Source: Clostridiales bacterium (lineage in GTDB: Bacteria; Bacillota; Clostridia; Saccharofermentanales; Saccharofermentanaceae). Taken from it: a DNA stretch of 47,662 nucleotides. The position numbers and the translations under genes were made by a program. The notes beneath the pieces are model-generated. The model was not told the origin of the DNA, made no database searches, and saw only the letters and a program-made list of their open reading frames with translations. Location: positions 1 to 47,662 of the forward strand of contig JAFZPJ010000041.1 in the NCBI GenBank assembly GCA_017550385.1, read 5' to 3'. This document shows positions 1-47,662 of this stretch, one piece after another. Every line of letters begins with the position of its first letter. Within the stretch, counting starts at the first letter, position 1.

Positions 1-2
1 AG

Positions 3-45
3 AATAATATATAGGGGGTTCATGATGCCTCTTATTATTTTTTCT
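3..45 (+). terminator. Probable terminator of a gene left of the window
   Basis: AATAATA (3-9) pairs with TATTATT (33-39), and AGGGG (13-17) with CCTCT (28-32), leaving a three-base bulge. A T-run follows to 43. This looks like a Rho-independent terminator for a gene ending before the window. The stem is AT-rich, so the call is moderate. Confidence 0.5.
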
Positions 46-73
46 TAATTATAATATACATTTTCCTCACGTA

Positions 74-82
74 TGATATAAT
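74..82 (+). promoter_or_regulatory. Extended -10 promoter of the ydbC-ligA operon
   Basis: TGATATAAT is a perfect extended -10 (TGN-TATAAT), with no good -35 at 17 bp. Transcription would start near 89, leaving a short leader that carries the GGGAGG ribosome-binding site (103-108). Confidence 0.6.
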
Positions 83-115
83 CATTAAAATATATTTTAT
101 CCGGGAGGATGGAAC

Positions 116-358
116 ATGGCTAAGACTGACATTACTTTTGAGATCGTTGAGACTATCGGTGTGCTCAAAGAGAACAAGTCCGGTTGGCAGCGCGAAGTTA
201 ACATCATCAAGTGGAATAATGGCAAGCCCAAGCTCGACATTCGTGACTGGGGCCCGGATCATCAGAAGGTAGGTAAGGGCATCTCCCTTGACTACGAAGA
301 GTACAGCATGCTCAAGACTTTCTTTGACGAAGGAGACTTCTCCAAGCTGGACGTCTGA
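116..358 (+). CDS. YdbC family PC4-like ssDNA-binding protein
   Basis: An 80-residue protein whose sequence matches the bacterial YdbC family, relatives of the PC4/p15 transcriptional coactivator domain that bind single-stranded DNA as dimers. Visible hallmarks are the N-terminal beta strand ending in GVL, the SGW(Q)xEVN segment, and a central KxDIRDWxPDH block followed by KGISL. Its length is normal for the family. The start is the ATG eight bases after GGGAGG. It is the first gene of a tightly packed operon leading to ligA, so a role in DNA metabolism or transcription is a reasonable inference, but the substrate is not shown by the sequence. Confidence 0.85.
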   Translation: MAKTDITFEIVETIGVLKENKSGWQREVNIIKWNNGKPKLDIRDWGPDHQKVGKGISLDYEEYSMLKTFFDEGDFSKLDV

Positions 359-361
359 TCT

Positions 362-1009
362 ATGAGACCCGAGGAACGCTCAGGAATAGTTTTTATAGCA
401 ATGGTTTTTTTGTGGGGGACTCTGGCAGCAGAGCCCTTCCACATTTTTGCGGGATATTTTTACAAGGGGATCTATACGGCAGGTAATCTGATCAAGCTCC
501 CGCCCGTTGTCATATCTCTGGTTGTCGTGATCTTGTTTACGGTATGTACCGTTATACTGCAGAAGCTCTCCAAGACCGATGCGGTCCCGTTCATACCGGG
601 AGCTATCGCAGTGCTGACGCTTATAGTATTCATCCAGAGAACGGCTGATAAGCTTCAGGTAGATGTCGGAAGAGCTGCCGCACTCATCATCCCGGTAGTG
701 ATACTGGCAGTGCTCTATGTCTTCAGGCTCAGATTCATTCTTACATGGATAGCAGAGGCATACATCTTCAGTCTGCCCGTGGCGCTTCTTACCGCGACGC
801 TCTTTGAGCCCATAGCAAGACTCGGCGATCTGGTAAGGAAGATCCTCTACATCACTAAGTACAACGAGATAGATGTCATAACGCCTTTTGACGGCCTCGC
901 AGGCATCCCGGGCATCGCATGGGGAATAGTATTCTCGGTGCTCGCAGTTCTGCCGGTACTGTATTTCGCGACGCAGAAGAAGAAGGAGACTTCCGTATGG
1001 ATCAGATAA
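362..1009 (+). CDS. Polytopic membrane protein of unknown function
   Basis: A 215-residue hydrophobic protein with about six predicted membrane segments, including stretches near residues 9-30, 47-65, 77-92, 105-118, 125-145 and 185-203. The C-terminus is basic (QKKKETSVWIR). I recognise no family. It starts three bases after the ydbC stop, and its 3' end overlaps the first 13 bases of ligA in another frame, so it is translationally coupled within the operon. The ATG at 362 has only weak Shine-Dalgarno support, which fits coupling to the upstream stop codon. Confidence 0.7.
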   Translation: MRPEERSGIVFIAMVFLWGTLAAEPFHIFAGYFYKGIYTAGNLIKLPPVVISLVVVILFTVCTVILQKLSKTDAVPFIPGAIAVLTLIVFIQRTADKLQVDVGRAAALIIPVVILAVLYVFRLRFILTWIAEAYIFSLPVALLTATLFEPIARLGDLVRKILYITKYNEIDVITPFDGLAGIPGIAWGIVFSVLAVLPVLYFATQKKKETSVWIR

Positions 1010-3024
1010 GCCTTTTCGATATGGAGAACGATCAGAAGCAGGAGTACCTGGATCTGGTCAAGACCCTGAACTACCATGCGGAGCGTTACTACAACCAGGA
1101 CGAGCCGGAGATATCCGACTTTGAGTACGACCAGCTGAATAATAAGCTCAAGCAGATAGAGAAGGAGCACCCGGACTGGGTGGTTCCCGAGTCGCCTTCG
1201 AAGAGGGTCGGCTGGAAGGCGGAGAAGGGCGTGCTCGTTAAGCACAACGTGCCGATGCTGTCTTTGCAGGACGTTTTCTCGAAGGAAGAAGTCTATGAGT
1301 TCGTTAACTCCATGAAGGAGGATTTCGGAGACGAGGCTGAGTTCCTGGTAGAGACGAAGATAGACGGCCTGTCGATGGCATTGAGATACGAAGAAGGCGA
1401 CCTCAAGCTCGCAGTAACAAGAGGCGACGGCATCACCGAGGGCGAGGACGTCACGATGAATGCGCGCATGATCAAAGACGTCGTAAGACAGCTCCCCGAG
1501 CCCGTTCCGTACATCGAGATAAGAGGCGAGGTCTACATGACGCGCGAGGCTTTCGCGAAGGTCAACGAGAAGGCGGAAGAGGACGGCAAGAAGACTTTTG
1601 CCAATCCGCGAAATTGTGCAGCAGGCACGCTCCGCCAGACGGACACGAGGATCACGAGAGACCGTAATCTGTCGCTGTTCATCTTCAACGTGCAGGAGAC
1701 CAGGGGCGTTACGTTCAAGACGCACCTTGAAGGATACGAATACCTTAAGAAGAACGGCGTTAAGGTCATCGAGAAGTATTACCTCTGCAAGACCGCAGAC
1801 GAGGTATGGGACGCGATACAAAAGATAGGCGAGGCACGCGGCGAACTTGCATACGACATAGACGGTGCGGTAGTTAAGCTGAACAACCTGGCAGAGCGCG
1901 AGAAACTCGGCAGTACCATCAAGTTCCCGCACTGGGCTATCGCGTACAAGTATCCGCCGGAAGAGAAGGAGACGAAGCTCCTCTCGGTAGAAGTCAACAC
2001 GGGAAGGACCGGAAGGGTCACGCCCGTCGCGATCTTCGAGCCGATCAATCTCTGCGGAACGATGGTATCCCGTGCGACGCTGCACAACCAGGATTTCATC
2101 ACGCAGATGGGTCTCGGAATAGGCGATACGATCCTCGTATACAAGTCGGGCGAGATCATCCCGAAGATCAAGGGCGTGGTCGAGAGCAAGAGACCTGCGG
2201 ATTGGCAGCTCTACAAGATGCCTGACGTCTGCCCCGTGTGCGGACATCATCTCGTGAGGGAAGCAGATGCGGCTGACCTCAAGTGCGTCAATCTGTCCTG
2301 CCCTGCGACCGTCGCGGGAAGGATAATCAACTTCGTCTCGCGCGACTGCATGGACGTCAAAGGCTTCGGAGACGAGTATATAAGAAAGCTCGTCGAACTC
2401 GGATACCTGAAGGATATTGCAGACATCTACGCGCTTAAGGACATGCGCAACAAGCTGATAGAAGAGAAGGTCCTGGGCCTCGAGAAGAACACCGATAAGC
2501 TCCTCGAAGCCATCGAGAGTTCGCGCGTAAGTTCGCCTGCAGAGCGCGTGCTCGGAGGCCTCGGTGTGCCGGGCGTAGGCAAGGCTACGGCAAAGGAACT
2601 CATCAGGACGTTCGGCTCGATCGATGCCGTTGCAAATGCGGACCACGAAGCGCTCGTGAATACATCAGACATCGGCGAGATATCCGCGAATGCGATACAT
2701 GATTTCTTCCTCGACGAAGGCAACGCCGCGCTGCTCGCAAGACTTAAAGCGGCAGGTCTGAAGTTCGAGAAAGAAACCGTAGAAGGCGGTTCGGACAAGC
2801 TCGCGGGACTTACGTTCTGCATCACGGGTACGCTTCCCGGAATGGGCAGGGACGAAGCAACCGCCCTCATCGAAAACAACGGAGGCAAGGTTACTTCTTC
2901 CGTGTCCAAGAAGACATCCTATCTTCTCATGGGCGAGGATGCAGGTTCCAAGGAGCGCAAGGCAAGAGACCTCGGCGTGACGATAATTAGTCTCGAAGAA
3001 TTGCAGAATATGCTGGAGGGCTGA
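997..3024 (+). CDS. ligA: NAD-dependent DNA ligase LigA
   Basis: A 675-residue LigA of normal length that seals nicks during replication and repair using NAD+. The order is the Ia domain (YYNQDEPEISDFEYD), adenylation domain with catalytic lysine K121 in KIDG, OB fold, a Cys4 zinc finger (CPVC...CVNLSC), helix-hairpin-helix repeats (LGVPGVGKATA) and a C-terminal BRCT domain (TFCITGTLPGM). The start is ATG 997 with AGAAGGAGA just upstream; a longer frame opening at 919 would add 26 residues that look unrelated. Residues 3-7 read QISLF, which resembles the beta-clamp binding pentapeptide QL(S/D)LF and may tether the ligase to the sliding clamp. It overlaps the upstream membrane gene and runs straight into the next gene. 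Confidence 0.98.
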   Translation: MDQISLFDMENDQKQEYLDLVKTLNYHAERYYNQDEPEISDFEYDQLNNKLKQIEKEHPDWVVPESPSKRVGWKAEKGVLVKHNVPMLSLQDVFSKEEVYEFVNSMKEDFGDEAEFLVETKIDGLSMALRYEEGDLKLAVTRGDGITEGEDVTMNARMIKDVVRQLPEPVPYIEIRGEVYMTREAFAKVNEKAEEDGKKTFANPRNCAAGTLRQTDTRITRDRNLSLFIFNVQETRGVTFKTHLEGYEYLKKNGVKVIEKYYLCKTADEVWDAIQKIGEARGELAYDIDGAVVKLNNLAEREKLGSTIKFPHWAIAYKYPPEEKETKLLSVEVNTGRTGRVTPVAIFEPINLCGTMVSRATLHNQDFITQMGLGIGDTILVYKSGEIIPKIKGVVESKRPADWQLYKMPDVCPVCGHHLVREADAADLKCVNLSCPATVAGRIINFVSRDCMDVKGFGDEYIRKLVELGYLKDIADIYALKDMRNKLIEEKVLGLEKNTDKLLEAIESSRVSSPAERVLGGLGVPGVGKATAKELIRTFGSIDAVANADHEALVNTSDIGEISANAIHDFFLDEGNAALLARLKAAGLKFEKETVEGGSDKLAGLTFCITGTLPGMGRDEATALIENNGGKVTSSVSKKTSYLLMGEDAGSKERKARDLGVTIISLEELQNMLEG

Positions 3025-3026
3025 CC

Positions 3027-3617
3027 ATGGGCATCAAAGAAGAGAAGGCACTCATCAGGCAGGAGATCAGGGCGAGGAGAAGTGCGCTTACCGACACGAT
3101 GCTCCTTAAAATAGGCAAGGACATTCCCGACCTTATATTCTCCGTTGACGATCCCGATCTTGAAGCAAAGCTCGGCAGCGCGAAGACCGTCGCTCTATAC
3201 CGCAGCACTCAGGGCGAGCTCCCCGTAGATGAACTTGCTAAGGCGCTTATCAAAAAAGGTATCAGGGTATGCTTTCCGAAGATAGAGAACGGCGGGATGA
3301 ACTTCTACTATTGTCCGTCTCTTGAAGGTAAGTATTTTGCTGAAGGTGCGTACGGAATAGCTGAGCCTGCGGAGGGTCTTGAGAAGGCTGAGCCCGCGGA
3401 CATCGACATTGCTGTCATTCCCGCGATTGCCTATAATGAAGAAGGTACGAGGCTCGGTCAGGGCGGAGGATATTACGATAAGTTTTTCGCGCAGACGGAT
3501 GCGCTTCTTGTCGGTATCTGCTACGACTTCCAGATATGTTCCGAGCTTCCCTTCGAAGAGCACGACCTGACGGTGGACATCCTTCTGCCGGTCATGACGG
3601 AAGACTATGAGGAGTAA
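3027..3617 (+). CDS. 5-formyltetrahydrofolate cyclo-ligase
   Basis: A 196-residue cytoplasmic enzyme of the 5-FTHF cyclo-ligase family. It uses ATP to convert 5-formyl-THF to 5,10-methenyl-THF, returning folate to the active one-carbon pool. Diagnostic features are the N-terminal KALIRQEIRARRSAL helix, VALYRSTQGELPVDEL, and the signature GQGGGYYDKFF near residues 146-156. The start ATG lies two bases after the ligA stop, with GGAGGG inside the end of ligA as ribosome-binding site. Length is typical. It is the fourth gene of the operon and no functional link to ligA is evident. Confidence 0.95.
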   Translation: MGIKEEKALIRQEIRARRSALTDTMLLKIGKDIPDLIFSVDDPDLEAKLGSAKTVALYRSTQGELPVDELAKALIKKGIRVCFPKIENGGMNFYYCPSLEGKYFAEGAYGIAEPAEGLEKAEPADIDIAVIPAIAYNEEGTRLGQGGGYYDKFFAQTDALLVGICYDFQICSELPFEEHDLTVDILLPVMTEDYEE

Positions 3618-3624
3618 CTGAAGC

Positions 3625-4050
3625 TTGAACTACTTCATCGCGAATCTTGCAGCGCACATAGCAGTGGTGGCAGTCTTTGCCGCTCTTGCATGCATTTGCG
3701 CGAACCGCAACAGGAAGAATAAGACCAAGCATGTCGTAAGCTACTTTCTCCCGTTCGTATTCTCGGTCATCGCGATAGTGCTCGGATGCCGTTATGCCGG
3801 CCCGAGACTGTTCGACATAGACAGCGTTCTTAACGAGAAGTATTTCTCATATTCCGGTACGGTAAGCGAAGTCTCTCCGATGAAGAACTACTTTGAGGTC
3901 GACGGCGATCACTATTACATGAATCCGCTGAGGAACAACATCGAAGAAGGCGACGTGGTCAGGATAAGATTCACTCCTTATGCCAAGTACGTCGTCGAGG
4001 TAACACAGCTCAGCGACGAGATCCAGGAAGCCGAAGACGCTGCAGAATAA
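3625..4050 (+). CDS. Small membrane protein, unknown function
   Basis: A 141-residue protein opening with a TTG codon (3625). The Shine-Dalgarno GGAG (3611-3614) lies inside the stop region of the preceding gene. Two hydrophobic helices (about residues 5-25 and 37-55) are followed by a soluble domain with FDIDSVLNEKYFSYSGTVSEV and an acidic tail. The C-terminal half looks beta-rich. I cannot assign a family. It is the last gene of the ydbC-ligA operon. An 8-bp hairpin follows at 4054-4072 but lacks an adjacent T-run. Confidence 0.65.
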   Translation: MNYFIANLAAHIAVVAVFAALACICANRNRKNKTKHVVSYFLPFVFSVIAIVLGCRYAGPRLFDIDSVLNEKYFSYSGTVSEVSPMKNYFEVDGDHYYMNPLRNNIEEGDVVRIRFTPYAKYVVEVTQLSDEIQEAEDAAE

Positions 4051-4172
4051 GATCCAAAAGTCTCACTTTTGGCAAAAAAGTCTCAAATAAGGCCCCTTTT
4101 TTTGAAATCTCCCCAACTTGCCGCCACAAGCTGACGGCAGGGTTGTACACTTCCGGTAAAAGGAGGTGCGCT

Positions 4173-4709
4173 ATGATCGAGAAGTTATTAAGGGATGGAA
4201 GCAACGAAGTCGAGATGAATGTTGTCTGCTCAGACTTCAGCCTGCTCGAGAACATCAACGGGATGCTCTCGCACAACGGTGTCATTGGCGTAAGGGACGG
4301 GGTAGGCAAGATCCACTACATAGTAGACGGCAGGAGAGACAGGCTCGGTGCGACGCATACGGTAACGACCCTGATACAGTCGCCGGGCGGTTCGCAGCGC
4401 GAGGAGTACTACGATGTCTGCGCCAAGAGCGTTTTCCTGCAGTACGGGATGAACTTTGCACACACGGGGACGGTAATACTCTACGATTCGATCAAGAAGA
4501 CGATATACCAGGGTGAAGAAGTACCGATCAACATGAAGACGGTGTATATGGATGCAGCGTCGAGAACGCTTCTGACTTTCGATCAGATAGAGCGCGATGT
4601 CAGGTATGCCATCAAGAGGAGCGCGCTGTCAGGCGGCGGCAGCAAGAGCGCATACAGAACGCTCGTGGCGGCCATCAAGAGGAGGATAATCTCGGGCGGG
4701 GAGAAATAA
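4173..4709 (+). CDS. Spo0A C-terminal-like DNA-binding protein (atypical)
   Basis: A 178-residue protein starting at ATG 4173, seven bases after a perfect AGGAGG; a TTG ten codons upstream is less likely. From about residue 90 the sequence resembles the sporulation regulator Spo0A DNA-binding domain: LQYGMNFAHTGTVILYDSI aligns with the family's IGVPAHIKGYxYLRDAI, and FDQIERDVRYAIKR with the RVERAIRHAIEVAW recognition-helix region. The first ~85 residues could be a decayed receiver domain, but I see no phospho-acceptor aspartate in normal context. It may be a paralogue of Spo0A or a relative using the fold for another purpose. The similarity is judged by eye, so the function is inference. Confidence 0.6.
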   Translation: MIEKLLRDGSNEVEMNVVCSDFSLLENINGMLSHNGVIGVRDGVGKIHYIVDGRRDRLGATHTVTTLIQSPGGSQREEYYDVCAKSVFLQYGMNFAHTGTVILYDSIKKTIYQGEEVPINMKTVYMDAASRTLLTFDQIERDVRYAIKRSALSGGGSKSAYRTLVAAIKRRIISGGEK

Positions 4710-4735
4710 AACAGCCGGCTCATGTGAACCGGCTG
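4703..4735 (-). terminator. Terminator of the HU gene
   Basis: CAGCCGG (4729-4735 read on the minus strand) pairs with its complement at 4712-4718. On the minus strand the stem is followed by TTTTATTTC, so it terminates hup transcription. The same DNA holds the stop codon of the convergent Spo0A-like gene. Confidence 0.75.
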
Positions 4736-4760
4736 CAAGAACAATCTCAGATATGTAAGA

Positions 4761-5054
4761 TTACTTCTTCTTACCCTTCTTCTTGTTAACGCTGTCCTTG
4801 AAAGACTTACCAGCCTTGAATGTAGGAACAGTAGAAGCGGGGATCTTGATCGTCTCGTTTGTAGCGGGGTTGCGACCCTTACGAGCTGCGAGCTTCTTTG
4901 TCTTGAATGTACCGAAGCCAACAAGAACTACCTTGTCGCCTTTTGCAAGTGCACCCTCGATGGAATCGAGTGTTGCCTTCAGAGCTGCCTCGGAATCCTT
5001 CTTGGAGAGACCGGAACCAGCTGCGATTGCCTCAATAAGCTGTGACTTATTCAT
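4761..5054 (-). CDS. hup: HU family nucleoid protein
   Basis: A 97-residue DNA-bending protein that forms dimers and compacts the nucleoid. Family marks are MNKSQLIEAIA at the N-terminus, VGFGTFKTKKLAARKGRNP in the beta-arm region and IPASTVPTFKAGKSFKDSVN near the end. It closes with a lysine-rich tail (NKKKGKKK), slightly longer than in many homologues. The start is the ATG at 5054, preceded by AGGAGG; a longer frame upstream lacks support. A near-consensus promoter and a terminator show a monocistronic, highly expressed gene. Confidence 0.97.
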   Translation of the reverse strand: MNKSQLIEAIAAGSGLSKKDSEAALKATLDSIEGALAKGDKVVLVGFGTFKTKKLAARKGRNPATNETIKIPASTVPTFKAGKSFKDSVNKKKGKKK

Positions 5055-5097
5055 ACGTTTTCCTCCTGTTAGCCGAAGTGGCTTGATTTGCAATTTC

Positions 5098-5126
5098 ATT
5101 ATTGCGATAAAACCCTTGCTTGTCAA
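5098..5126 (-). promoter_or_regulatory. Strong sigma-A promoter of hup
   Basis: On the minus strand TTGACA (5126-5121), a 17-bp spacer and AATAAT (5103-5098) form a near-perfect housekeeping promoter, as expected for an abundant nucleoid protein. Confidence 0.85.
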
Positions 5127-5282
5127 GGGATTGAGGGCTTTTCAAATGTTTTTTACACGCCATTTTTTGCTTATTTTTCAAATGTTTTGGATTAGTCTTG
5201 CTATCCAATGACAAAACCGTGCTTATGGTGTATGCTTGTTGGTGTTTGAATGAACTATAAATCTTTGATTTGGAGGCATATT

Positions 5283-5486
5283 ATGATCGCTACAAAAGAT
5301 ACAATCATCGGAGATCTCGTAAACGCTGATGAGGGCATCGCACCCATCCTCATGTCCGCAGGACTTCACTGCCTTGGCTGCGCCATGGCGTCCGGCGAGA
5401 CTATCGAAGAGGCTTGCATGGTTCACGGCATGGACTGCGATGCGCTTCTCGAAGAGGTCAACAACTATCTGCAGACATTAGGCTGA
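5283..5486 (+). CDS. DUF1858 domain protein (redox-disulfide type)
   Basis: A 67-residue protein of the DUF1858 family, small soluble proteins often described as hybrid-cluster-protein-associated redox disulfide domains. The body is one DUF1858 domain: TKDTIIGDLVN, a central SAGLHCLGCAMAS with a CLGC pair, then TIEEACMVHGMD and a C-terminal helix. The start ATG is set by GGAGG at 5272-5276; an in-frame upstream ATG at 5250 is not supported by a ribosome-binding site. The cysteine pair suggests metal or redox chemistry, but the partner is not visible nearby. A bidirectional terminator follows. Confidence 0.85.
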   Translation: MIATKDTIIGDLVNADEGIAPILMSAGLHCLGCAMASGETIEEACMVHGMDCDALLEEVNNYLQTLG

Positions 5487-5509
5487 TAGAACGGGAACTT
5501 AAAACAATA

Positions 5510-5539
5510 AAGGCGCTGTCCCAAGTGGCGGCGCCTTTT
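5510..5539 (+). terminator. Terminator after the DUF1858 gene, possibly bidirectional
   Basis: AAGGCGC (5510-5516) pairs with GCGCCTT (5531-5537), followed by TTTT. Read on the minus strand the same stem is followed by TTATTGTTTT, so it could also stop readthrough from the kinase gene ending at 5639. Confidence 0.75.
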
Positions 5540-5638
5540 GTATGAACGTAATTAGAAAAGTCTTCGTTTTGGTCTCTGTTTGAAGCGTGGTGAAGACAAA
5601 TATGAAGACTTTTTCAGTCCAGGTGCAAAAAACAAGGC

Positions 5639-7837
5639 TTAATAAGTCGCATCTAGAATGACTTCGAACTCCGTGCCCTTGCCGATGTCGCTCGTGACAG
5701 TAATCTTGGCATTGTGGCGGTCACAGATGAGCTTGACTATTGCAAGGCCCAATCCCGTACCCTTGATGTTGATTCCGGAGTTCTTGGCGCGGTAGAAACG
5801 GTCGAAGATCCTGCTCTGTTCATCAAGCGGGATACCGACGCCGTTGTCCTTGACGCTTATGTGGATCTTCTGCTCTGTGACGGGCAGGTCTTTACCGGTG
5901 CGCCATGCCTTTACGACGATCTCCGCTTCATCATGCGTGTAGTTGATGGAATTAGAGATAAGGTTCTCGAATACTCTGGAGAACTTCTTGGGGTCTGCCT
6001 TAACGATGAGCAGATCGTCTTCGGGGATATCTATCGACAGGTGCTTGCCAGTGCCCTCGAGATCGAGGGAATACATCGTGACGAGTTCGTCGAGCATCTC
6101 GCATACGGACAGGTCGGTAAACATGAATTCAGTATCGCTCGATTCCATCCTGGTAAGCTCAACGATATCTGAGACGATACGCTCCATCTGCTCGCTTCGT
6201 CTTACGATATTGGTAAGATAGGTGCGCTTCTGATCCTCATCCATGCCTTCCGAAGTGAGCATGAGCTCGGAGTATCCGCGTATCGCAGTGATAGGCGTCC
6301 TGAGGTCGTGCGAGACATTGGACAGGACGTTCTTACGGGCCTGCTCGCCTTCCTTGAGCTTCTTGTTGGTCTCGACGAGGTCCTTGTTGATCTCGCTGAT
6401 GTATCTGGTCTTCTCCTGGATCTGACGCCTGAGCGTCTCGGAGTTCCTTCTTATCTCACGCTGCTGCTTTACGAAGGCGATGATGAAGGCGATCTCCGCG
6501 AAAATAACTGCCGCCACGGCAACGCTTATGTATGCGGGGAAGCCTCCGAATTCAGACTTGCCTGCGATGATGGACAGGTCGATAAGATATATGAAGAAGC
6601 TGTAGTACAGAGAGATCATCATCGGTCCGCTCATCTTGTTCGAATAGAAGAGCAGACACTTCAAGACCATAATGAGCATGATGACGATGCTGTATACGAG
6701 GGCGACCATGTGGGGCGTCATCAGACCAAATCCGTAATATCTGATGAGGTGGATCATGAAGATGACCAGAGCGCCGGCGTATATAAGGTGCCTGTCATAT
6801 CTGAGCCAGCGGTTTGCCTTGACACCCGGTGAATCGTCGTTGAGCACGGAGCAGATCGAATATGCCGAGAGGCTGACGAACAGGCACAGACAGAAGAGCA
6901 GATCGACTCTTACATGTGAGCTCAGAGCAAGGAATCTGTAATCCGTAAGGTAATAAAGGAATATCGAAGTGAAGTTGATCGAGAATATGATCACGACTTT
7001 ACGCAGACGCTCATTGCCGAGGAAATAGAAGCTTCCGCCTATCAGCGACATAACGAAGATCACGATGACGACAGCCAGATGGCTTGCCGTGAGCGCGACT
7101 CTCTGATCGGTGGCCATCGAGTTCTCGATTATTGGCGATGATACGATGCCGGGATTGGTGATCTTGTCGTAGCAGTATACGACGATCGTTATGTTGAGTT
7201 CGCCGTTCTCGGGTGCGAGCAGACAGTAATCGGAGAATGCTTTATTGTTCAGGAATACGCCCGATGCTTTGCCTATCGTTCCGGAGTAGGAACCGTTGCA
7301 GTACACCTTGGCATAACCGTTGATATCCTTAAAGGAGAAATACACGTACTTCAGGTTATTCGGGCACTCGAAATGTCCGAGGTATACGCCGGAGATCACG
7401 CTCTCGCCGTCCGTCTCGTTGCTGACATAGCAGAAGTCGTCGGATCTGTTGTGCCATCTGTACTGCCAGTCGTAGTCATACCAACCGCCGTCGCCACTGT
7501 GGATGCTGATGTTCTCCGCATAGGTGTAATCCTTGTACGAACCCAGATCGAGCCTTCCTGATGCGACGTTATCTTCAGTCGCATTGGGCACGAAGACCCA
7601 TCCGTCGTTACAGTAGTAGGTGCAGCTGTCGATAGACGACAGATCGCCGCCTAAGGTATATACACCGTTCTCGTCGATCACGGGAGTCTTGTTCATCGCA
7701 GATGAATAGAACTGACTGATAAGAAGGAAAGCGAACATCACGAGAACAAAGCCCAGGAATACCGCAAGACCCACTATGGTGGCCTTATTACCCTGAGCGG
7801 TTTTCCGTGTGTTGATGTTTCTCTTCTTCTCTGCCAT
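5639..7837 (-). CDS. Sensor histidine kinase, 7TM (DISM-like) type
   Basis: A 732-residue membrane kinase. One helix (residues 21-44) leads into an extracytoplasmic domain of about 200 residues (50-245) with a jelly-roll-like beta pattern. Seven further membrane segments (about 250-458) follow, an arrangement like 7TMR-DISM receptors, which sense small ligands through the outer domain. Then come a coiled coil (460-505), the HisKA box SNVSHDLRTPITAIRGYSEL with phospho-acceptor H510, and an ATPase domain with N box FENLISNSINY, G1 KDNGVGIP and G2 GTGLGLAIVK. It follows its response regulator in one direction, separated by a hairpin. The ligand is not predictable; a glycan or other nutrient is only a guess. 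Confidence 0.92.
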   Translation of the reverse strand: MAEKKRNINTRKTAQGNKATIVGLAVFLGFVLVMFAFLLISQFYSSAMNKTPVIDENGVYTLGGDLSSIDSCTYYCNDGWVFVPNATEDNVASGRLDLGSYKDYTYAENISIHSGDGGWYDYDWQYRWHNRSDDFCYVSNETDGESVISGVYLGHFECPNNLKYVYFSFKDINGYAKVYCNGSYSGTIGKASGVFLNNKAFSDYCLLAPENGELNITIVVYCYDKITNPGIVSSPIIENSMATDQRVALTASHLAVVIVIFVMSLIGGSFYFLGNERLRKVVIIFSINFTSIFLYYLTDYRFLALSSHVRVDLLFCLCLFVSLSAYSICSVLNDDSPGVKANRWLRYDRHLIYAGALVIFMIHLIRYYGFGLMTPHMVALVYSIVIMLIMVLKCLLFYSNKMSGPMMISLYYSFFIYLIDLSIIAGKSEFGGFPAYISVAVAAVIFAEIAFIIAFVKQQREIRRNSETLRRQIQEKTRYISEINKDLVETNKKLKEGEQARKNVLSNVSHDLRTPITAIRGYSELMLTSEGMDEDQKRTYLTNIVRRSEQMERIVSDIVELTRMESSDTEFMFTDLSVCEMLDELVTMYSLDLEGTGKHLSIDIPEDDLLIVKADPKKFSRVFENLISNSINYTHDEAEIVVKAWRTGKDLPVTEQKIHISVKDNGVGIPLDEQSRIFDRFYRAKNSGINIKGTGLGLAIVKLICDRHNAKITVTSDIGKGTEFEVILDATY

Positions 7838-7852
7838 GCGTCTGTGTTTAAT

Positions 7853-7880
7853 CTAAAATGCCCCGGCTGTCCGGGGCATT
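7853..7880 (-). terminator. Intergenic hairpin between response regulator and kinase genes
   Basis: A perfect 10-bp stem (7857-7866 with 7871-7880, four-base loop) lies in the 66-bp gap. On the minus strand it is followed by TTTTAG, a short T-run. It may act as a partial terminator that keeps kinase output below regulator output, or as an mRNA 3'-end stabiliser. Confidence 0.65.
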
Positions 7881-7903
7881 AGTCTGGCGTTATTACGTTG
7901 ATA

Positions 7904-8614
7904 TCAGTACTGAGTGGTCATGCTGTTCTTGACCGGCGGATAAGCGAATGAGTATCCGATACCCCACTCTGTCTTGATGAACGTGATCTCGGGTGCGATC
8001 TTCTCCATCTTCTTCCTGAGGTAGGAGATGTTGACCATTACGAGGTGGTTGTCGCACGGAGAATCGTCGCCCCATACATGGGAATAGATCCTTGTGAAAG
8101 GAACGATTACGTTCGGTGTCTCAGCCAGGAGGCAGAGGATATCGAACTCACGGTTCGTGAGGTGAAGCGGCTTGTTCTTGAGCATGACTTCACGTGTTCT
8201 GATATTGATAGAGAGCGGCGGATACTCGATGAGGAATCCTTCACTCTTCATGTTGCGCTTGATGTGAACGTTGATACGGAGCGAGAGCTCGGGCAGGGAA
8301 TAAGGCTTTGTGACATAGTCGTCCGCACCTACGTTGAAACCCTTGATGACGTCCTCTTGCTGATCCTTAGCAGTAAGGAAGATCATGGGGGCATCAGTAA
8401 ACTCCTTTATCTTGGGAGCAAGATCGAAAGCGCTTCCGTCGGGGAGCATTACGTCTAATACGAGGCACGCGAAATTATGAACCTGAGCCTTTGCAAGGGC
8501 TTCGCTGCATGTTGTAGCGGTTACGACCTCATATCCCTCACCAACGAGAAAGTCGCGGTTAAGTGTCAGGATATCGTTGTCATCATCAACGATAAGGATC
8601 TTATGCTTAGCCAT
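7904..8614 (-). CDS. OmpR/PhoB family response regulator
   Basis: A 236-residue response regulator. The receiver domain has the acidic pair in IVDDDNDI, phospho-acceptor D54 in CLVLDVMLPDG, a switch threonine/alanine at LTAKD and K103 in VTKPYSL. The C-terminal winged helix (about 130-228) includes LTNREFDILCLLAE and a recognition region ending in WGIGYSFA, typical of OmpR/PhoB proteins. The start ATG is preceded by AAGGAGG. Its gene precedes the 7TM kinase and they are presumed partners. A TATAAT box on the minus strand (8687-8682) is the likely -10 of the operon. Confidence 0.95.
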   Translation of the reverse strand: MAKHKILIVDDDNDILTLNRDFLVGEGYEVVTATTCSEALAKAQVHNFACLVLDVMLPDGSAFDLAPKIKEFTDAPMIFLTAKDQQEDVIKGFNVGADDYVTKPYSLPELSLRINVHIKRNMKSEGFLIEYPPLSINIRTREVMLKNKPLHLTNREFDILCLLAETPNVIVPFTRIYSHVWGDDSPCDNHLVMVNISYLRKKMEKIAPEITFIKTEWGIGYSFAYPPVKNSMTTQY

Positions 8615-8739
8615 ATTAAAACCTCCTTAATCCCTGGAAAAACATATTATTAAATCGGATAGGTGTTATTTTTCCGCTTATATTATAAACTCCTTTTTAT
8701 CATATTAAAAGTGGAATTTTGGCGGCAAAAGAGCAAAAC

Positions 8740-8753
8740 CGAAAATATGTTCG
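8740..8753 (+). promoter_or_regulatory. LexA (SOS) box upstream of dinB
   Basis: CGAAAATATGTTCG matches the Gram-positive LexA/DinR consensus CGAAC-N4-GTTCG at all but one position. It ends nine bases before the dinB -10, so bound LexA would cover the -35 zone and block transcription. This is where SOS control of Pol IV is expected. Confidence 0.85.
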
Positions 8754-8762
8754 TTTTCGTGG

Positions 8763-8768
8763 TATAAT
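8763..8768 (+). promoter_or_regulatory. dinB -10 element, leaderless arrangement
   Basis: A perfect TATAAT ends six bases before the dinB ATG, placing the expected transcription start at or next to the initiation codon. There is no Shine-Dalgarno sequence. Confidence 0.75.
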
Positions 8769-8774
8769 GCCTTT

Positions 8775-10010
8775 ATGCAGAGAATAATCTTTCATGTCGA
8801 CCAGAATTGTTACTTCGCGTCAGTGGAGATGATAGCGCATCCCGAGTGCAGGGATGTGCCGATGGCTGTCGCGGGCGATGTGGAAGCAAGACACGGCATC
8901 ATCCTCGCTAAGAACGAGCTCGCGAAGAAGGCGGGGGTCAAGACCGCCGAAGCGATCTGGCAGGCGAAGATGAAGTGCCCCGACCTGGTGTGCCTTCCCG
9001 CGCACTATGACAGATATGAGTTCTATTCGGGGCGCCTGCGTGAGATGTTTGCGGAATACACGGACAAGGTGGAGCCTTTCGGGCTTGACGAGTGCTGGAT
9101 GGACATGACCGGCATCGCGAAGGATTATGCCGATGCCGAGAGGATCGCATCCGAGATAAGGCAGCGCGTCAGGGAGCAGTTCCGCCTGACTTGTTCCATA
9201 GGGATAAGCTTCAACAAGATATTCGCCAAGCTCGGCAGCGACTACAAGAAGCCGGATGCGACGACCGTGTTCAGTGATACGGACTGGAAGGAGAAGATCT
9301 GGCCGCTGAAGGCATCGGAGCTGTTGTTCGTCGGAAGGTCTACCGAGGCGCGCCTTAAGAAGATCAACGTCATAACGATAGGAGACCTCGCGAAGATAGA
9401 CTACGACTATATCGTGAATTATCTCGGCAAGCAGGGCGAGATGCTCTGGAACTATGCCAACGGTCTCGATAATTCGCCGGTCGCACCTGTGGGATACCAG
9501 CGGGAGATCAAGTCGGTCGGCAACTCGACTACGACGAGCAGCGACATGACATCGGATGCAGCAGTAGAGAAGACTATGCACGGACTGGCCGCGAGCGTCG
9601 CATCGAGGCTGAGGAAGCACGGGCTCAAGGGCACGGTAATACAGATACACATAAGAGACAGAGATCTGAATATCTCCGAGCACCAGCGCCAGCTTTATGA
9701 ACCAACCGACAGCGAGCGCGTGATATATCAGAATGCGATGGAACTGTTCAGGGAGTCTTACGACTGGCATACCGGCATTAGGAGTATCGGCGTCAGATGC
9801 GCGAAGGTCGTCGGCGCGGACGAGGCGGTGCAGCTGTCGATGTTCTCGGAGGATGAGCAGCGCGAGAAAGACGCCAAGCTCGGGAAAGTGATAGACTTGA
9901 TCAATATGAGGTACGGCCCCGGAGTCATCAAGACTGCGGCGGAAGCGGACAGAGACAGGGAGCGGGCGTCGCACGATCCGTTCCACCCCGAGGAGGATGA
10001 GTTCTCGTGA
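8775..10010 (+). CDS. dinB: DNA polymerase IV (Y family), DinB
   Basis: A 411-residue translesion polymerase that copies damaged DNA with low fidelity. The palm begins IIFHVDQNCYFASVE, with metal ligand D9, and carries the second catalytic site in FGLDECWMDMTG (D105, E106). Helix-hairpin-helix thumb and little-finger domains follow. QLSMF near residue 352 is a beta-clamp binding motif of the expected type. The family starts right at this ATG, so the absence of a ribosome-binding site is real and not a misplaced start. A LexA box lies upstream, making this an SOS gene. The stop overlaps the next gene's GTG by four bases (GTGA). Confidence 0.96.
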   Translation: MQRIIFHVDQNCYFASVEMIAHPECRDVPMAVAGDVEARHGIILAKNELAKKAGVKTAEAIWQAKMKCPDLVCLPAHYDRYEFYSGRLREMFAEYTDKVEPFGLDECWMDMTGIAKDYADAERIASEIRQRVREQFRLTCSIGISFNKIFAKLGSDYKKPDATTVFSDTDWKEKIWPLKASELLFVGRSTEARLKKINVITIGDLAKIDYDYIVNYLGKQGEMLWNYANGLDNSPVAPVGYQREIKSVGNSTTTSSDMTSDAAVEKTMHGLAASVASRLRKHGLKGTVIQIHIRDRDLNISEHQRQLYEPTDSERVIYQNAMELFRESYDWHTGIRSIGVRCAKVVGADEAVQLSMFSEDEQREKDAKLGKVIDLINMRYGPGVIKTAAEADRDRERASHDPFHPEEDEFS

Positions 10011-10876
10011 TATTTGCGGGCGATTACTTTAAGAACCGGTTCGGACACAAGATGTACAAGGCTTCGATAAGCCTTGATGTTACCTGCCCGAACAGGGACG
10101 GCAGCAAGGGGACAGGAGGATGCATCTTCTGTTCGGCCGGAGGCTCGGGCGAGTTCTCGGAGGCACCCGGAGATGTGACTTCGCAGATAGATAAAGCGAT
10201 AGAACGCGTGAAGAGCAAGGCGGGTGAGAACGCCGGTTACATCGCGTACTTCCAGAGCTTTACCAATACTTATTGTGAGGCGGCATATCTGGAAGAAGCG
10301 CTCGCACAGGCAGTAACGCATCCGAAGGTCGAAGCGCTGTCCATAGCGACGAGGCCGGACTGTCTGCCTGAAGAGATAATTAATGTAATAAGCAGATACG
10401 CAGAGAAGATCCCGGTGTTCGTCGAACTCGGCCTTCAGACCGCTAGCGATAAGACCGCGGAGATCATCAACAGATGCTATGAGACGGTAGAATACCGCAG
10501 CGCCGTGGAGGCACTTCACAAGGCCGGCGCGAATGTCGTCACGCATATTATTTTCGGGCTGCCGGGCGAGACGGAAGAGGACATGTTGAACACCGTTAGA
10601 TACGCGGTCTCCTGCGGCACGGACGGCATCAAGTTCACCTGCCTGTACGTGCTGAAGAACACGCCATTGGAGCAGCTCTGGCGCGAGGGCAAAGTTGAAG
10701 TGCTCGGTCAAGAGGAGTATTTTGAGATTGTAGGGAAGGCGTTAGAACTGCTTCCTGAAGAGACCGTGGTGCACAGGCTCACGGGCGACGGACCGAAGAA
10801 CATCCTTCTCGCCCCGATGTGGACGGCAGACAAGAGACAGGTGGTCAATTACATCAATCGGAGGTTCAGAAGATGA
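10007..10876 (+). CDS. Radical SAM protein, YtqA/YhcC (TIGR01212) family
   Basis: A 289-residue radical SAM protein related to B. subtilis YtqA and E. coli YhcC. The [4Fe-4S] cysteines are C27, C39 and C42 (C-x11-C-x2-C), the wide first spacing typical of this family and of Elp3-like relatives. Other family marks are QSFTNTY, IATRPDCLP, ELGLQTASDKT and HIIFGLPGETEEDM. The reaction is not established; tRNA modification is one suggestion from family resemblance. The GTG start overlaps the dinB stop, with AGGAGG ten bases upstream, so it is co-transcribed with dinB and probably also damage-inducible. Confidence 0.9.
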   Translation: MIFAGDYFKNRFGHKMYKASISLDVTCPNRDGSKGTGGCIFCSAGGSGEFSEAPGDVTSQIDKAIERVKSKAGENAGYIAYFQSFTNTYCEAAYLEEALAQAVTHPKVEALSIATRPDCLPEEIINVISRYAEKIPVFVELGLQTASDKTAEIINRCYETVEYRSAVEALHKAGANVVTHIIFGLPGETEEDMLNTVRYAVSCGTDGIKFTCLYVLKNTPLEQLWREGKVEVLGQEEYFEIVGKALELLPEETVVHRLTGDGPKNILLAPMWTADKRQVVNYINRRFRR

Positions 10877-11244
10877 AGGCTTATATGAAAGAGACAATGG
10901 CTTTTGTCCGCAAGTATATCGACGAAGAGATGAAGGACGCTCCGGAAGACCGCACAAGGAAGGTCCTCGCCGAATTCGAGAAGAAGATATCCTACTTCCA
11001 GCACGAGAGGCTGATACATCTGATAGTTACTTTCTTCTTCGCGCTGTTCCTGCTTATCGAGATATGTGCATTGTTCATGCTGCCGTACAGCTATGCGCTT
11101 ATAAGCGGCGTGCTCGTGCTGCTGTTTCTCGTTCTCACGGTGGCATACGTGTTCCACTACTACTTCCTCGAGAACTCGGTTCAGCAGATGTACAAGATGA
11201 GAGATGAGATAACGAGGTTCCTGGATCCCGACGTTAAGGCTTGA
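10873..11244 (+). CDS. Small membrane protein, unknown function
   Basis: A 123-residue protein starting at ATG 10873, which overlaps the preceding stop by four bases (ATGA), with GGAGGT seven bases upstream. The N-terminal half is a charged helix rich in K and E (about 1-48). Two membrane segments (about 52-72 and 77-97) and a short cytoplasmic tail follow. I recognise no family. As the third gene of the dinB unit it may share SOS control. Its last bases overlap the end of the convergent MscS gene. Confidence 0.75.
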   Translation: MKAYMKETMAFVRKYIDEEMKDAPEDRTRKVLAEFEKKISYFQHERLIHLIVTFFFALFLLIEICALFMLPYSYALISGVLVLLFLVLTVAYVFHYYFLENSVQQMYKMRDEITRFLDPDVKA

Positions 11245-12403
11245 CTGCGTTCCTCTCCTGGAAGGCATTAAGTTCGAAGTCAGGCATTGCCGCAAAAGAC
11301 TGCTCGTATACCTGAGACGAGAATTCCACGAAGGTGCTGTAGTCGCCGATGTCCGTAGTGAAGAGGAGCTTCACGGGGATGCCGCGGCCTTCCGAACTGC
11401 CCGTCGATACGAGGCATGCATATTCTTCCCTGATGTGACCGCTGGCCTTGAAGCACTCCGACAGATATGTGCGGTAGAGCGAGAGATTTGTGATGCCGCC
11501 GAGGTCCGCATCTTCCGGGAACTTGCCTTCAAACAGCTCCTTGTGGCGGCCGATCATGATGGCAGCTTCCCTTGCAGTCAGCGATCTTACCGAAGTGGTG
11601 TCGATGTTGAGCATCCCGCGGAACTGCCTCTTCTCGCCGGCTATCGCCTGACGGAAATTAGTGAAAGGCACTGACAGGAAAGAGTACGCCGGGACGACGC
11701 TTACGGTGTTATCGAACTCGGTGACCCTGACGGAGATCAGGGATATGTCCGTGATCGAACCCTCGACATCCATGGACGGGATCGTTACCCAGTCGCCGAT
11801 CCTGAGCAGGTCGTCTGCGGTGATCTGCACGCCTGCGACGAGACCTAAGAGCGGATCTTTGAATACGATCGCGAGGATGGCAGCAAATGCAGATACGCCG
11901 GAGATCAGCACGAGCGGGTTCTGCCCGAGTATCAGCGATACCGCGATGGTCCCGAAAACAATATATACGAAGATCTTTACTACCTGCAGTATGCCTTTGA
12001 TCGAGCGCTTCTTTGCGATGGGACGCTTCGAGTACACGTCACCGAAAACATCCACCGCCGTGGTTATCAGTATCACCACGAGGAACAGCATCGCATAACC
12101 GGATACGGTGTATACGATCTTCTCGCCGGAGAACATATAAGGGGACAGCGACTGCAGTCCGTAGAAGAAAATCAGGAAGGCAGCCTTGCCGCCCAGCTTG
12201 TGTTCTTTACAGGATTTGGCGCCTTCCCTGACTGCTGCGTGATGGCCCTTCTTGGCGAGCATTCCGAGTATCACTGACGCTGCGATCTTTACGATGAATG
12301 CAGCGAGTCCGCAGATGGCGACCATGACAACTGCACAGAGCAGATGAACGAGCGTGGTGTCGCCGAGAGTGTTTATCAGGAATTCTTCGAGCTTAACAAA
12401 CAT
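11234..12403 (-). CDS. MscS family mechanosensitive channel (YbdG-like)
   Basis: A 389-residue channel that releases osmolytes when membrane tension rises. Four to five N-terminal membrane segments end in the pore helix (SGVSAFAAILAIVFKDPLLG). The beta domain follows with GDWVTIPSMDVEGSITDISL and FDNTVSVVPAYSFLS, a pattern closest to the YbdG branch, whose members carry a large C-terminal domain as here. The start is ATG 12403, preceded by AGAGGGGG; an in-frame TTG eight codons upstream lacks a ribosome-binding site. It converges with the dinB operon and overlaps its last gene by 11 bases. Confidence 0.93.
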   Translation of the reverse strand: MFVKLEEFLINTLGDTTLVHLLCAVVMVAICGLAAFIVKIAASVILGMLAKKGHHAAVREGAKSCKEHKLGGKAAFLIFFYGLQSLSPYMFSGEKIVYTVSGYAMLFLVVILITTAVDVFGDVYSKRPIAKKRSIKGILQVVKIFVYIVFGTIAVSLILGQNPLVLISGVSAFAAILAIVFKDPLLGLVAGVQITADDLLRIGDWVTIPSMDVEGSITDISLISVRVTEFDNTVSVVPAYSFLSVPFTNFRQAIAGEKRQFRGMLNIDTTSVRSLTAREAAIMIGRHKELFEGKFPEDADLGGITNLSLYRTYLSECFKASGHIREEYACLVSTGSSEGRGIPVKLLFTTDIGDYSTFVEFSSQVYEQSFAAMPDFELNAFQERNAVKP

Positions 12404-12514
12404 CTTAAGGGCCCCCTCTGTAATCAATTTTCCATAATTATAACAAATCTTAGATATGTTATTTTATTTGGTCGTGTGTAATAATTAGTGAGTCATATAA
12501 GAGGAGGAAGACCT

Positions 12515-13009
12515 TTGTCTGAATTTTGGAATTATGCCGTTGTATTCCTGATCTCGATGGTTCCGCTCATCGAGCTTAGAGGTTCGGTAATATACGCTGC
12601 CGGCGCCGGTCTTAATCCGTTCATCGCGTTGGCGATAGCTGTCCTCGGCAACATGCTGCCGGTCCCGATCATCTATCTTTTTGCAAGAAGGGTGCTCGTA
12701 TGGGGCAAGGACAAGAAGTTCATAGGCAAGTTCTTCACCTGGTGCTATGAGAAGGGCGAGAAGGGCGGCAAGAAGCTCACGGCAAAGGCGGGAAGAGGAG
12801 TCTTCGTTGCGCTGTTGCTTTTCGTAGGCATACCGCTCCCCGGAACGGGCGCATGGACGGGAACACTGGCGGCTTCCTTCCTGGACTTCGGGTTCAAGAA
12901 GAGCACGATCGCAGTTCTCCTCGGAGTTCTCCTTGCAGGCGTTATAATGACCGTAGGCTCCCTGCTTGCCGTCATGGGCGTTACATCAGTATTCAATTTC
13001 TTCGGATAA
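12515..13009 (+). CDS. Small multidrug export protein family (PF06695-like)
   Basis: A 164-residue integral membrane protein resembling the 'small multi-drug export' family, whose transport role is poorly tested. Features are PLIELRGSVIYA after the first helix, GNMLPVPIIYLFARR, and the loop FVGIPLPGTGAWTGTLAA, strongly conserved in the family. About four membrane helices are visible. I place the start at TTG 12515, six bases after GAGGAGGA; a GTG nine codons upstream would put that strong ribosome-binding site inside the coding region. It is followed twelve bases later by the DHH gene, likely one operon. Confidence 0.85.
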   Translation: MSEFWNYAVVFLISMVPLIELRGSVIYAAGAGLNPFIALAIAVLGNMLPVPIIYLFARRVLVWGKDKKFIGKFFTWCYEKGEKGGKKLTAKAGRGVFVALLLFVGIPLPGTGAWTGTLAASFLDFGFKKSTIAVLLGVLLAGVIMTVGSLLAVMGVTSVFNFFG

Positions 13010-13021
13010 ACGGAGTGTTAT

Positions 13022-14503
13022 ATGAAGCTTAAAGATCTCTTAAAGTACGACAACGTAGTCATTCAGTGCCACGACGACCCGGATGCGGATGCGCTCGCGT
13101 CAGGTTATGCGGTCAAGTGGTTTTTCGAGAAGAACGGCAAGGATGCCAGGTTCATCTACAGGGGCATTAACGAGATCCACAAGAGCAATCTGATGATCAT
13201 GCTCGATAAGCTCGAAGTCCCCGTTGAGTACGCGCCCGACTTCGATGAGGAGCCGGACCTTCTGATCACTGTCGACTGCCAGTACGGACAGAAGAACGTT
13301 ACCGCGACAAAGGCAAAGAAAGTCGCCATCATAGACCATCACCAGAAGGTCGTCAAGACCGGCGGATGGTCATGCATCAGAAGTGATGTCGGCAGCTGCT
13401 CGACGGTATGCTGGGACATGCTCAAGGAAGAGGGTCTCGATCCCAACAGCGACAAGCTGCTCGCGACTGCGCTCTACTACGGTCTGTATACCGATACCAA
13501 CAGGAACTCCGAGGTATCGCACCCTCTCGACCGAGACATGCTCGATGCCCTGGTCATCAACAAGAGCATAATCACGGAGATGGTCAATTCGAACATCTCG
13601 CTCGAAGAGCTTCAGATCACAGGCAAGGCGATCCTCAACTATGAGTATCACGAGAACAACAAGTATCTCGTCATCGAGTCGGAGGCATGCGATCCGTGCA
13701 TCCTCGGTGTCATAAGTGATTTCGCGATGGAGACGGAGAACGTCGACGTCGTTGTCGCATACTATGAGAGTCCTTATCAGATCAAGCTCTCCGTAAGGAG
13801 TACCACCAAGGAAGTCCATGCGGACGAACTCGCGTGCTACCTCACAGACGGCCTGGGCGGCGGAGGCGGCGGCCACAACCTGAAGGCCGGCGGCACGATG
13901 CTTCCTGAGTACCTCAAGAAATCCGCCAAGGAGACCATCGAGGAGAGGCTTACCTGGTACTACGATACATACCTTGTAATCTATGCCAAGGAGACTAAGC
14001 TCAACACCTCTGACATGAGGCGCTACGAGAAGATCCAGCAGACCCTTGGCTGCGTTAAGCTTACTGATGTATTCCCGTCCGGCACGCCCATCAACATAAG
14101 AACGCTGGAAGGCGACGTCGATACCATCATTGATGACGAAGCATATCTCATGATCGGCGTTGAAGGCGAGGTCTATCCCATCAAGCAGAACAAGCTCCTG
14201 AGCAGCTATCAGCTCACGAACTTCGTCTATACCCGTAAGTTCGAATACGAGCCGAGGATCAAGAACCGCATCACGGGCGAGATCGAATACGTCATGCCCC
14301 ACGCCAAGACTGCAAGGACTTCGGGAAGCTCCATAATCTTCGCCAAGCCCCTGCAGCAGCCGGTCAAGCTCTTCACGGCATGGACCGAGGACAAGTACTA
14401 CTCCGGCAACGTCGGTGACTACATCGCGGTAAGGGCGGACGACGAGCACGACATCTATATCATCAAGGGAGAACTCTTCGACAAGTTCTACAAGTCGAGA
14501 TAA
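13022..14503 (+). CDS. DHH family phosphoesterase with unusual C-terminal extension
   Basis: A 493-residue protein. Residues 1 to about 310 form a DHH/DHHA1 phosphoesterase: metal-binding HDDPDADALASG (D19, D21, D23 region), TVDCQYG with D85, the DHH triad D105-H107 in AIIDHHQK, and the DHHA1 signature GLGGGGGGHNLKAGGTM near 280-297. Such enzymes hydrolyse short oligonucleotides or cyclic dinucleotide products (NrnA or GdpP-like). The last ~170 residues are an extra domain I do not recognise, with beta-rich segments around INIRTLEGDVDTIIDDEAYLM and a Tyr/Lys-rich end. It could be regulatory. The ATG follows GGAG by six bases. A strong terminator follows. Confidence 0.88.
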   Translation: MKLKDLLKYDNVVIQCHDDPDADALASGYAVKWFFEKNGKDARFIYRGINEIHKSNLMIMLDKLEVPVEYAPDFDEEPDLLITVDCQYGQKNVTATKAKKVAIIDHHQKVVKTGGWSCIRSDVGSCSTVCWDMLKEEGLDPNSDKLLATALYYGLYTDTNRNSEVSHPLDRDMLDALVINKSIITEMVNSNISLEELQITGKAILNYEYHENNKYLVIESEACDPCILGVISDFAMETENVDVVVAYYESPYQIKLSVRSTTKEVHADELACYLTDGLGGGGGGHNLKAGGTMLPEYLKKSAKETIEERLTWYYDTYLVIYAKETKLNTSDMRRYEKIQQTLGCVKLTDVFPSGTPINIRTLEGDVDTIIDDEAYLMIGVEGEVYPIKQNKLLSSYQLTNFVYTRKFEYEPRIKNRITGEIEYVMPHAKTARTSGSSIIFAKPLQQPVKLFTAWTEDKYYSGNVGDYIAVRADDEHDIYIIKGELFDKFYKSR

Positions 14504-14532
14504 CACTTCCCGAAAACGTTCAGCATCAAATG

Positions 14533-14566
14533 ACCGGCGGAGGCACTGCTTCTGCCGGTTTTTGTT
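14533..14566 (+). terminator. Terminator after the DHH gene
   Basis: A 12-bp stem (14533-14544 with 14548-14559, three-base loop) with two G-U pairs is followed by TTTTTG. It separates the DHH operon from the large noncoding RNA downstream. Confidence 0.9.
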
Positions 14567-14699
14567 TATGGTTTTGTGTATAAGTAACAATCTGTTAATA
14601 AATATATAGGGGTTTTTGGGGTGGTTATTGACAAATTGCACAATGAAATGATTTTCATTTGGTCATTCGTGTCAGTTGTATTACAAAATTCCCGATAGT

Positions 14700-15317
14700 A
14701 TTATTAGGCTAGCTCCAAGGAATACGGAAACAATAGTTACCGGTTCTGAGGCAGACCGCCCGAAGTGATATCGAGTTGGTGCAGGGAAGAACCAGAATCT
14801 TGCATTAGGATTTATGGCGAAGCCGAAGAGACGTAACCGGAGGGGTAGACCGAAGGTGGATACGAAGCCTAGATAGGATCTGAGGGAATACGAGCTGGCG
14901 ATTGAAGGTACATCAAGTATACAAGTCGCAGGTTGTAACAATTAGTTGATTCGGTATCGGGACCGCGAGCGGATGAGATGTCATCGTCGACAGGGAACAG
15001 CCGAGGACCGCAACAGATGTTACACCGGTTCGTGCAAACCGAGTAGCCGATACAAATGCTACCGGGACGTAAAGCCTAACTCGTGATGAGAATGGCGGAG
15101 CGGGTAGACCCGATGGCGGTAACGTCCGGCGAAGGGAGATACGAGTTGCACGGTGTGGCCATAAGTTGCAGCAGTCAGTTAATTGAGGCAACGCCACATG
15201 AATAGCTCGGGTTGGATGCAAAAGGGTCTGGGCCGAAGAGGTAACGGCAGATTTGGATTTGGTTCGTTGGAGCGAACGAGAATCCCGTCGATCAGTATCG
15301 GCGGGATTCTTCTTTTT
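14700..15317 (+). ncRNA. Large ornate structured RNA, candidate ROOL-class
   Basis: About 600 bases hold no plausible gene but are dense with helices. Local hairpins: 14741-14748/14752-14758, GATGA/TCATC at 14972-14985, CGGG-TAGA-CCCG at 15101-15112, GTTCG/CGAAC at 15262-15277. Longer pairings: GTATCGG 14954-14960 with CCGATAC 15047-15053; AACTCGT 15078-15084 with ACGAGTT 15141-15147; GTGTGGC 15153-15159 with GCCACAT 15193-15199, enclosing GTTGC/GCAAC. It ends in a 13-bp terminator. A motif like CCGAAGAG..GTAACCGG occurs near both ends. Size, ornateness and host type fit ROOL; OLE, GOLLD or a new class remain possible. RNase P, tmRNA, SRP and group I/II introns do not match. The 5' end is approximate; TATTAT at 14699 may be its -10. 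Confidence 0.75.
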
Positions 15318-15318
15318 T
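15280..15318 (+). terminator. Terminator of the large noncoding RNA
   Basis: A 13-bp stem (15280-15292 with 15297-15309, one G-U pair, loop CAGT) is followed by TTCTTTTTTT. It proves that this strand is transcribed as a defined RNA. Confidence 0.95.
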
Positions 15319-15370
15319 TGTATGTTTGTGCGGCGGTTTTGCCAGCCGCCGGCTAAGCTGTTCCCAAAGC

Positions 15371-15460
15371 AGTATCAAAATCTTCAAAACTGCTACTGAA
15401 AAAACTACTATTTGTCATGTAGTAGTGTTTATAGTAGCAAAATCTTCAAAAACACTACTG
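15371..15460. repeat. Two imperfect 28-bp direct repeats
   Basis: 15371-15398 and 15433-15460 share AGTA(T/G)CAAAATCTTCAAAA followed by a CTACTG end, 62 bp apart. Between them ACTACTA (15404-15410) and TAGTAGT (15420-15426) form an inverted pair. The rest of this 210-bp gap, between the ncRNA terminator and hpt, holds no gene that I can support. Confidence 0.6.
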
Positions 15461-15478
15461 AGAATAGAACAGGCTACC

Positions 15479-15523
15479 AAAAAGGCTACCGTTTTCGCGA
15501 TATTGGCAGCGTAAAAGGTAGCC
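15479..15523 (-). terminator. Terminator of the hpt operon
   Basis: On the minus strand GGCTACC (15523-15517) pairs with GGTAGCC (15490-15484), extended by TTTTACGC/GCGAAAA with a bulge, and is followed by TTTTT (15483-15479). Confidence 0.8.
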
Positions 15524-15531
15524 CGAAGGAA

Positions 15532-16074
15532 TTACTGTTTCTTGATCTGTGCGATATACGGCAGATTGCGGCCGATCTCGTCCCTGTCCATGCCGTAGCC
15601 TGCGAGCCACTGGTCGTTGATCTCGAAGCCGTAGTACTTGACCGGGATTGTCATCAGCAGACGGTCGGGGTTGAGGAGCATGGAGCAGAGCGTGATGTCC
15701 TTGGGCTTCTTCATCTCGAGATTCTGGATGATGTATGCGGTGGTGAGGCCCGTGCGGATAACGTCTTCCACGACGAGAACGTGCTTGTCCGTGATGTCGA
15801 TATCGATGTCTTTGATGATGCGCACGATACCGGTCTTGGAGGTAGTGTTGGGAATGTTCGAATAACCGATCATGTCGACCTTGATGGGGAGGTCGATCGC
15901 GCGGGTCAGGTCAGACAGGAAATACAGTGCGCCGCGTATGACGCCGATGACGATGAGCTCCTCGCCGGCGAAATCCTTTGTGATCTGCGCGCCGACTTCG
16001 GCAACGCGTTTCCTGATGGTCTCTTCGTCATATACGATACGCTCGACACCGAGTGAATCTGCAATGTTGCTCAT
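15532..16074 (-). CDS. hpt: Hypoxanthine phosphoribosyltransferase-like protein, catalytic Asp replaced
   Basis: A 180-residue phosphoribosyltransferase of normal length. It resembles purine salvage enzymes that join hypoxanthine or guanine to PRPP: LTRAIDLPIKVDMIGYSN, GIVRIIKDIDIDITDKHVL, and the C-terminal GFEINDQWLAGYGMD..RNLPYI. The PRPP signature, normally (V/I)EDIIDTG, reads VEDVIRTGLT: the residue that acts as general base in human HGPRT (D137) is arginine here (R107; codon CGC, plus-strand 15754-15756). The enzyme may have altered activity or specificity, or be a regulatory relative. It lies one base downstream of the kinase-like gene and is probably translated with it. Confidence 0.8.
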   Translation of the reverse strand: MSNIADSLGVERIVYDEETIRKRVAEVGAQITKDFAGEELIVIGVIRGALYFLSDLTRAIDLPIKVDMIGYSNIPNTTSKTGIVRIIKDIDIDITDKHVLVVEDVIRTGLTTAYIIQNLEMKKPKDITLCSMLLNPDRLLMTIPVKYYGFEINDQWLAGYGMDRDEIGRNLPYIAQIKKQ

Positions 16075-16075
16075 G

Positions 16076-17038
16076 TCAGTTGTCTCCGTTCTCCGCGCCG
16101 CCGAACAGCTTCAGCCTGTCGACGAGCTCCTGGAAATCTTTCTTATATACTATCCTTATATTCGTGCCCGGGTAGAGCTCGCGCACGAGACGCATCTTCT
16201 TGTTTTTCTTGGTGACGTACTTCTGGTCCATCGTCGTAAGCTCGAGGTAGAGGTTGAACTTCGGCAGATAGAAGTCAGGCGAGATCGCCATCGTGACGTT
16301 GCCCTCGGCGTCCCATTCGACGGGGAAGGTCTTGGGTTCGTAGAGCCACTCGATGTTGTACATGTCCAGGATGCGTGCGAATTCTTCTTCGGTATCGTTC
16401 TTGAAGACCGTGGTCCTGGTCTGGTGATCCATCGTGCGGGCGTTCATGTTCTCCGCCGCGAGCTTGGCCTTGAGGTCGTGCTTGCGGGACAGTTCGATGA
16501 TCGCATCGACGCACTCGTCCACGGAAAGGCGGTCCGTGTTGAGGATGAGATCGTACAGTTCGGGCGAAGTAACGTCCTTCCCGAACAGCGTCGTCACGAA
16601 CCTCTTGTGCTTGCGGTCGCCGATAGTCAGGACGTCATGCGCTTCCGCATCGGTTATGCGGTATTTGCGCATTATGGTCTTAACGCGCGTATCTTCGCTT
16701 GCCGTGATGCGGACGTGGATCGCACCGGGATGTCCGTTAAGGATAACGCAGCCGCCGAGTCCGAGCACGACCAGGTCGTTGTTCTCGTTCATGGAGGCAA
16801 GGGTGCGGATGCGTTCTACGAGGATATCCGCATATGTGCGCTGGCTGCCGGGGAGAGGGGAGAGGAAAAACTTCGCACTCTCGTTAAGGCGGTCCAATGT
16901 GCCGGGGTTGATGTCGCCATAGAAATTCTCGAGGGCATATCCGCGCGAAATAACTCCCGTCCCCAGGCGCGCTGCAAGGCTGGCGGCAATGTCTTCACCG
17001 AGGCTGCCGTTCTGCCTTGATATGGTAATTATCGCCAT
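16076..17038 (-). CDS. Cytidylate kinase-like protein with C-terminal nuclease-like domain
   Basis: A 320-residue two-part protein. Residues 1 to about 200 match the cytidylate kinase-like family (PF13189): ITISRQNGSLGEDIA at the nucleotide-binding N-terminus, LVVLGLGGCVIL, and RVKTIMRKYRITDAEA. The usual GSGG loop is altered to GSLG. The last ~100 residues resemble a PD-(D/E)XK or very-short-patch type fold: SPDFYLPKFNLYLELTT, then KKNKKMRLV, where the expected ExK is ELT. It may bind rather than cut nucleic acid. The ATG is preceded by GGGAGGG. It is paired with the odd hpt gene, suggesting a nucleotide-linked job, which remains inference. Confidence 0.7.
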   Translation of the reverse strand: MAIITISRQNGSLGEDIAASLAARLGTGVISRGYALENFYGDINPGTLDRLNESAKFFLSPLPGSQRTYADILVERIRTLASMNENNDLVVLGLGGCVILNGHPGAIHVRITASEDTRVKTIMRKYRITDAEAHDVLTIGDRKHKRFVTTLFGKDVTSPELYDLILNTDRLSVDECVDAIIELSRKHDLKAKLAAENMNARTMDHQTRTTVFKNDTEEEFARILDMYNIEWLYEPKTFPVEWDAEGNVTMAISPDFYLPKFNLYLELTTMDQKYVTKKNKKMRLVRELYPGTNIRIVYKKDFQELVDRLKLFGGAENGDN

Positions 17039-17095
17039 AGGGTGCCCTCCCGATAGATCTGATATGATAATTATACCCCAAGTGCAGGATTTAAG

Positions 17096-17124
17096 TTGAC
17101 ATTGAGTTTTGAATTAGTTATAAT
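17096..17124 (+). promoter_or_regulatory. Consensus promoter of tRNA-Thr
   Basis: TTGACA (17096-17101), a 17-bp spacer and TATAAT (17119-17124) form a perfect sigma-A promoter about 20 bp ahead of the tRNA. Confidence 0.92.
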
Positions 17125-17143
17125 CGTCCGTGCTTGAAGCAAT

Positions 17144-17219
17144 GCCATCTTAGCTCAGTTGGTAGAGCAGCTGATTTGTAATCAGCAGGTCGTGGGTTCG
17201 AGTCCCACAAATGGCTCCA
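17144..17219 (+). tRNA. tRNA-Thr (anticodon TGT)
   Basis: A 76-base cloverleaf with D arm (AGCTCAGTTGGTAGAGC), anticodon stem GCTGA/TCAGC holding loop TTTGTAA (anticodon TGT), T arm GTGGG-TTCGAGT-CCCAC and an encoded CCA. The acceptor stem GCCATCT/AAATGGC contains one C-A mismatch at the sixth pair. The discriminator is T. A 13-bp terminator follows, so the gene is monocistronic. Confidence 0.96.
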
Positions 17220-17225
17220 AAGCTT

Positions 17226-17265
17226 AAACCCTTGAAACTACTGCGTTTCAAGGGTTTTTGTTTTT
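17226..17265 (+). terminator. Terminator of tRNA-Thr
   Basis: A perfect 13-bp stem (17226-17238 with 17245-17257, six-base loop) is followed by TTGTTTTT. Confidence 0.92.
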
Positions 17266-17300
17266 CGGTATTTCTTTGTTTTTTACTCTGAAAACGGCTG

Positions 17301-17322
17301 ATTTGGGGACAATTTGGGGACA
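17301..17322. repeat. Tandem 11-bp repeat downstream of tRNA-Thr
   Basis: ATTTGGGGACA occurs twice in tandem without mismatch. It lies about 80 bp beyond a tRNA 3' end, a common integration site for mobile elements. No integrase or second tRNA end is visible, so any scar interpretation is tentative. The remaining gap to 17483 holds only the next gene's promoter. Confidence 0.6.
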
Positions 17323-17410
17323 GTCACTTTTGTCTGTTTTCCTTAGCAATGCTTACGATCAGTTCACCCGAATGGTCTGGCCGGTAAGTTCTGTTTTGGC
17401 TCAAAAAATA

Positions 17411-17438
17411 TTTACAAAACTCCCCCATATTTTATAAT
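17411..17438 (+). promoter_or_regulatory. Promoter of the zinc-ribbon membrane gene pair
   Basis: TTTACA (17411-17416), a 16-bp spacer and TATAAT (17433-17438), about 45 bp before the ATG. Confidence 0.8.
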
Positions 17439-17483
17439 TTATCTAATATCGTAAGGGATAGAAAATCGGAGGGGATAGTAAAA

Positions 17484-18629
17484 ATGGCAAGAGGCGGTTT
17501 TCACGGCGGCGGCTTCCATTCGGGCGGTCATCACAGCGGCGGAGGCGGTTTTCGCAGCAGTGGTGGTGGTTTCCGCAGCAGTGGTGGTGGTTCCCGCAGT
17601 AGTGGTGGTGGTTTCCGCAGTAGTGGAGGCGGTGGCTTCCACAGCAGCGGCGGCGGTGGTTTCCACAGCAGTTCCGGCCGTCGTTTCAGCGGTGGCGGCT
17701 TTTTTAGTGATGGTGACTACTATGAAAATGACGGCTTTGTATCTCAAAACAGGTTTACTATGTTTGCGATGTCGGTTATCGCTGCCGTGGCTGTCATTGT
17801 TTTCCTTTTTTCATTGATCGCATCGAACAGCATTCCGGGATTGAATTTCATTAATCTCGGAATCTTCTGCGCAAGTTTGGTCATTTTTATCATGGCTCTT
17901 AAAGAGACGGGAAGAACATCTGATATCTATTATTTTGATCACATCGATCTTAACAAGGTCGGAGGAAGAGTCTACAAAGTAAAGGGATACCGTCCTGCTG
18001 ATGCGATAGGTGATAAGCGTACATGGGCATCAAAGAATGGCAGTCAGTACAGCATCTCTTTCTTTGACAGGGAATTCGGTGTCGAGAATGCGAATAAAGT
18101 ATATGAAGCAAAACAGAGAACTCCCAAGATAGTCTGGGTGAAGACAAAGGTCTGGGGCATCTTGATGCTCATCAGCTTCATCGTTAATTTCTCCTTCTAT
18201 GAAGCAGTAATAGGTGTTTTCGAGAACATGATAATGACAGACATAGCGTTCTTTTTTATCGACGAATTCGTATTCTATTTCATGTCTGTCCTGACGCTCC
18301 TGTTTTCCATTGCAGCGCTCGTCTGCATCAACGCTAGAGACAAGATCCTTCACGAATGCGCATTAAGGATCGTCGAAGACAACATGGCATTCGAGGAAAG
18401 ATATAAGACCGAGCAGTTCATTAATTCGCAGCTCAGCAAGAAGCGGTACTACAACAGCTGCCCGAACTGCGGTGCAGTGGCAAACAAAACATTGACTTAC
18501 TGCTTAAGCTGCGGCACTTCTTTGGAGGTTCCTTCATTTGCGGATACGGAGCCGTCCTCAGTACACCGCGTATCCACATTTGACCCCCAAAAGCATAAAG
18601 CTAATGCGGCGGCAAAGGAGAAGATCTAA
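17484..18629 (+). CDS. Gly/Ser/His-rich membrane protein with C-terminal zinc ribbon
   Basis: A 381-residue protein of no family I know. Residues 1 to about 75 are a low-complexity region of repeats such as GGGFRSSGGGSRSS and GGGGFHSS, rich in Gly, Ser, His and Arg. Two membrane helices follow (about 90-132), then a soluble segment (residues 140-215), two more helices (about 222-285), and a C-terminal zinc ribbon CPNCGAVANKTLTYCLSCG. His- and Gly-rich tails can bind metals or RNA, but this is inference. The ATG is preceded by GGAGGGG. Its stop overlaps the next gene by one base (TAATG). Confidence 0.75.
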   Translation: MARGGFHGGGFHSGGHHSGGGGFRSSGGGFRSSGGGSRSSGGGFRSSGGGGFHSSGGGGFHSSSGRRFSGGGFFSDGDYYENDGFVSQNRFTMFAMSVIAAVAVIVFLFSLIASNSIPGLNFINLGIFCASLVIFIMALKETGRTSDIYYFDHIDLNKVGGRVYKVKGYRPADAIGDKRTWASKNGSQYSISFFDREFGVENANKVYEAKQRTPKIVWVKTKVWGILMLISFIVNFSFYEAVIGVFENMIMTDIAFFFIDEFVFYFMSVLTLLFSIAALVCINARDKILHECALRIVEDNMAFEERYKTEQFINSQLSKKRYYNSCPNCGAVANKTLTYCLSCGTSLEVPSFADTEPSSVHRVSTFDPQKHKANAAAKEKI

Positions 18630-19069
18630 TGAAAAAATTCTTCAAATATTCATTTGTCATTGGTCTGATCGGAGCTGTAGTCAACCTTATTTTGTTTGTG
18701 ACTAATCTATTCTATGAACTGGTCGTGCCCGTGATCGAGAACTCAAGCCTTGAAGAAGGCCCGGTATTCGATTTCTTCGATAACCTTATCTATTTCACGC
18801 CTTGCATTTTCATGGTGCTGTTTGTTCTATACATAGTCGCAGGAATAATCTACAAAAAGAAGTTCCACGAGAAGAACGAAGAGAAAGAGACGGAAAAGCT
18901 CGTAGAGAAAAATACCGCCATCCAGAAAGAACTCGACGTTGAGGCGGAGTTCTTAAAGCACAAGTATTATACCAACTGTCCGAACTGCGGATCGGTCAGG
19001 GTGGAGAATACCAGCGTGTGCTCATTTTGCGGCGCATCGCTTGTTATAGGCGAAGATAAAGAGAAGTAA
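18629..19069 (+). CDS. Small membrane protein with zinc ribbon
   Basis: A 146-residue protein with two membrane segments (about 8-28 and 53-72), a charged E/K-rich linker, and a zinc ribbon at the end (CPNCGSVRVENTSVCSFCG). The ribbon closely resembles that of the preceding gene, with which it overlaps by one base, so they are probably partners or diverged copies. The LKHKYYTNCPNCG lead-in matches the partner's SKKRYYNSCPNCG. The function is unknown. Confidence 0.75.
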   Translation: MKKFFKYSFVIGLIGAVVNLILFVTNLFYELVVPVIENSSLEEGPVFDFFDNLIYFTPCIFMVLFVLYIVAGIIYKKKFHEKNEEKETEKLVEKNTAIQKELDVEAEFLKHKYYTNCPNCGSVRVENTSVCSFCGASLVIGEDKEK

Positions 19070-19149
19070 TCTTATCAGGCTCCGAAAACCGAATCGCAGT
19101 ATCTTTTGTTATTCCCCTTAGCGAGATTCGATATAAGGAACCGGTTTAC

Positions 19150-20061
19150 CTACCTTCTTTTATACGTCTTGTTATAAGCTATGGTCATTAAAGCGATGCA
19201 AACAAGGACGATCATTAGGATATAGACGGTTGAGCCTGTGGCCGTAAATGTCGTCCCGAAAGACTTGGCATAGAAGCTGAATACATCTTTGATCTCTGTT
19301 ATAAAAATACCGTTATCAAGCCCGTTTATATCATTGTTGATGCTGTCAGCAACTCCTGAGAGAAGAGCGTTCCTCAACATAGAAGTGATGTGGCTTGCAG
19401 GAAACAGATTACAAATAGACATTACGTTGTCAGAGAAGCGGGACAAGGGTATATAAGCGCCGATAACAAATCCGGAGGCAGCTGACAGGATACCGAAAAA
19501 TGCTGTGCTTGTAGAAGATGATCTCATCAAGAGCATAATGACCATAAAAAGCGCGGTTGAAGACAGAGAGCCTAAGAGAATGATGCCATAACATGATGCA
19601 ACAGATATCGCCGCCATGTGCATATCACCCATGATGCCAAGAACAATGAGGCCTGCTGTCAGGATAAGGCTTGTCATGAAGAACGCTGATATTCCTGAAG
19701 CTGTAAAGTAGGAAAGGATTATCTTCCAGCGCTTTATCGGGGTTGAACAGATATCGCTGTCAACGCCTGATTCCCTATCCTTAACGATCGTCTGAAGACA
19801 GGTGTAAGGTATCGTGATAGTGGCCGAACCTAGGATACCTGAGAGCAGTATCCCGTTTACGAACATGTCGATGTTCTTTGCATCGACGATGTCCTCGAGT
19901 CCGTTCATCGTGCCTGTCAGAGCATCTGCAAAAGTTCCCTTAAGGAAAAGAAGATAGAGTACGAACACGATGATCGATGTCAACAGCGAGAAGAGTATCG
20001 CCAGTTTATCCTTGAAATATACGAGCAGATTTCTTCTGGTTAATCCGATAAAGTCCTTCAT
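19150..20061 (-). CDS. ABC-2 type transporter permease
   Basis: A 303-residue inner-membrane permease with six predicted helices: one near residues 20-42, then a long extracytoplasmic loop and a five-helix block from about 62 onward. The N-terminal FIGLTRRNLLVYFKDKLAILFSLL is typical of DrrB-like ABC-2 permeases that export drugs, lipids or polymers. The ATG abuts the stop of the ATPase gene without a gap, so the two are co-translated. The LytTR/DUF3021 regulators upstream suggest induced export of a toxic compound or peptide. Confidence 0.92.
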   Translation of the reverse strand: MKDFIGLTRRNLLVYFKDKLAILFSLLTSIIVFVLYLLFLKGTFADALTGTMNGLEDIVDAKNIDMFVNGILLSGILGSATITIPYTCLQTIVKDRESGVDSDICSTPIKRWKIILSYFTASGISAFFMTSLILTAGLIVLGIMGDMHMAAISVASCYGIILLGSLSSTALFMVIMLLMRSSSTSTAFFGILSAASGFVIGAYIPLSRFSDNVMSICNLFPASHITSMLRNALLSGVADSINNDINGLDNGIFITEIKDVFSFYAKSFGTTFTATGSTVYILMIVLVCIALMTIAYNKTYKRR

Positions 20062-20964
20062 TTATGCAAGCTCCCTTCCTGTGAGGTTTAAGAATACGTC
20101 ATCCATGGATCCTTTAATGTATTCATAATCTCTGATCTCTTCTTTATGTTCGAATAAAAAGTCCGTTAATATCCTGTCAGTATGTATGTTGTAATGATCG
20201 GCATCATATGAGAAATCGCTGCTGATGGTTGTTATCAGCGCTTCTGCTTTATTGCTTTCGGGGGTGTACCATACCAACTTGGAATGTGCGTACGAAGACT
20301 TAAGTTCAGCAGGTGTTCCCTGTGAGACTATGTGTCCCTTATCCAGGATAACCACATGGTCGGCATCTCTTGTCTCTTCCATATAGTGCGTCGTCAGGAA
20401 GATTGTCATCTTCTGCTCTTTTCTTAAGAAATTGATGTAGTCCCACACGAGTTTTCTGGACTTGGGATCAAGGCCGGTCGTCGGCTCATCAAGAAAGAGG
20501 ATCTTCGGACGGTTTATGAGTGCCCGCATGATGTCTACTCTTCTTCTCTGACCGCCTGAAAGCTTATCATATCGCCTGTTCCAGATATCCTTCATCTCGA
20601 ACTTCTCGGCAAACGGCTCCAATCTCTTCGCGATCTCTTTTGGTGTGAGTCCGTAATAAGAACCTCTTGTTACAAGATTGTCCTTAACGCTTAACATCTT
20701 GTCCAATACAGAATTCTGGAAGACGATGCCATTGACTTTACGGATATCATCGTCCTCTTTACCCAGCTCATATCCTGCTATGAAGGCCGTCCCTGAGGTT
20801 TTTTGCAGGATGGTTGTCAGCATATTGATAGTCGTTGATTTTCCTGCTCCGTTTTCTCCTAAGAAGGCAAACAGTTCTCCTTCTTCCACGTCAAATGATA
20901 TGGAATCAACCGCGGTATGTCCTTTGTAGTTTTTTGTTAGATCTTTGACTTCGATGATCTTCAT
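20062..20964 (-). CDS. ABC transporter ATP-binding protein
   Basis: A 300-residue ATPase that powers the adjacent permease. Walker A is GENGAGKST (about residue 36), the Q loop is VFQNSVLD, the signature is LSGGQRRRVDIMRAL, Walker B is ILFLDEPTTGLDP and the switch histidine lies in LTTHYMEE. A C-terminal extension of about 80 residues ending DDVFLNLTGRELA is typical of the DrrA branch. The ATG follows AAAGGAGGG. The promoter region has a 13-bp direct repeat with a 21-bp period, suggesting LytTR control. Confidence 0.95.
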   Translation of the reverse strand: MKIIEVKDLTKNYKGHTAVDSISFDVEEGELFAFLGENGAGKSTTINMLTTILQKTSGTAFIAGYELGKEDDDIRKVNGIVFQNSVLDKMLSVKDNLVTRGSYYGLTPKEIAKRLEPFAEKFEMKDIWNRRYDKLSGGQRRRVDIMRALINRPKILFLDEPTTGLDPKSRKLVWDYINFLRKEQKMTIFLTTHYMEETRDADHVVILDKGHIVSQGTPAELKSSYAHSKLVWYTPESNKAEALITTISSDFSYDADHYNIHTDRILTDFLFEHKEEIRDYEYIKGSMDDVFLNLTGRELA

Positions 20965-20987
20965 ATCGATCCCTCCTTTGCAAGGTC

Positions 20988-21016
20988 AATGTAACCTAAC
21001 GGGATGCATATGAAAA
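20988..21016 (-). promoter_or_regulatory. Weak promoter of the ABC transporter operon
   Basis: On the minus strand TTTTCA (21016-21011), a 17-bp spacer and TACATT (20993-20988), each four of six to consensus. A poor promoter next to an operator suggests activator dependence. Confidence 0.6.
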
Positions 21017-21023
21017 CAGCCGC

Positions 21024-21057
21024 GCTACCAAGTTGCGGGAAAGAGCTACCAAGTTGC
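21024..21057. promoter_or_regulatory. Candidate LytTR operator: 13-bp direct repeat, 21-bp period
   Basis: GCTACCAAGTTGC occurs at 21024-21036 and 21045-21057. The 21-bp period is two helical turns, and each copy contains the xxxGTTxx core of LytTR half-sites. The nearer copy lies seven bases upstream of the ABC promoter -35. A LytTR gene lies about 450 bp away in the same cluster. Confidence 0.75.
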
Positions 21058-21067
21058 AGAAAAAGGG

Positions 21068-21508
21068 TTATTCCTCGTCTCTTATGTCGTCCAAAGCTTT
21101 GTTGATCTTATAGTCGTCTCGCTTGTGGAGCCAGAGAGATACGGCCCACACGAAAACATAGACCAGGAAAAATAAGATGGTCACCATGATAAAGCCGGTC
21201 AGATCAGTAAACCACTTAAAAAACCATCCGAAGAGACTCACTATCAGATAAAGCCCAAGGCAGTGAAGGACGATCCTGACAATGTACTTGTTTTTGGGAA
21301 TATCCGGACCGATTAGGAAGATTACCGTCAGGACAGAGCAGAGGGCTCCGGTAAGGATCACCGACAGAAGCTGCATCCAAGACAGCGAAAACATAGCCAG
21401 ATCATCTCCAAAGAAAACACTATACACAAGACCTTCGATTATAATGCCAACGAAGATCGCGAATGAGATAGTCAAAGTCTGTTCAAACCAAAGCTTCATT
21501 CTATTCAT
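21068..21508 (-). CDS. DUF3021 membrane protein, LytTR partner
   Basis: A 146-residue protein with four membrane helices, matching the DUF3021 family. Members are nearly always encoded next to a LytTR regulator and are thought to hold it inactive at the membrane. The basic N-terminus (MNRMKLWFEQ) and charged C-terminal tail (HKRDDYKINKALDDI) face the cytoplasm in this model. The start overlaps the LytTR stop by four bases, so the pair is translationally coupled. The inhibitor role is family knowledge, not shown here. Confidence 0.85.
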   Translation of the reverse strand: MNRMKLWFEQTLTISFAIFVGIIIEGLVYSVFFGDDLAMFSLSWMQLLSVILTGALCSVLTVIFLIGPDIPKNKYIVRIVLHCLGLYLIVSLFGWFFKWFTDLTGFIMVTILFFLVYVFVWAVSLWLHKRDDYKINKALDDIRDEE

Positions 21509-21942
21509 CCTATTCCGAGCCTCCTTTTGACTTCCTTTGCGTATCCTCTGGAGATTACAACGACTTCATCGTTGATCAGAGTCGCATCAATCCTGCCGCT
21601 TATCTGAGACTTAACATTACGAACTTTCTTGAGGTTTATGATCGTAGATTTGGAGCATCTCATAAAGTAGCCTCCGAGCAGGACCTCGAGTTCATAGAGT
21701 CTGTATTTTGTGTCATAACAGCCCTGCTTGGTATAGACAAATGTCTTCTTATCTACGGATTCTATATAGTAGATAGCGGAGATCTTGATGATATAGCTTT
21801 TTCCTTCCTGACTGACGGCAACCCCCTTGGAATTACCTTCCAAGAGTTCTACTGCACCAGAGATCTCATCAGTTATCTCAACCGCTTTTATTACGGCCTC
21901 TTCCTGATCTTTGCTATCTACCCTCTCGATATGGACCTGCAT
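21505..21942 (-). CDS. LytTR family transcriptional regulator
   Basis: A 145-residue DNA-binding regulator without a receiver domain. The LytTR domain spans about residues 43-142: KISAIYYIESVDKKTFVYT, YELEVLLGGYFMRCSKSTIINL and the family's VVISRGYAKEVKRRL end. Such short proteins pair with DUF3021 to control adjacent ABC exporters. The ATG follows CGGAGAGA. The cluster runs LytTR, DUF3021, operator repeat, ABC ATPase, permease, all on one strand, and fits that arrangement. Confidence 0.92.
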   Translation of the reverse strand: MQVHIERVDSKDQEEAVIKAVEITDEISGAVELLEGNSKGVAVSQEGKSYIIKISAIYYIESVDKKTFVYTKQGCYDTKYRLYELEVLLGGYFMRCSKSTIINLKKVRNVKSQISGRIDATLINDEVVVISRGYAKEVKRRLGIG

Positions 21943-22084
21943 AAATCTCTCCGATAATTAATATCGCATCAAAAGTAATTATATCATGGCAGTTTTCACC
22001 GAAGTATTATTGACGAAAGCCTATAATGAGAAATAAGGTACAATAATTAGCAGCTAAATAACTATAAATATTGGGGATAAAACA

Positions 22085-23503
22085 ATGAAGAAAACTATAT
22101 TACTGCCGGCTGCGACTGTATTGGCAACGTGTATTTTCATGACTTCGTGTTCGCAGGCTGTCAGTGAAGAAATTCCTGCTTCTTTACCGGAAGAATCCGT
22201 AACTGAGACGACAGTTGAACCGTTCGAGCCCATATTGATCACTGAAGAATACGATGGTCCGATACTGGGAGTTGAGAACTGGCATATTGAAAGCTCTACT
22301 TATTGGGATGAATTTGTTAATAACGATACCGGAGAGATATTTGCAGAGTGTATCGGGACTAATGAGTATTATCTTGCTGATCTTAATAATGACGGACAGC
22401 CGGAACTTGTCTGTAATGAGCAGTGGGGGCTGATGTGGAATAATCATACGAGTGTATACAAACTTGAAGACGGCGTGATCAGCACTGCCGCTATCTGCGT
22501 GGGATCAGATTATTTGGGAGTTGATTACTATCCGGAGTTTGCCGAGATCTATGGCCTTGATATAGGCATTTCTAATTACTTGGATTATTCAGATATATAT
22601 GATCCTGAGCGTAACATGATCTTCGTAACTGATTCATCGACCGGTACTGAGTATGAGGTCCAGTGGGATTATTTGGTATGGTACACGGCTGAAGAGATCG
22701 AAGCTATGATCGAAGAGGAAGAAGGCGCCTCGCCTGATCCGGTAGATCTCATCTCAGATAATATCAATATCATATATTCCACTGCGGAGCCGGTTATCAC
22801 TGATATCTCTGACACCGAAAAGGAGATTACATTCTATAGGGACGATATGGAGATCGAAGGCAAGCTCTACCTTCCTGAAGGAGACGGACCATTCCCCGTG
22901 ATCGTACTCTGCTGCGGTCTGCAGCAGCCATATACGGATTATGAGGCGGATGCTAAGAGTTTTGCATCTAATGGTTATGCTGCAGTAGTGTTCTCTTTCA
23001 TCGATTATTCCGATCCGAACGGAGAGCAGCCTACAGACAACAGCAAAGTCTTCTTATCTGAGTCTAGAGACTTATATGCTGTGCTTGATTCTTTGGATTC
23101 ACTTCCCGGAGTTGATACCGAGAATGTCTATCTCTGGGGACATAGTTTCGGCGGTTTTGTTGCGGCTTTTGCCGGGTGCGACAGAGAGCTTGATCTCAAG
23201 GGAATGCTTCTCGTAGAGCCTACTATAGTTGTTGGTGAGGAACTGCTAATAACTTATGAAGACGGTTTTAGCGAGACTCTCTGCATATATGATCTCCTGG
23301 ATGACTGCAATCTTAATACAGTAATCTACATGGGTACTCATGACGGCTACGGTGAAGATCCCACATCGTTTGATCAGGTCCTTGAGGTTCTGCCTTCCGG
23401 TGAGCTGGTCATAATTGAGGGCGCGGATCACTTTTTCGAAGGCGAGTATGGTGAGATGATGGTGGAAGATGCGTGCGAGAAGATCTCTTCGTGGAATGAT
23501 TGA
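22085..23503 (+). CDS. Alpha/beta hydrolase lipoprotein, copy 1
   Basis: A 472-residue secreted lipoprotein. The signal peptide ends at a lipobox (FMTSC), so it is anchored outside the cell. Residues about 45-220 form a domain with YLADLNNDGQPEL, a calcium-binding-like DxNxDG loop. Residues about 245-470 form an alpha/beta hydrolase: PEGDGPFPVIVLCCGL, nucleophile serine in GHSFGG, likely acid in GTHDGYGEDP and histidine in GADHFF. The substrate is unknown; an ester or acyl group on a polymer is plausible. The ribosome-binding site is a modest GGGG. The next gene is a tandem copy, including the bases before the start. Confidence 0.85.
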   Translation: MKKTILLPAATVLATCIFMTSCSQAVSEEIPASLPEESVTETTVEPFEPILITEEYDGPILGVENWHIESSTYWDEFVNNDTGEIFAECIGTNEYYLADLNNDGQPELVCNEQWGLMWNNHTSVYKLEDGVISTAAICVGSDYLGVDYYPEFAEIYGLDIGISNYLDYSDIYDPERNMIFVTDSSTGTEYEVQWDYLVWYTAEEIEAMIEEEEGASPDPVDLISDNINIIYSTAEPVITDISDTEKEITFYRDDMEIEGKLYLPEGDGPFPVIVLCCGLQQPYTDYEADAKSFASNGYAAVVFSFIDYSDPNGEQPTDNSKVFLSESRDLYAVLDSLDSLPGVDTENVYLWGHSFGGFVAAFAGCDRELDLKGMLLVEPTIVVGEELLITYEDGFSETLCIYDLLDDCNLNTVIYMGTHDGYGEDPTSFDQVLEVLPSGELVIIEGADHFFEGEYGEMMVEDACEKISSWND

Positions 23504-23532
23504 TAAAAATAGACTTTTGTGGGGATAAAACA

Positions 23533-24948
23533 ATGAAGAAAACTATATTGCTGCCTTCTGTGGCTATATTGGCAACGTGTATTTTCATGACTTCGTGTTC
23601 GCAGCCTGCCACAGAAGAAGTACCTGCTTCTTTGCCGGAAGAATCAGTAACGGAAACTACAGTCGAACCGTTCGATCCCATATTGATTACCGAAGATTAT
23701 GACGGGCCCATATTGGGAATCGAGAACTGGCATATTGAAGACACGGCTTATTACCATCTCTTTATCAATGATGATACCGGAGAAGAATTTGCAAGTTGTA
23801 CCGGCAGTGAATTGTACTATCTGGCTGATCTCAATAACGACGGAGAGCCGGAACTGGTCGTCGTCGAGAAGTGGGGTTCTCCTAACAATACTTATACGAT
23901 GATCTTCAAGCTCGAAGACGGCGTTATAAGCAGCGCTACACCATGCGAGGGTTCAGAATACGCGGGACCTTGCTATTATCCTGAACTGGCAGATGCATAC
24001 GATCTGAAGATCAACCAGTCGAATTACAAGTATTATTCGGATACTTTTGATCCCGAACGGAATATGATCATCGTAACTGATTCTTCGACCGGGAATGAGT
24101 ATGAGTTTGCTTGGGAATACATGGTCTTCTTCACGCAAGAAGAGAAAGATGCAGTGATAGAAGAACTCATGGGTGGAACTAATGCAGAGCCGGCTGATAA
24201 GACATCAGATACTGTCGGCATCTCATATTCCACTGCGGAGCCGGTTATCTCGGATATCTCTGATACCGTAAAGGAGATCACGTTCTACAGGGACGGCATG
24301 GAGATCGAAGGCAAGCTCTACCTTCCGGAAGGAGACGGACCATTCCCCGTGATCGTACTCTGCTGCGGACTCTTGCAGCCGTATACGGATTACGAAGCGG
24401 ATGCGCAGGGCTTTGCAGACAATGGTTATGCTGCTGTAGTATTCTCTTTCGTCGATTACTCTGATCCTAACGGTGCTCAGCCAACAGACTATGGCGAAGT
24501 GTTCTTGTCAGAGACTGCAGACTTGTATGCTGTCATGGATTCACTTTCTCTGCTTCCCGAATCGGATACCTCTGAGGTCTATCTCTGGGGACACAGCTTC
24601 GGTGGTCTGGTTGCTGCTTTTGCAGGGTGCGACAAAGGTCCTGAAGTTGATGGTTTGCTTCTCGTAGAACCTGCGTTAGTTATAGGTGAAGAGCTTGCGG
24701 TTACGTATGAAGACGGAACTTGTGAGGCGCTCCGCATTTACGATCTTCTGGCTGACTGCGATATTAATACCGTTATCTATATGGGTACCCATGACGGCTT
24801 TGGCGATGATCCTACTTCGTTTGATCAGGCCCTCGAAGTACTTGCTTCCGGTGAATTGGTCATAATAGAGGGCGCGGATCACTTTTTCGAAGGCGAGTAC
24901 GGCGAGATGATGGTGGAAGATGCGTGTGAGAAGATCGCGTCGTGGTAA
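23533..24948 (+). CDS. Alpha/beta hydrolase lipoprotein, copy 2
   Basis: A 471-residue paralogue of the preceding gene with the same layout: lipobox FMTSC, acidic linker, YLADLNNDGEPEL loop, and a hydrolase domain with GHSFGG and GADHFF. The starts of both genes are preceded by the same GGGGATAAAACA, so the duplication included the translation signal. The hydrolase halves are closely similar while the middle part (about residues 90-210) has drifted, which suggests divergence in what the non-catalytic domain binds. An in-frame upstream ATG at 23500 overlaps copy 1 and lacks support. Confidence 0.85.
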   Translation: MKKTILLPSVAILATCIFMTSCSQPATEEVPASLPEESVTETTVEPFDPILITEDYDGPILGIENWHIEDTAYYHLFINDDTGEEFASCTGSELYYLADLNNDGEPELVVVEKWGSPNNTYTMIFKLEDGVISSATPCEGSEYAGPCYYPELADAYDLKINQSNYKYYSDTFDPERNMIIVTDSSTGNEYEFAWEYMVFFTQEEKDAVIEELMGGTNAEPADKTSDTVGISYSTAEPVISDISDTVKEITFYRDGMEIEGKLYLPEGDGPFPVIVLCCGLLQPYTDYEADAQGFADNGYAAVVFSFVDYSDPNGAQPTDYGEVFLSETADLYAVMDSLSLLPESDTSEVYLWGHSFGGLVAAFAGCDKGPEVDGLLLVEPALVIGEELAVTYEDGTCEALRIYDLLADCDINTVIYMGTHDGFGDDPTSFDQALEVLASGELVIIEGADHFFEGEYGEMMVEDACEKIASW

Positions 24949-24982
24949 TATGGTTTTAACATCTATGGGAAGGTGGCTGAAC

Positions 24983-25336
24983 ATGTCAGAGATAAAAAGA
25001 ATAGAAACAGATGAATTCTGGGCGGATTCCACGATCATAGAAGCAGGCGACTTTGTCTTTGTCGGATACTGCATGGCAAATGAAGGAAAGTCTATTGAAG
25101 AGCAGATGCACGGTGCTATCGACGTGCTTGAGAGCCGTCTGAAGATGGCGGGACTCACGCTTGATTCCGTGGTGAAGATGGACTGCCTGTTTAAGGATAT
25201 AGAAGACCTGAATGCACTGCCGGCGATCTTGAAGGAACGTTTCGCAGGGAAGTACCCCACAAGGAAGGCGTATACGTCTGACTTCATAAGGGAAGGGATC
25301 AGGTTCCAGATCGACGCGATTGCCTATAAGAAGTGA
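24983..25336 (+). CDS. RidA/YjgF family protein
   Basis: A 117-residue protein of the RidA (YjgF/YER057c/UK114) family. Characterised members hydrolyse reactive enamine/imine intermediates formed by PLP enzymes. The fold is visible in FVFVGYCMANEGKSIEEQ, DVLESRLKMAGLTLDSVVKMDCLF and a C-terminal RKAYTSDFIREGIRFQIDAIA. The usual IEAIA end is IDAIA, and the arginine position is occupied by TR in the KYPTRKAY segment. The start ATG 24983 follows AAGGTGG. It is separate from the hydrolase pair except for being close downstream. Confidence 0.88.
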   Translation: MSEIKRIETDEFWADSTIIEAGDFVFVGYCMANEGKSIEEQMHGAIDVLESRLKMAGLTLDSVVKMDCLFKDIEDLNALPAILKERFAGKYPTRKAYTSDFIREGIRFQIDAIAYKK

Positions 25337-25521
25337 TGGGACACTGCCCCCGGCTTCGCTTTGTTTGTAAATAATTCGATTGTCGTCTATTCATTTATCC
25401 AAATCCATGTTATAAAGAATTATTGACAGTTATATTTTGCTTGGCGAGCATCTGAACGCGGGATGCGCTTTGCCTGTTAGAACTATTTGGTTTCCCTGAG
25501 ATACGATAGAGGAGGTTCCCC

Positions 25522-26088
25522 ATGGCAAAGGTTTTCGCATCAACTGATACTTCCGTAAAGACGTGTCCCGTTTGTAATTCACGCCTTGTTCCTGCCGAGT
25601 ATTACAGTGCTGTCAAAGGCAATTCTCAGGTCGTTGATTCCAAGACGGATTGGGCGAGCGGAAAGACGACCAACACAGTCTCTACACAGTATTCCGATAT
25701 TCAGAAATGCACGGGTGTCTACTGTATGGCGTGTTACTACAAGTCGATGGCGAGCAAAGTGATGCTGTTTCGCATTCTGATACTCGTGGGCTTGCTGGGC
25801 ATAATCGCTTTCGGTGTGTTGTCGTTTGTTCTCGAGAACACTGCTCTCCTTCTGGCAGCTATCCCATTCCTTGCAGCGCTTGTCCTAGGTTGGACTAATA
25901 TCGGTGATAGCGGCGTGATCGGCGAGAATCCTTATTCCGGTCTTACGAAAGAACAGATAGAAGCCCATGCGACAAAGCGCAATGAGAATATCATGCAGTC
26001 CAATTCTTCCGAATTTGTGACATGCATTTCTCATGATCAGATCCCTCAGGGCAGGACGTTCCTGTCGTTGTCGTCGTTTAAGAAGTAA
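25522..26088 (+). CDS. Zinc-ribbon membrane protein
   Basis: A 188-residue protein: an N-terminal cysteine module (CPVCNSRLVPAEYY, then CTGVYCMACYY about 50 residues later), two membrane helices (about 80-120) and a polar tail. The pattern CPxCxSxLxPxxYY also occurs in the protein at 26781, so they are paralogues. The function is unknown. The ATG is preceded by GAGGAGG. It leads a four-gene run. The 185 bp before it contain a TTGACA (25424) without a matching -10. Confidence 0.75.
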   Translation: MAKVFASTDTSVKTCPVCNSRLVPAEYYSAVKGNSQVVDSKTDWASGKTTNTVSTQYSDIQKCTGVYCMACYYKSMASKVMLFRILILVGLLGIIAFGVLSFVLENTALLLAAIPFLAALVLGWTNIGDSGVIGENPYSGLTKEQIEAHATKRNENIMQSNSSEFVTCISHDQIPQGRTFLSLSSFKK

Positions 26089-26139
26089 AGCAGATCATAA
26101 ACCGTTTAGTTGAAGAACAACTCTTCAGGAGACGACATT

Positions 26140-26763
26140 ATGGCAAGGTATGAATACGTAAATGAGACAAGCTATAAGACACCGATCCCTTATCATTTCA
26201 CTTGTAATTATTGCGGAGAGGTATGCAATAAGTCTTATGAGATCACTATTAGTATCAATGCTCGAGACAGAAGCCTCGGTAATGTGAAAGAGGCTGCGGG
26301 CAAACAGCATGACAAGCAAGTTGGTGCTGAGTGCCGGAAACAGAAAAAAGCCATTGATGCTTACCGCAAAAAGCTTTTGGCAGGGAAGCATGTTACCGAT
26401 AAAAAACTTGAACACATCTATTTGAACAGCGAATGCGATCACTGCGGTAAGCACCAGATGTGGAATCCGACAAGGACGATAGACAGGGGCGGCAAGAAGA
26501 TTACCGGCGGTGAGATCGCTCTCTTTGCAGGATTGGTGGCAGCACTCATCGGTTTCTTTGGAACTCTTTTTACGTGTATCATCCTGGCAGGTGAGATGGA
26601 TATACCTTTGCCCGTGAAACTCGTTTTTGTATCGATACTGGTTATCGGCATCGCCATTTTCTTTATCAGAGGGGCCATTGATGACCGCGAAGAGGCAGCC
26701 TGGTTCAAAGCCGATTGTATGAATGAACCTAATGATCCTGAGAAACTGCCGGTTATTGATTAA
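26140..26763 (+). CDS. Cysteine-rich membrane protein, unknown function
   Basis: A 207-residue protein starting at ATG 26140 behind AGGAGA; a TTG ten codons upstream is less likely. Two metal-binding CxxC pairs (FTCNYCGEVC near residue 25 and SECDHCGKHQMW near 100) surround a charged helical stretch. Two membrane helices follow (about 126-150 and 157-177), and an acidic tail. It belongs to the same unit as the zinc-ribbon proteins on both sides. I recognise no family. Confidence 0.7.
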   Translation: MARYEYVNETSYKTPIPYHFTCNYCGEVCNKSYEITISINARDRSLGNVKEAAGKQHDKQVGAECRKQKKAIDAYRKKLLAGKHVTDKKLEHIYLNSECDHCGKHQMWNPTRTIDRGGKKITGGEIALFAGLVAALIGFFGTLFTCIILAGEMDIPLPVKLVFVSILVIGIAIFFIRGAIDDREEAAWFKADCMNEPNDPEKLPVID

Positions 26764-26780
26764 AGTGCGGAGGTCATCCC

Positions 26781-27401
26781 ATGAATAAGCTCGATCCGGA
26801 CTTATACGATTTTATCTATGATTGTCCCGGAGATTGTCCGGAATGTGGAAGCAAGCTGATACCCATAAAATATTACCGGGCATCTTCTGTATCATCCGGA
26901 AGTGATGTCAGGAAAATAGGCAATGATTATCAGACGGTCCAATACAAAAAATACAGTAATGTCGAGACACTTCAGGCCGGTCTGTGTCCTGCTTGCAGAG
27001 AAAAAGACTGGCAGGCAAAAGAAGAAGAGAAAGCCAAGGCTAATAATCTGCCCATTTGGTCTGTTGTTATCGGTTTAGTTTTGGTAGCCATAGGAGTGGC
27101 AATATTCCTATACCTGAGATGGACGGGTGTTTCTGTTGTTGAAGATTGGGTGATATATGTTTGTGTCGGCTCATTTGGGTTAGGAGTTCTTTGGTCATTT
27201 ATAGCCATTTTCAATTATGAGAAAGCAAAAAGGCTTTTGCTCAAGTATCGTCGCGGTTGGAGAGAACCGCTGCCGGAACTCTCAACAAGTCTGTTCAGTT
27301 CGATAATAAGCAACAATCTGAACAGGAATAAGAAGGAAGGAACTACAGTCTATCTGTCCGAAGATGAAGTAAAACAGATGACTGTATCGGTAGAAAGGTG
27401 A
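26781..27401 (+). CDS. Zinc-ribbon membrane protein, paralogue of the 25522 gene
   Basis: A 206-residue protein with CPECGSKLIPIKYY, a second pair (GLCPACREK) about 45 residues later, two membrane helices (about 93-112 and 122-143), then a basic segment and an acidic end. Order and spacing repeat those of the first gene in this run. The ATG follows GGAGGT. The stop overlaps the next reading frame (GTGA). Confidence 0.75.
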   Translation: MNKLDPDLYDFIYDCPGDCPECGSKLIPIKYYRASSVSSGSDVRKIGNDYQTVQYKKYSNVETLQAGLCPACREKDWQAKEEEKAKANNLPIWSVVIGLVLVAIGVAIFLYLRWTGVSVVEDWVIYVCVGSFGLGVLWSFIAIFNYEKAKRLLLKYRRGWREPLPELSTSLFSSIISNNLNRNKKEGTTVYLSEDEVKQMTVSVER

Positions 27402-27844
27402 CCGGAGTTATGAAGTTTTTGACCGAGACGTTTTATGAATTGCTTCTGAACAAGACGATAGGTTTTATCGTTGTCCCGATCGTGTGTTTCGCTGCGTGGT
27501 TTCTGGGCGATGATGAGATCATCAATGTGTTCGGGATGATAGGCTTTTTCTTTGCGATAGGGTTCGCGGTTTTGTGTTACCTGAACGGTCTGCTGCTAAG
27601 AGTGCTTGATAAGGAACGTTGGCAAGCCGTCAGGGACAATGCTTATGGCGGCGGAACATTTTTCAGGACGCCCGGAGCTTGGATACTCGGAATATTCGGC
27701 TTGCTTCTGCTTATATCCACAGTCGGAATGCTGGTCAGCGGAACACAGCCTCCAAGTTTTATTGCGCTGATCGTTCTCGATGTGCTTGCGGTTATTTATA
27801 TCGTGTTATTCGTGGCCTCGTTTGTTAAAGCAAAGGACAAATAA
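27398..27844 (+). CDS. Small membrane protein, unknown function
   Basis: A 148-residue protein with about four membrane helices (residues 20-33, 41-62, 92-110 and 118-138) and a KAKDK tail. The start is uncertain: GTG 27398 overlaps the preceding stop (GTGA), while ATG 27410 has GGAG only two bases upstream. Translational coupling favours the first. It is the last clear gene of the zinc-ribbon run. Confidence 0.7.
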   Translation: MTGVMKFLTETFYELLLNKTIGFIVVPIVCFAAWFLGDDEIINVFGMIGFFFAIGFAVLCYLNGLLLRVLDKERWQAVRDNAYGGGTFFRTPGAWILGIFGLLLLISTVGMLVSGTQPPSFIALIVLDVLAVIYIVLFVASFVKAKDK

Positions 27845-27862
27845 TTGTCAGGAGGCAAGGTG

Positions 27863-27919
27863 ATGAGGAGTTCAAGAACAAGCTCTGATATTGACATAGA
27901 AGTCCGTTTAGATAAATAA
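27863..27919 (+). CDS. Tiny open frame with a strong ribosome-binding site
   Basis: An 18-codon frame (begins MRSSRTSSD, ends RLDK) starts eight bases after a perfect AGGAGG (27850-27855). Nothing else explains that Shine-Dalgarno sequence. It could be a real microprotein or the remnant of a truncated gene. No homology can be judged at this length. Confidence 0.3.
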   Translation: MRSSRTSSDIDIEVRLDK

Positions 27920-27978
27920 CCACTTAACAGATTATGATACACTGACGTTAAACCACTCGGAAAGCGGGGTATACGGCT

Positions 27979-29103
27979 ATGGCAGGATCAAAGGTGTATT
28001 TTACTGATTTCAGGACAGGGCTCGGGGTGCCGCTCACGGGCAAGCTCCAGAAACTCATCAGACAGGCAGGCATCGGAACGATCGACTTCGATAACAAGTT
28101 CGTTGCCATCAAGATGCATTTCGGAGAGCTCGGCAACCTCGCTTACCTTAGGCCGAACTATGCCAAAGCGGTCGCGGATGTCATTAAAGAGGGAGGCGGA
28201 CTGCCGTTTCTGACCGACTGCAACACCCTCTATCCGGGAAGCCGCAAGAATGCGCTTGAACACCTGGACTGCGCTAATATCAACGGTTTTAACACTGTTA
28301 CAACCGGCTGTCAGATAATCATTGCCGACGGATTACGCGGAACTGACGACATCATCGTTCCCGTTCCGAACGGAGAGTACTGCAAAGAGGCTTATATCGG
28401 AAGAGCAGTCATGGATGCGGACATTTTTGTCTCCCTGACGCACTTCAAAGGACACGAAGCTGCCGGTTTTGGAGGTGCGATCAAGAACATCGGCATGGGC
28501 TGCGGCAGCCGCGCGGGCAAGATGCAGCAGCACCAGAGCGGCCATCCGCACGTTATCACCGATATGTGCAGAGGATGTAAGAGATGCGCCAAAGAATGCG
28601 GTTCCGACGCCATCCGCTATGACGGCGGTAAAGCATATATAGATCCGGATCTATGTAAGGGCTGCGGCCGCTGCATAGGTGCGTGCGCTTTCGATGCGAT
28701 AGAGAATGACAACTGGGACGCACCGCAGATGCTCGGATGCCGTATGGCGGAGTACACCGCGGCGGTAATAAGCGGCAGGCCGAACTTCCACATCACGCTT
28801 ATAACGGACGTATCGCCCAACTGCGACTGCCACGGCGAGAACGATGCTCCTATCCTGCCCGATATCGGCATGTTGGCGTCTTTTGATCCGGTAGCGCTCG
28901 ACCAGGCGTGTGTCGACCTTTGCTCGAAGGCGGAGCCCATCAGGAACAGCCAGTTAGGCGATAACATGGCGCGCGAAGGTTTCCACGACCACGGCGATCA
29001 CTGGCACAACAACAATCCAAACGTATCGTGGGCAGAGACGCTCGAACACGCCGAGAAGATCGGCATCGGCACGCGCGAATATGAACTTGTCACGATGAGA
29101 TAA
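27979..29103 (+). CDS. DUF362 domain ferredoxin-like iron-sulfur protein
   Basis: A 374-residue cytoplasmic protein with an N-terminal DUF362 domain (KVYFTDFR, AIKMHFGELGNLAYLRP, LTDCNTLYPGSRKNA, LTHFKGHEAAGFGGAIKNI). Two [4Fe-4S] ferredoxin motifs follow near residues 197-235 (CRGCKRCAKEC and CKGCGRCIGAC), and then a C-terminal return to DUF362 (GMLASFDPVALDQACVDL). The family is common in anaerobes and its reaction is unknown; electron transfer to an acceptor is a fair inference. Length is typical. The ribosome-binding site is weak (GCGGGG). Confidence 0.92.
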   Translation: MAGSKVYFTDFRTGLGVPLTGKLQKLIRQAGIGTIDFDNKFVAIKMHFGELGNLAYLRPNYAKAVADVIKEGGGLPFLTDCNTLYPGSRKNALEHLDCANINGFNTVTTGCQIIIADGLRGTDDIIVPVPNGEYCKEAYIGRAVMDADIFVSLTHFKGHEAAGFGGAIKNIGMGCGSRAGKMQQHQSGHPHVITDMCRGCKRCAKECGSDAIRYDGGKAYIDPDLCKGCGRCIGACAFDAIENDNWDAPQMLGCRMAEYTAAVISGRPNFHITLITDVSPNCDCHGENDAPILPDIGMLASFDPVALDQACVDLCSKAEPIRNSQLGDNMAREGFHDHGDHWHNNNPNVSWAETLEHAEKIGIGTREYELVTMR

Positions 29104-29127
29104 AAAAGATCTCCGTCAGGAGATCTT
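29101..29127 (-). terminator. Terminator of the GGDEF gene
   Basis: A 9-bp stem (29106-29114 with 29119-29127, four-base loop). On the minus strand it is followed by a T-run ending at 29102. The GGDEF stop codon lies in the loop, and the T-run overlaps the end of the convergent DUF362 gene. Confidence 0.85.
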
Positions 29128-30525
29128 GTTATGCCAGTCCATCTCGGGGTGGCGCGAATAGTACTCGGCCTTGACCTCGTACATCAGGGCATCGGCTTTC
29201 TGCATGGCCTTACGGACGTCCTCGCCCTCGGCATCTTCACTGTGGCACGCACCGAGCGCGAAATGCGTTCTGTTCGGCAGTTCGCAGTTCTCCTTAAGCG
29301 TCTTCACATAATCTTCGAAAGATGCCTTCTCCATGCCGCTGGCGATTATCATGAACTCGTCACCGCCGACACGGTAGATCTCAGCGGTCTTAGTCTTGAG
29401 CTCCTTGAGGATCGCTGCGACGTCCTTGAGCATGGCATCGCCTTCCAGATGTCCCTTTGAATCGTTGGTAGCCTTGAGGCCGTTAACGTCGATGAAGCAT
29501 ACTCCGAACGGCTTCTTGATGGGCTTGGTGCCGTTGGTGTCTTCGGTGATCCTGTTGTTCATGGCGTTACGGTTATATACGCCCGTCAGGAGGTCGGTCG
29601 AACTCATTATCTTCATCTTGCGGACGTTCTGCTCGCTCGCGATCTCGGCGGACAGGATGAATGCAGTGACGCCAAGCGTCTCCTTGATCATCTGTGTCTT
29701 CTCAGGATTGAAGTTGCCCGCCCAGATATAACCGATGGTCTTATTGTCGGATCTGAGAGGATAGATAACGAGTGTCTTGACGTTGTCGCCCCTCAGGGAG
29801 TCTATCCACTCGGGCGCGATCTTGTGAGCGTCGATCATATCCTGCTCGTTCTCGATAACGAAACAGTTGCTCTTCTTGATGAGTCTCGGCCATGTCTCGA
29901 TGACCCTGTAGAATTCTTCGGTAAGGAATGCCGACAGGGGAACCTGATTGGGATCGTTGCCGTAGTCTTCGCTTAAGAGCTTGTATTCTCTCTTCTCATA
30001 GTCGGTGAGGAGGATGCTGCATCTCTTGGCACCGCACTGCTCGCGGATATCTGCGACGACGGCATTCATCGTCTCCTGGAAGTCCTCGGTCTCACGGAGC
30101 ATGAGGCAGGTCTTAAGAACGTTTGCCGCAGTCTCGGAAGAGATGTCGGCGAGCTTGTCGATGTCAGCCTTAGGATTCATCTCGTAGGAGAAGAGGATCA
30201 TTCCCTTATCCGGATCATCAGATACGAGCGGCATGAAGAATACTTCCATCCATGCGTTGTACAGTTCGATATCAAAATAGGTGTGGACAGGAACGTTCTT
30301 TGTGACACAGTCGTCGCAGAGTGTCTCGAAGTTGGCGGCCTTGGGGATGTATCTGGTGTAAGGAACGTTGCACTCGAAGTCGGCGATGTCCTTTACGACG
30401 GTGCGCTTATAGGCATCGTTCGCATCAACAACAAAATACCTGTTGTCGCTGTTGGTCTCCTTGAGATCGACAGACAGAACACAGGCAACGCGTTTGAAGT
30501 TAGCTACGAAATCTTTGTAATCCAC
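29116..30525 (-). CDS. Diguanylate cyclase (GGDEF) with N-terminal sensor region
   Basis: A 469-residue soluble protein. The C-terminal GGDEF domain (about 305-465) has STDLLTGVYNRNAMNN, CFIDVNGLKATND and the intact active-site loop VGGDEF, so it should make cyclic di-GMP. An N-terminal region of about 130 residues with paired cysteines (CDDC) is followed by a GAF-like segment (about 145-300). No membrane helix is visible, so it senses an internal signal. The start is GTG 30525, preceded by AAGGCGGAAGG. A classical RxxD inhibitory site is not evident before the active loop. Confidence 0.9.
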   Translation of the reverse strand: MDYKDFVANFKRVACVLSVDLKETNSDNRYFVVDANDAYKRTVVKDIADFECNVPYTRYIPKAANFETLCDDCVTKNVPVHTYFDIELYNAWMEVFFMPLVSDDPDKGMILFSYEMNPKADIDKLADISSETAANVLKTCLMLRETEDFQETMNAVVADIREQCGAKRCSILLTDYEKREYKLLSEDYGNDPNQVPLSAFLTEEFYRVIETWPRLIKKSNCFVIENEQDMIDAHKIAPEWIDSLRGDNVKTLVIYPLRSDNKTIGYIWAGNFNPEKTQMIKETLGVTAFILSAEIASEQNVRKMKIMSSTDLLTGVYNRNAMNNRITEDTNGTKPIKKPFGVCFIDVNGLKATNDSKGHLEGDAMLKDVAAILKELKTKTAEIYRVGGDEFMIIASGMEKASFEDYVKTLKENCELPNRTHFALGACHSEDAEGEDVRKAMQKADALMYEVKAEYYSRHPEMDWHNKIS

Positions 30526-30605
30526 TATACCTTCCGCCTTTTCCTAACTTGAGTATTATATACCCGCAAGGTAGTAAATAAAAGTGCAGGAGAGATCTGT
30601 TCACA

Positions 30606-31229
30606 TTACTTAAACTTTACCTTCACAAAGTAGTCTTCGCTGCAATATACGCCGTTTGCAAAGCCGTCTTCCATCTCTTCCCCGGTGACGCCTTCGCAGT
30701 AATAGAAGCATTTCTCGGGGTCGTCCTCGGACAGGTTGTAACCGTACTTGTACAGCCACTGTCCGTCCTTGTAGGCAGCGGCGTACCCGCAACCTGCGAA
30801 GAAATAGTCCGCCTCGTATACTTCATTCAGTTTCATAAGCCCGGTGTTGGTATCGTATAGCATCGGAACATCCAGGTCCTCAACGGAGACCGTCTCGATG
30901 CTGTATATCTTGTCGATCTGCGGCTTGTTCTTGAACCCTGCCGTGCCGCCGCTTAAGTAGGTCACGTCGGCCGTGATCTTGACGAATTCTCCGTCTTCGA
31001 TCTCCCTGTCCGTATCAAGGTCCACGTCGTAACTGCTCAAGGCGTCGAAATACTTATCCCCGAGCCTGAACACGTACAGCGTCTCTCCGTATTCCTTCTT
31101 TTGGTTGAGCTTGTCCGGGTAGTCTCCGCCGTCCGTCAGGCCGCTGATGTCTATCGTGCAGGCGCAGAACGCCAGCGGCAGTAATGCAGTAAGCAGAAGT
31201 GTGCAGAACCTTTTCGCGATAGCAGACAT
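30606..31229 (-). CDS. Putative lipoprotein, unknown function
   Basis: A 207-residue exported protein. The signal peptide (MSAIAKRFCTLLLTALLPLA) is followed by FCAC, an imperfect lipobox with the likely modified Cys at residue 24. The mature part is acidic, with many Tyr and Asp and scattered Cys, and looks beta-rich. I recognise no family. The ATG is preceded by AAGGGGGG. It lies downstream of purF on the same strand, separated by a probable terminator. Confidence 0.7.
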   Translation of the reverse strand: MSAIAKRFCTLLLTALLPLAFCACTIDISGLTDGGDYPDKLNQKKEYGETLYVFRLGDKYFDALSSYDVDLDTDREIEDGEFVKITADVTYLSGGTAGFKNKPQIDKIYSIETVSVEDLDVPMLYDTNTGLMKLNEVYEADYFFAGCGYAAAYKDGQWLYKYGYNLSEDDPEKCFYYCEGVTGEEMEDGFANGVYCSEDYFVKVKFK

Positions 31230-31285
31230 AGTACGCCCCCCTTGGTGTTTATACCATTAATACAGGCGTGGCAGGGGAAAAGTTG

Positions 31286-31311
31286 CAAAAGCCCCGGAAT
31301 TATCTCTCCGG
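31286..31311 (-). terminator. Possible terminator of purF
   Basis: On the minus strand CCGGA (31311-31307) pairs with TCCGG (31298-31294) around the purF stop codon, followed by GGCTTTTG. The short stem and T-run make it weak. Confidence 0.4.
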
Positions 31312-32667
31312 ATAGTTGCCCGTGAAGCAGGCGTCGCAGTATCTGAAGTCGTCGCCGCCGAGCATGTCGTTAAGATCGGCAGGCTCGAGGTAGCCCAGAG
31401 AATCCGCTCCGATGCTGCTGCAGATCTCGGGGATCGTATGCGTACACGCGATAAGGTGTTCCTCATCGGGGACGTCCGTACCGTAATAACACGGATGCAG
31501 GAACGGCGGCGAGCTGATCCTGACGTGGACCTCGGTCGCGCCCGCATTGCGAAGCAGATGTATCTGGTCCGCTATCGTGTTGCCTCTTACGATCGAATCA
31601 TCGATAATGACAACTCTCTTGCCCTTGACGACGGAAGAGATTGGGTTGAGCTTGATCTTGACGGCCTGTTTGCGCTGCTCCTGCGAAGGCTTGATGAACG
31701 TTCTGCCGACGTAGGAATTCTTCACGAAACCCTTCTCGTAGGGGATGCCTGACTCAGCGGCAAATCCCAGCGCCGCATCGATGCCCGACTCAGGAACGCC
31801 GATGACGATGTCGCAGTCGCACGGGTGCTTCCTGGCAAGTATCCTTCCTGCCTCACGCCTTGCATCCGCCACGGCAATGCCGTCTATCACGGAGTCCGGT
31901 CTTGCAAAGTATATGTACTCGAAAACGCATTTCTTCATGCCGCGCTTAATGCCGGAATCAATGGACTTCACGTTGCCGTCTTCGACCACGATGATCTCGC
32001 CGGGGTTAACGTCTCTAATAAAATCCGCGCCTACTGCTTCGAGTGCGCATGTCTCGGAACAGAAGATGTATGCACCGTCCAGCATGCCCATGACGAGGGG
32101 CTTAAGTCCGAAGGGGTCACGTGCTGCGATGAGCTTGCGGGGGCTCATGACGAGAAGAGCATAGCCGCCCTTGATGAGTCCCATTACTTCCTTGACCGCC
32201 TCCTCGACGGAAGGAGTTGTTGCTCTCTTAAGTGCGATGAGATATGCGATGACTTCAGAGTCTGTAGTTGTATGGAAGATGGCGCCCTTGTCCACGAGCT
32301 CGCTCTTGAGCTCCTGTGCGTTGGTAAGGTTGCCGTTATGTGCGATGGATATCGTTCCCTTGGAATAGTGGGAGACTATGGGCTGTGCGTTCTCGGGAAC
32401 GCTGGCGCCTGATGTGGAATAGCGGACGTGGCCGATCGCCATGTCGCCTGTGAGGGACTGGATCTTGTCTTTGCTGAGCACGTCGCTTACGAGGCCCATG
32501 CCCTTGACGCACTTTACGTCGAATTCGTTGTCGGCGAGAGAAGTTGTGGCGATGCCGCAGCTTTCCTGTCCCCTGTGCTGGAGGCTGAAAAGCCCGTAAT
32601 AAACATCACCGGCGCAGTCCTTGCTGCCGTAGATACCGAATACTCCGCATTCCTCATGTATGGCCAT
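31300..32667 (-). CDS. purF: Amidophosphoribosyltransferase PurF
   Basis: A 455-residue enzyme for the first committed step of purine synthesis, PRPP plus glutamine to phosphoribosylamine. A six-residue propeptide (MAIHEE) precedes the catalytic Cys7 of the glutamine amidotransferase domain (CGVFGIYG). The phosphoribosyltransferase domain has the PRPP loop VVIIDDSIVRGNT near residue 350. Cysteines near the C-terminus (PCYYG, CTHTIPEIC, YCDACF) fit the [4Fe-4S] cluster of the B. subtilis-type enzyme. No Shine-Dalgarno sequence precedes the ATG. TAAAAT ends six bases before it, as in the other leaderless candidates here. Confidence 0.97.
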   Translation of the reverse strand: MAIHEECGVFGIYGSKDCAGDVYYGLFSLQHRGQESCGIATTSLADNEFDVKCVKGMGLVSDVLSKDKIQSLTGDMAIGHVRYSTSGASVPENAQPIVSHYSKGTISIAHNGNLTNAQELKSELVDKGAIFHTTTDSEVIAYLIALKRATTPSVEEAVKEVMGLIKGGYALLVMSPRKLIAARDPFGLKPLVMGMLDGAYIFCSETCALEAVGADFIRDVNPGEIIVVEDGNVKSIDSGIKRGMKKCVFEYIYFARPDSVIDGIAVADARREAGRILARKHPCDCDIVIGVPESGIDAALGFAAESGIPYEKGFVKNSYVGRTFIKPSQEQRKQAVKIKLNPISSVVKGKRVVIIDDSIVRGNTIADQIHLLRNAGATEVHVRISSPPFLHPCYYGTDVPDEEHLIACTHTIPEICSSIGADSLGYLEPADLNDMLGGDDFRYCDACFTGNYPER

Positions 32668-32673
32668 GCGTAG

Positions 32674-32679
32674 ATTTTA
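32674..32679 (-). promoter_or_regulatory. purF -10-like element six bases from the ATG
   Basis: TAAAAT on the minus strand ends six bases before the purF start codon. There is no convincing -35 at 16-18 bp, so the promoter call is tentative. Confidence 0.45.
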
Positions 32680-32807
32680 CACCCAAGTTCAAAAAGTACA
32701 CCGCAATAAATCATATATATTTCTTTGCGCCAACTATACCTGTTTTGTATGAAACACCAATTACAACTAATACTTGCAACTGCCCGCCCGTTATGATAAT
32801 CTTCGGG

Positions 32808-33089
32808 AAACCATTGATGAAGAGTGAGTAGGCTTTATCATCTTATTCCCAGAGAGTTGCGGATGGTGTGATCGCAGCAATAAGGATTCAGCCGAATGGA
32901 CTTCAGAGGGCGACAGGAAATGCGCAGAGCAGAGTATTGAAGCCGGAGTGTGGACCTCCGTTAACAAAGTTCGGCATATGTTAAGTATGCGCTAAGAGGA
33001 TGTAGCAATAGCACATCAAGCCGGGTGGCACCGCAGGTAGTATCTACAACCTGTCCCAGCAGCAACAAACTGCAGGGGCAGGTTTTTTG
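32808..33089 (+). promoter_or_regulatory. Tryptophan T-box riboswitch
   Basis: A T-box leader that reads uncharged tRNA-Trp and allows trpB2 transcription when tryptophan is short. The antiterminator bulge lies in GGGTGGCACCGC (33023-33034). Its TGGC pairs with a GCCA end, as expected for tRNA-Trp with discriminator G. The specifier is TGG (32897-32899) in GAATGGACT, a Trp codon followed by a purine. Stem I marks include GAAGAGTGAGTAGG near the 5' end. The terminator is at 33048-33089. A -10-like GATAAT is at 32795-32800. Confidence 0.93.
33048..33089 (+). terminator. T-box regulated terminator
   Basis: AACCTGTCCC pairs with GGGGCAGGTT around an internal CAG/CTG extension, followed by TTTTTT. 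It competes with the antiterminator carrying TGGCACCGC. Confidence 0.9.
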
Positions 33090-33135
33090 TTTATCTGTCC
33101 CGACAAAAACACTTTATGTAAGGAGGACACCAAAG

Positions 33136-34512
33136 ATGTCAGACGCAAAAATACCGTACAAGATCTACTTGACCGAAGAAGAGATGCCTAAGGCTTGGTA
33201 TAACCTCAGGGCTGACATGAAGAACAAGCCCGCTCCGCTTCTCAATCCCGGCACGGGCAAGCCGCTCGCAGCTGAAGAGCTTACTCCCATCTTCTGCGAG
33301 GAGCTCGTTAAGCAGGAGCTCGACAACGACACCAAGTTCTTCGATATCCCTGATGAGATCTTAAGCTTCTACAAGATGTTCAGACCTTCACCCCTCGTTC
33401 GTGCTTACTGCCTCGAGGAGAAGCTCGGAACACCTGCAAAGATCTACTATAAGTTCGAAGGTAACAACACCAGCGGAAGCCACAAGCTGAACTCCGCCAT
33501 CGCTCAGGCATACTATGCTAAGAAGCAGGGCCTCAAGGGCGTTACCACAGAGACGGGTGCAGGCCAGTGGGGCACGGCACTTTCGATGGCATGCGCATAC
33601 CTCGGCCTCGACTGCAAGGTCTACATGGTTAAGGTATCCTACGAGCAGAAGCCTTTCAGAAGAGAAGTCATGAGAACATACGGCGCTTCCGTTGTTCCTT
33701 CTCCTTCCGATACGACAGAAGTCGGCCGCAAGATCCTCGCCGAGTTCCCCGGCACAACGGGAAGCCTCGGCTGCGCTATCTCTGAGGCAGTTGAAGTCGC
33801 AACAAAGAACCCCGGCTACAGATACGTTCTTGGTTCAGTACTTAACCAGGTGCTTCTCCACCAGTCCGTTATCGGTCTCGAGACAAAGGCAGCTCTCGAC
33901 AAGTACGGCATCAAGCCCGACACGATCATCGGCTGCGCAGGCGGCGGATCGAACCTTGGCGGTCTTATCGCACCTTTCATGGGCGAGAAGCTCAGAGGCG
34001 AGGCTGACTACCAGATCATCGCTGTCGAGCCGGCTTCCTGCCCGAGCTTCACACGCGGCACATACGCATACGATTTCTGCGACACAGGTATGATCTGCCC
34101 TCTCGCGAAAATGTACACTCTCGGCAGCTCCTTCATCCCTTCTGCAAACCACGCAGGCGGCCTGAGATTCCACGGCATGAGCTCCACACTCTCGCAGCTC
34201 TATCACGACGGTTACATGGAAGCAAGAGCAGTCGAGCAGACGAGCGTTTTCGAGGCTGCAGAGATGTTCGCAAGAACAGAAGGCATCCTGCCCGCACCTG
34301 AGAGCTCACACGCTATCAGAGTTGCTATCGACGAAGCGCTCAAGTGCAAGGAGACAGGCGAAGAGAAGACGATCGTATTCGGTCTTACCGGTACAGGCTA
34401 CTTCGACCTCGTTGCTTACCAGAAGTACAACGACGGCGAGATGAGCGACTACATCCCGACAGACGAAGACATCGCAGCATCCATCGCGAAGCTTCCGAAG
34501 GTAGGAGAATAA
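33136..34512 (+). CDS. trpB: Tryptophan synthase beta chain, TrpB2 type
   Basis: A 458-residue PLP enzyme that joins indole and serine to make tryptophan. The long N-terminus (about 80 residues before RPSPLVRAYCLEE) and the overall pattern mark the TrpB2 branch, which often acts without TrpA. The PLP lysine is K117 in NTSGSHKLNSA, and the phosphate loop is CAGGGSNLGG. No trpA or other trp gene is adjacent, so it may salvage indole made by neighbours; that is inference. The ATG is set by AGGAGG at 33121-33126. Expression is under the Trp T-box. Confidence 0.96.
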   Translation: MSDAKIPYKIYLTEEEMPKAWYNLRADMKNKPAPLLNPGTGKPLAAEELTPIFCEELVKQELDNDTKFFDIPDEILSFYKMFRPSPLVRAYCLEEKLGTPAKIYYKFEGNNTSGSHKLNSAIAQAYYAKKQGLKGVTTETGAGQWGTALSMACAYLGLDCKVYMVKVSYEQKPFRREVMRTYGASVVPSPSDTTEVGRKILAEFPGTTGSLGCAISEAVEVATKNPGYRYVLGSVLNQVLLHQSVIGLETKAALDKYGIKPDTIIGCAGGGSNLGGLIAPFMGEKLRGEADYQIIAVEPASCPSFTRGTYAYDFCDTGMICPLAKMYTLGSSFIPSANHAGGLRFHGMSSTLSQLYHDGYMEARAVEQTSVFEAAEMFARTEGILPAPESSHAIRVAIDEALKCKETGEEKTIVFGLTGTGYFDLVAYQKYNDGEMSDYIPTDEDIAASIAKLPKVGE

Positions 34513-34516
34513 GTAG

Positions 34517-34544
34517 TTTACAAGATACGATCAAGGTGTATAAT
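34517..34544 (+). promoter_or_regulatory. Promoter of the pheA leader transcript
   Basis: TTTACA (34517-34522), a 16-bp spacer and a perfect TATAAT (34539-34544). It lies right after the trpB2 stop and six bases before the leader-peptide ATG. Confidence 0.88.
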
Positions 34545-34550
34545 TGCCAC

Positions 34551-34616
34551 ATGAACAATTTTGAGTTTACAAGCTTTGGATTTACGTTTTTTGCCTTTAC
34601 GAGTAGGGGTAAGTAG
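34551..34616 (+). CDS. Phe-rich leader peptide of pheA
   Basis: A 21-codon frame (begins MNNFEF, ends TSRGK) with seven phenylalanines at positions 4, 6, 9, 11, 13, 14 and 16, all TTT, then the TAG stop. No Shine-Dalgarno sequence is present, and the ATG lies six bases after TATAAT, so translation is probably leaderless. The stop codon touches the 5' strand of the antiterminator helix. By analogy with pheL of enteric bacteria, ribosomes stalled at Phe codons would leave that strand free and let pheA be transcribed. Confidence 0.85.
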   Translation: MNNFEFTSFGFTFFAFTSRGK

Positions 34617-34695
34617 TTCACTGCATGTAAATATATACTTGATTTACGTATGATAAGGCCCCGCAGTGAACAAGACTGCGGGGCTTATTGTTTTG
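34616..34695 (+). promoter_or_regulatory. Phe attenuator: mutually exclusive antiterminator and terminator
   Basis: Antiterminator: GTTCACTGC (34616-34624) pairs perfectly with GCAGTGAAC (34663-34671). Terminator: 34656-34667 pairs with 34675-34686 over 12 bp (core CCCCGCAGT/ACTGCGGGG), followed by ATTGTTTT. They share GCAGT, so only one can form. A smaller hairpin, GTAAAT/ATTTAC (34627-34632/34642-34647), sits inside the antiterminator loop. The layout is that of ribosome-mediated attenuation. Confidence 0.88.
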
Positions 34696-34711
34696 CAAAG
34701 GAGAGAAGAAC

Positions 34712-35842
34712 ATGACACAGAAAGAAGCAGGCAAGAGGATCGAAGAGATAGACGAGAAGATCAAGCAGCTCTTCGCAGAGAGGTTAGAAGCCAGCAAGAC
34801 CGCGAACGAGACTCTCACCAAGTCCGAGATCATTCAGAAGAGCAGAAGATACGAGAGAAGTTACCTCTCAAGTCTCGACAGTTCGAATTCGCTTATCGAT
34901 AATTACGAGCGCGTTCTTTTCTCCACGATGTTTAACCTGAGCCACTCATACCGCAACACCGAGTACGGCACCCGCACAGACTTGGCGGACAAGATCAAGG
35001 CCGCGCTCGAGAACACTCCCAAGGAACTTCCCAAGTCACCGATGGTTGCCTGCCAGGGCATCGAAGGCGCGTACTCGCAGATCGCGACGGACAAGATCTT
35101 CCGTCATGCGAACATAATGTACTTCAGGACTTTCGACGGCGTCTTCCAGGCGGTCGAATCAGGTCTGTGCGAATACGGCGTGCTGCCCATCGAGAACTCT
35201 TCCTACGGCTCCGTCACGCAGGTATATGACCTCATGGTCGGACACAACTTCCACATCGTAAAAGACTACAAGCTGAGGATCAGCCACAAGCTCCTCGCAA
35301 ACCACGGTGCCAAGCTCGAAGACATCCGTGAGGTATACTCCCACAACCAGGCCATCGGCCAGTGCAGCAAGTTCTTAAAGGAACACCCGGACATCAAGGT
35401 CAACATCGTAGAGAACACAGCAGTTGCTGCCAAGAGCGTAGCTGATTCCGGCCGCACCGATGTCGCTGCGATATCTTCTGCTGACTGCCAGATGCTGTAC
35501 GGACTCGAGTCACTGAGCGACGAGATCCAGAACACGGATAATAACTACACGCGCTTCATCTGCATCACCAAGGAACTCATGATCTTCCCCGGCGCATCCA
35601 AGACATCCATCATGCTGGCATTGGGTCACACTCCGGGAGCGCTCGCAGACACCCTCGCTAAGTTCTCGTCTTTGGGTCTTAACCTCACAAAGATCGAATC
35701 ACGCCCGATGTCCGGCAAGGACTTCGAGTTCATGTTCTACCTCGACTTCGAGGCGTCGGTGTACTCCGAGGAAGTCATCACGCTCCTGTGCGAGCTCGAC
35801 GCCGAGCCGACGGAATTTGCTTACCTGGGAACGTATATCTGA
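34712..35842 (+). CDS. pheA: Chorismate mutase / prephenate dehydratase PheA
   Basis: A 376-residue bifunctional P-protein making phenylpyruvate from chorismate. Residues 1 to about 85 are an AroQ-type chorismate mutase helix bundle (RIEEIDEKIKQLFAERLE). The prephenate dehydratase domain (about 112-290) shows CQGIEGAYSQ, VLPIENSSYGSV and the catalytic TRF (280-282). The C-terminal ACT domain has GALADTLAKF and the Phe-binding ESRP (329-332), so feedback inhibition by Phe is expected. The ATG follows AAGGAG by eight bases. Phe therefore acts twice, by attenuation and by the ACT domain. Confidence 0.97.
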   Translation: MTQKEAGKRIEEIDEKIKQLFAERLEASKTANETLTKSEIIQKSRRYERSYLSSLDSSNSLIDNYERVLFSTMFNLSHSYRNTEYGTRTDLADKIKAALENTPKELPKSPMVACQGIEGAYSQIATDKIFRHANIMYFRTFDGVFQAVESGLCEYGVLPIENSSYGSVTQVYDLMVGHNFHIVKDYKLRISHKLLANHGAKLEDIREVYSHNQAIGQCSKFLKEHPDIKVNIVENTAVAAKSVADSGRTDVAAISSADCQMLYGLESLSDEIQNTDNNYTRFICITKELMIFPGASKTSIMLALGHTPGALADTLAKFSSLGLNLTKIESRPMSGKDFEFMFYLDFEASVYSEEVITLLCELDAEPTEFAYLGTYI

Positions 35843-35851
35843 CCTTGGCTG

Positions 35852-35857
35852 TATAAT
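35852..35857 (+). promoter_or_regulatory. -10 element of the 77-residue gene, leaderless layout
   Basis: A perfect TATAAT directly after the pheA stop ends six bases before the next ATG. No good -35 is visible at 16-18 bp. Confidence 0.6.
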
Positions 35858-35863
35858 GGTGAC

Positions 35864-36097
35864 ATGAAGTTACCGAAGATCTTTCAGCATAAAGATAATG
35901 CGGACACCGGGATCAAGTTCGATCCCGGGACGCAGTATGCCGTCATCCGCAGTTCGATCTGCACCGGAGAGAAAGTCGCCGGGTTCAAGGACAAGAAGGG
36001 CGGACACTTCACCGAAGTAATGGTGATAAGGTCCGCCGATGACGAGCGCAGGTTCAAGGAGATCTACGGCCTGGATTCCGTCCGCACGGAATACTGA
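35864..36097 (+). CDS. Short conserved-looking protein, unknown function
   Basis: A 77-residue soluble protein with YAVIRSSICTGEKVAGFKD and FTEVMVIRSADDERRFKEIYGLDSV. It resembles short proteins of other Clostridia that databases sometimes label aspartate dehydrogenase without good reason; it is far too short for that enzyme. A compact alpha/beta domain is likely. No ribosome-binding site is present, and the ATG lies six bases after TATAAT, so it may be leaderless. It ends one base before the convergent LysR gene. Confidence 0.7.
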   Translation: MKLPKIFQHKDNADTGIKFDPGTQYAVIRSSICTGEKVAGFKDKKGGHFTEVMVIRSADDERRFKEIYGLDSVRTEY

Positions 36098-36982
36098 TCA
36101 GGAATAAAGCTCCCTTACATGTTCGATGAACTTCGACGCGAGCGCGCTGGGCATCTTCTCCTTATCCCATGACAGGATATAGTCGACATTTACTTCAGGA
36201 ACGATCTTCTTGACGACGACGTCAGAGTCGGCAGAGATGTTCTTGGCGACGGTCGCAGGGAAGATCGCGATCCCGATGTTCTGGTCGACGAGCTTTGACG
36301 CGTTCGACGAGTGCGCTGTCTTTACGATGAAGCGCGGCTCCTTGCCGGTCGGCTCGAACCAGCTTCTGATCTCCTCTTCACGCGAATGACGCGAGGAGAT
36401 GATGAGGTCGGTATCGACGATATCGGCAAGAGTTACCGTCTGCTTCTTTTTCTTCGCGAGCGGGTGCGAACCCGGAATGATCGCAGCCCAGGTATCGCTG
36501 TACACGGTAATGCCGTCCAGGTGCTCCGTGTTGAGCGGAGTCATCGTGATCGCGAGCTCGAGCAGGCCGGACTTCATGCGGTAGGTAAGATCGTCCACCG
36601 TGCCGCACCATAAGTTGTAAGTAACATTAGGGTATTCTTCTTTGAAGCTCTTTATCCACTCTGCGACCAGGGTAGGGCCGTTACTGTCAACGTGGCCGAG
36701 ATACAGCGTGCCGCTGAGGCCTTTCTTGACATCGGAGATCTCGGCCTTGGTGATATCCGCGAGCGCTAGGAGCTCTTCGCCGCGTCGCTTCAGGGCAAGA
36801 CCTTCGGGCGTGAGCGTGATGTGACGCTTACCTCTTATTATTAATGTACATCCTAATTCTTCTTCCAGCTCCATCAGCGCTCTCGAAAGCGGCGGCTGCG
36901 ACAGGTGCAGACGCTCTGCCGCGCGGGTAATGTTACGCTCTTCTGCAACTGTCAGAAAGTAACGGATTTGTCGTAGATCCAT
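36098..36982 (-). CDS. LysR family regulator, probable nitrogen regulator of gltBD
   Basis: A 294-residue LysR-type regulator. The N-terminal helix-turn-helix (MDLRQIRYFLTVAEERNITR then HLSQPPLSRALMELEE) is followed by a linker helix and an effector-binding domain of two alpha/beta halves. It is divergently placed from gltB, the arrangement of GltC in B. subtilis, so control of glutamate synthase is likely. The ATG follows GAGGTG. A palindrome ATACC-N5-GGTAT lies between the genes and overlaps a TATGAT -10-like element on the lysR strand, which fits autorepression. The effector (2-oxoglutarate or glutamate in GltC) is inference. Confidence 0.9.
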   Translation of the reverse strand: MDLRQIRYFLTVAEERNITRAAERLHLSQPPLSRALMELEEELGCTLIIRGKRHITLTPEGLALKRRGEELLALADITKAEISDVKKGLSGTLYLGHVDSNGPTLVAEWIKSFKEEYPNVTYNLWCGTVDDLTYRMKSGLLELAITMTPLNTEHLDGITVYSDTWAAIIPGSHPLAKKKKQTVTLADIVDTDLIISSRHSREEEIRSWFEPTGKEPRFIVKTAHSSNASKLVDQNIGIAIFPATVAKNISADSDVVVKKIVPEVNVDYILSWDKEKMPSALASKFIEHVRELYS

Positions 36983-37003
36983 ATAAACACACCTCGTTTC
37001 TTA

Positions 37004-37135
37004 TCATACCCAGAAGGTATCGTTAACCATTTACTATTTGTATTTTATTTCCTTCGCCCGTAGCGCTAAAATCAACCGTGAAATCAGTTAACGATATTCT
37101 AAACGCATTGAAGTTAAATATCAATACATTTTGAG
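37004..37135 (+). promoter_or_regulatory. gltB control module with LysR palindrome
   Basis: ATACCCAGAAGGTAT (37006-37020) is a LysR-type site (ATAC-N7-GTAT) centred about 66 bp upstream of the start predicted from TAAAAT (37067-37072). Also present are ACTATTTGTATTTTATTT and TAGCGCTA. The -35 is poor, as in activator-dependent promoters. The whole block is repeated colinearly upstream of amt (44454-44585). Confidence 0.8.
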
Positions 37136-37198
37136 TATGATTTCAAAACTCGTGGGCCAAGTGGTGGATTTGAAGGGCCCCGGGACCAGGAGGAGAAT

Positions 37199-40100
37199 AT
37201 GAGACCTTACGAGAAGAAATACTTAAACCAATGTTACCAAGCAATGCAAGAAGAGCATGACGCTTGCGGTATCGGATTAGTAGTAAACATCGACGGTAAG
37301 AAAGAATACCGCACATTAGACGACGCATTATCCATTGTCGAGAAGCTCGAGCACAGAGCGGGCAAGGACGCTTCCGGTGAGGTAGGCGACGGCGTCGGTA
37401 TCCTCGTACAGATCTCGCATAAGTTTTTCGCGAAGGCCGCTAAGAAGGCCGGCTTAGAAGTAAAGGAAGAGGGCGACTACGGTGTAGGCATGTTCTTCCT
37501 GCCCCGGGACAACAAGAAGAGAACGCTCGCCATGCGCATGTTCAAGGTCATCTGCGAGAAGAACGGCCTGAACGTCATCGGCTGGAGAGAAGTCCCCACA
37601 GATCCCGATATCCTCGGCAAGGTAGCAAGAGACGCCATGCCCGTTATCATGCAATGTTTCGTAGAGAGGCCTGCAGACTGCGGGAAGGGTCTTGCTTTCG
37701 ACCGCATGCTCTACGTCGCAAGAAGAGAGTTCGAGCAGAGCACGGACGAGACTTATATCACTTCCCTGTCTTCAAGAACAATCGTATATAAGGGAATGTT
37801 CCTGGTCGGACAGCTCCGCAAGTTCTATAAGGATATGCAGAGCAAGGATTACGAGACTGCGATCGCGATGGTCCACTCGAGATTCTCAACGAACACGACA
37901 CCTTCCTGGGAGAGAGCGCATCCTTACCGCATGATCGCTCACAACGGTGAGATCAACACGATCAGAGGTAATTTCGACAGAATGCTCGCACGTGAGGAGA
38001 CTCTGTACAGCCCCGCTATCGAGAACGATATGGACAAGATCTTCCCGATCATCCATAAGACCGGTTCGGATTCCGCGATGCTCGACAACACTCTCGAGTT
38101 CTTCATGATGAACGGCATCCCGCTCCCGCTCGCAGTAATGATGATGATCCCCGAGCCCTGGAAGAACGATGCTCACATGGAAGAAGAGAAGAAAGACTTC
38201 TACCATTACTACGCAACAATGATGGAACCCTGGGACGGTCCTGCAGCGATCCTCTTCACGGACGGCGTCATCGCAGGTGCCACACTCGACCGTAACGGTC
38301 TGAGGCCCTCCAGATATTACATCACTGACGATAACCGACTGATCCTCTCATCCGAGGTCGGCGTACTCGATATCGAGCCCGAGCACATCGTAAAGAAATC
38401 CAGACTGCAGCCCGGCCGCATCCTCTTGATCGATACCGAGAAGGGCGAGCTGATCTCCGACGAAGAGTGCAAGAAGTACTACTCCGAGAAGCACCCTTAC
38501 GGCGAGTGGCTCTCTCTGAACCTCCTGCACCTGTCCGAACTGAAGATCCCCAACAAGAAGATCCCGGTCCACACACAGGAGATGAGAGACAAGCTCTACA
38601 AGGTATTCGGTTATACGTTCGAAGACGTCAAGAACGAGATACTGCCCATGGCCATGAACAAGGTCGAAGCAACGGCTTCCATGGGTACCGACATCCCGCT
38701 CGCAGTTTTGTCCGAGAAGCACCAGCTGTTGTTCTCTTACTTCAAGCAGCTCTTCGCACAGGTTACCAACCCGCCGATCGATTCCATCAGAGAAGAGATC
38801 GTTACGGACACGACCGTATACATCGGTTCCGACGGTAACCTCCTCGAAGAGAAGAGCGACAACTGCAGAGTGCTCGAAGTAAACAACCCGATCCTGACAG
38901 GCGTAGACCTCGTTAAGATCAAGTCCTTGGACCAGCCCGGCTTCAAGGCCGCTACGGTATCCATTCTTTATTACAAGAACACTTCATTAGAGAAAGCACT
39001 TGACCAGCTCCTGATCACTGTCGACAGGACATGCAGCAAGGGCGCGAACATCATCATCCTCTCCGACAGAGGCATCGATGAGAATCACGTTGCGATCCCT
39101 TCGCTCCTCGCAGTATCCGCTGTCGAGCAGCATCTGGTACAGACGAGAAAGAGGACCGCGGTATCTCTCATCATCGAGAGCGGCGAGCCCAGAGACGTAC
39201 ATCAGATGGCGACTCTGCTCGGTTTCGGCGCGCGTGCGATCAACCCTTACCTTGCACACGAGTGCATCGCGGAGATGATCGACAAGGGTATCCTCGACAA
39301 GGATTATCACACGGCTATCGACGACTACAACTACGCAATATTGCACGGCATCGTCAAGACCAGCGCGAAAATGGGTATCTCCACACTGCAGTCCTACCAG
39401 TCCGCGAAGATCTTCGAGGCAGTAGGCATCTGCTCTGATGTTGTAGACAAGTACTTCACCGGCATCGTAAGCCGTGTCGGAGGCATCGGTCTCGAAGAGA
39501 TCTCCGAAGGCATCCTGTTCAGACATGACAAGGCATTCGATCCGATGGGTCTTGAGAGCGATACCACTCTGGACAGCACAGGTTTCCATAACCTCAGAAG
39601 CGGCAATGACAAAGAGGATCACCTCTATAATCCGAAGACGATCGTTGCTCTGCAGAAGGCAGTAAGAGAAGGTTCCTACGAGCTGTTCAAGGAATACAGT
39701 GCGATCGTAGACAACGAGAAGCCGCATACATTAAGAGGACTCTTAACGTTCAAGGATACAGGCAACTCCATCCCTCTTGAAGAGGTTGAGCCCGCATCCG
39801 AGATCGTCAAGAGATTCAAGACCGGAGCCATGTCTTACGGTTCTATCTCCAAAGAAGCTCACGAGTGCATGGCGATCGCCATGAACCGTCTGGGCGGCAA
39901 GTCCAACACGGGTGAGGGCGGTGAGTCCCCCGAGAGATTCGGCACGGAGAAGAACTCCAAGATCAAGCAGGTCGCTTCGGGAAGATTCGGTGTTACCAGC
40001 GAGTATCTGAACAGCGCTGAAGAAATACAGATCAAGATGGCGCAGGGTGCCAAGCCGGGTGAAGGTGGTCACCTCCCCGGAAAGAAGGTATATCCCTGGA

Positions 40101-41740
40101 TCGCAGAGAGAAGATATTCCACCCCCGGTGTCGCTCTCATTTCGCCTCCGCCTCATCACGATATCTATTCCATCGAGGATCTGGCGCAGCTCATCTACGA
40201 TCTGAAGAACGCCAACCGCAAGGCTAGGATCTCCGTCAAGCTCGTATCCGAAGCAGGCGTAGGAACCATCGCATGCGGCGTCGCGAAAGCAGGTGCTCAG
40301 GTAATCCTCATCTCCGGCTATGACGGAGGTACGGGCGCAGCTCCCGCAAGCTCGATCCATAATGCAGGTCTGCCTTGGGAACTGGGTCTCGCTGAGACAC
40401 ACCACGCGCTCATCGAGAGCGGCCTCAGAGGAAGAGTTGCAGTCGAGACGGACGGCAAGCTCATGAGCGGCAGGGACGTCGCGATCGCAGCACTCCTCGG
40501 AGCAGAAGAATTCGGTTTCGCTACGGCACCGTTGGTATCAATGGGATGCATGATGATGAGAGTCTGCAACAAGGATACCTGCCCGTTCGGCATCGCATGC
40601 CAGAACGAAGAACTCAGAAAGAGATTCAAGGGCCAGCCGGAGCACGTCATGAACTTCATGCTCTTCATCGCTGAAGAATTAAGAGAGATCATGGCTCAGC
40701 TCGGATTCAGGAAGCTCGAGGATATGGTAGGAAGAACAGACCTTCTCAAGGTCAAGGACAAGCAGATCACAAAGAGAGCCGAGATGGTCTCTCTCGCACA
40801 GATAATCGATCCGTCCTATGCGGATTCCGAAGTGCGTCATTTCGAGCCCGAGCAGGTGTTCGACTTCGAGCTCGAGAAGACAGTCGACGAGAGGGTATTC
40901 CTCCCGCAGCTCGCGAAGGGCATTAAGAAGGGTTCGATCAAGATCGACGACGTTAAGGTATCTAGTACCGACAGATCGGTAGGAACTATCTTAGGTTCTG
41001 AGATCACCGAGAAGTACGGAACGGATCTCGCAGACGACAGCGTCATCGTCGAGCTCACGGGCGGCGGCGGACAGAGTTTCGGTGCGTTCATCCCCAAGGG
41101 ACTCACGATCAAGCTCACGGGCGATGCGAACGACGGCTTCGGCAAGGGCCTGTCAGGCGGCAAGCTCATCATCAAGCCTGATGCGAAAGCAGCCTTTGAC
41201 GCTTCCAAGAACATCATCGTCGGCAACGTCGCACTCTACGGCGCAACGAGAGGAACGGCTTATATCTGCGGTATCGCAGGCGAGCGTTTCATGATCAGGA
41301 ATTCCGGCGCGACAGGCGTTTGCGAAGGAACGGGTGATCACGGACTTGAATATATGACAGGCGGCAAGGCTGTCATCCTGGGCGAAGTCGGAAAGAACTT
41401 CGCAGCAGGCATGAGCGGCGGAATCGCTTATGTATTAGACGAGCATCACACCCTCTATACGAAGATCAACAAGGCTCTCGTAGAGATGGGTGAGATCACG
41501 GAAGATGCAGATAAGAAAGAGCTCAGAAACATCCTCGAAGATTATGAGCAGGCAACCGGATCTTCTAAGGCTAAGGAGATACTTCAAGACTTTGATAAGT
41601 ATGTCGAATGCTTCAAGAAGATCATACCGACAGACTATCGTCACATGCTGATGCTGATCGCCAAGTACGAAGAACAGGGCATCGCGCATGAGCAGGCAGT
41701 GTACGAAGCTTTCAAAGAAAGCACAAAAGTCGGTGCTTGA
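37199..41740 (+). CDS. gltB: Glutamate synthase large subunit GltB
   Basis: A 1513-residue enzyme of full length that makes two glutamates from glutamine and 2-oxoglutarate. A 22-residue propeptide precedes catalytic Cys23 (HDACGIGL) of the glutaminase domain, which includes [22 protein letters not shown] and [12 protein letters not shown]. The FMN-binding synthase domain (about 850-1210) shows [24 protein letters not shown] and [14 protein letters not shown], with iron-sulfur cysteines in [18 protein letters not shown]. The C-terminal GXGXG helix (about 1255-1440) closes it. The ATG is five bases after AGGAGG. Fifteen bases separate it from gltD. Confidence 0.98.
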   Translation: [1513 protein letters not shown]

Positions 41741-41755
41741 TAGCGGGAGGATATT

Positions 41756-43222
41756 ATGGGCAAGGCAACAGGATTTTTGGAATACGACAGACACGAGGAT
41801 TCGTGGGTCGATGAGAAGACCAGGATCACCGGTTTTGAGGAATTCCACAACCACTTAAATGAAGAAGAGAGACGCTGCCAGGCATCGAGATGTATGGACT
41901 GCGGCGTACCGATGTGTCAGTCGGCTATATGCCTCAAGGGAATGGTAACGGGATGCCCCCTGCATAACGTTATTCCCGAGTGGAACGACGAGATCTACAA
42001 AGGTCACTACGAGCACGCACTGGCAAGGCTTTTGAAAACATCAAACTTCCCGGAGTTCACGGGAAGAGTATGCCCCGCGCTCTGCGAGAAGGCATGCATA
42101 AACGGAATAAACTCGGGTGCGGTCACGATCCACGATAACGAGCTCTTCCTGATCGAGAAAGGTTACGAGATGGGTTACATGAAGCCCAGGATCCCGAAAA
42201 CCAGATCAGGCAAGAAGGTAGCGGTTATCGGAGCAGGCCCCGCAGGTCTCGCGGTAGCGGATCAGCTGAATCACAGAGGACATGAAGTTACCGTTTTCGA
42301 GAGGGAAGACCAGATAGGCGGACTGCTTATGTACGGTATCCCGAACATGAAGCTCGACAAGAGTGTCATCGTAAGAAGAAGAGAGCTCATGGAAGCGGAA
42401 GGCGTCGTATTCAAGACCGGTGTTGACGTCGGTAATGGTGCTGCCTTCGACAAGATAGTAGATGAGTTCGATGCGGTCGCGCTTTGCTGCGGTTCAAAGA
42501 AGGCAAGGTCGATCAATGCCGCGGGCGCAGAAGGGTGCAAGGAGATGTACTTCGCAGTGGATTTCCTTAAGTCCGCCACCAAGGACCTCTTAGGAGGCAA
42601 GAAGGGTAAGTGGACGATCAGCGCCAAGGACAAGAACGTCGTTGTAGTAGGCGGCGGTGATACCGGTAACGACTGCGTCGGAACATGCATAAGGCAGGGC
42701 TGTAAGAGCATCACGCAACTCGAGATGATGGCTCAGCCCCCGAAGGAGCGGCAAGCTAACAACCCCTGGCCTGAGTGGCCCAAGGTCGAGAAGACTGACT
42801 ACGGTCAGCAAGAGGCCATCAAGGTGTTCGGCCACGACCCGCGCATATACGAGACAACCGTAAAGGAACTCATCATGCAGAAGGGCAAACTGACTCAGAT
42901 CAAGACGGTACAAGTCAAGTTTGAGAACAGACAACTGGTAGAAGTTGAAGGTACCGAGCAGCTTATAAAGTGCGATCTCCTGATAATCGCCGCAGGATTC
43001 GTCGGAGCAGAGGACTACATTGCCAAGGAGAGTAAAGTAGAGCTTACGCAAAGAGGAACGGTCAAGACGGAACCCGAGCAGTATCAGACGTCAGTTCCCA
43101 AGGTATTTACGGCGGGAGACATGCACAGAGGACAGTCGCTCGTTGTGTGGGCAATAACTGAAGGCAGGCACTGCGCAGCGGCAATGGACAAGTATCTGAT
43201 GGGGTATACCTCATTGATATAA
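41756..43222 (+). CDS. gltD: Glutamate synthase small subunit GltD
   Basis: A 488-residue flavoprotein that passes electrons from NAD(P)H to GltB. N-terminal cysteines (RCQASRCMDCGVPMCQ then GCPLHN) hold iron-sulfur clusters. FAD is bound at VAVIGAGPAGLAVADQL (near 158), and NAD(P)H at VVVGGGDTGNDCVGT (near 300). The C-terminal FTAGDMHRGQSLVVWAI is typical. Length is normal. The ATG is preceded by GGGAGG. It forms an operon with gltB and ends in a terminator. Confidence 0.98.
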   Translation: MGKATGFLEYDRHEDSWVDEKTRITGFEEFHNHLNEEERRCQASRCMDCGVPMCQSAICLKGMVTGCPLHNVIPEWNDEIYKGHYEHALARLLKTSNFPEFTGRVCPALCEKACINGINSGAVTIHDNELFLIEKGYEMGYMKPRIPKTRSGKKVAVIGAGPAGLAVADQLNHRGHEVTVFEREDQIGGLLMYGIPNMKLDKSVIVRRRELMEAEGVVFKTGVDVGNGAAFDKIVDEFDAVALCCGSKKARSINAAGAEGCKEMYFAVDFLKSATKDLLGGKKGKWTISAKDKNVVVVGGGDTGNDCVGTCIRQGCKSITQLEMMAQPPKERQANNPWPEWPKVEKTDYGQQEAIKVFGHDPRIYETTVKELIMQKGKLTQIKTVQVKFENRQLVEVEGTEQLIKCDLLIIAAGFVGAEDYIAKESKVELTQRGTVKTEPEQYQTSVPKVFTAGDMHRGQSLVVWAITEGRHCAAAMDKYLMGYTSLI

Positions 43223-43235
43223 AAGACGCAAAGTT

Positions 43236-43272
43236 AACCCCCATAGTTGAACAAAGACTTTGGGGGTTTTTG
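43236..43272 (+). terminator. Terminator of gltBD
   Basis: AACCCCCA (43236-43243) pairs with TGGGGGTT (43261-43268), followed by TTTG. It closes the gltBD operon. Confidence 0.88.
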
Positions 43273-43299
43273 TATGAGATTCAGTACGGAGTGATTCAC

Positions 43300-44280
43300 A
43301 TGATATCCCTTAATGATTATCTGTATAATGGCGACACGGTAGTTAAGATCTTACACAGTTATTCCAATGATCTTAAGGAAAGCGCGATCAGAGATAACAA
43401 TGGTGTTGATCTTGCGCACTGCAATTGTCTGGTCCAGATGATCGGACTATTAGAACACAATGAGTTCCTGACATTGCAGTCACAGACGATCCGCGAATTC
43501 TATAAGTACATGACTGAGAAGTATCCGCATCTTGCGTTTACTTTCAAGGGAAGGATCAAGTCTCTGATACGATTGGAAGAGAAGATCAACGGTAATATAG
43601 TGGAGTACATTTATGAATACTATAGCAGGACCGGGAAGTATCCTTCAGAATCTGAGATCAAGGATCAATTAAGGCGCATCAAAGATCTTATTGCATACAG
43701 AATAGTTATCTCGCTTCCCAAGTGTCATCTTGCTCCCGGTGAGAACAGGGAAGAATGCGAGATCAAATACATTTACGAGATCGCAAATGCACTTCCCGGC
43801 TTTTTGGAAGAGCGTGGATTTGAGCCCGAGATATCCGGTCTTGACCACCAGAGTGACAGGATCAGGGAGCAGTACAGACAATACTACCGTGACTATATTT
43901 CGACGCCAAAGTCGTTTGAATACCGCTCTTTGCACATTGCCTTTTTTGATAACACTTCGAGGAGCAACATCGAAGTTCAGATCAGGACTAAAGCGATGGA
44001 TGACAATGCCGAGATCGGTCCTGCAAATCATCTGGGCTATGAGAAGAGACAGGAAAAAGACCGTGCACGTCGCGAGGCTATTCCTTATGGTGAGAACTCT
44101 TTCTTTGATAATGCATATGAACGCGGAATGATGCTTCAGAAGCTGGACTTGAGCAAAGTGGATGTTAACATGTTCGGTGCTGTTGACAATGCAATGATCA
44201 ATGACGGCTGCGGTTTATATAGAGGAAGATTGATCCTTCCGTATGAGCACCTGTCAAGATTCCAGAACGACCTGGTCTGA
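43300..44280 (+). CDS. RelA/SpoT-domain protein (possible small alarmone synthetase)
   Basis: A 326-residue soluble protein with a RelA/SpoT nucleotidyltransferase core. Visible are FKGRIKSLIRLEEKI, KDLIAYRIVI (the usual DLIGxRI), FEYRSLHIAF (YxSLH) and IEVQIRTKAMDDNAEIG with the catalytic Glu of ExQ(I/V)RT. No hydrolase, TGS or ACT domain is present. An insert of about 60 residues before the YRSLH block contains HQSDRIREQYRQYYRDY. It may make (p)ppGpp or a related alarmone. Its place between gltBD and amt suggests a link to nitrogen status. The start ATG follows GGAG by eight bases; an in-frame GTG at 43291 and TTG at 43270 are alternatives. Confidence 0.82.
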   Translation: MISLNDYLYNGDTVVKILHSYSNDLKESAIRDNNGVDLAHCNCLVQMIGLLEHNEFLTLQSQTIREFYKYMTEKYPHLAFTFKGRIKSLIRLEEKINGNIVEYIYEYYSRTGKYPSESEIKDQLRRIKDLIAYRIVISLPKCHLAPGENREECEIKYIYEIANALPGFLEERGFEPEISGLDHQSDRIREQYRQYYRDYISTPKSFEYRSLHIAFFDNTSRSNIEVQIRTKAMDDNAEIGPANHLGYEKRQEKDRARREAIPYGENSFFDNAYERGMMLQKLDLSKVDVNMFGAVDNAMINDGCGLYRGRLILPYEHLSRFQNDLV

Positions 44281-44453
44281 CGGGAAGCATTTTAAGTAAT
44301 TATTTGTTATCGTTTTTTGACTCCAAAACCATGTTTTTGCTTAAGTTTATTTGATTAATGTAAATGCTCCGAGCGCCCCAAAACCGTTGATTTGCCTGCA
44401 AATGCTTAAAACTGTGGGGGTTCAGGTTTCCGGGATCCCGGGCAAATATCAAA
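44281..44453. other. Intergenic stretch upstream of amt
   Basis: No gene. It holds a 12-bp perfect palindrome CCGGGATCCCGG (44430-44441) just before the shared control module. No terminator for the RelA/SpoT gene is clear; the T-run at 44311-44319 has no strong stem. Confidence 0.5.
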
Positions 44454-44585
44454 CCATACCCATAAGGTATCATTGTGCTTAAACTATTCGTATTTTATTT
44501 GTTTTTGGGTTAGCGCTACAATTGCACTTGAAATCAAAAACAATAACCAAAATGCATTGATGAATGATAACAATACCTTTTGGGA
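44454..44585 (+). promoter_or_regulatory. amt-glnN control module, copy of the gltB module
   Basis: ATACCCATAAGGTAT (44456-44470), ACTATTCGTATTTTATTT (44483-44500), TAGCGCTA (44511-44518) and a -10-like TACAAT (44517-44522) keep the same spacing as at gltB with no indel over 80 bp. GCATTGA and CAATAC further down also match, with a one-base shift. It is probably bound by the LysR regulator encoded at 36098. Confidence 0.8.
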
Positions 44586-44607
44586 ATGTTTTGAAGGAGG
44601 AGAGTTT

Positions 44608-46377
44608 ATGGACACTAATTTGATTAGCAGCTTGATAGACGAGAAGGTCTTCGGCGTCTGGTTCCTGATCGGCGCGGCACTGGTCTTCTGGATGCAGGCT
44701 GGATTCGCGATGGTAGAGTGCGGCTTTGCCAGAGCTAAGAACGCAGGAAACATCATCATGAAGAACCTGATGGATTTCTGCATCGGTACAGTAGTATTTA
44801 TCTTGATCGGTTTCGGTCTTTTCCTCGGTGAAGATACGCTCTTCGGTCTCGTAGGAATGCCGAACCTCGACATAATCACAAACTACGCTTCGTTCGATTG
44901 GTCTAACTTCGTATTCAACCTCGTCTTCTGCGCTACAACGGCAACGATCGTATCCGGCGCGATGGCAGAGAGAACAAGATTCCTTTCTTACTGCGTATAC
45001 TCCGGAGTTATCTCCGCAGTCATCTATCCTATCGAAGCTCACTGGACATGGGGCGGCGGCTGGCTCGCACAGATGGGATTCCATGATTTCGCAGGTTCCA
45101 ACTGCATCCATATGGTAGGCGGTATCTCAGCCCTCATCGGTGCCGCTATCCTCGGACCCCGTATAGGTAAGTTCGTAAAGGATAAGTCCGGCAAGGTTAC
45201 AAAGGTTAACGCATTCCCCGGCCACAACATCCCGATGGGTGCACTCGGTGTATTCATCCTCTGGCTCGGCTGGTACGGATTCAACGGCGCTGCCTGCACA
45301 GATATGGCTCAGCTCGGATCGGTATTCGTAACAACAACGATCGCTCCCGCTATCGCTACAGTCGTATGCATGATCTTCACATGGGTCAAGTACGGTAAGC
45401 CCGATGTCTCCATGTGCCTCAACGCTTCACTCGCAGGCCTTGTAGCTATCACAGCTCCCTGCGACGTAACAGATGCACTCGGTGCGATCATCATCGGTGC
45501 CGTATCCGGCGTACTCGTAGTATTCGGCGTATGGTTCCTTGATAACGTACTCAGAGTTGACGACCCTGTCGGTGCTGTTGCAGTTCATATGTTCAACGGT
45601 ATCTGGGGCACGATCGCAGTAGGTCTCTTCGCTACAAACACAGCTCCTGCATACGGCATCGCAGATGCAGCAGGCAATGAGATGGTAGGTCTGTTCTATG
45701 GCGGCGGCGTTAAGCTCCTCGGAATCCAGACATTAGGTATGCTCGCTACGGCAGCTTGGACAGCAGTAACTATTACGATTACATTCTTCATCATCAAGGC
45801 CATCTTCGGTCTCAGAGCTTCCGAGGAAGAAGAGCTCACAGGTCTTGACGTTACAGAGCACGGTCTTGCAAGTGCTTACTCCGGTTTCTCCCTCATGGAT
45901 GTATCCGGCGCAATGATGGAAGAGAACGAGAACACAGACCTCGGTACTCCCGAATACTCTGAGGCATCCGAGGCTCAGAAGAACGCTGCAGTCAAGGTTG
46001 CAGTTGCACCTGAGATCGATACGGGCATGCATAAGGTAGTCATCATCGCTAAGCTGTCACGTTACGACAAGCTCAGAAAAGCAATGAACGATATCGGTGT
46101 AACCGGTATGACGGTAACCCAGGTAATGGGCTGCGGCATCCAGAAGGGTGCAGGCGAGAAGTATCGTGGTGTTGAAGTAGACGCGACGCTCCTGCCTAAG
46201 ATCAAAGTAGAAGTAGTCATCTCCAAGATCCCCGTTGAGACGGTTATCGAGAAGGCTAAGGAAGTCCTCTACACAGGACACATCGGTGACGGTAAGATCT
46301 TCGTTTACAACGTAGGCAAGGTCGTTAAGATCCGTACCGGAGAAGAGAACTACGCTGCACTGCAGGACGTAGAGTAA
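44608..46377 (+). CDS. amt: Ammonium transporter fused to a PII (GlnK) domain
   Basis: A 589-residue fusion. Residues 1 to about 420 are an Amt channel with eleven membrane helices, including FWMQAGFAMVECGFARAKN, HWTWGGGWLAQMGFHDFAGS and the pore histidines in AVHMFNGIWGT. After a linker of about 55 residues a complete PII domain follows (about 475-589): KVVIIAKLSRYDKLRKAMND, T-loop with Tyr in GEKYRGVEVDATLLPK, and the ATP-binding end GDGKIFVYNVGKVVKIRTGE. PII normally plugs Amt when nitrogen is plentiful; here the sensor is attached. The ATG follows AAGGAGGA. A longer upstream frame has no support. Confidence 0.96.
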   Translation: MDTNLISSLIDEKVFGVWFLIGAALVFWMQAGFAMVECGFARAKNAGNIIMKNLMDFCIGTVVFILIGFGLFLGEDTLFGLVGMPNLDIITNYASFDWSNFVFNLVFCATTATIVSGAMAERTRFLSYCVYSGVISAVIYPIEAHWTWGGGWLAQMGFHDFAGSNCIHMVGGISALIGAAILGPRIGKFVKDKSGKVTKVNAFPGHNIPMGALGVFILWLGWYGFNGAACTDMAQLGSVFVTTTIAPAIATVVCMIFTWVKYGKPDVSMCLNASLAGLVAITAPCDVTDALGAIIIGAVSGVLVVFGVWFLDNVLRVDDPVGAVAVHMFNGIWGTIAVGLFATNTAPAYGIADAAGNEMVGLFYGGGVKLLGIQTLGMLATAAWTAVTITITFFIIKAIFGLRASEEEELTGLDVTEHGLASAYSGFSLMDVSGAMMEENENTDLGTPEYSEASEAQKNAAVKVAVAPEIDTGMHKVVIIAKLSRYDKLRKAMNDIGVTGMTVTQVMGCGIQKGAGEKYRGVEVDATLLPKIKVEVVISKIPVETVIEKAKEVLYTGHIGDGKIFVYNVGKVVKIRTGEENYAALQDVE

Positions 46378-46407
46378 CAAGTATTTATTTTAAAGGAGGA
46401 ATATAAA

Positions 46408-47662
46408 ATGGATATGAGAGTTGTACCTGAAATGTTCGGTGAGAACGTTTTCGACGACAGAAACATGAGAGCGGTATTGCCCGAGGACGTCTATCTGTCC
46501 CTCAGAAAGACGATCGACGAGGGCGCCAAGCTCGAGACGAGTGTGGCAGACCAAGTTGCGGCAGCAATGCGCGACTGGGCGCTGTCCAAGGGAGCTACGC
46601 ACTTCACACACTGGTTCCAACCTCTTACGGGCGTAACAGCTGAGAAGCACGATTCCTTCATCGAGCCCTCACCTGACGGCGGAGTCATCATGGAGTTCTC
46701 CGGCAAGGAGCTCATCCAGGGCGAGCCTGACGCATCATCATTCCCGACAGGCGGCATCAGAGCTACTTTCGAGGCAAGAGGTTATACCGCATGGGATCCT
46801 ACATCTTATGCTTTCATCAAGGATAAGACACTCTGCATCCCGACAGCATTCTGCTCATACACAGGCGAAGCGCTCGACAAGAAGACACCGCTCCTCAGAT
46901 CCATGGAGGCTCTGAACAAGCAAGCACTTCGTATCCTGAAGCTCTTCGGCAACGACACAGCGAAATACGTTCACACATCTGTCGGACCCGAGCAGGAGTA
47001 CTTCCTCATCACAAAGGAGATGTACGATCAGCGTCCCGATATCAAGTACACCGGAAGGACACTCTTCGGTGCCAAGGCTCCTAAGGGACAGGAGATGGAT
47101 GACCACTACTTCGGCGTTATCAAGCCCAAGGTACAGGAGTTCATGAACGATCTCAACCAGGAACTCTGGAAGCTCGGCATCCTCGCCAAGACAGAGCACA
47201 ACGAAGTCGCACCCGCTCAGCACGAGCTCGCACCTATATATTCTTCAACAAATATCGCTACGGATCAGAACCAGCTCATGATGGAGATCATGCAGAAGGT
47301 CGCTGCACGTCACGGACTTGTATGCCTCCTGCATGAGAAGCCGTTCGCAGGCGTTAACGGTTCAGGTAAGCACAACAACTGGTCGATGTCCACAGACACA
47401 GGCATCAACCTCTTAAGCCCCGGCGCAACACCTTATGAGAATGCTCAGTTCCTGCTCTTCCTCTGCGCTGTTATCAAGGCAGTGGATGATTATCAGGATC
47501 TCCTCCGTCTCGCAGTTGCTACTGCAGGCAACGACCACAGACTCGGTGCTAACGAGGCACCTCCGGCGATCATCTCGATATTCTTAGGCGACGAGCTGTC
47601 CGCTATCCTCGATGCCATCGAGAACGACAAGCCTTATGAAGGTTCCGAGAAGAAGCTCATGA
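46408..47662 (+). CDS. glnN: Glutamine synthetase type III, partial at the window end
   Basis: The first 418 codons of a type III glutamine synthetase, normally about 700 residues, which makes glutamine from glutamate, ammonia and ATP. GSIII marks are [52 protein letters not shown] (metal-ligand glutamates), [15 protein letters not shown] and [15 protein letters not shown]. The frame is open to the last base; the C-terminal ~280 residues lie outside. The ATG is preceded by AAAGGAGGA 30 bases after amt, so transport and assimilation of ammonium are co-expressed. Confidence 0.97.

What the first reader, a model, noticed from the sequence alone, without database searches (positions are those of the whole stretch)
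34517..34712. Phe-rich leader peptide and attenuator upstream of pheA in a Clostridia-type genome
Seen: strong promoter, ATG six bases from TATAAT, 21-codon frame with seven TTT Phe codons, stop codon touching the antiterminator strand (34616-34624), a perfect 9-bp antiterminator with 34663-34671, and an overlapping 12-bp terminator with a T-rich tail. Known: this is the logic of pheL/pheA attenuation in enterics, while Firmicutes usually control aromatic genes through T-boxes, one of which precedes trpB2 next door. Inference: ribosome stalling at Phe codons permits pheA expression, and translation starts on a leaderless mRNA.
Basis: partly seen in the sequence, partly recalled or inferred. 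Interest (0 to 1): 0.92.

Follow-up and report, generated by a model that had tools for sequence, protein, structure and literature searches.

The report
Leaderless phenylalanine attenuator before pheA
A rumen-type clostridium and most of its relatives carry, just before their phenylalanine-making gene, a tiny phenylalanine-rich reading frame and a three-way RNA switch that should turn the gene on only when phenylalanine runs short; the frame seems to start at the very first bases of the message, and in some relatives a changed copy of the switch sits before another gene.

Summary
In the tool's genus of the window (named records include Saccharofermentans, Clostridia), 65 of 76 genomes with an assessable pheA start carry the same element: TATAAT (63) or TAAAAT (2), 6-9 bases, ATG, a peptide of 17-30 residues with 5-10 Phe (49 different peptides), and three mutually exclusive helices, 1:2, 2:3 and 3:4, with covariation above slid and shuffled controls on most measures. 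In the other 11 no Phe-rich frame and no model match was found there. No Shine-Dalgarno lies between -10 box and ATG, and the genome has many genes built this way, so the leader is very probably leaderless. In a folding model, a stall at the first Phe codon frees the antiterminator in 45 of 46 leaders; a ribosome at the stop codon blocks it in 44 of 46. In nine close relatives a second copy lies before glmS, hairpins kept, Phe codons mostly replaced by Ile and Tyr. This is classical ribosome-mediated attenuation in an unusual form: Phe-specific, leaderless, in a T-box-using clostridium, and once duplicated to a new target. There are no expression data; the mechanism is inferred.

The parts
34517..34544 (+). 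promoter TTTACA-16-TATAAT; expected start of transcription at or next to the A of the ATG, 34551
   Evidence: -10 box TATAAT in 63 and TAAAAT in 2 of 65 leaders
34551..34616 (+). leader peptide ORF without 5' leader, MNNFEFTSFGFTFFAFTSRGK*, seven TTT codons
   Evidence: 65 genomes counting this one
34565..34574 (+). segment 1 (GTTTACAAGC), pairs with segment 2; contains the Phe6 codon and is covered by a ribosome stalled at Phe4
   Evidence: covariation of helix 1:2; model
34616..34632 (+). segment 2: 34616-34624 is the 5' arm of the antiterminator, 34623-34632 pairs with segment 1
34658..34671 (+). segment 3: 34663-34671 pairs with segment 2; the stretch also holds the 5' arm of the terminator
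34656..34696 (+). intrinsic terminator (helix 3:4, 12 pairs) and T-rich tail
34712..35842 (+). pheA, prephenate dehydratase with a chorismate-mutase-like N-terminal part, the controlled gene (SD AAAGGAG 34697-34703)
   Evidence: Pfam PDT 4.8e-58; no chorismate mutase domain reached E 0.001 in Pfam; NCBIfam bifunctional model aligned over 8-375 but below its cut-off
32805..33061 (+). T-box upstream of the trpB-like gene 33136-34512; neighbour, not part of the attenuator

Best explanation
A ribosome-mediated transcription attenuator for pheA. RNA polymerase starts at or within about three bases of the ATG, so a ribosome must initiate on a message with no 5' leader. If Phe-tRNA is scarce the ribosome stalls on the first TTT codons, covering segment 1; segment 2 then pairs with segment 3 as it emerges (antiterminator) and polymerase reads into pheA. 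If Phe-tRNA is plentiful the ribosome reaches the stop codon, covers segment 2, and 3:4 forms and terminates. If nothing is translated, 1:2 may form first and leave 3:4 free, so that the default is off. Shown here: the parts, their conservation, covariation of the three helices, the geometry. Inferred: start site, translation, stalling, response to phenylalanine.
For: 65 of 76 assessable genus genomes share promoter, Phe-rich frame and hairpins; 11 showed neither. Phe is 309 of 958 codons (32%) in 46 leaders against 8.6% and 12.8% in the other two frames; one Phe column varies only TTT 22 / TTC 10 among 32 aligned leaders and two are invariant. All 48 gap runs in columns 1-62 of the alignment are multiples of three. 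Doubly changed cells: helix 1:2 24 (at most 10 when slid), 2:3 29 (at most 6), 3:4 24 (at most 7); in each case 0 of 500 shuffles reach them. Antiterminator probability before segment 4 exists is at least 0.5 with a stall at the first Phe codon in 45 of 46 leaders and below 0.1 with the ribosome at the stop in 44 of 46. Leaderless genes: -10-to-ATG gaps of 6 and 7 are over-represented (32 and 22 sites against 15 and 15 for gaps 5 and 8) and open frames of 77 or more codons at 24 of 32 and 12 of 22 sites, against 3 of 15 and 2 of 15.
Against: No transcription or translation data. In the window's RNA the complete leader always prefers the terminator at equilibrium, and without a ribosome the RNA cut before segment 4 prefers 2:3, not 1:2: the switch works only if folding is kinetic, and the 'off by default' step is weakly supported. 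Helix 1:2 is only 80% paired, weak in the long-peptide group, and its count of further pair types is reached by 163 of 500 shuffles; the number of doubly changed pairs in 2:3 (3) is reached by 72 of 500 shuffles and exceeded by two slid versions. The structures were drawn from these sequences, which favours them. Invariant columns are not only Phe: an ACA and a GCC codon are invariant too. L021 and L022 have the stop 15 bases before the arm, so the model does not block their antiterminator. L041 fails the model, probably because its arms are aligned out of register. L020 has a single-base insertion near the end of its frame.
Confidence: 0.88

Rival explanations
1. The hairpin is just the terminator of the trpB-like gene upstream, and the Phe-rich frame is accidental or a small protein gene.
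For: The trpB-like gene ends at 34512 and the scan shows no other terminator between it and pheA; another Phe-rich frame occurs in the window without such a setting.
Against: In most other leaders the bases before the promoter do not hold the end of the trpB-like gene (read by eye; only L002 shares it), yet the element is there. Segments 1 and 2 covary with their partners; Phe codons are conserved in frame. It may still serve as the upstream terminator too.
Confidence: 0.05
2. A ligand-binding riboswitch or tRNA-binding element that happens to contain a frame.
For: The same genome has six T-box matches; a weak hit to Rfam 'trpB ncRNA motif' lies at 34596-34695 (30.4 bits, gathering 59).
Against: No T-box match in the leader; conservation lies in the codons and the switching arms, with no other conserved core seen by eye.
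Confidence: 0.03
3. Ribosome stalling occurs, but as a general gauge of translation or as an arrest peptide, not of Phe-tRNA.
For: The glmS copies keep the hairpins with mostly non-Phe codons, so the design need not be Phe-specific.
Against: Across 49 different pheA peptides the common feature is the number of Phe, not a fixed sequence, and it matches the product of the controlled gene's pathway.
Confidence: 0.06

Closest known systems
pheL-pheA attenuator of enterobacteria (recalled; classical trp-type attenuation)
   Same: Phe-rich leader peptide, alternative antiterminator and terminator, same controlled gene.
   Different: There the leader has a Shine-Dalgarno (recalled). No Rfam leader-peptide family matched here at E <= 5. 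Different phylum.
Leaderless trpL of Sinorhizobium meliloti (PMC7298713, passages read)
   Same: The attenuator RNA starts with the ATG of the leader peptide.
   Different: Trp, Alphaproteobacteria.
ilvBNC attenuator of Corynebacterium glutamicum (PMC11857589, passages read)
   Same: Leader discussed as a leaderless mRNA, with several alternative hairpins.
   Different: Branched-chain amino acids, Actinobacteria.
His leader-peptide attenuators predicted in Firmicutes (PMC2965389, PMC9413887, passages read)
   Same: Ribosome-mediated attenuation predicted in Firmicutes, including Eubacteriales.
   Different: Histidine; the passages read mention no leaderless start.
uORFC-13-1 motif before aroF in Acholeplasma (PMC8632094, section 26 and passages read)
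   Same: Predicted Phe-sensing uORF and terminator on an aromatic pathway gene.
   Different: Has an RBS; 'at least one' Phe; other gene and genus.

Membership tests
classical ribosome-mediated transcription attenuator (trpL type) | short leader frame enriched in codons of the pathway's end product | tested here: met
   5-10 Phe in 65 of 65 leaders (at least 4 was a search criterion); other frames much poorer
classical ribosome-mediated transcription attenuator (trpL type) | mutually exclusive antiterminator (2:3) and intrinsic terminator (3:4) | tested here: met
   covariation on most measures
classical ribosome-mediated transcription attenuator (trpL type) | protector helix 1:2 | tested here: inconclusive
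   covaries beyond controls on four of five measures but is 80% paired, and equilibrium folding does not favour it before segment 4
classical ribosome-mediated transcription attenuator (trpL type) | termination depends on charged cognate tRNA and on translation | not testable with these tools
   needs experiment
leaderless mRNA | -10 box about 6-8 bases from the start codon, no SD between | tested here: met
   gap 6-8 in 64 of 65, 9 in one (L247); GGAG, GAGG or AGGA within 18 bases of the ATG in 6 of 65, each upstream of the -10 box
leaderless mRNA | mapped 5' end at the start codon | not testable with these tools
   no RNA data
T-box (RF00230) | covariance model match in the leader | tested here: not met
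   the only match in 32650-34720 is 32805-33061, before the trpB-like gene
Rfam RF04312 trpB motif | score at or above gathering 59 bits | tested here: not met
   30.4 bits, E = 0.1
Rfam leader-peptide families (a Phe leader family is recalled to exist) | covariance model match | tested here: not met
   three matches at E <= 5 in 32650-34720, none of them a leader-peptide family

The most novel reading that the evidence does not exclude
The leaderless attenuator is a portable cassette. In one group of close relatives it was duplicated to glmS, kept its promoter spacing and switching arms, and changed its sensor codons from Phe to an Ile-Ile-Trp-Phe-Ile-Ser-Tyr-x-Tyr set, so that amino-sugar synthesis answers to the charging of aromatic or branched-chain tRNAs. 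Leaderless initiation would also make the switch blind to read-through RNA: only messages begun at its own promoter are translated, all others terminate by default.
Probability: 0.4. Interest if true: 0.75.

Novelty: new variant of a known kind. Interest (0 to 1): 0.6.

Why it matters
It adds a Phe-specific leader-peptide switch to a group of bacteria usually described as regulating such genes by T-boxes, in a genome that itself has T-box matches before acetolactate synthase, anthranilate synthase, trpB-like and aspS genes. If the start is leaderless, the attenuator is a built-in reporter of leaderless initiation in Clostridia. The glmS copies are a natural experiment in how such a sensor changes its amino acid and its target. 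Two further leader-peptide candidates in other Clostridia (before a DAHP synthase gene and tyrS) suggest that this mode of control is under-recorded there.

Tried and rejected
The first regular expression mis-set the -10 gap in some rows (one search shows 9 for L021, L024-L026, L028, L050); redone with gaps 5-11. Other leaders in the window's own genome by exact TATAAT-N5-8-ATG: of 84 distinct sites I looked at the sequence behind seven short frames (L129 with two Trp codons and L148 among them) and found no further attenuator; the rest were judged from peptide and length only. Distant prephenate dehydratase paralogues and other-order genes: no Phe-rich frame in 20 of 20 stretches; the same in 13 of 13 stretches from other genera of the family. 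Model R1 outside the genus: in 188 genomes of the order, 4 weak matches in 3 genomes, of which 3 were read and look like plain terminators; in a sample of 391 genomes of the class, 16 genomes outside the genus matched, one locus each was read for 15, and none is a pheA element. Of 40 further R1 loci read, 19 are pheA leaders, 9 glmS leaders and 12 neither. Pattern scan of genome contigs: 43 stretches, 33 pheA leaders (two with the gene cut short by the locus end), 2 glmS leaders, 8 unrelated. A plasmid search with PheA was uninformative. That 1:2 wins at equilibrium without a ribosome: tested, not supported. Papers: searches gave none; others gave listings, of which ten papers were opened (passages; one section of PMC8632094). 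In these I met no Phe leader for pheA in Clostridia and no glmS leader peptide; most listed papers were not opened and only open-licence PubMed Central is held, so this does not show absence from print.

Full report
WHAT IS THERE. Upstream of pheA (34712-35842) lies a promoter TTTACA-16-TATAAT, six bases, and an ATG at 34551 that opens a 21-codon frame with seven TTT codons. Its stop touches an arm, 34616-34624, that pairs perfectly with 34663-34671; that second stretch is also part of a 12-pair terminator, 34656-34686, with a T-rich tail. The coordinates in the finding are right. The controlled protein has a prephenate dehydratase domain (Pfam 4.8e-58) and aligns over 8-375 to the bifunctional chorismate mutase/prephenate dehydratase model, below that model's cut-off.

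IS IT MORE THAN CHANCE. The leader folds better than 199 of 200 shuffles. Phe-richness alone would not be enough: one frame on the other strand, 18850-18921, has eight Phe. Conservation decides. The window is contig C55 of assembly G000. The genus name is thus an inference.

DISTRIBUTION. Of 85 genomes of the genus, 76 have a pheA of the window's type (42-100% identical) whose start region could be read. In 65 of them a Phe-rich leader was found (46, 19 more, all rechecked). In 11 none was found: L038-L040 and L048 and L274-L280; R1 has no match before those genes either, though R1 also missed the true leader of G010. The other 9 are one gene cut by a contig end (G119), three genomes with only a distant paralogue (G013, G021, G036) and five without a match. 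The 65 peptides (49 different ones) are 17-30 residues long with 5-10 Phe; the -10 box is TATAAT in 63 and TAAAAT in 2; the gap to the ATG is 6 in 39, 7 in 22, 8 in 3 and 9 in 1. Outside the genus R1 found no pheA element in 188 genomes of the order or in a sample of 391 of the class, where 3 of 4 and 15 of the loci were read; large runs used stricter filters that lose weak matches. Upstream stretches of 13 genes from other genera of the family had no Phe-rich frame.

CODING EVIDENCE. In 46 leaders 309 of 958 codons after the start are Phe (256 TTT, 53 TTC); the other two frames give 8.6% and 12.8% Phe. Among 32 aligned leaders two Phe columns are invariant TTT, another varies only between TTT (22) and TTC (10), others are Phe in 28, 30, 24 and 13 of 32; an ACA and a GCC codon are invariant too. 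All 48 gap runs in columns 1-62 of the alignment are multiples of three; L020 has one single-base insertion just beyond.

THREE HELICES. On the alignment of 46 leaders (A1) helix 2:3 is 96.6% paired with 29 doubly changed cells (at most 6 when slid), helix 3:4 96.5% with 24 (at most 7), and helix 1:2, between codons 5-8 of the peptide and segment 2, 80.0% with 24 (at most 10); 0 of 500 shuffles reach these. Two measures do not stand out: further pair types in 1:2 (163 of 500 shuffles) and the number of doubly changed pairs in 2:3 (3; 72 of 500 shuffles, and 4 in two slid versions). The structures were drawn from these sequences, which favours them. A clear example is L049, where segments 1 and 2 have both changed and stay fully complementary over 8 bases. 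The helices exclude each other, as in trp attenuation.

LEADERLESS START. A -10 box ending 6-8 bases before the ATG puts the transcript start on or next to the ATG. GGAG, GAGG or AGGA occurs within 18 bases of the ATG in 6 of 65 leaders, each time upstream of the -10 box. The genome as a whole shows the same habit: TATAAT-N5-8-ATG occurs 85 times against 39 for the reversed pattern; of 84 distinct sites, gaps 5, 6, 7 and 8 have 15, 32, 22 and 15, and frames of at least 77 codons begin at 3, 24, 12 and 2 of them. Some of those frames may be chance or antisense. One, at 35864, begins 21 bases after pheA ends. A survey found leaderless genes in Firmicutes concentrated in Lactobacillales and Mycoplasma (PMC3160421, passages read).

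HOW IT SHOULD WORK. With an assumed footprint of 14 bases from the A-site, a ribosome at the first Phe codon leaves the antiterminator free (probability at least 0.5 in 45 of 46 leaders, before segment 4 exists); at the stop codon it is blocked (below 0.1 in 44 of 46). The two exceptions at the stop, L021 and L022, have it 15 bases upstream of the arm. L041 is the exception at the first Phe, probably through misalignment of its arms. In the window's complete RNA the terminator wins at equilibrium whatever the ribosome does, so the choice must be made during transcription. Without a ribosome, the RNA cut before segment 4 prefers 2:3 over 1:2; 1:2 can matter only by forming first. This is the weakest step.

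A SECOND TARGET. R1 also found a second leader in nine genomes, just before glmS (L231-L238 and L244; glmS named). L089 and L092 are two of these again. Eight of the nine also have the pheA leader; the ninth (G026) had no pheA match. The peptide is MK(I/M)IWFISY(A/E)YAL..., after TAAAAT and six bases. By eye it aligns residue by residue with the pheA leader of the same group, Phe changed mostly to Ile, Tyr and Leu; positions 4, 6, 7 and 11 vary only synonymously and position 3 is Ile in seven and Met in two. The nine glmS genes are the nine nearest to the query, 94-100% against 85% or less (no tree was built). Twenty-one further glmS upstream regions of the genus had no such leader (30 of 78 genomes with glmS read, the nine included). 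What the glmS leader senses is unknown. A link to the glmS ribozyme was considered and dropped: see Tried and rejected.

CONTEXT. The same genome has six T-box matches, two over the cut-off; the genes behind four of them are acetolactate synthase, anthranilate synthase, aspartate-tRNA ligase and the trpB-like gene. So this genome uses tRNA-binding leaders for several pathways and a translated leader for Phe.

COMPARISON. Leaderless attenuators are known in S. meliloti trpL (PMC7298713) and C. glutamicum ilvBNC (PMC11857589). His leader peptides have been predicted in Firmicutes (PMC2965389, PMC9413887), and a Phe-containing uORF with an RBS before aroF in Acholeplasma (PMC8632094, section 26). 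Passages were also read of PMC1262725, PMC4833913, PMC10272879 and PMC11109978. The combination found here was not met in those passages.

VERDICT. A well-supported case of a known class in a new form: new variant of a known kind.

Noticed in passing
L231-L238, L244 (L089:5703 and L092:3416 are two of these again): A paralogous attenuator with a leader MK(I/M)IWFISY(A/E)YAL... sits before glmS in nine close relatives.
   Followed up: yes
L271, L272, L273 (downstream of the ribozyme at 1501 on): The glmS ribozyme (RF00234) of this genus precedes nagB, glucosamine-6-phosphate deaminase, not glmS, in the 3 of 12 loci read (family search for L271 only, the other two by likeness).
   Followed up: partly
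L338 (G466), L342-L348: An SD-led leader peptide rich in Phe and Tyr (e.g. MSLFVFAAAYFYFYFIMTRSKSDLCCK) with a terminator precedes a DAHP synthase gene in another clostridial genus; the region matches in 7 of 7 genomes of that genus.
   Followed up: partly
L330 (G529), L341 (G563): An SD-led leader peptide with three Tyr codons in a row, then a possible antiterminator and a terminator, precedes tyrS; kept in 2 of 2 genomes of its genus.
   Followed up: partly
window 35852-36097: A 77-residue frame begins TATAAT-N6-ATG, 21 bases after pheA, apparently another leaderless gene; no Pfam match at E 0.001.
   Followed up: partly
L053-L059: Several genus members have a second, distant prephenate dehydratase-like protein, some of which begin like lipoproteins (by eye); no Phe-rich leader before it.
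   Followed up: no
window 33136-34512: The gene under the T-box matches NCBIfam's 'TrpB-like PLP-dependent enzyme' better than TrpB itself.
   Followed up: no
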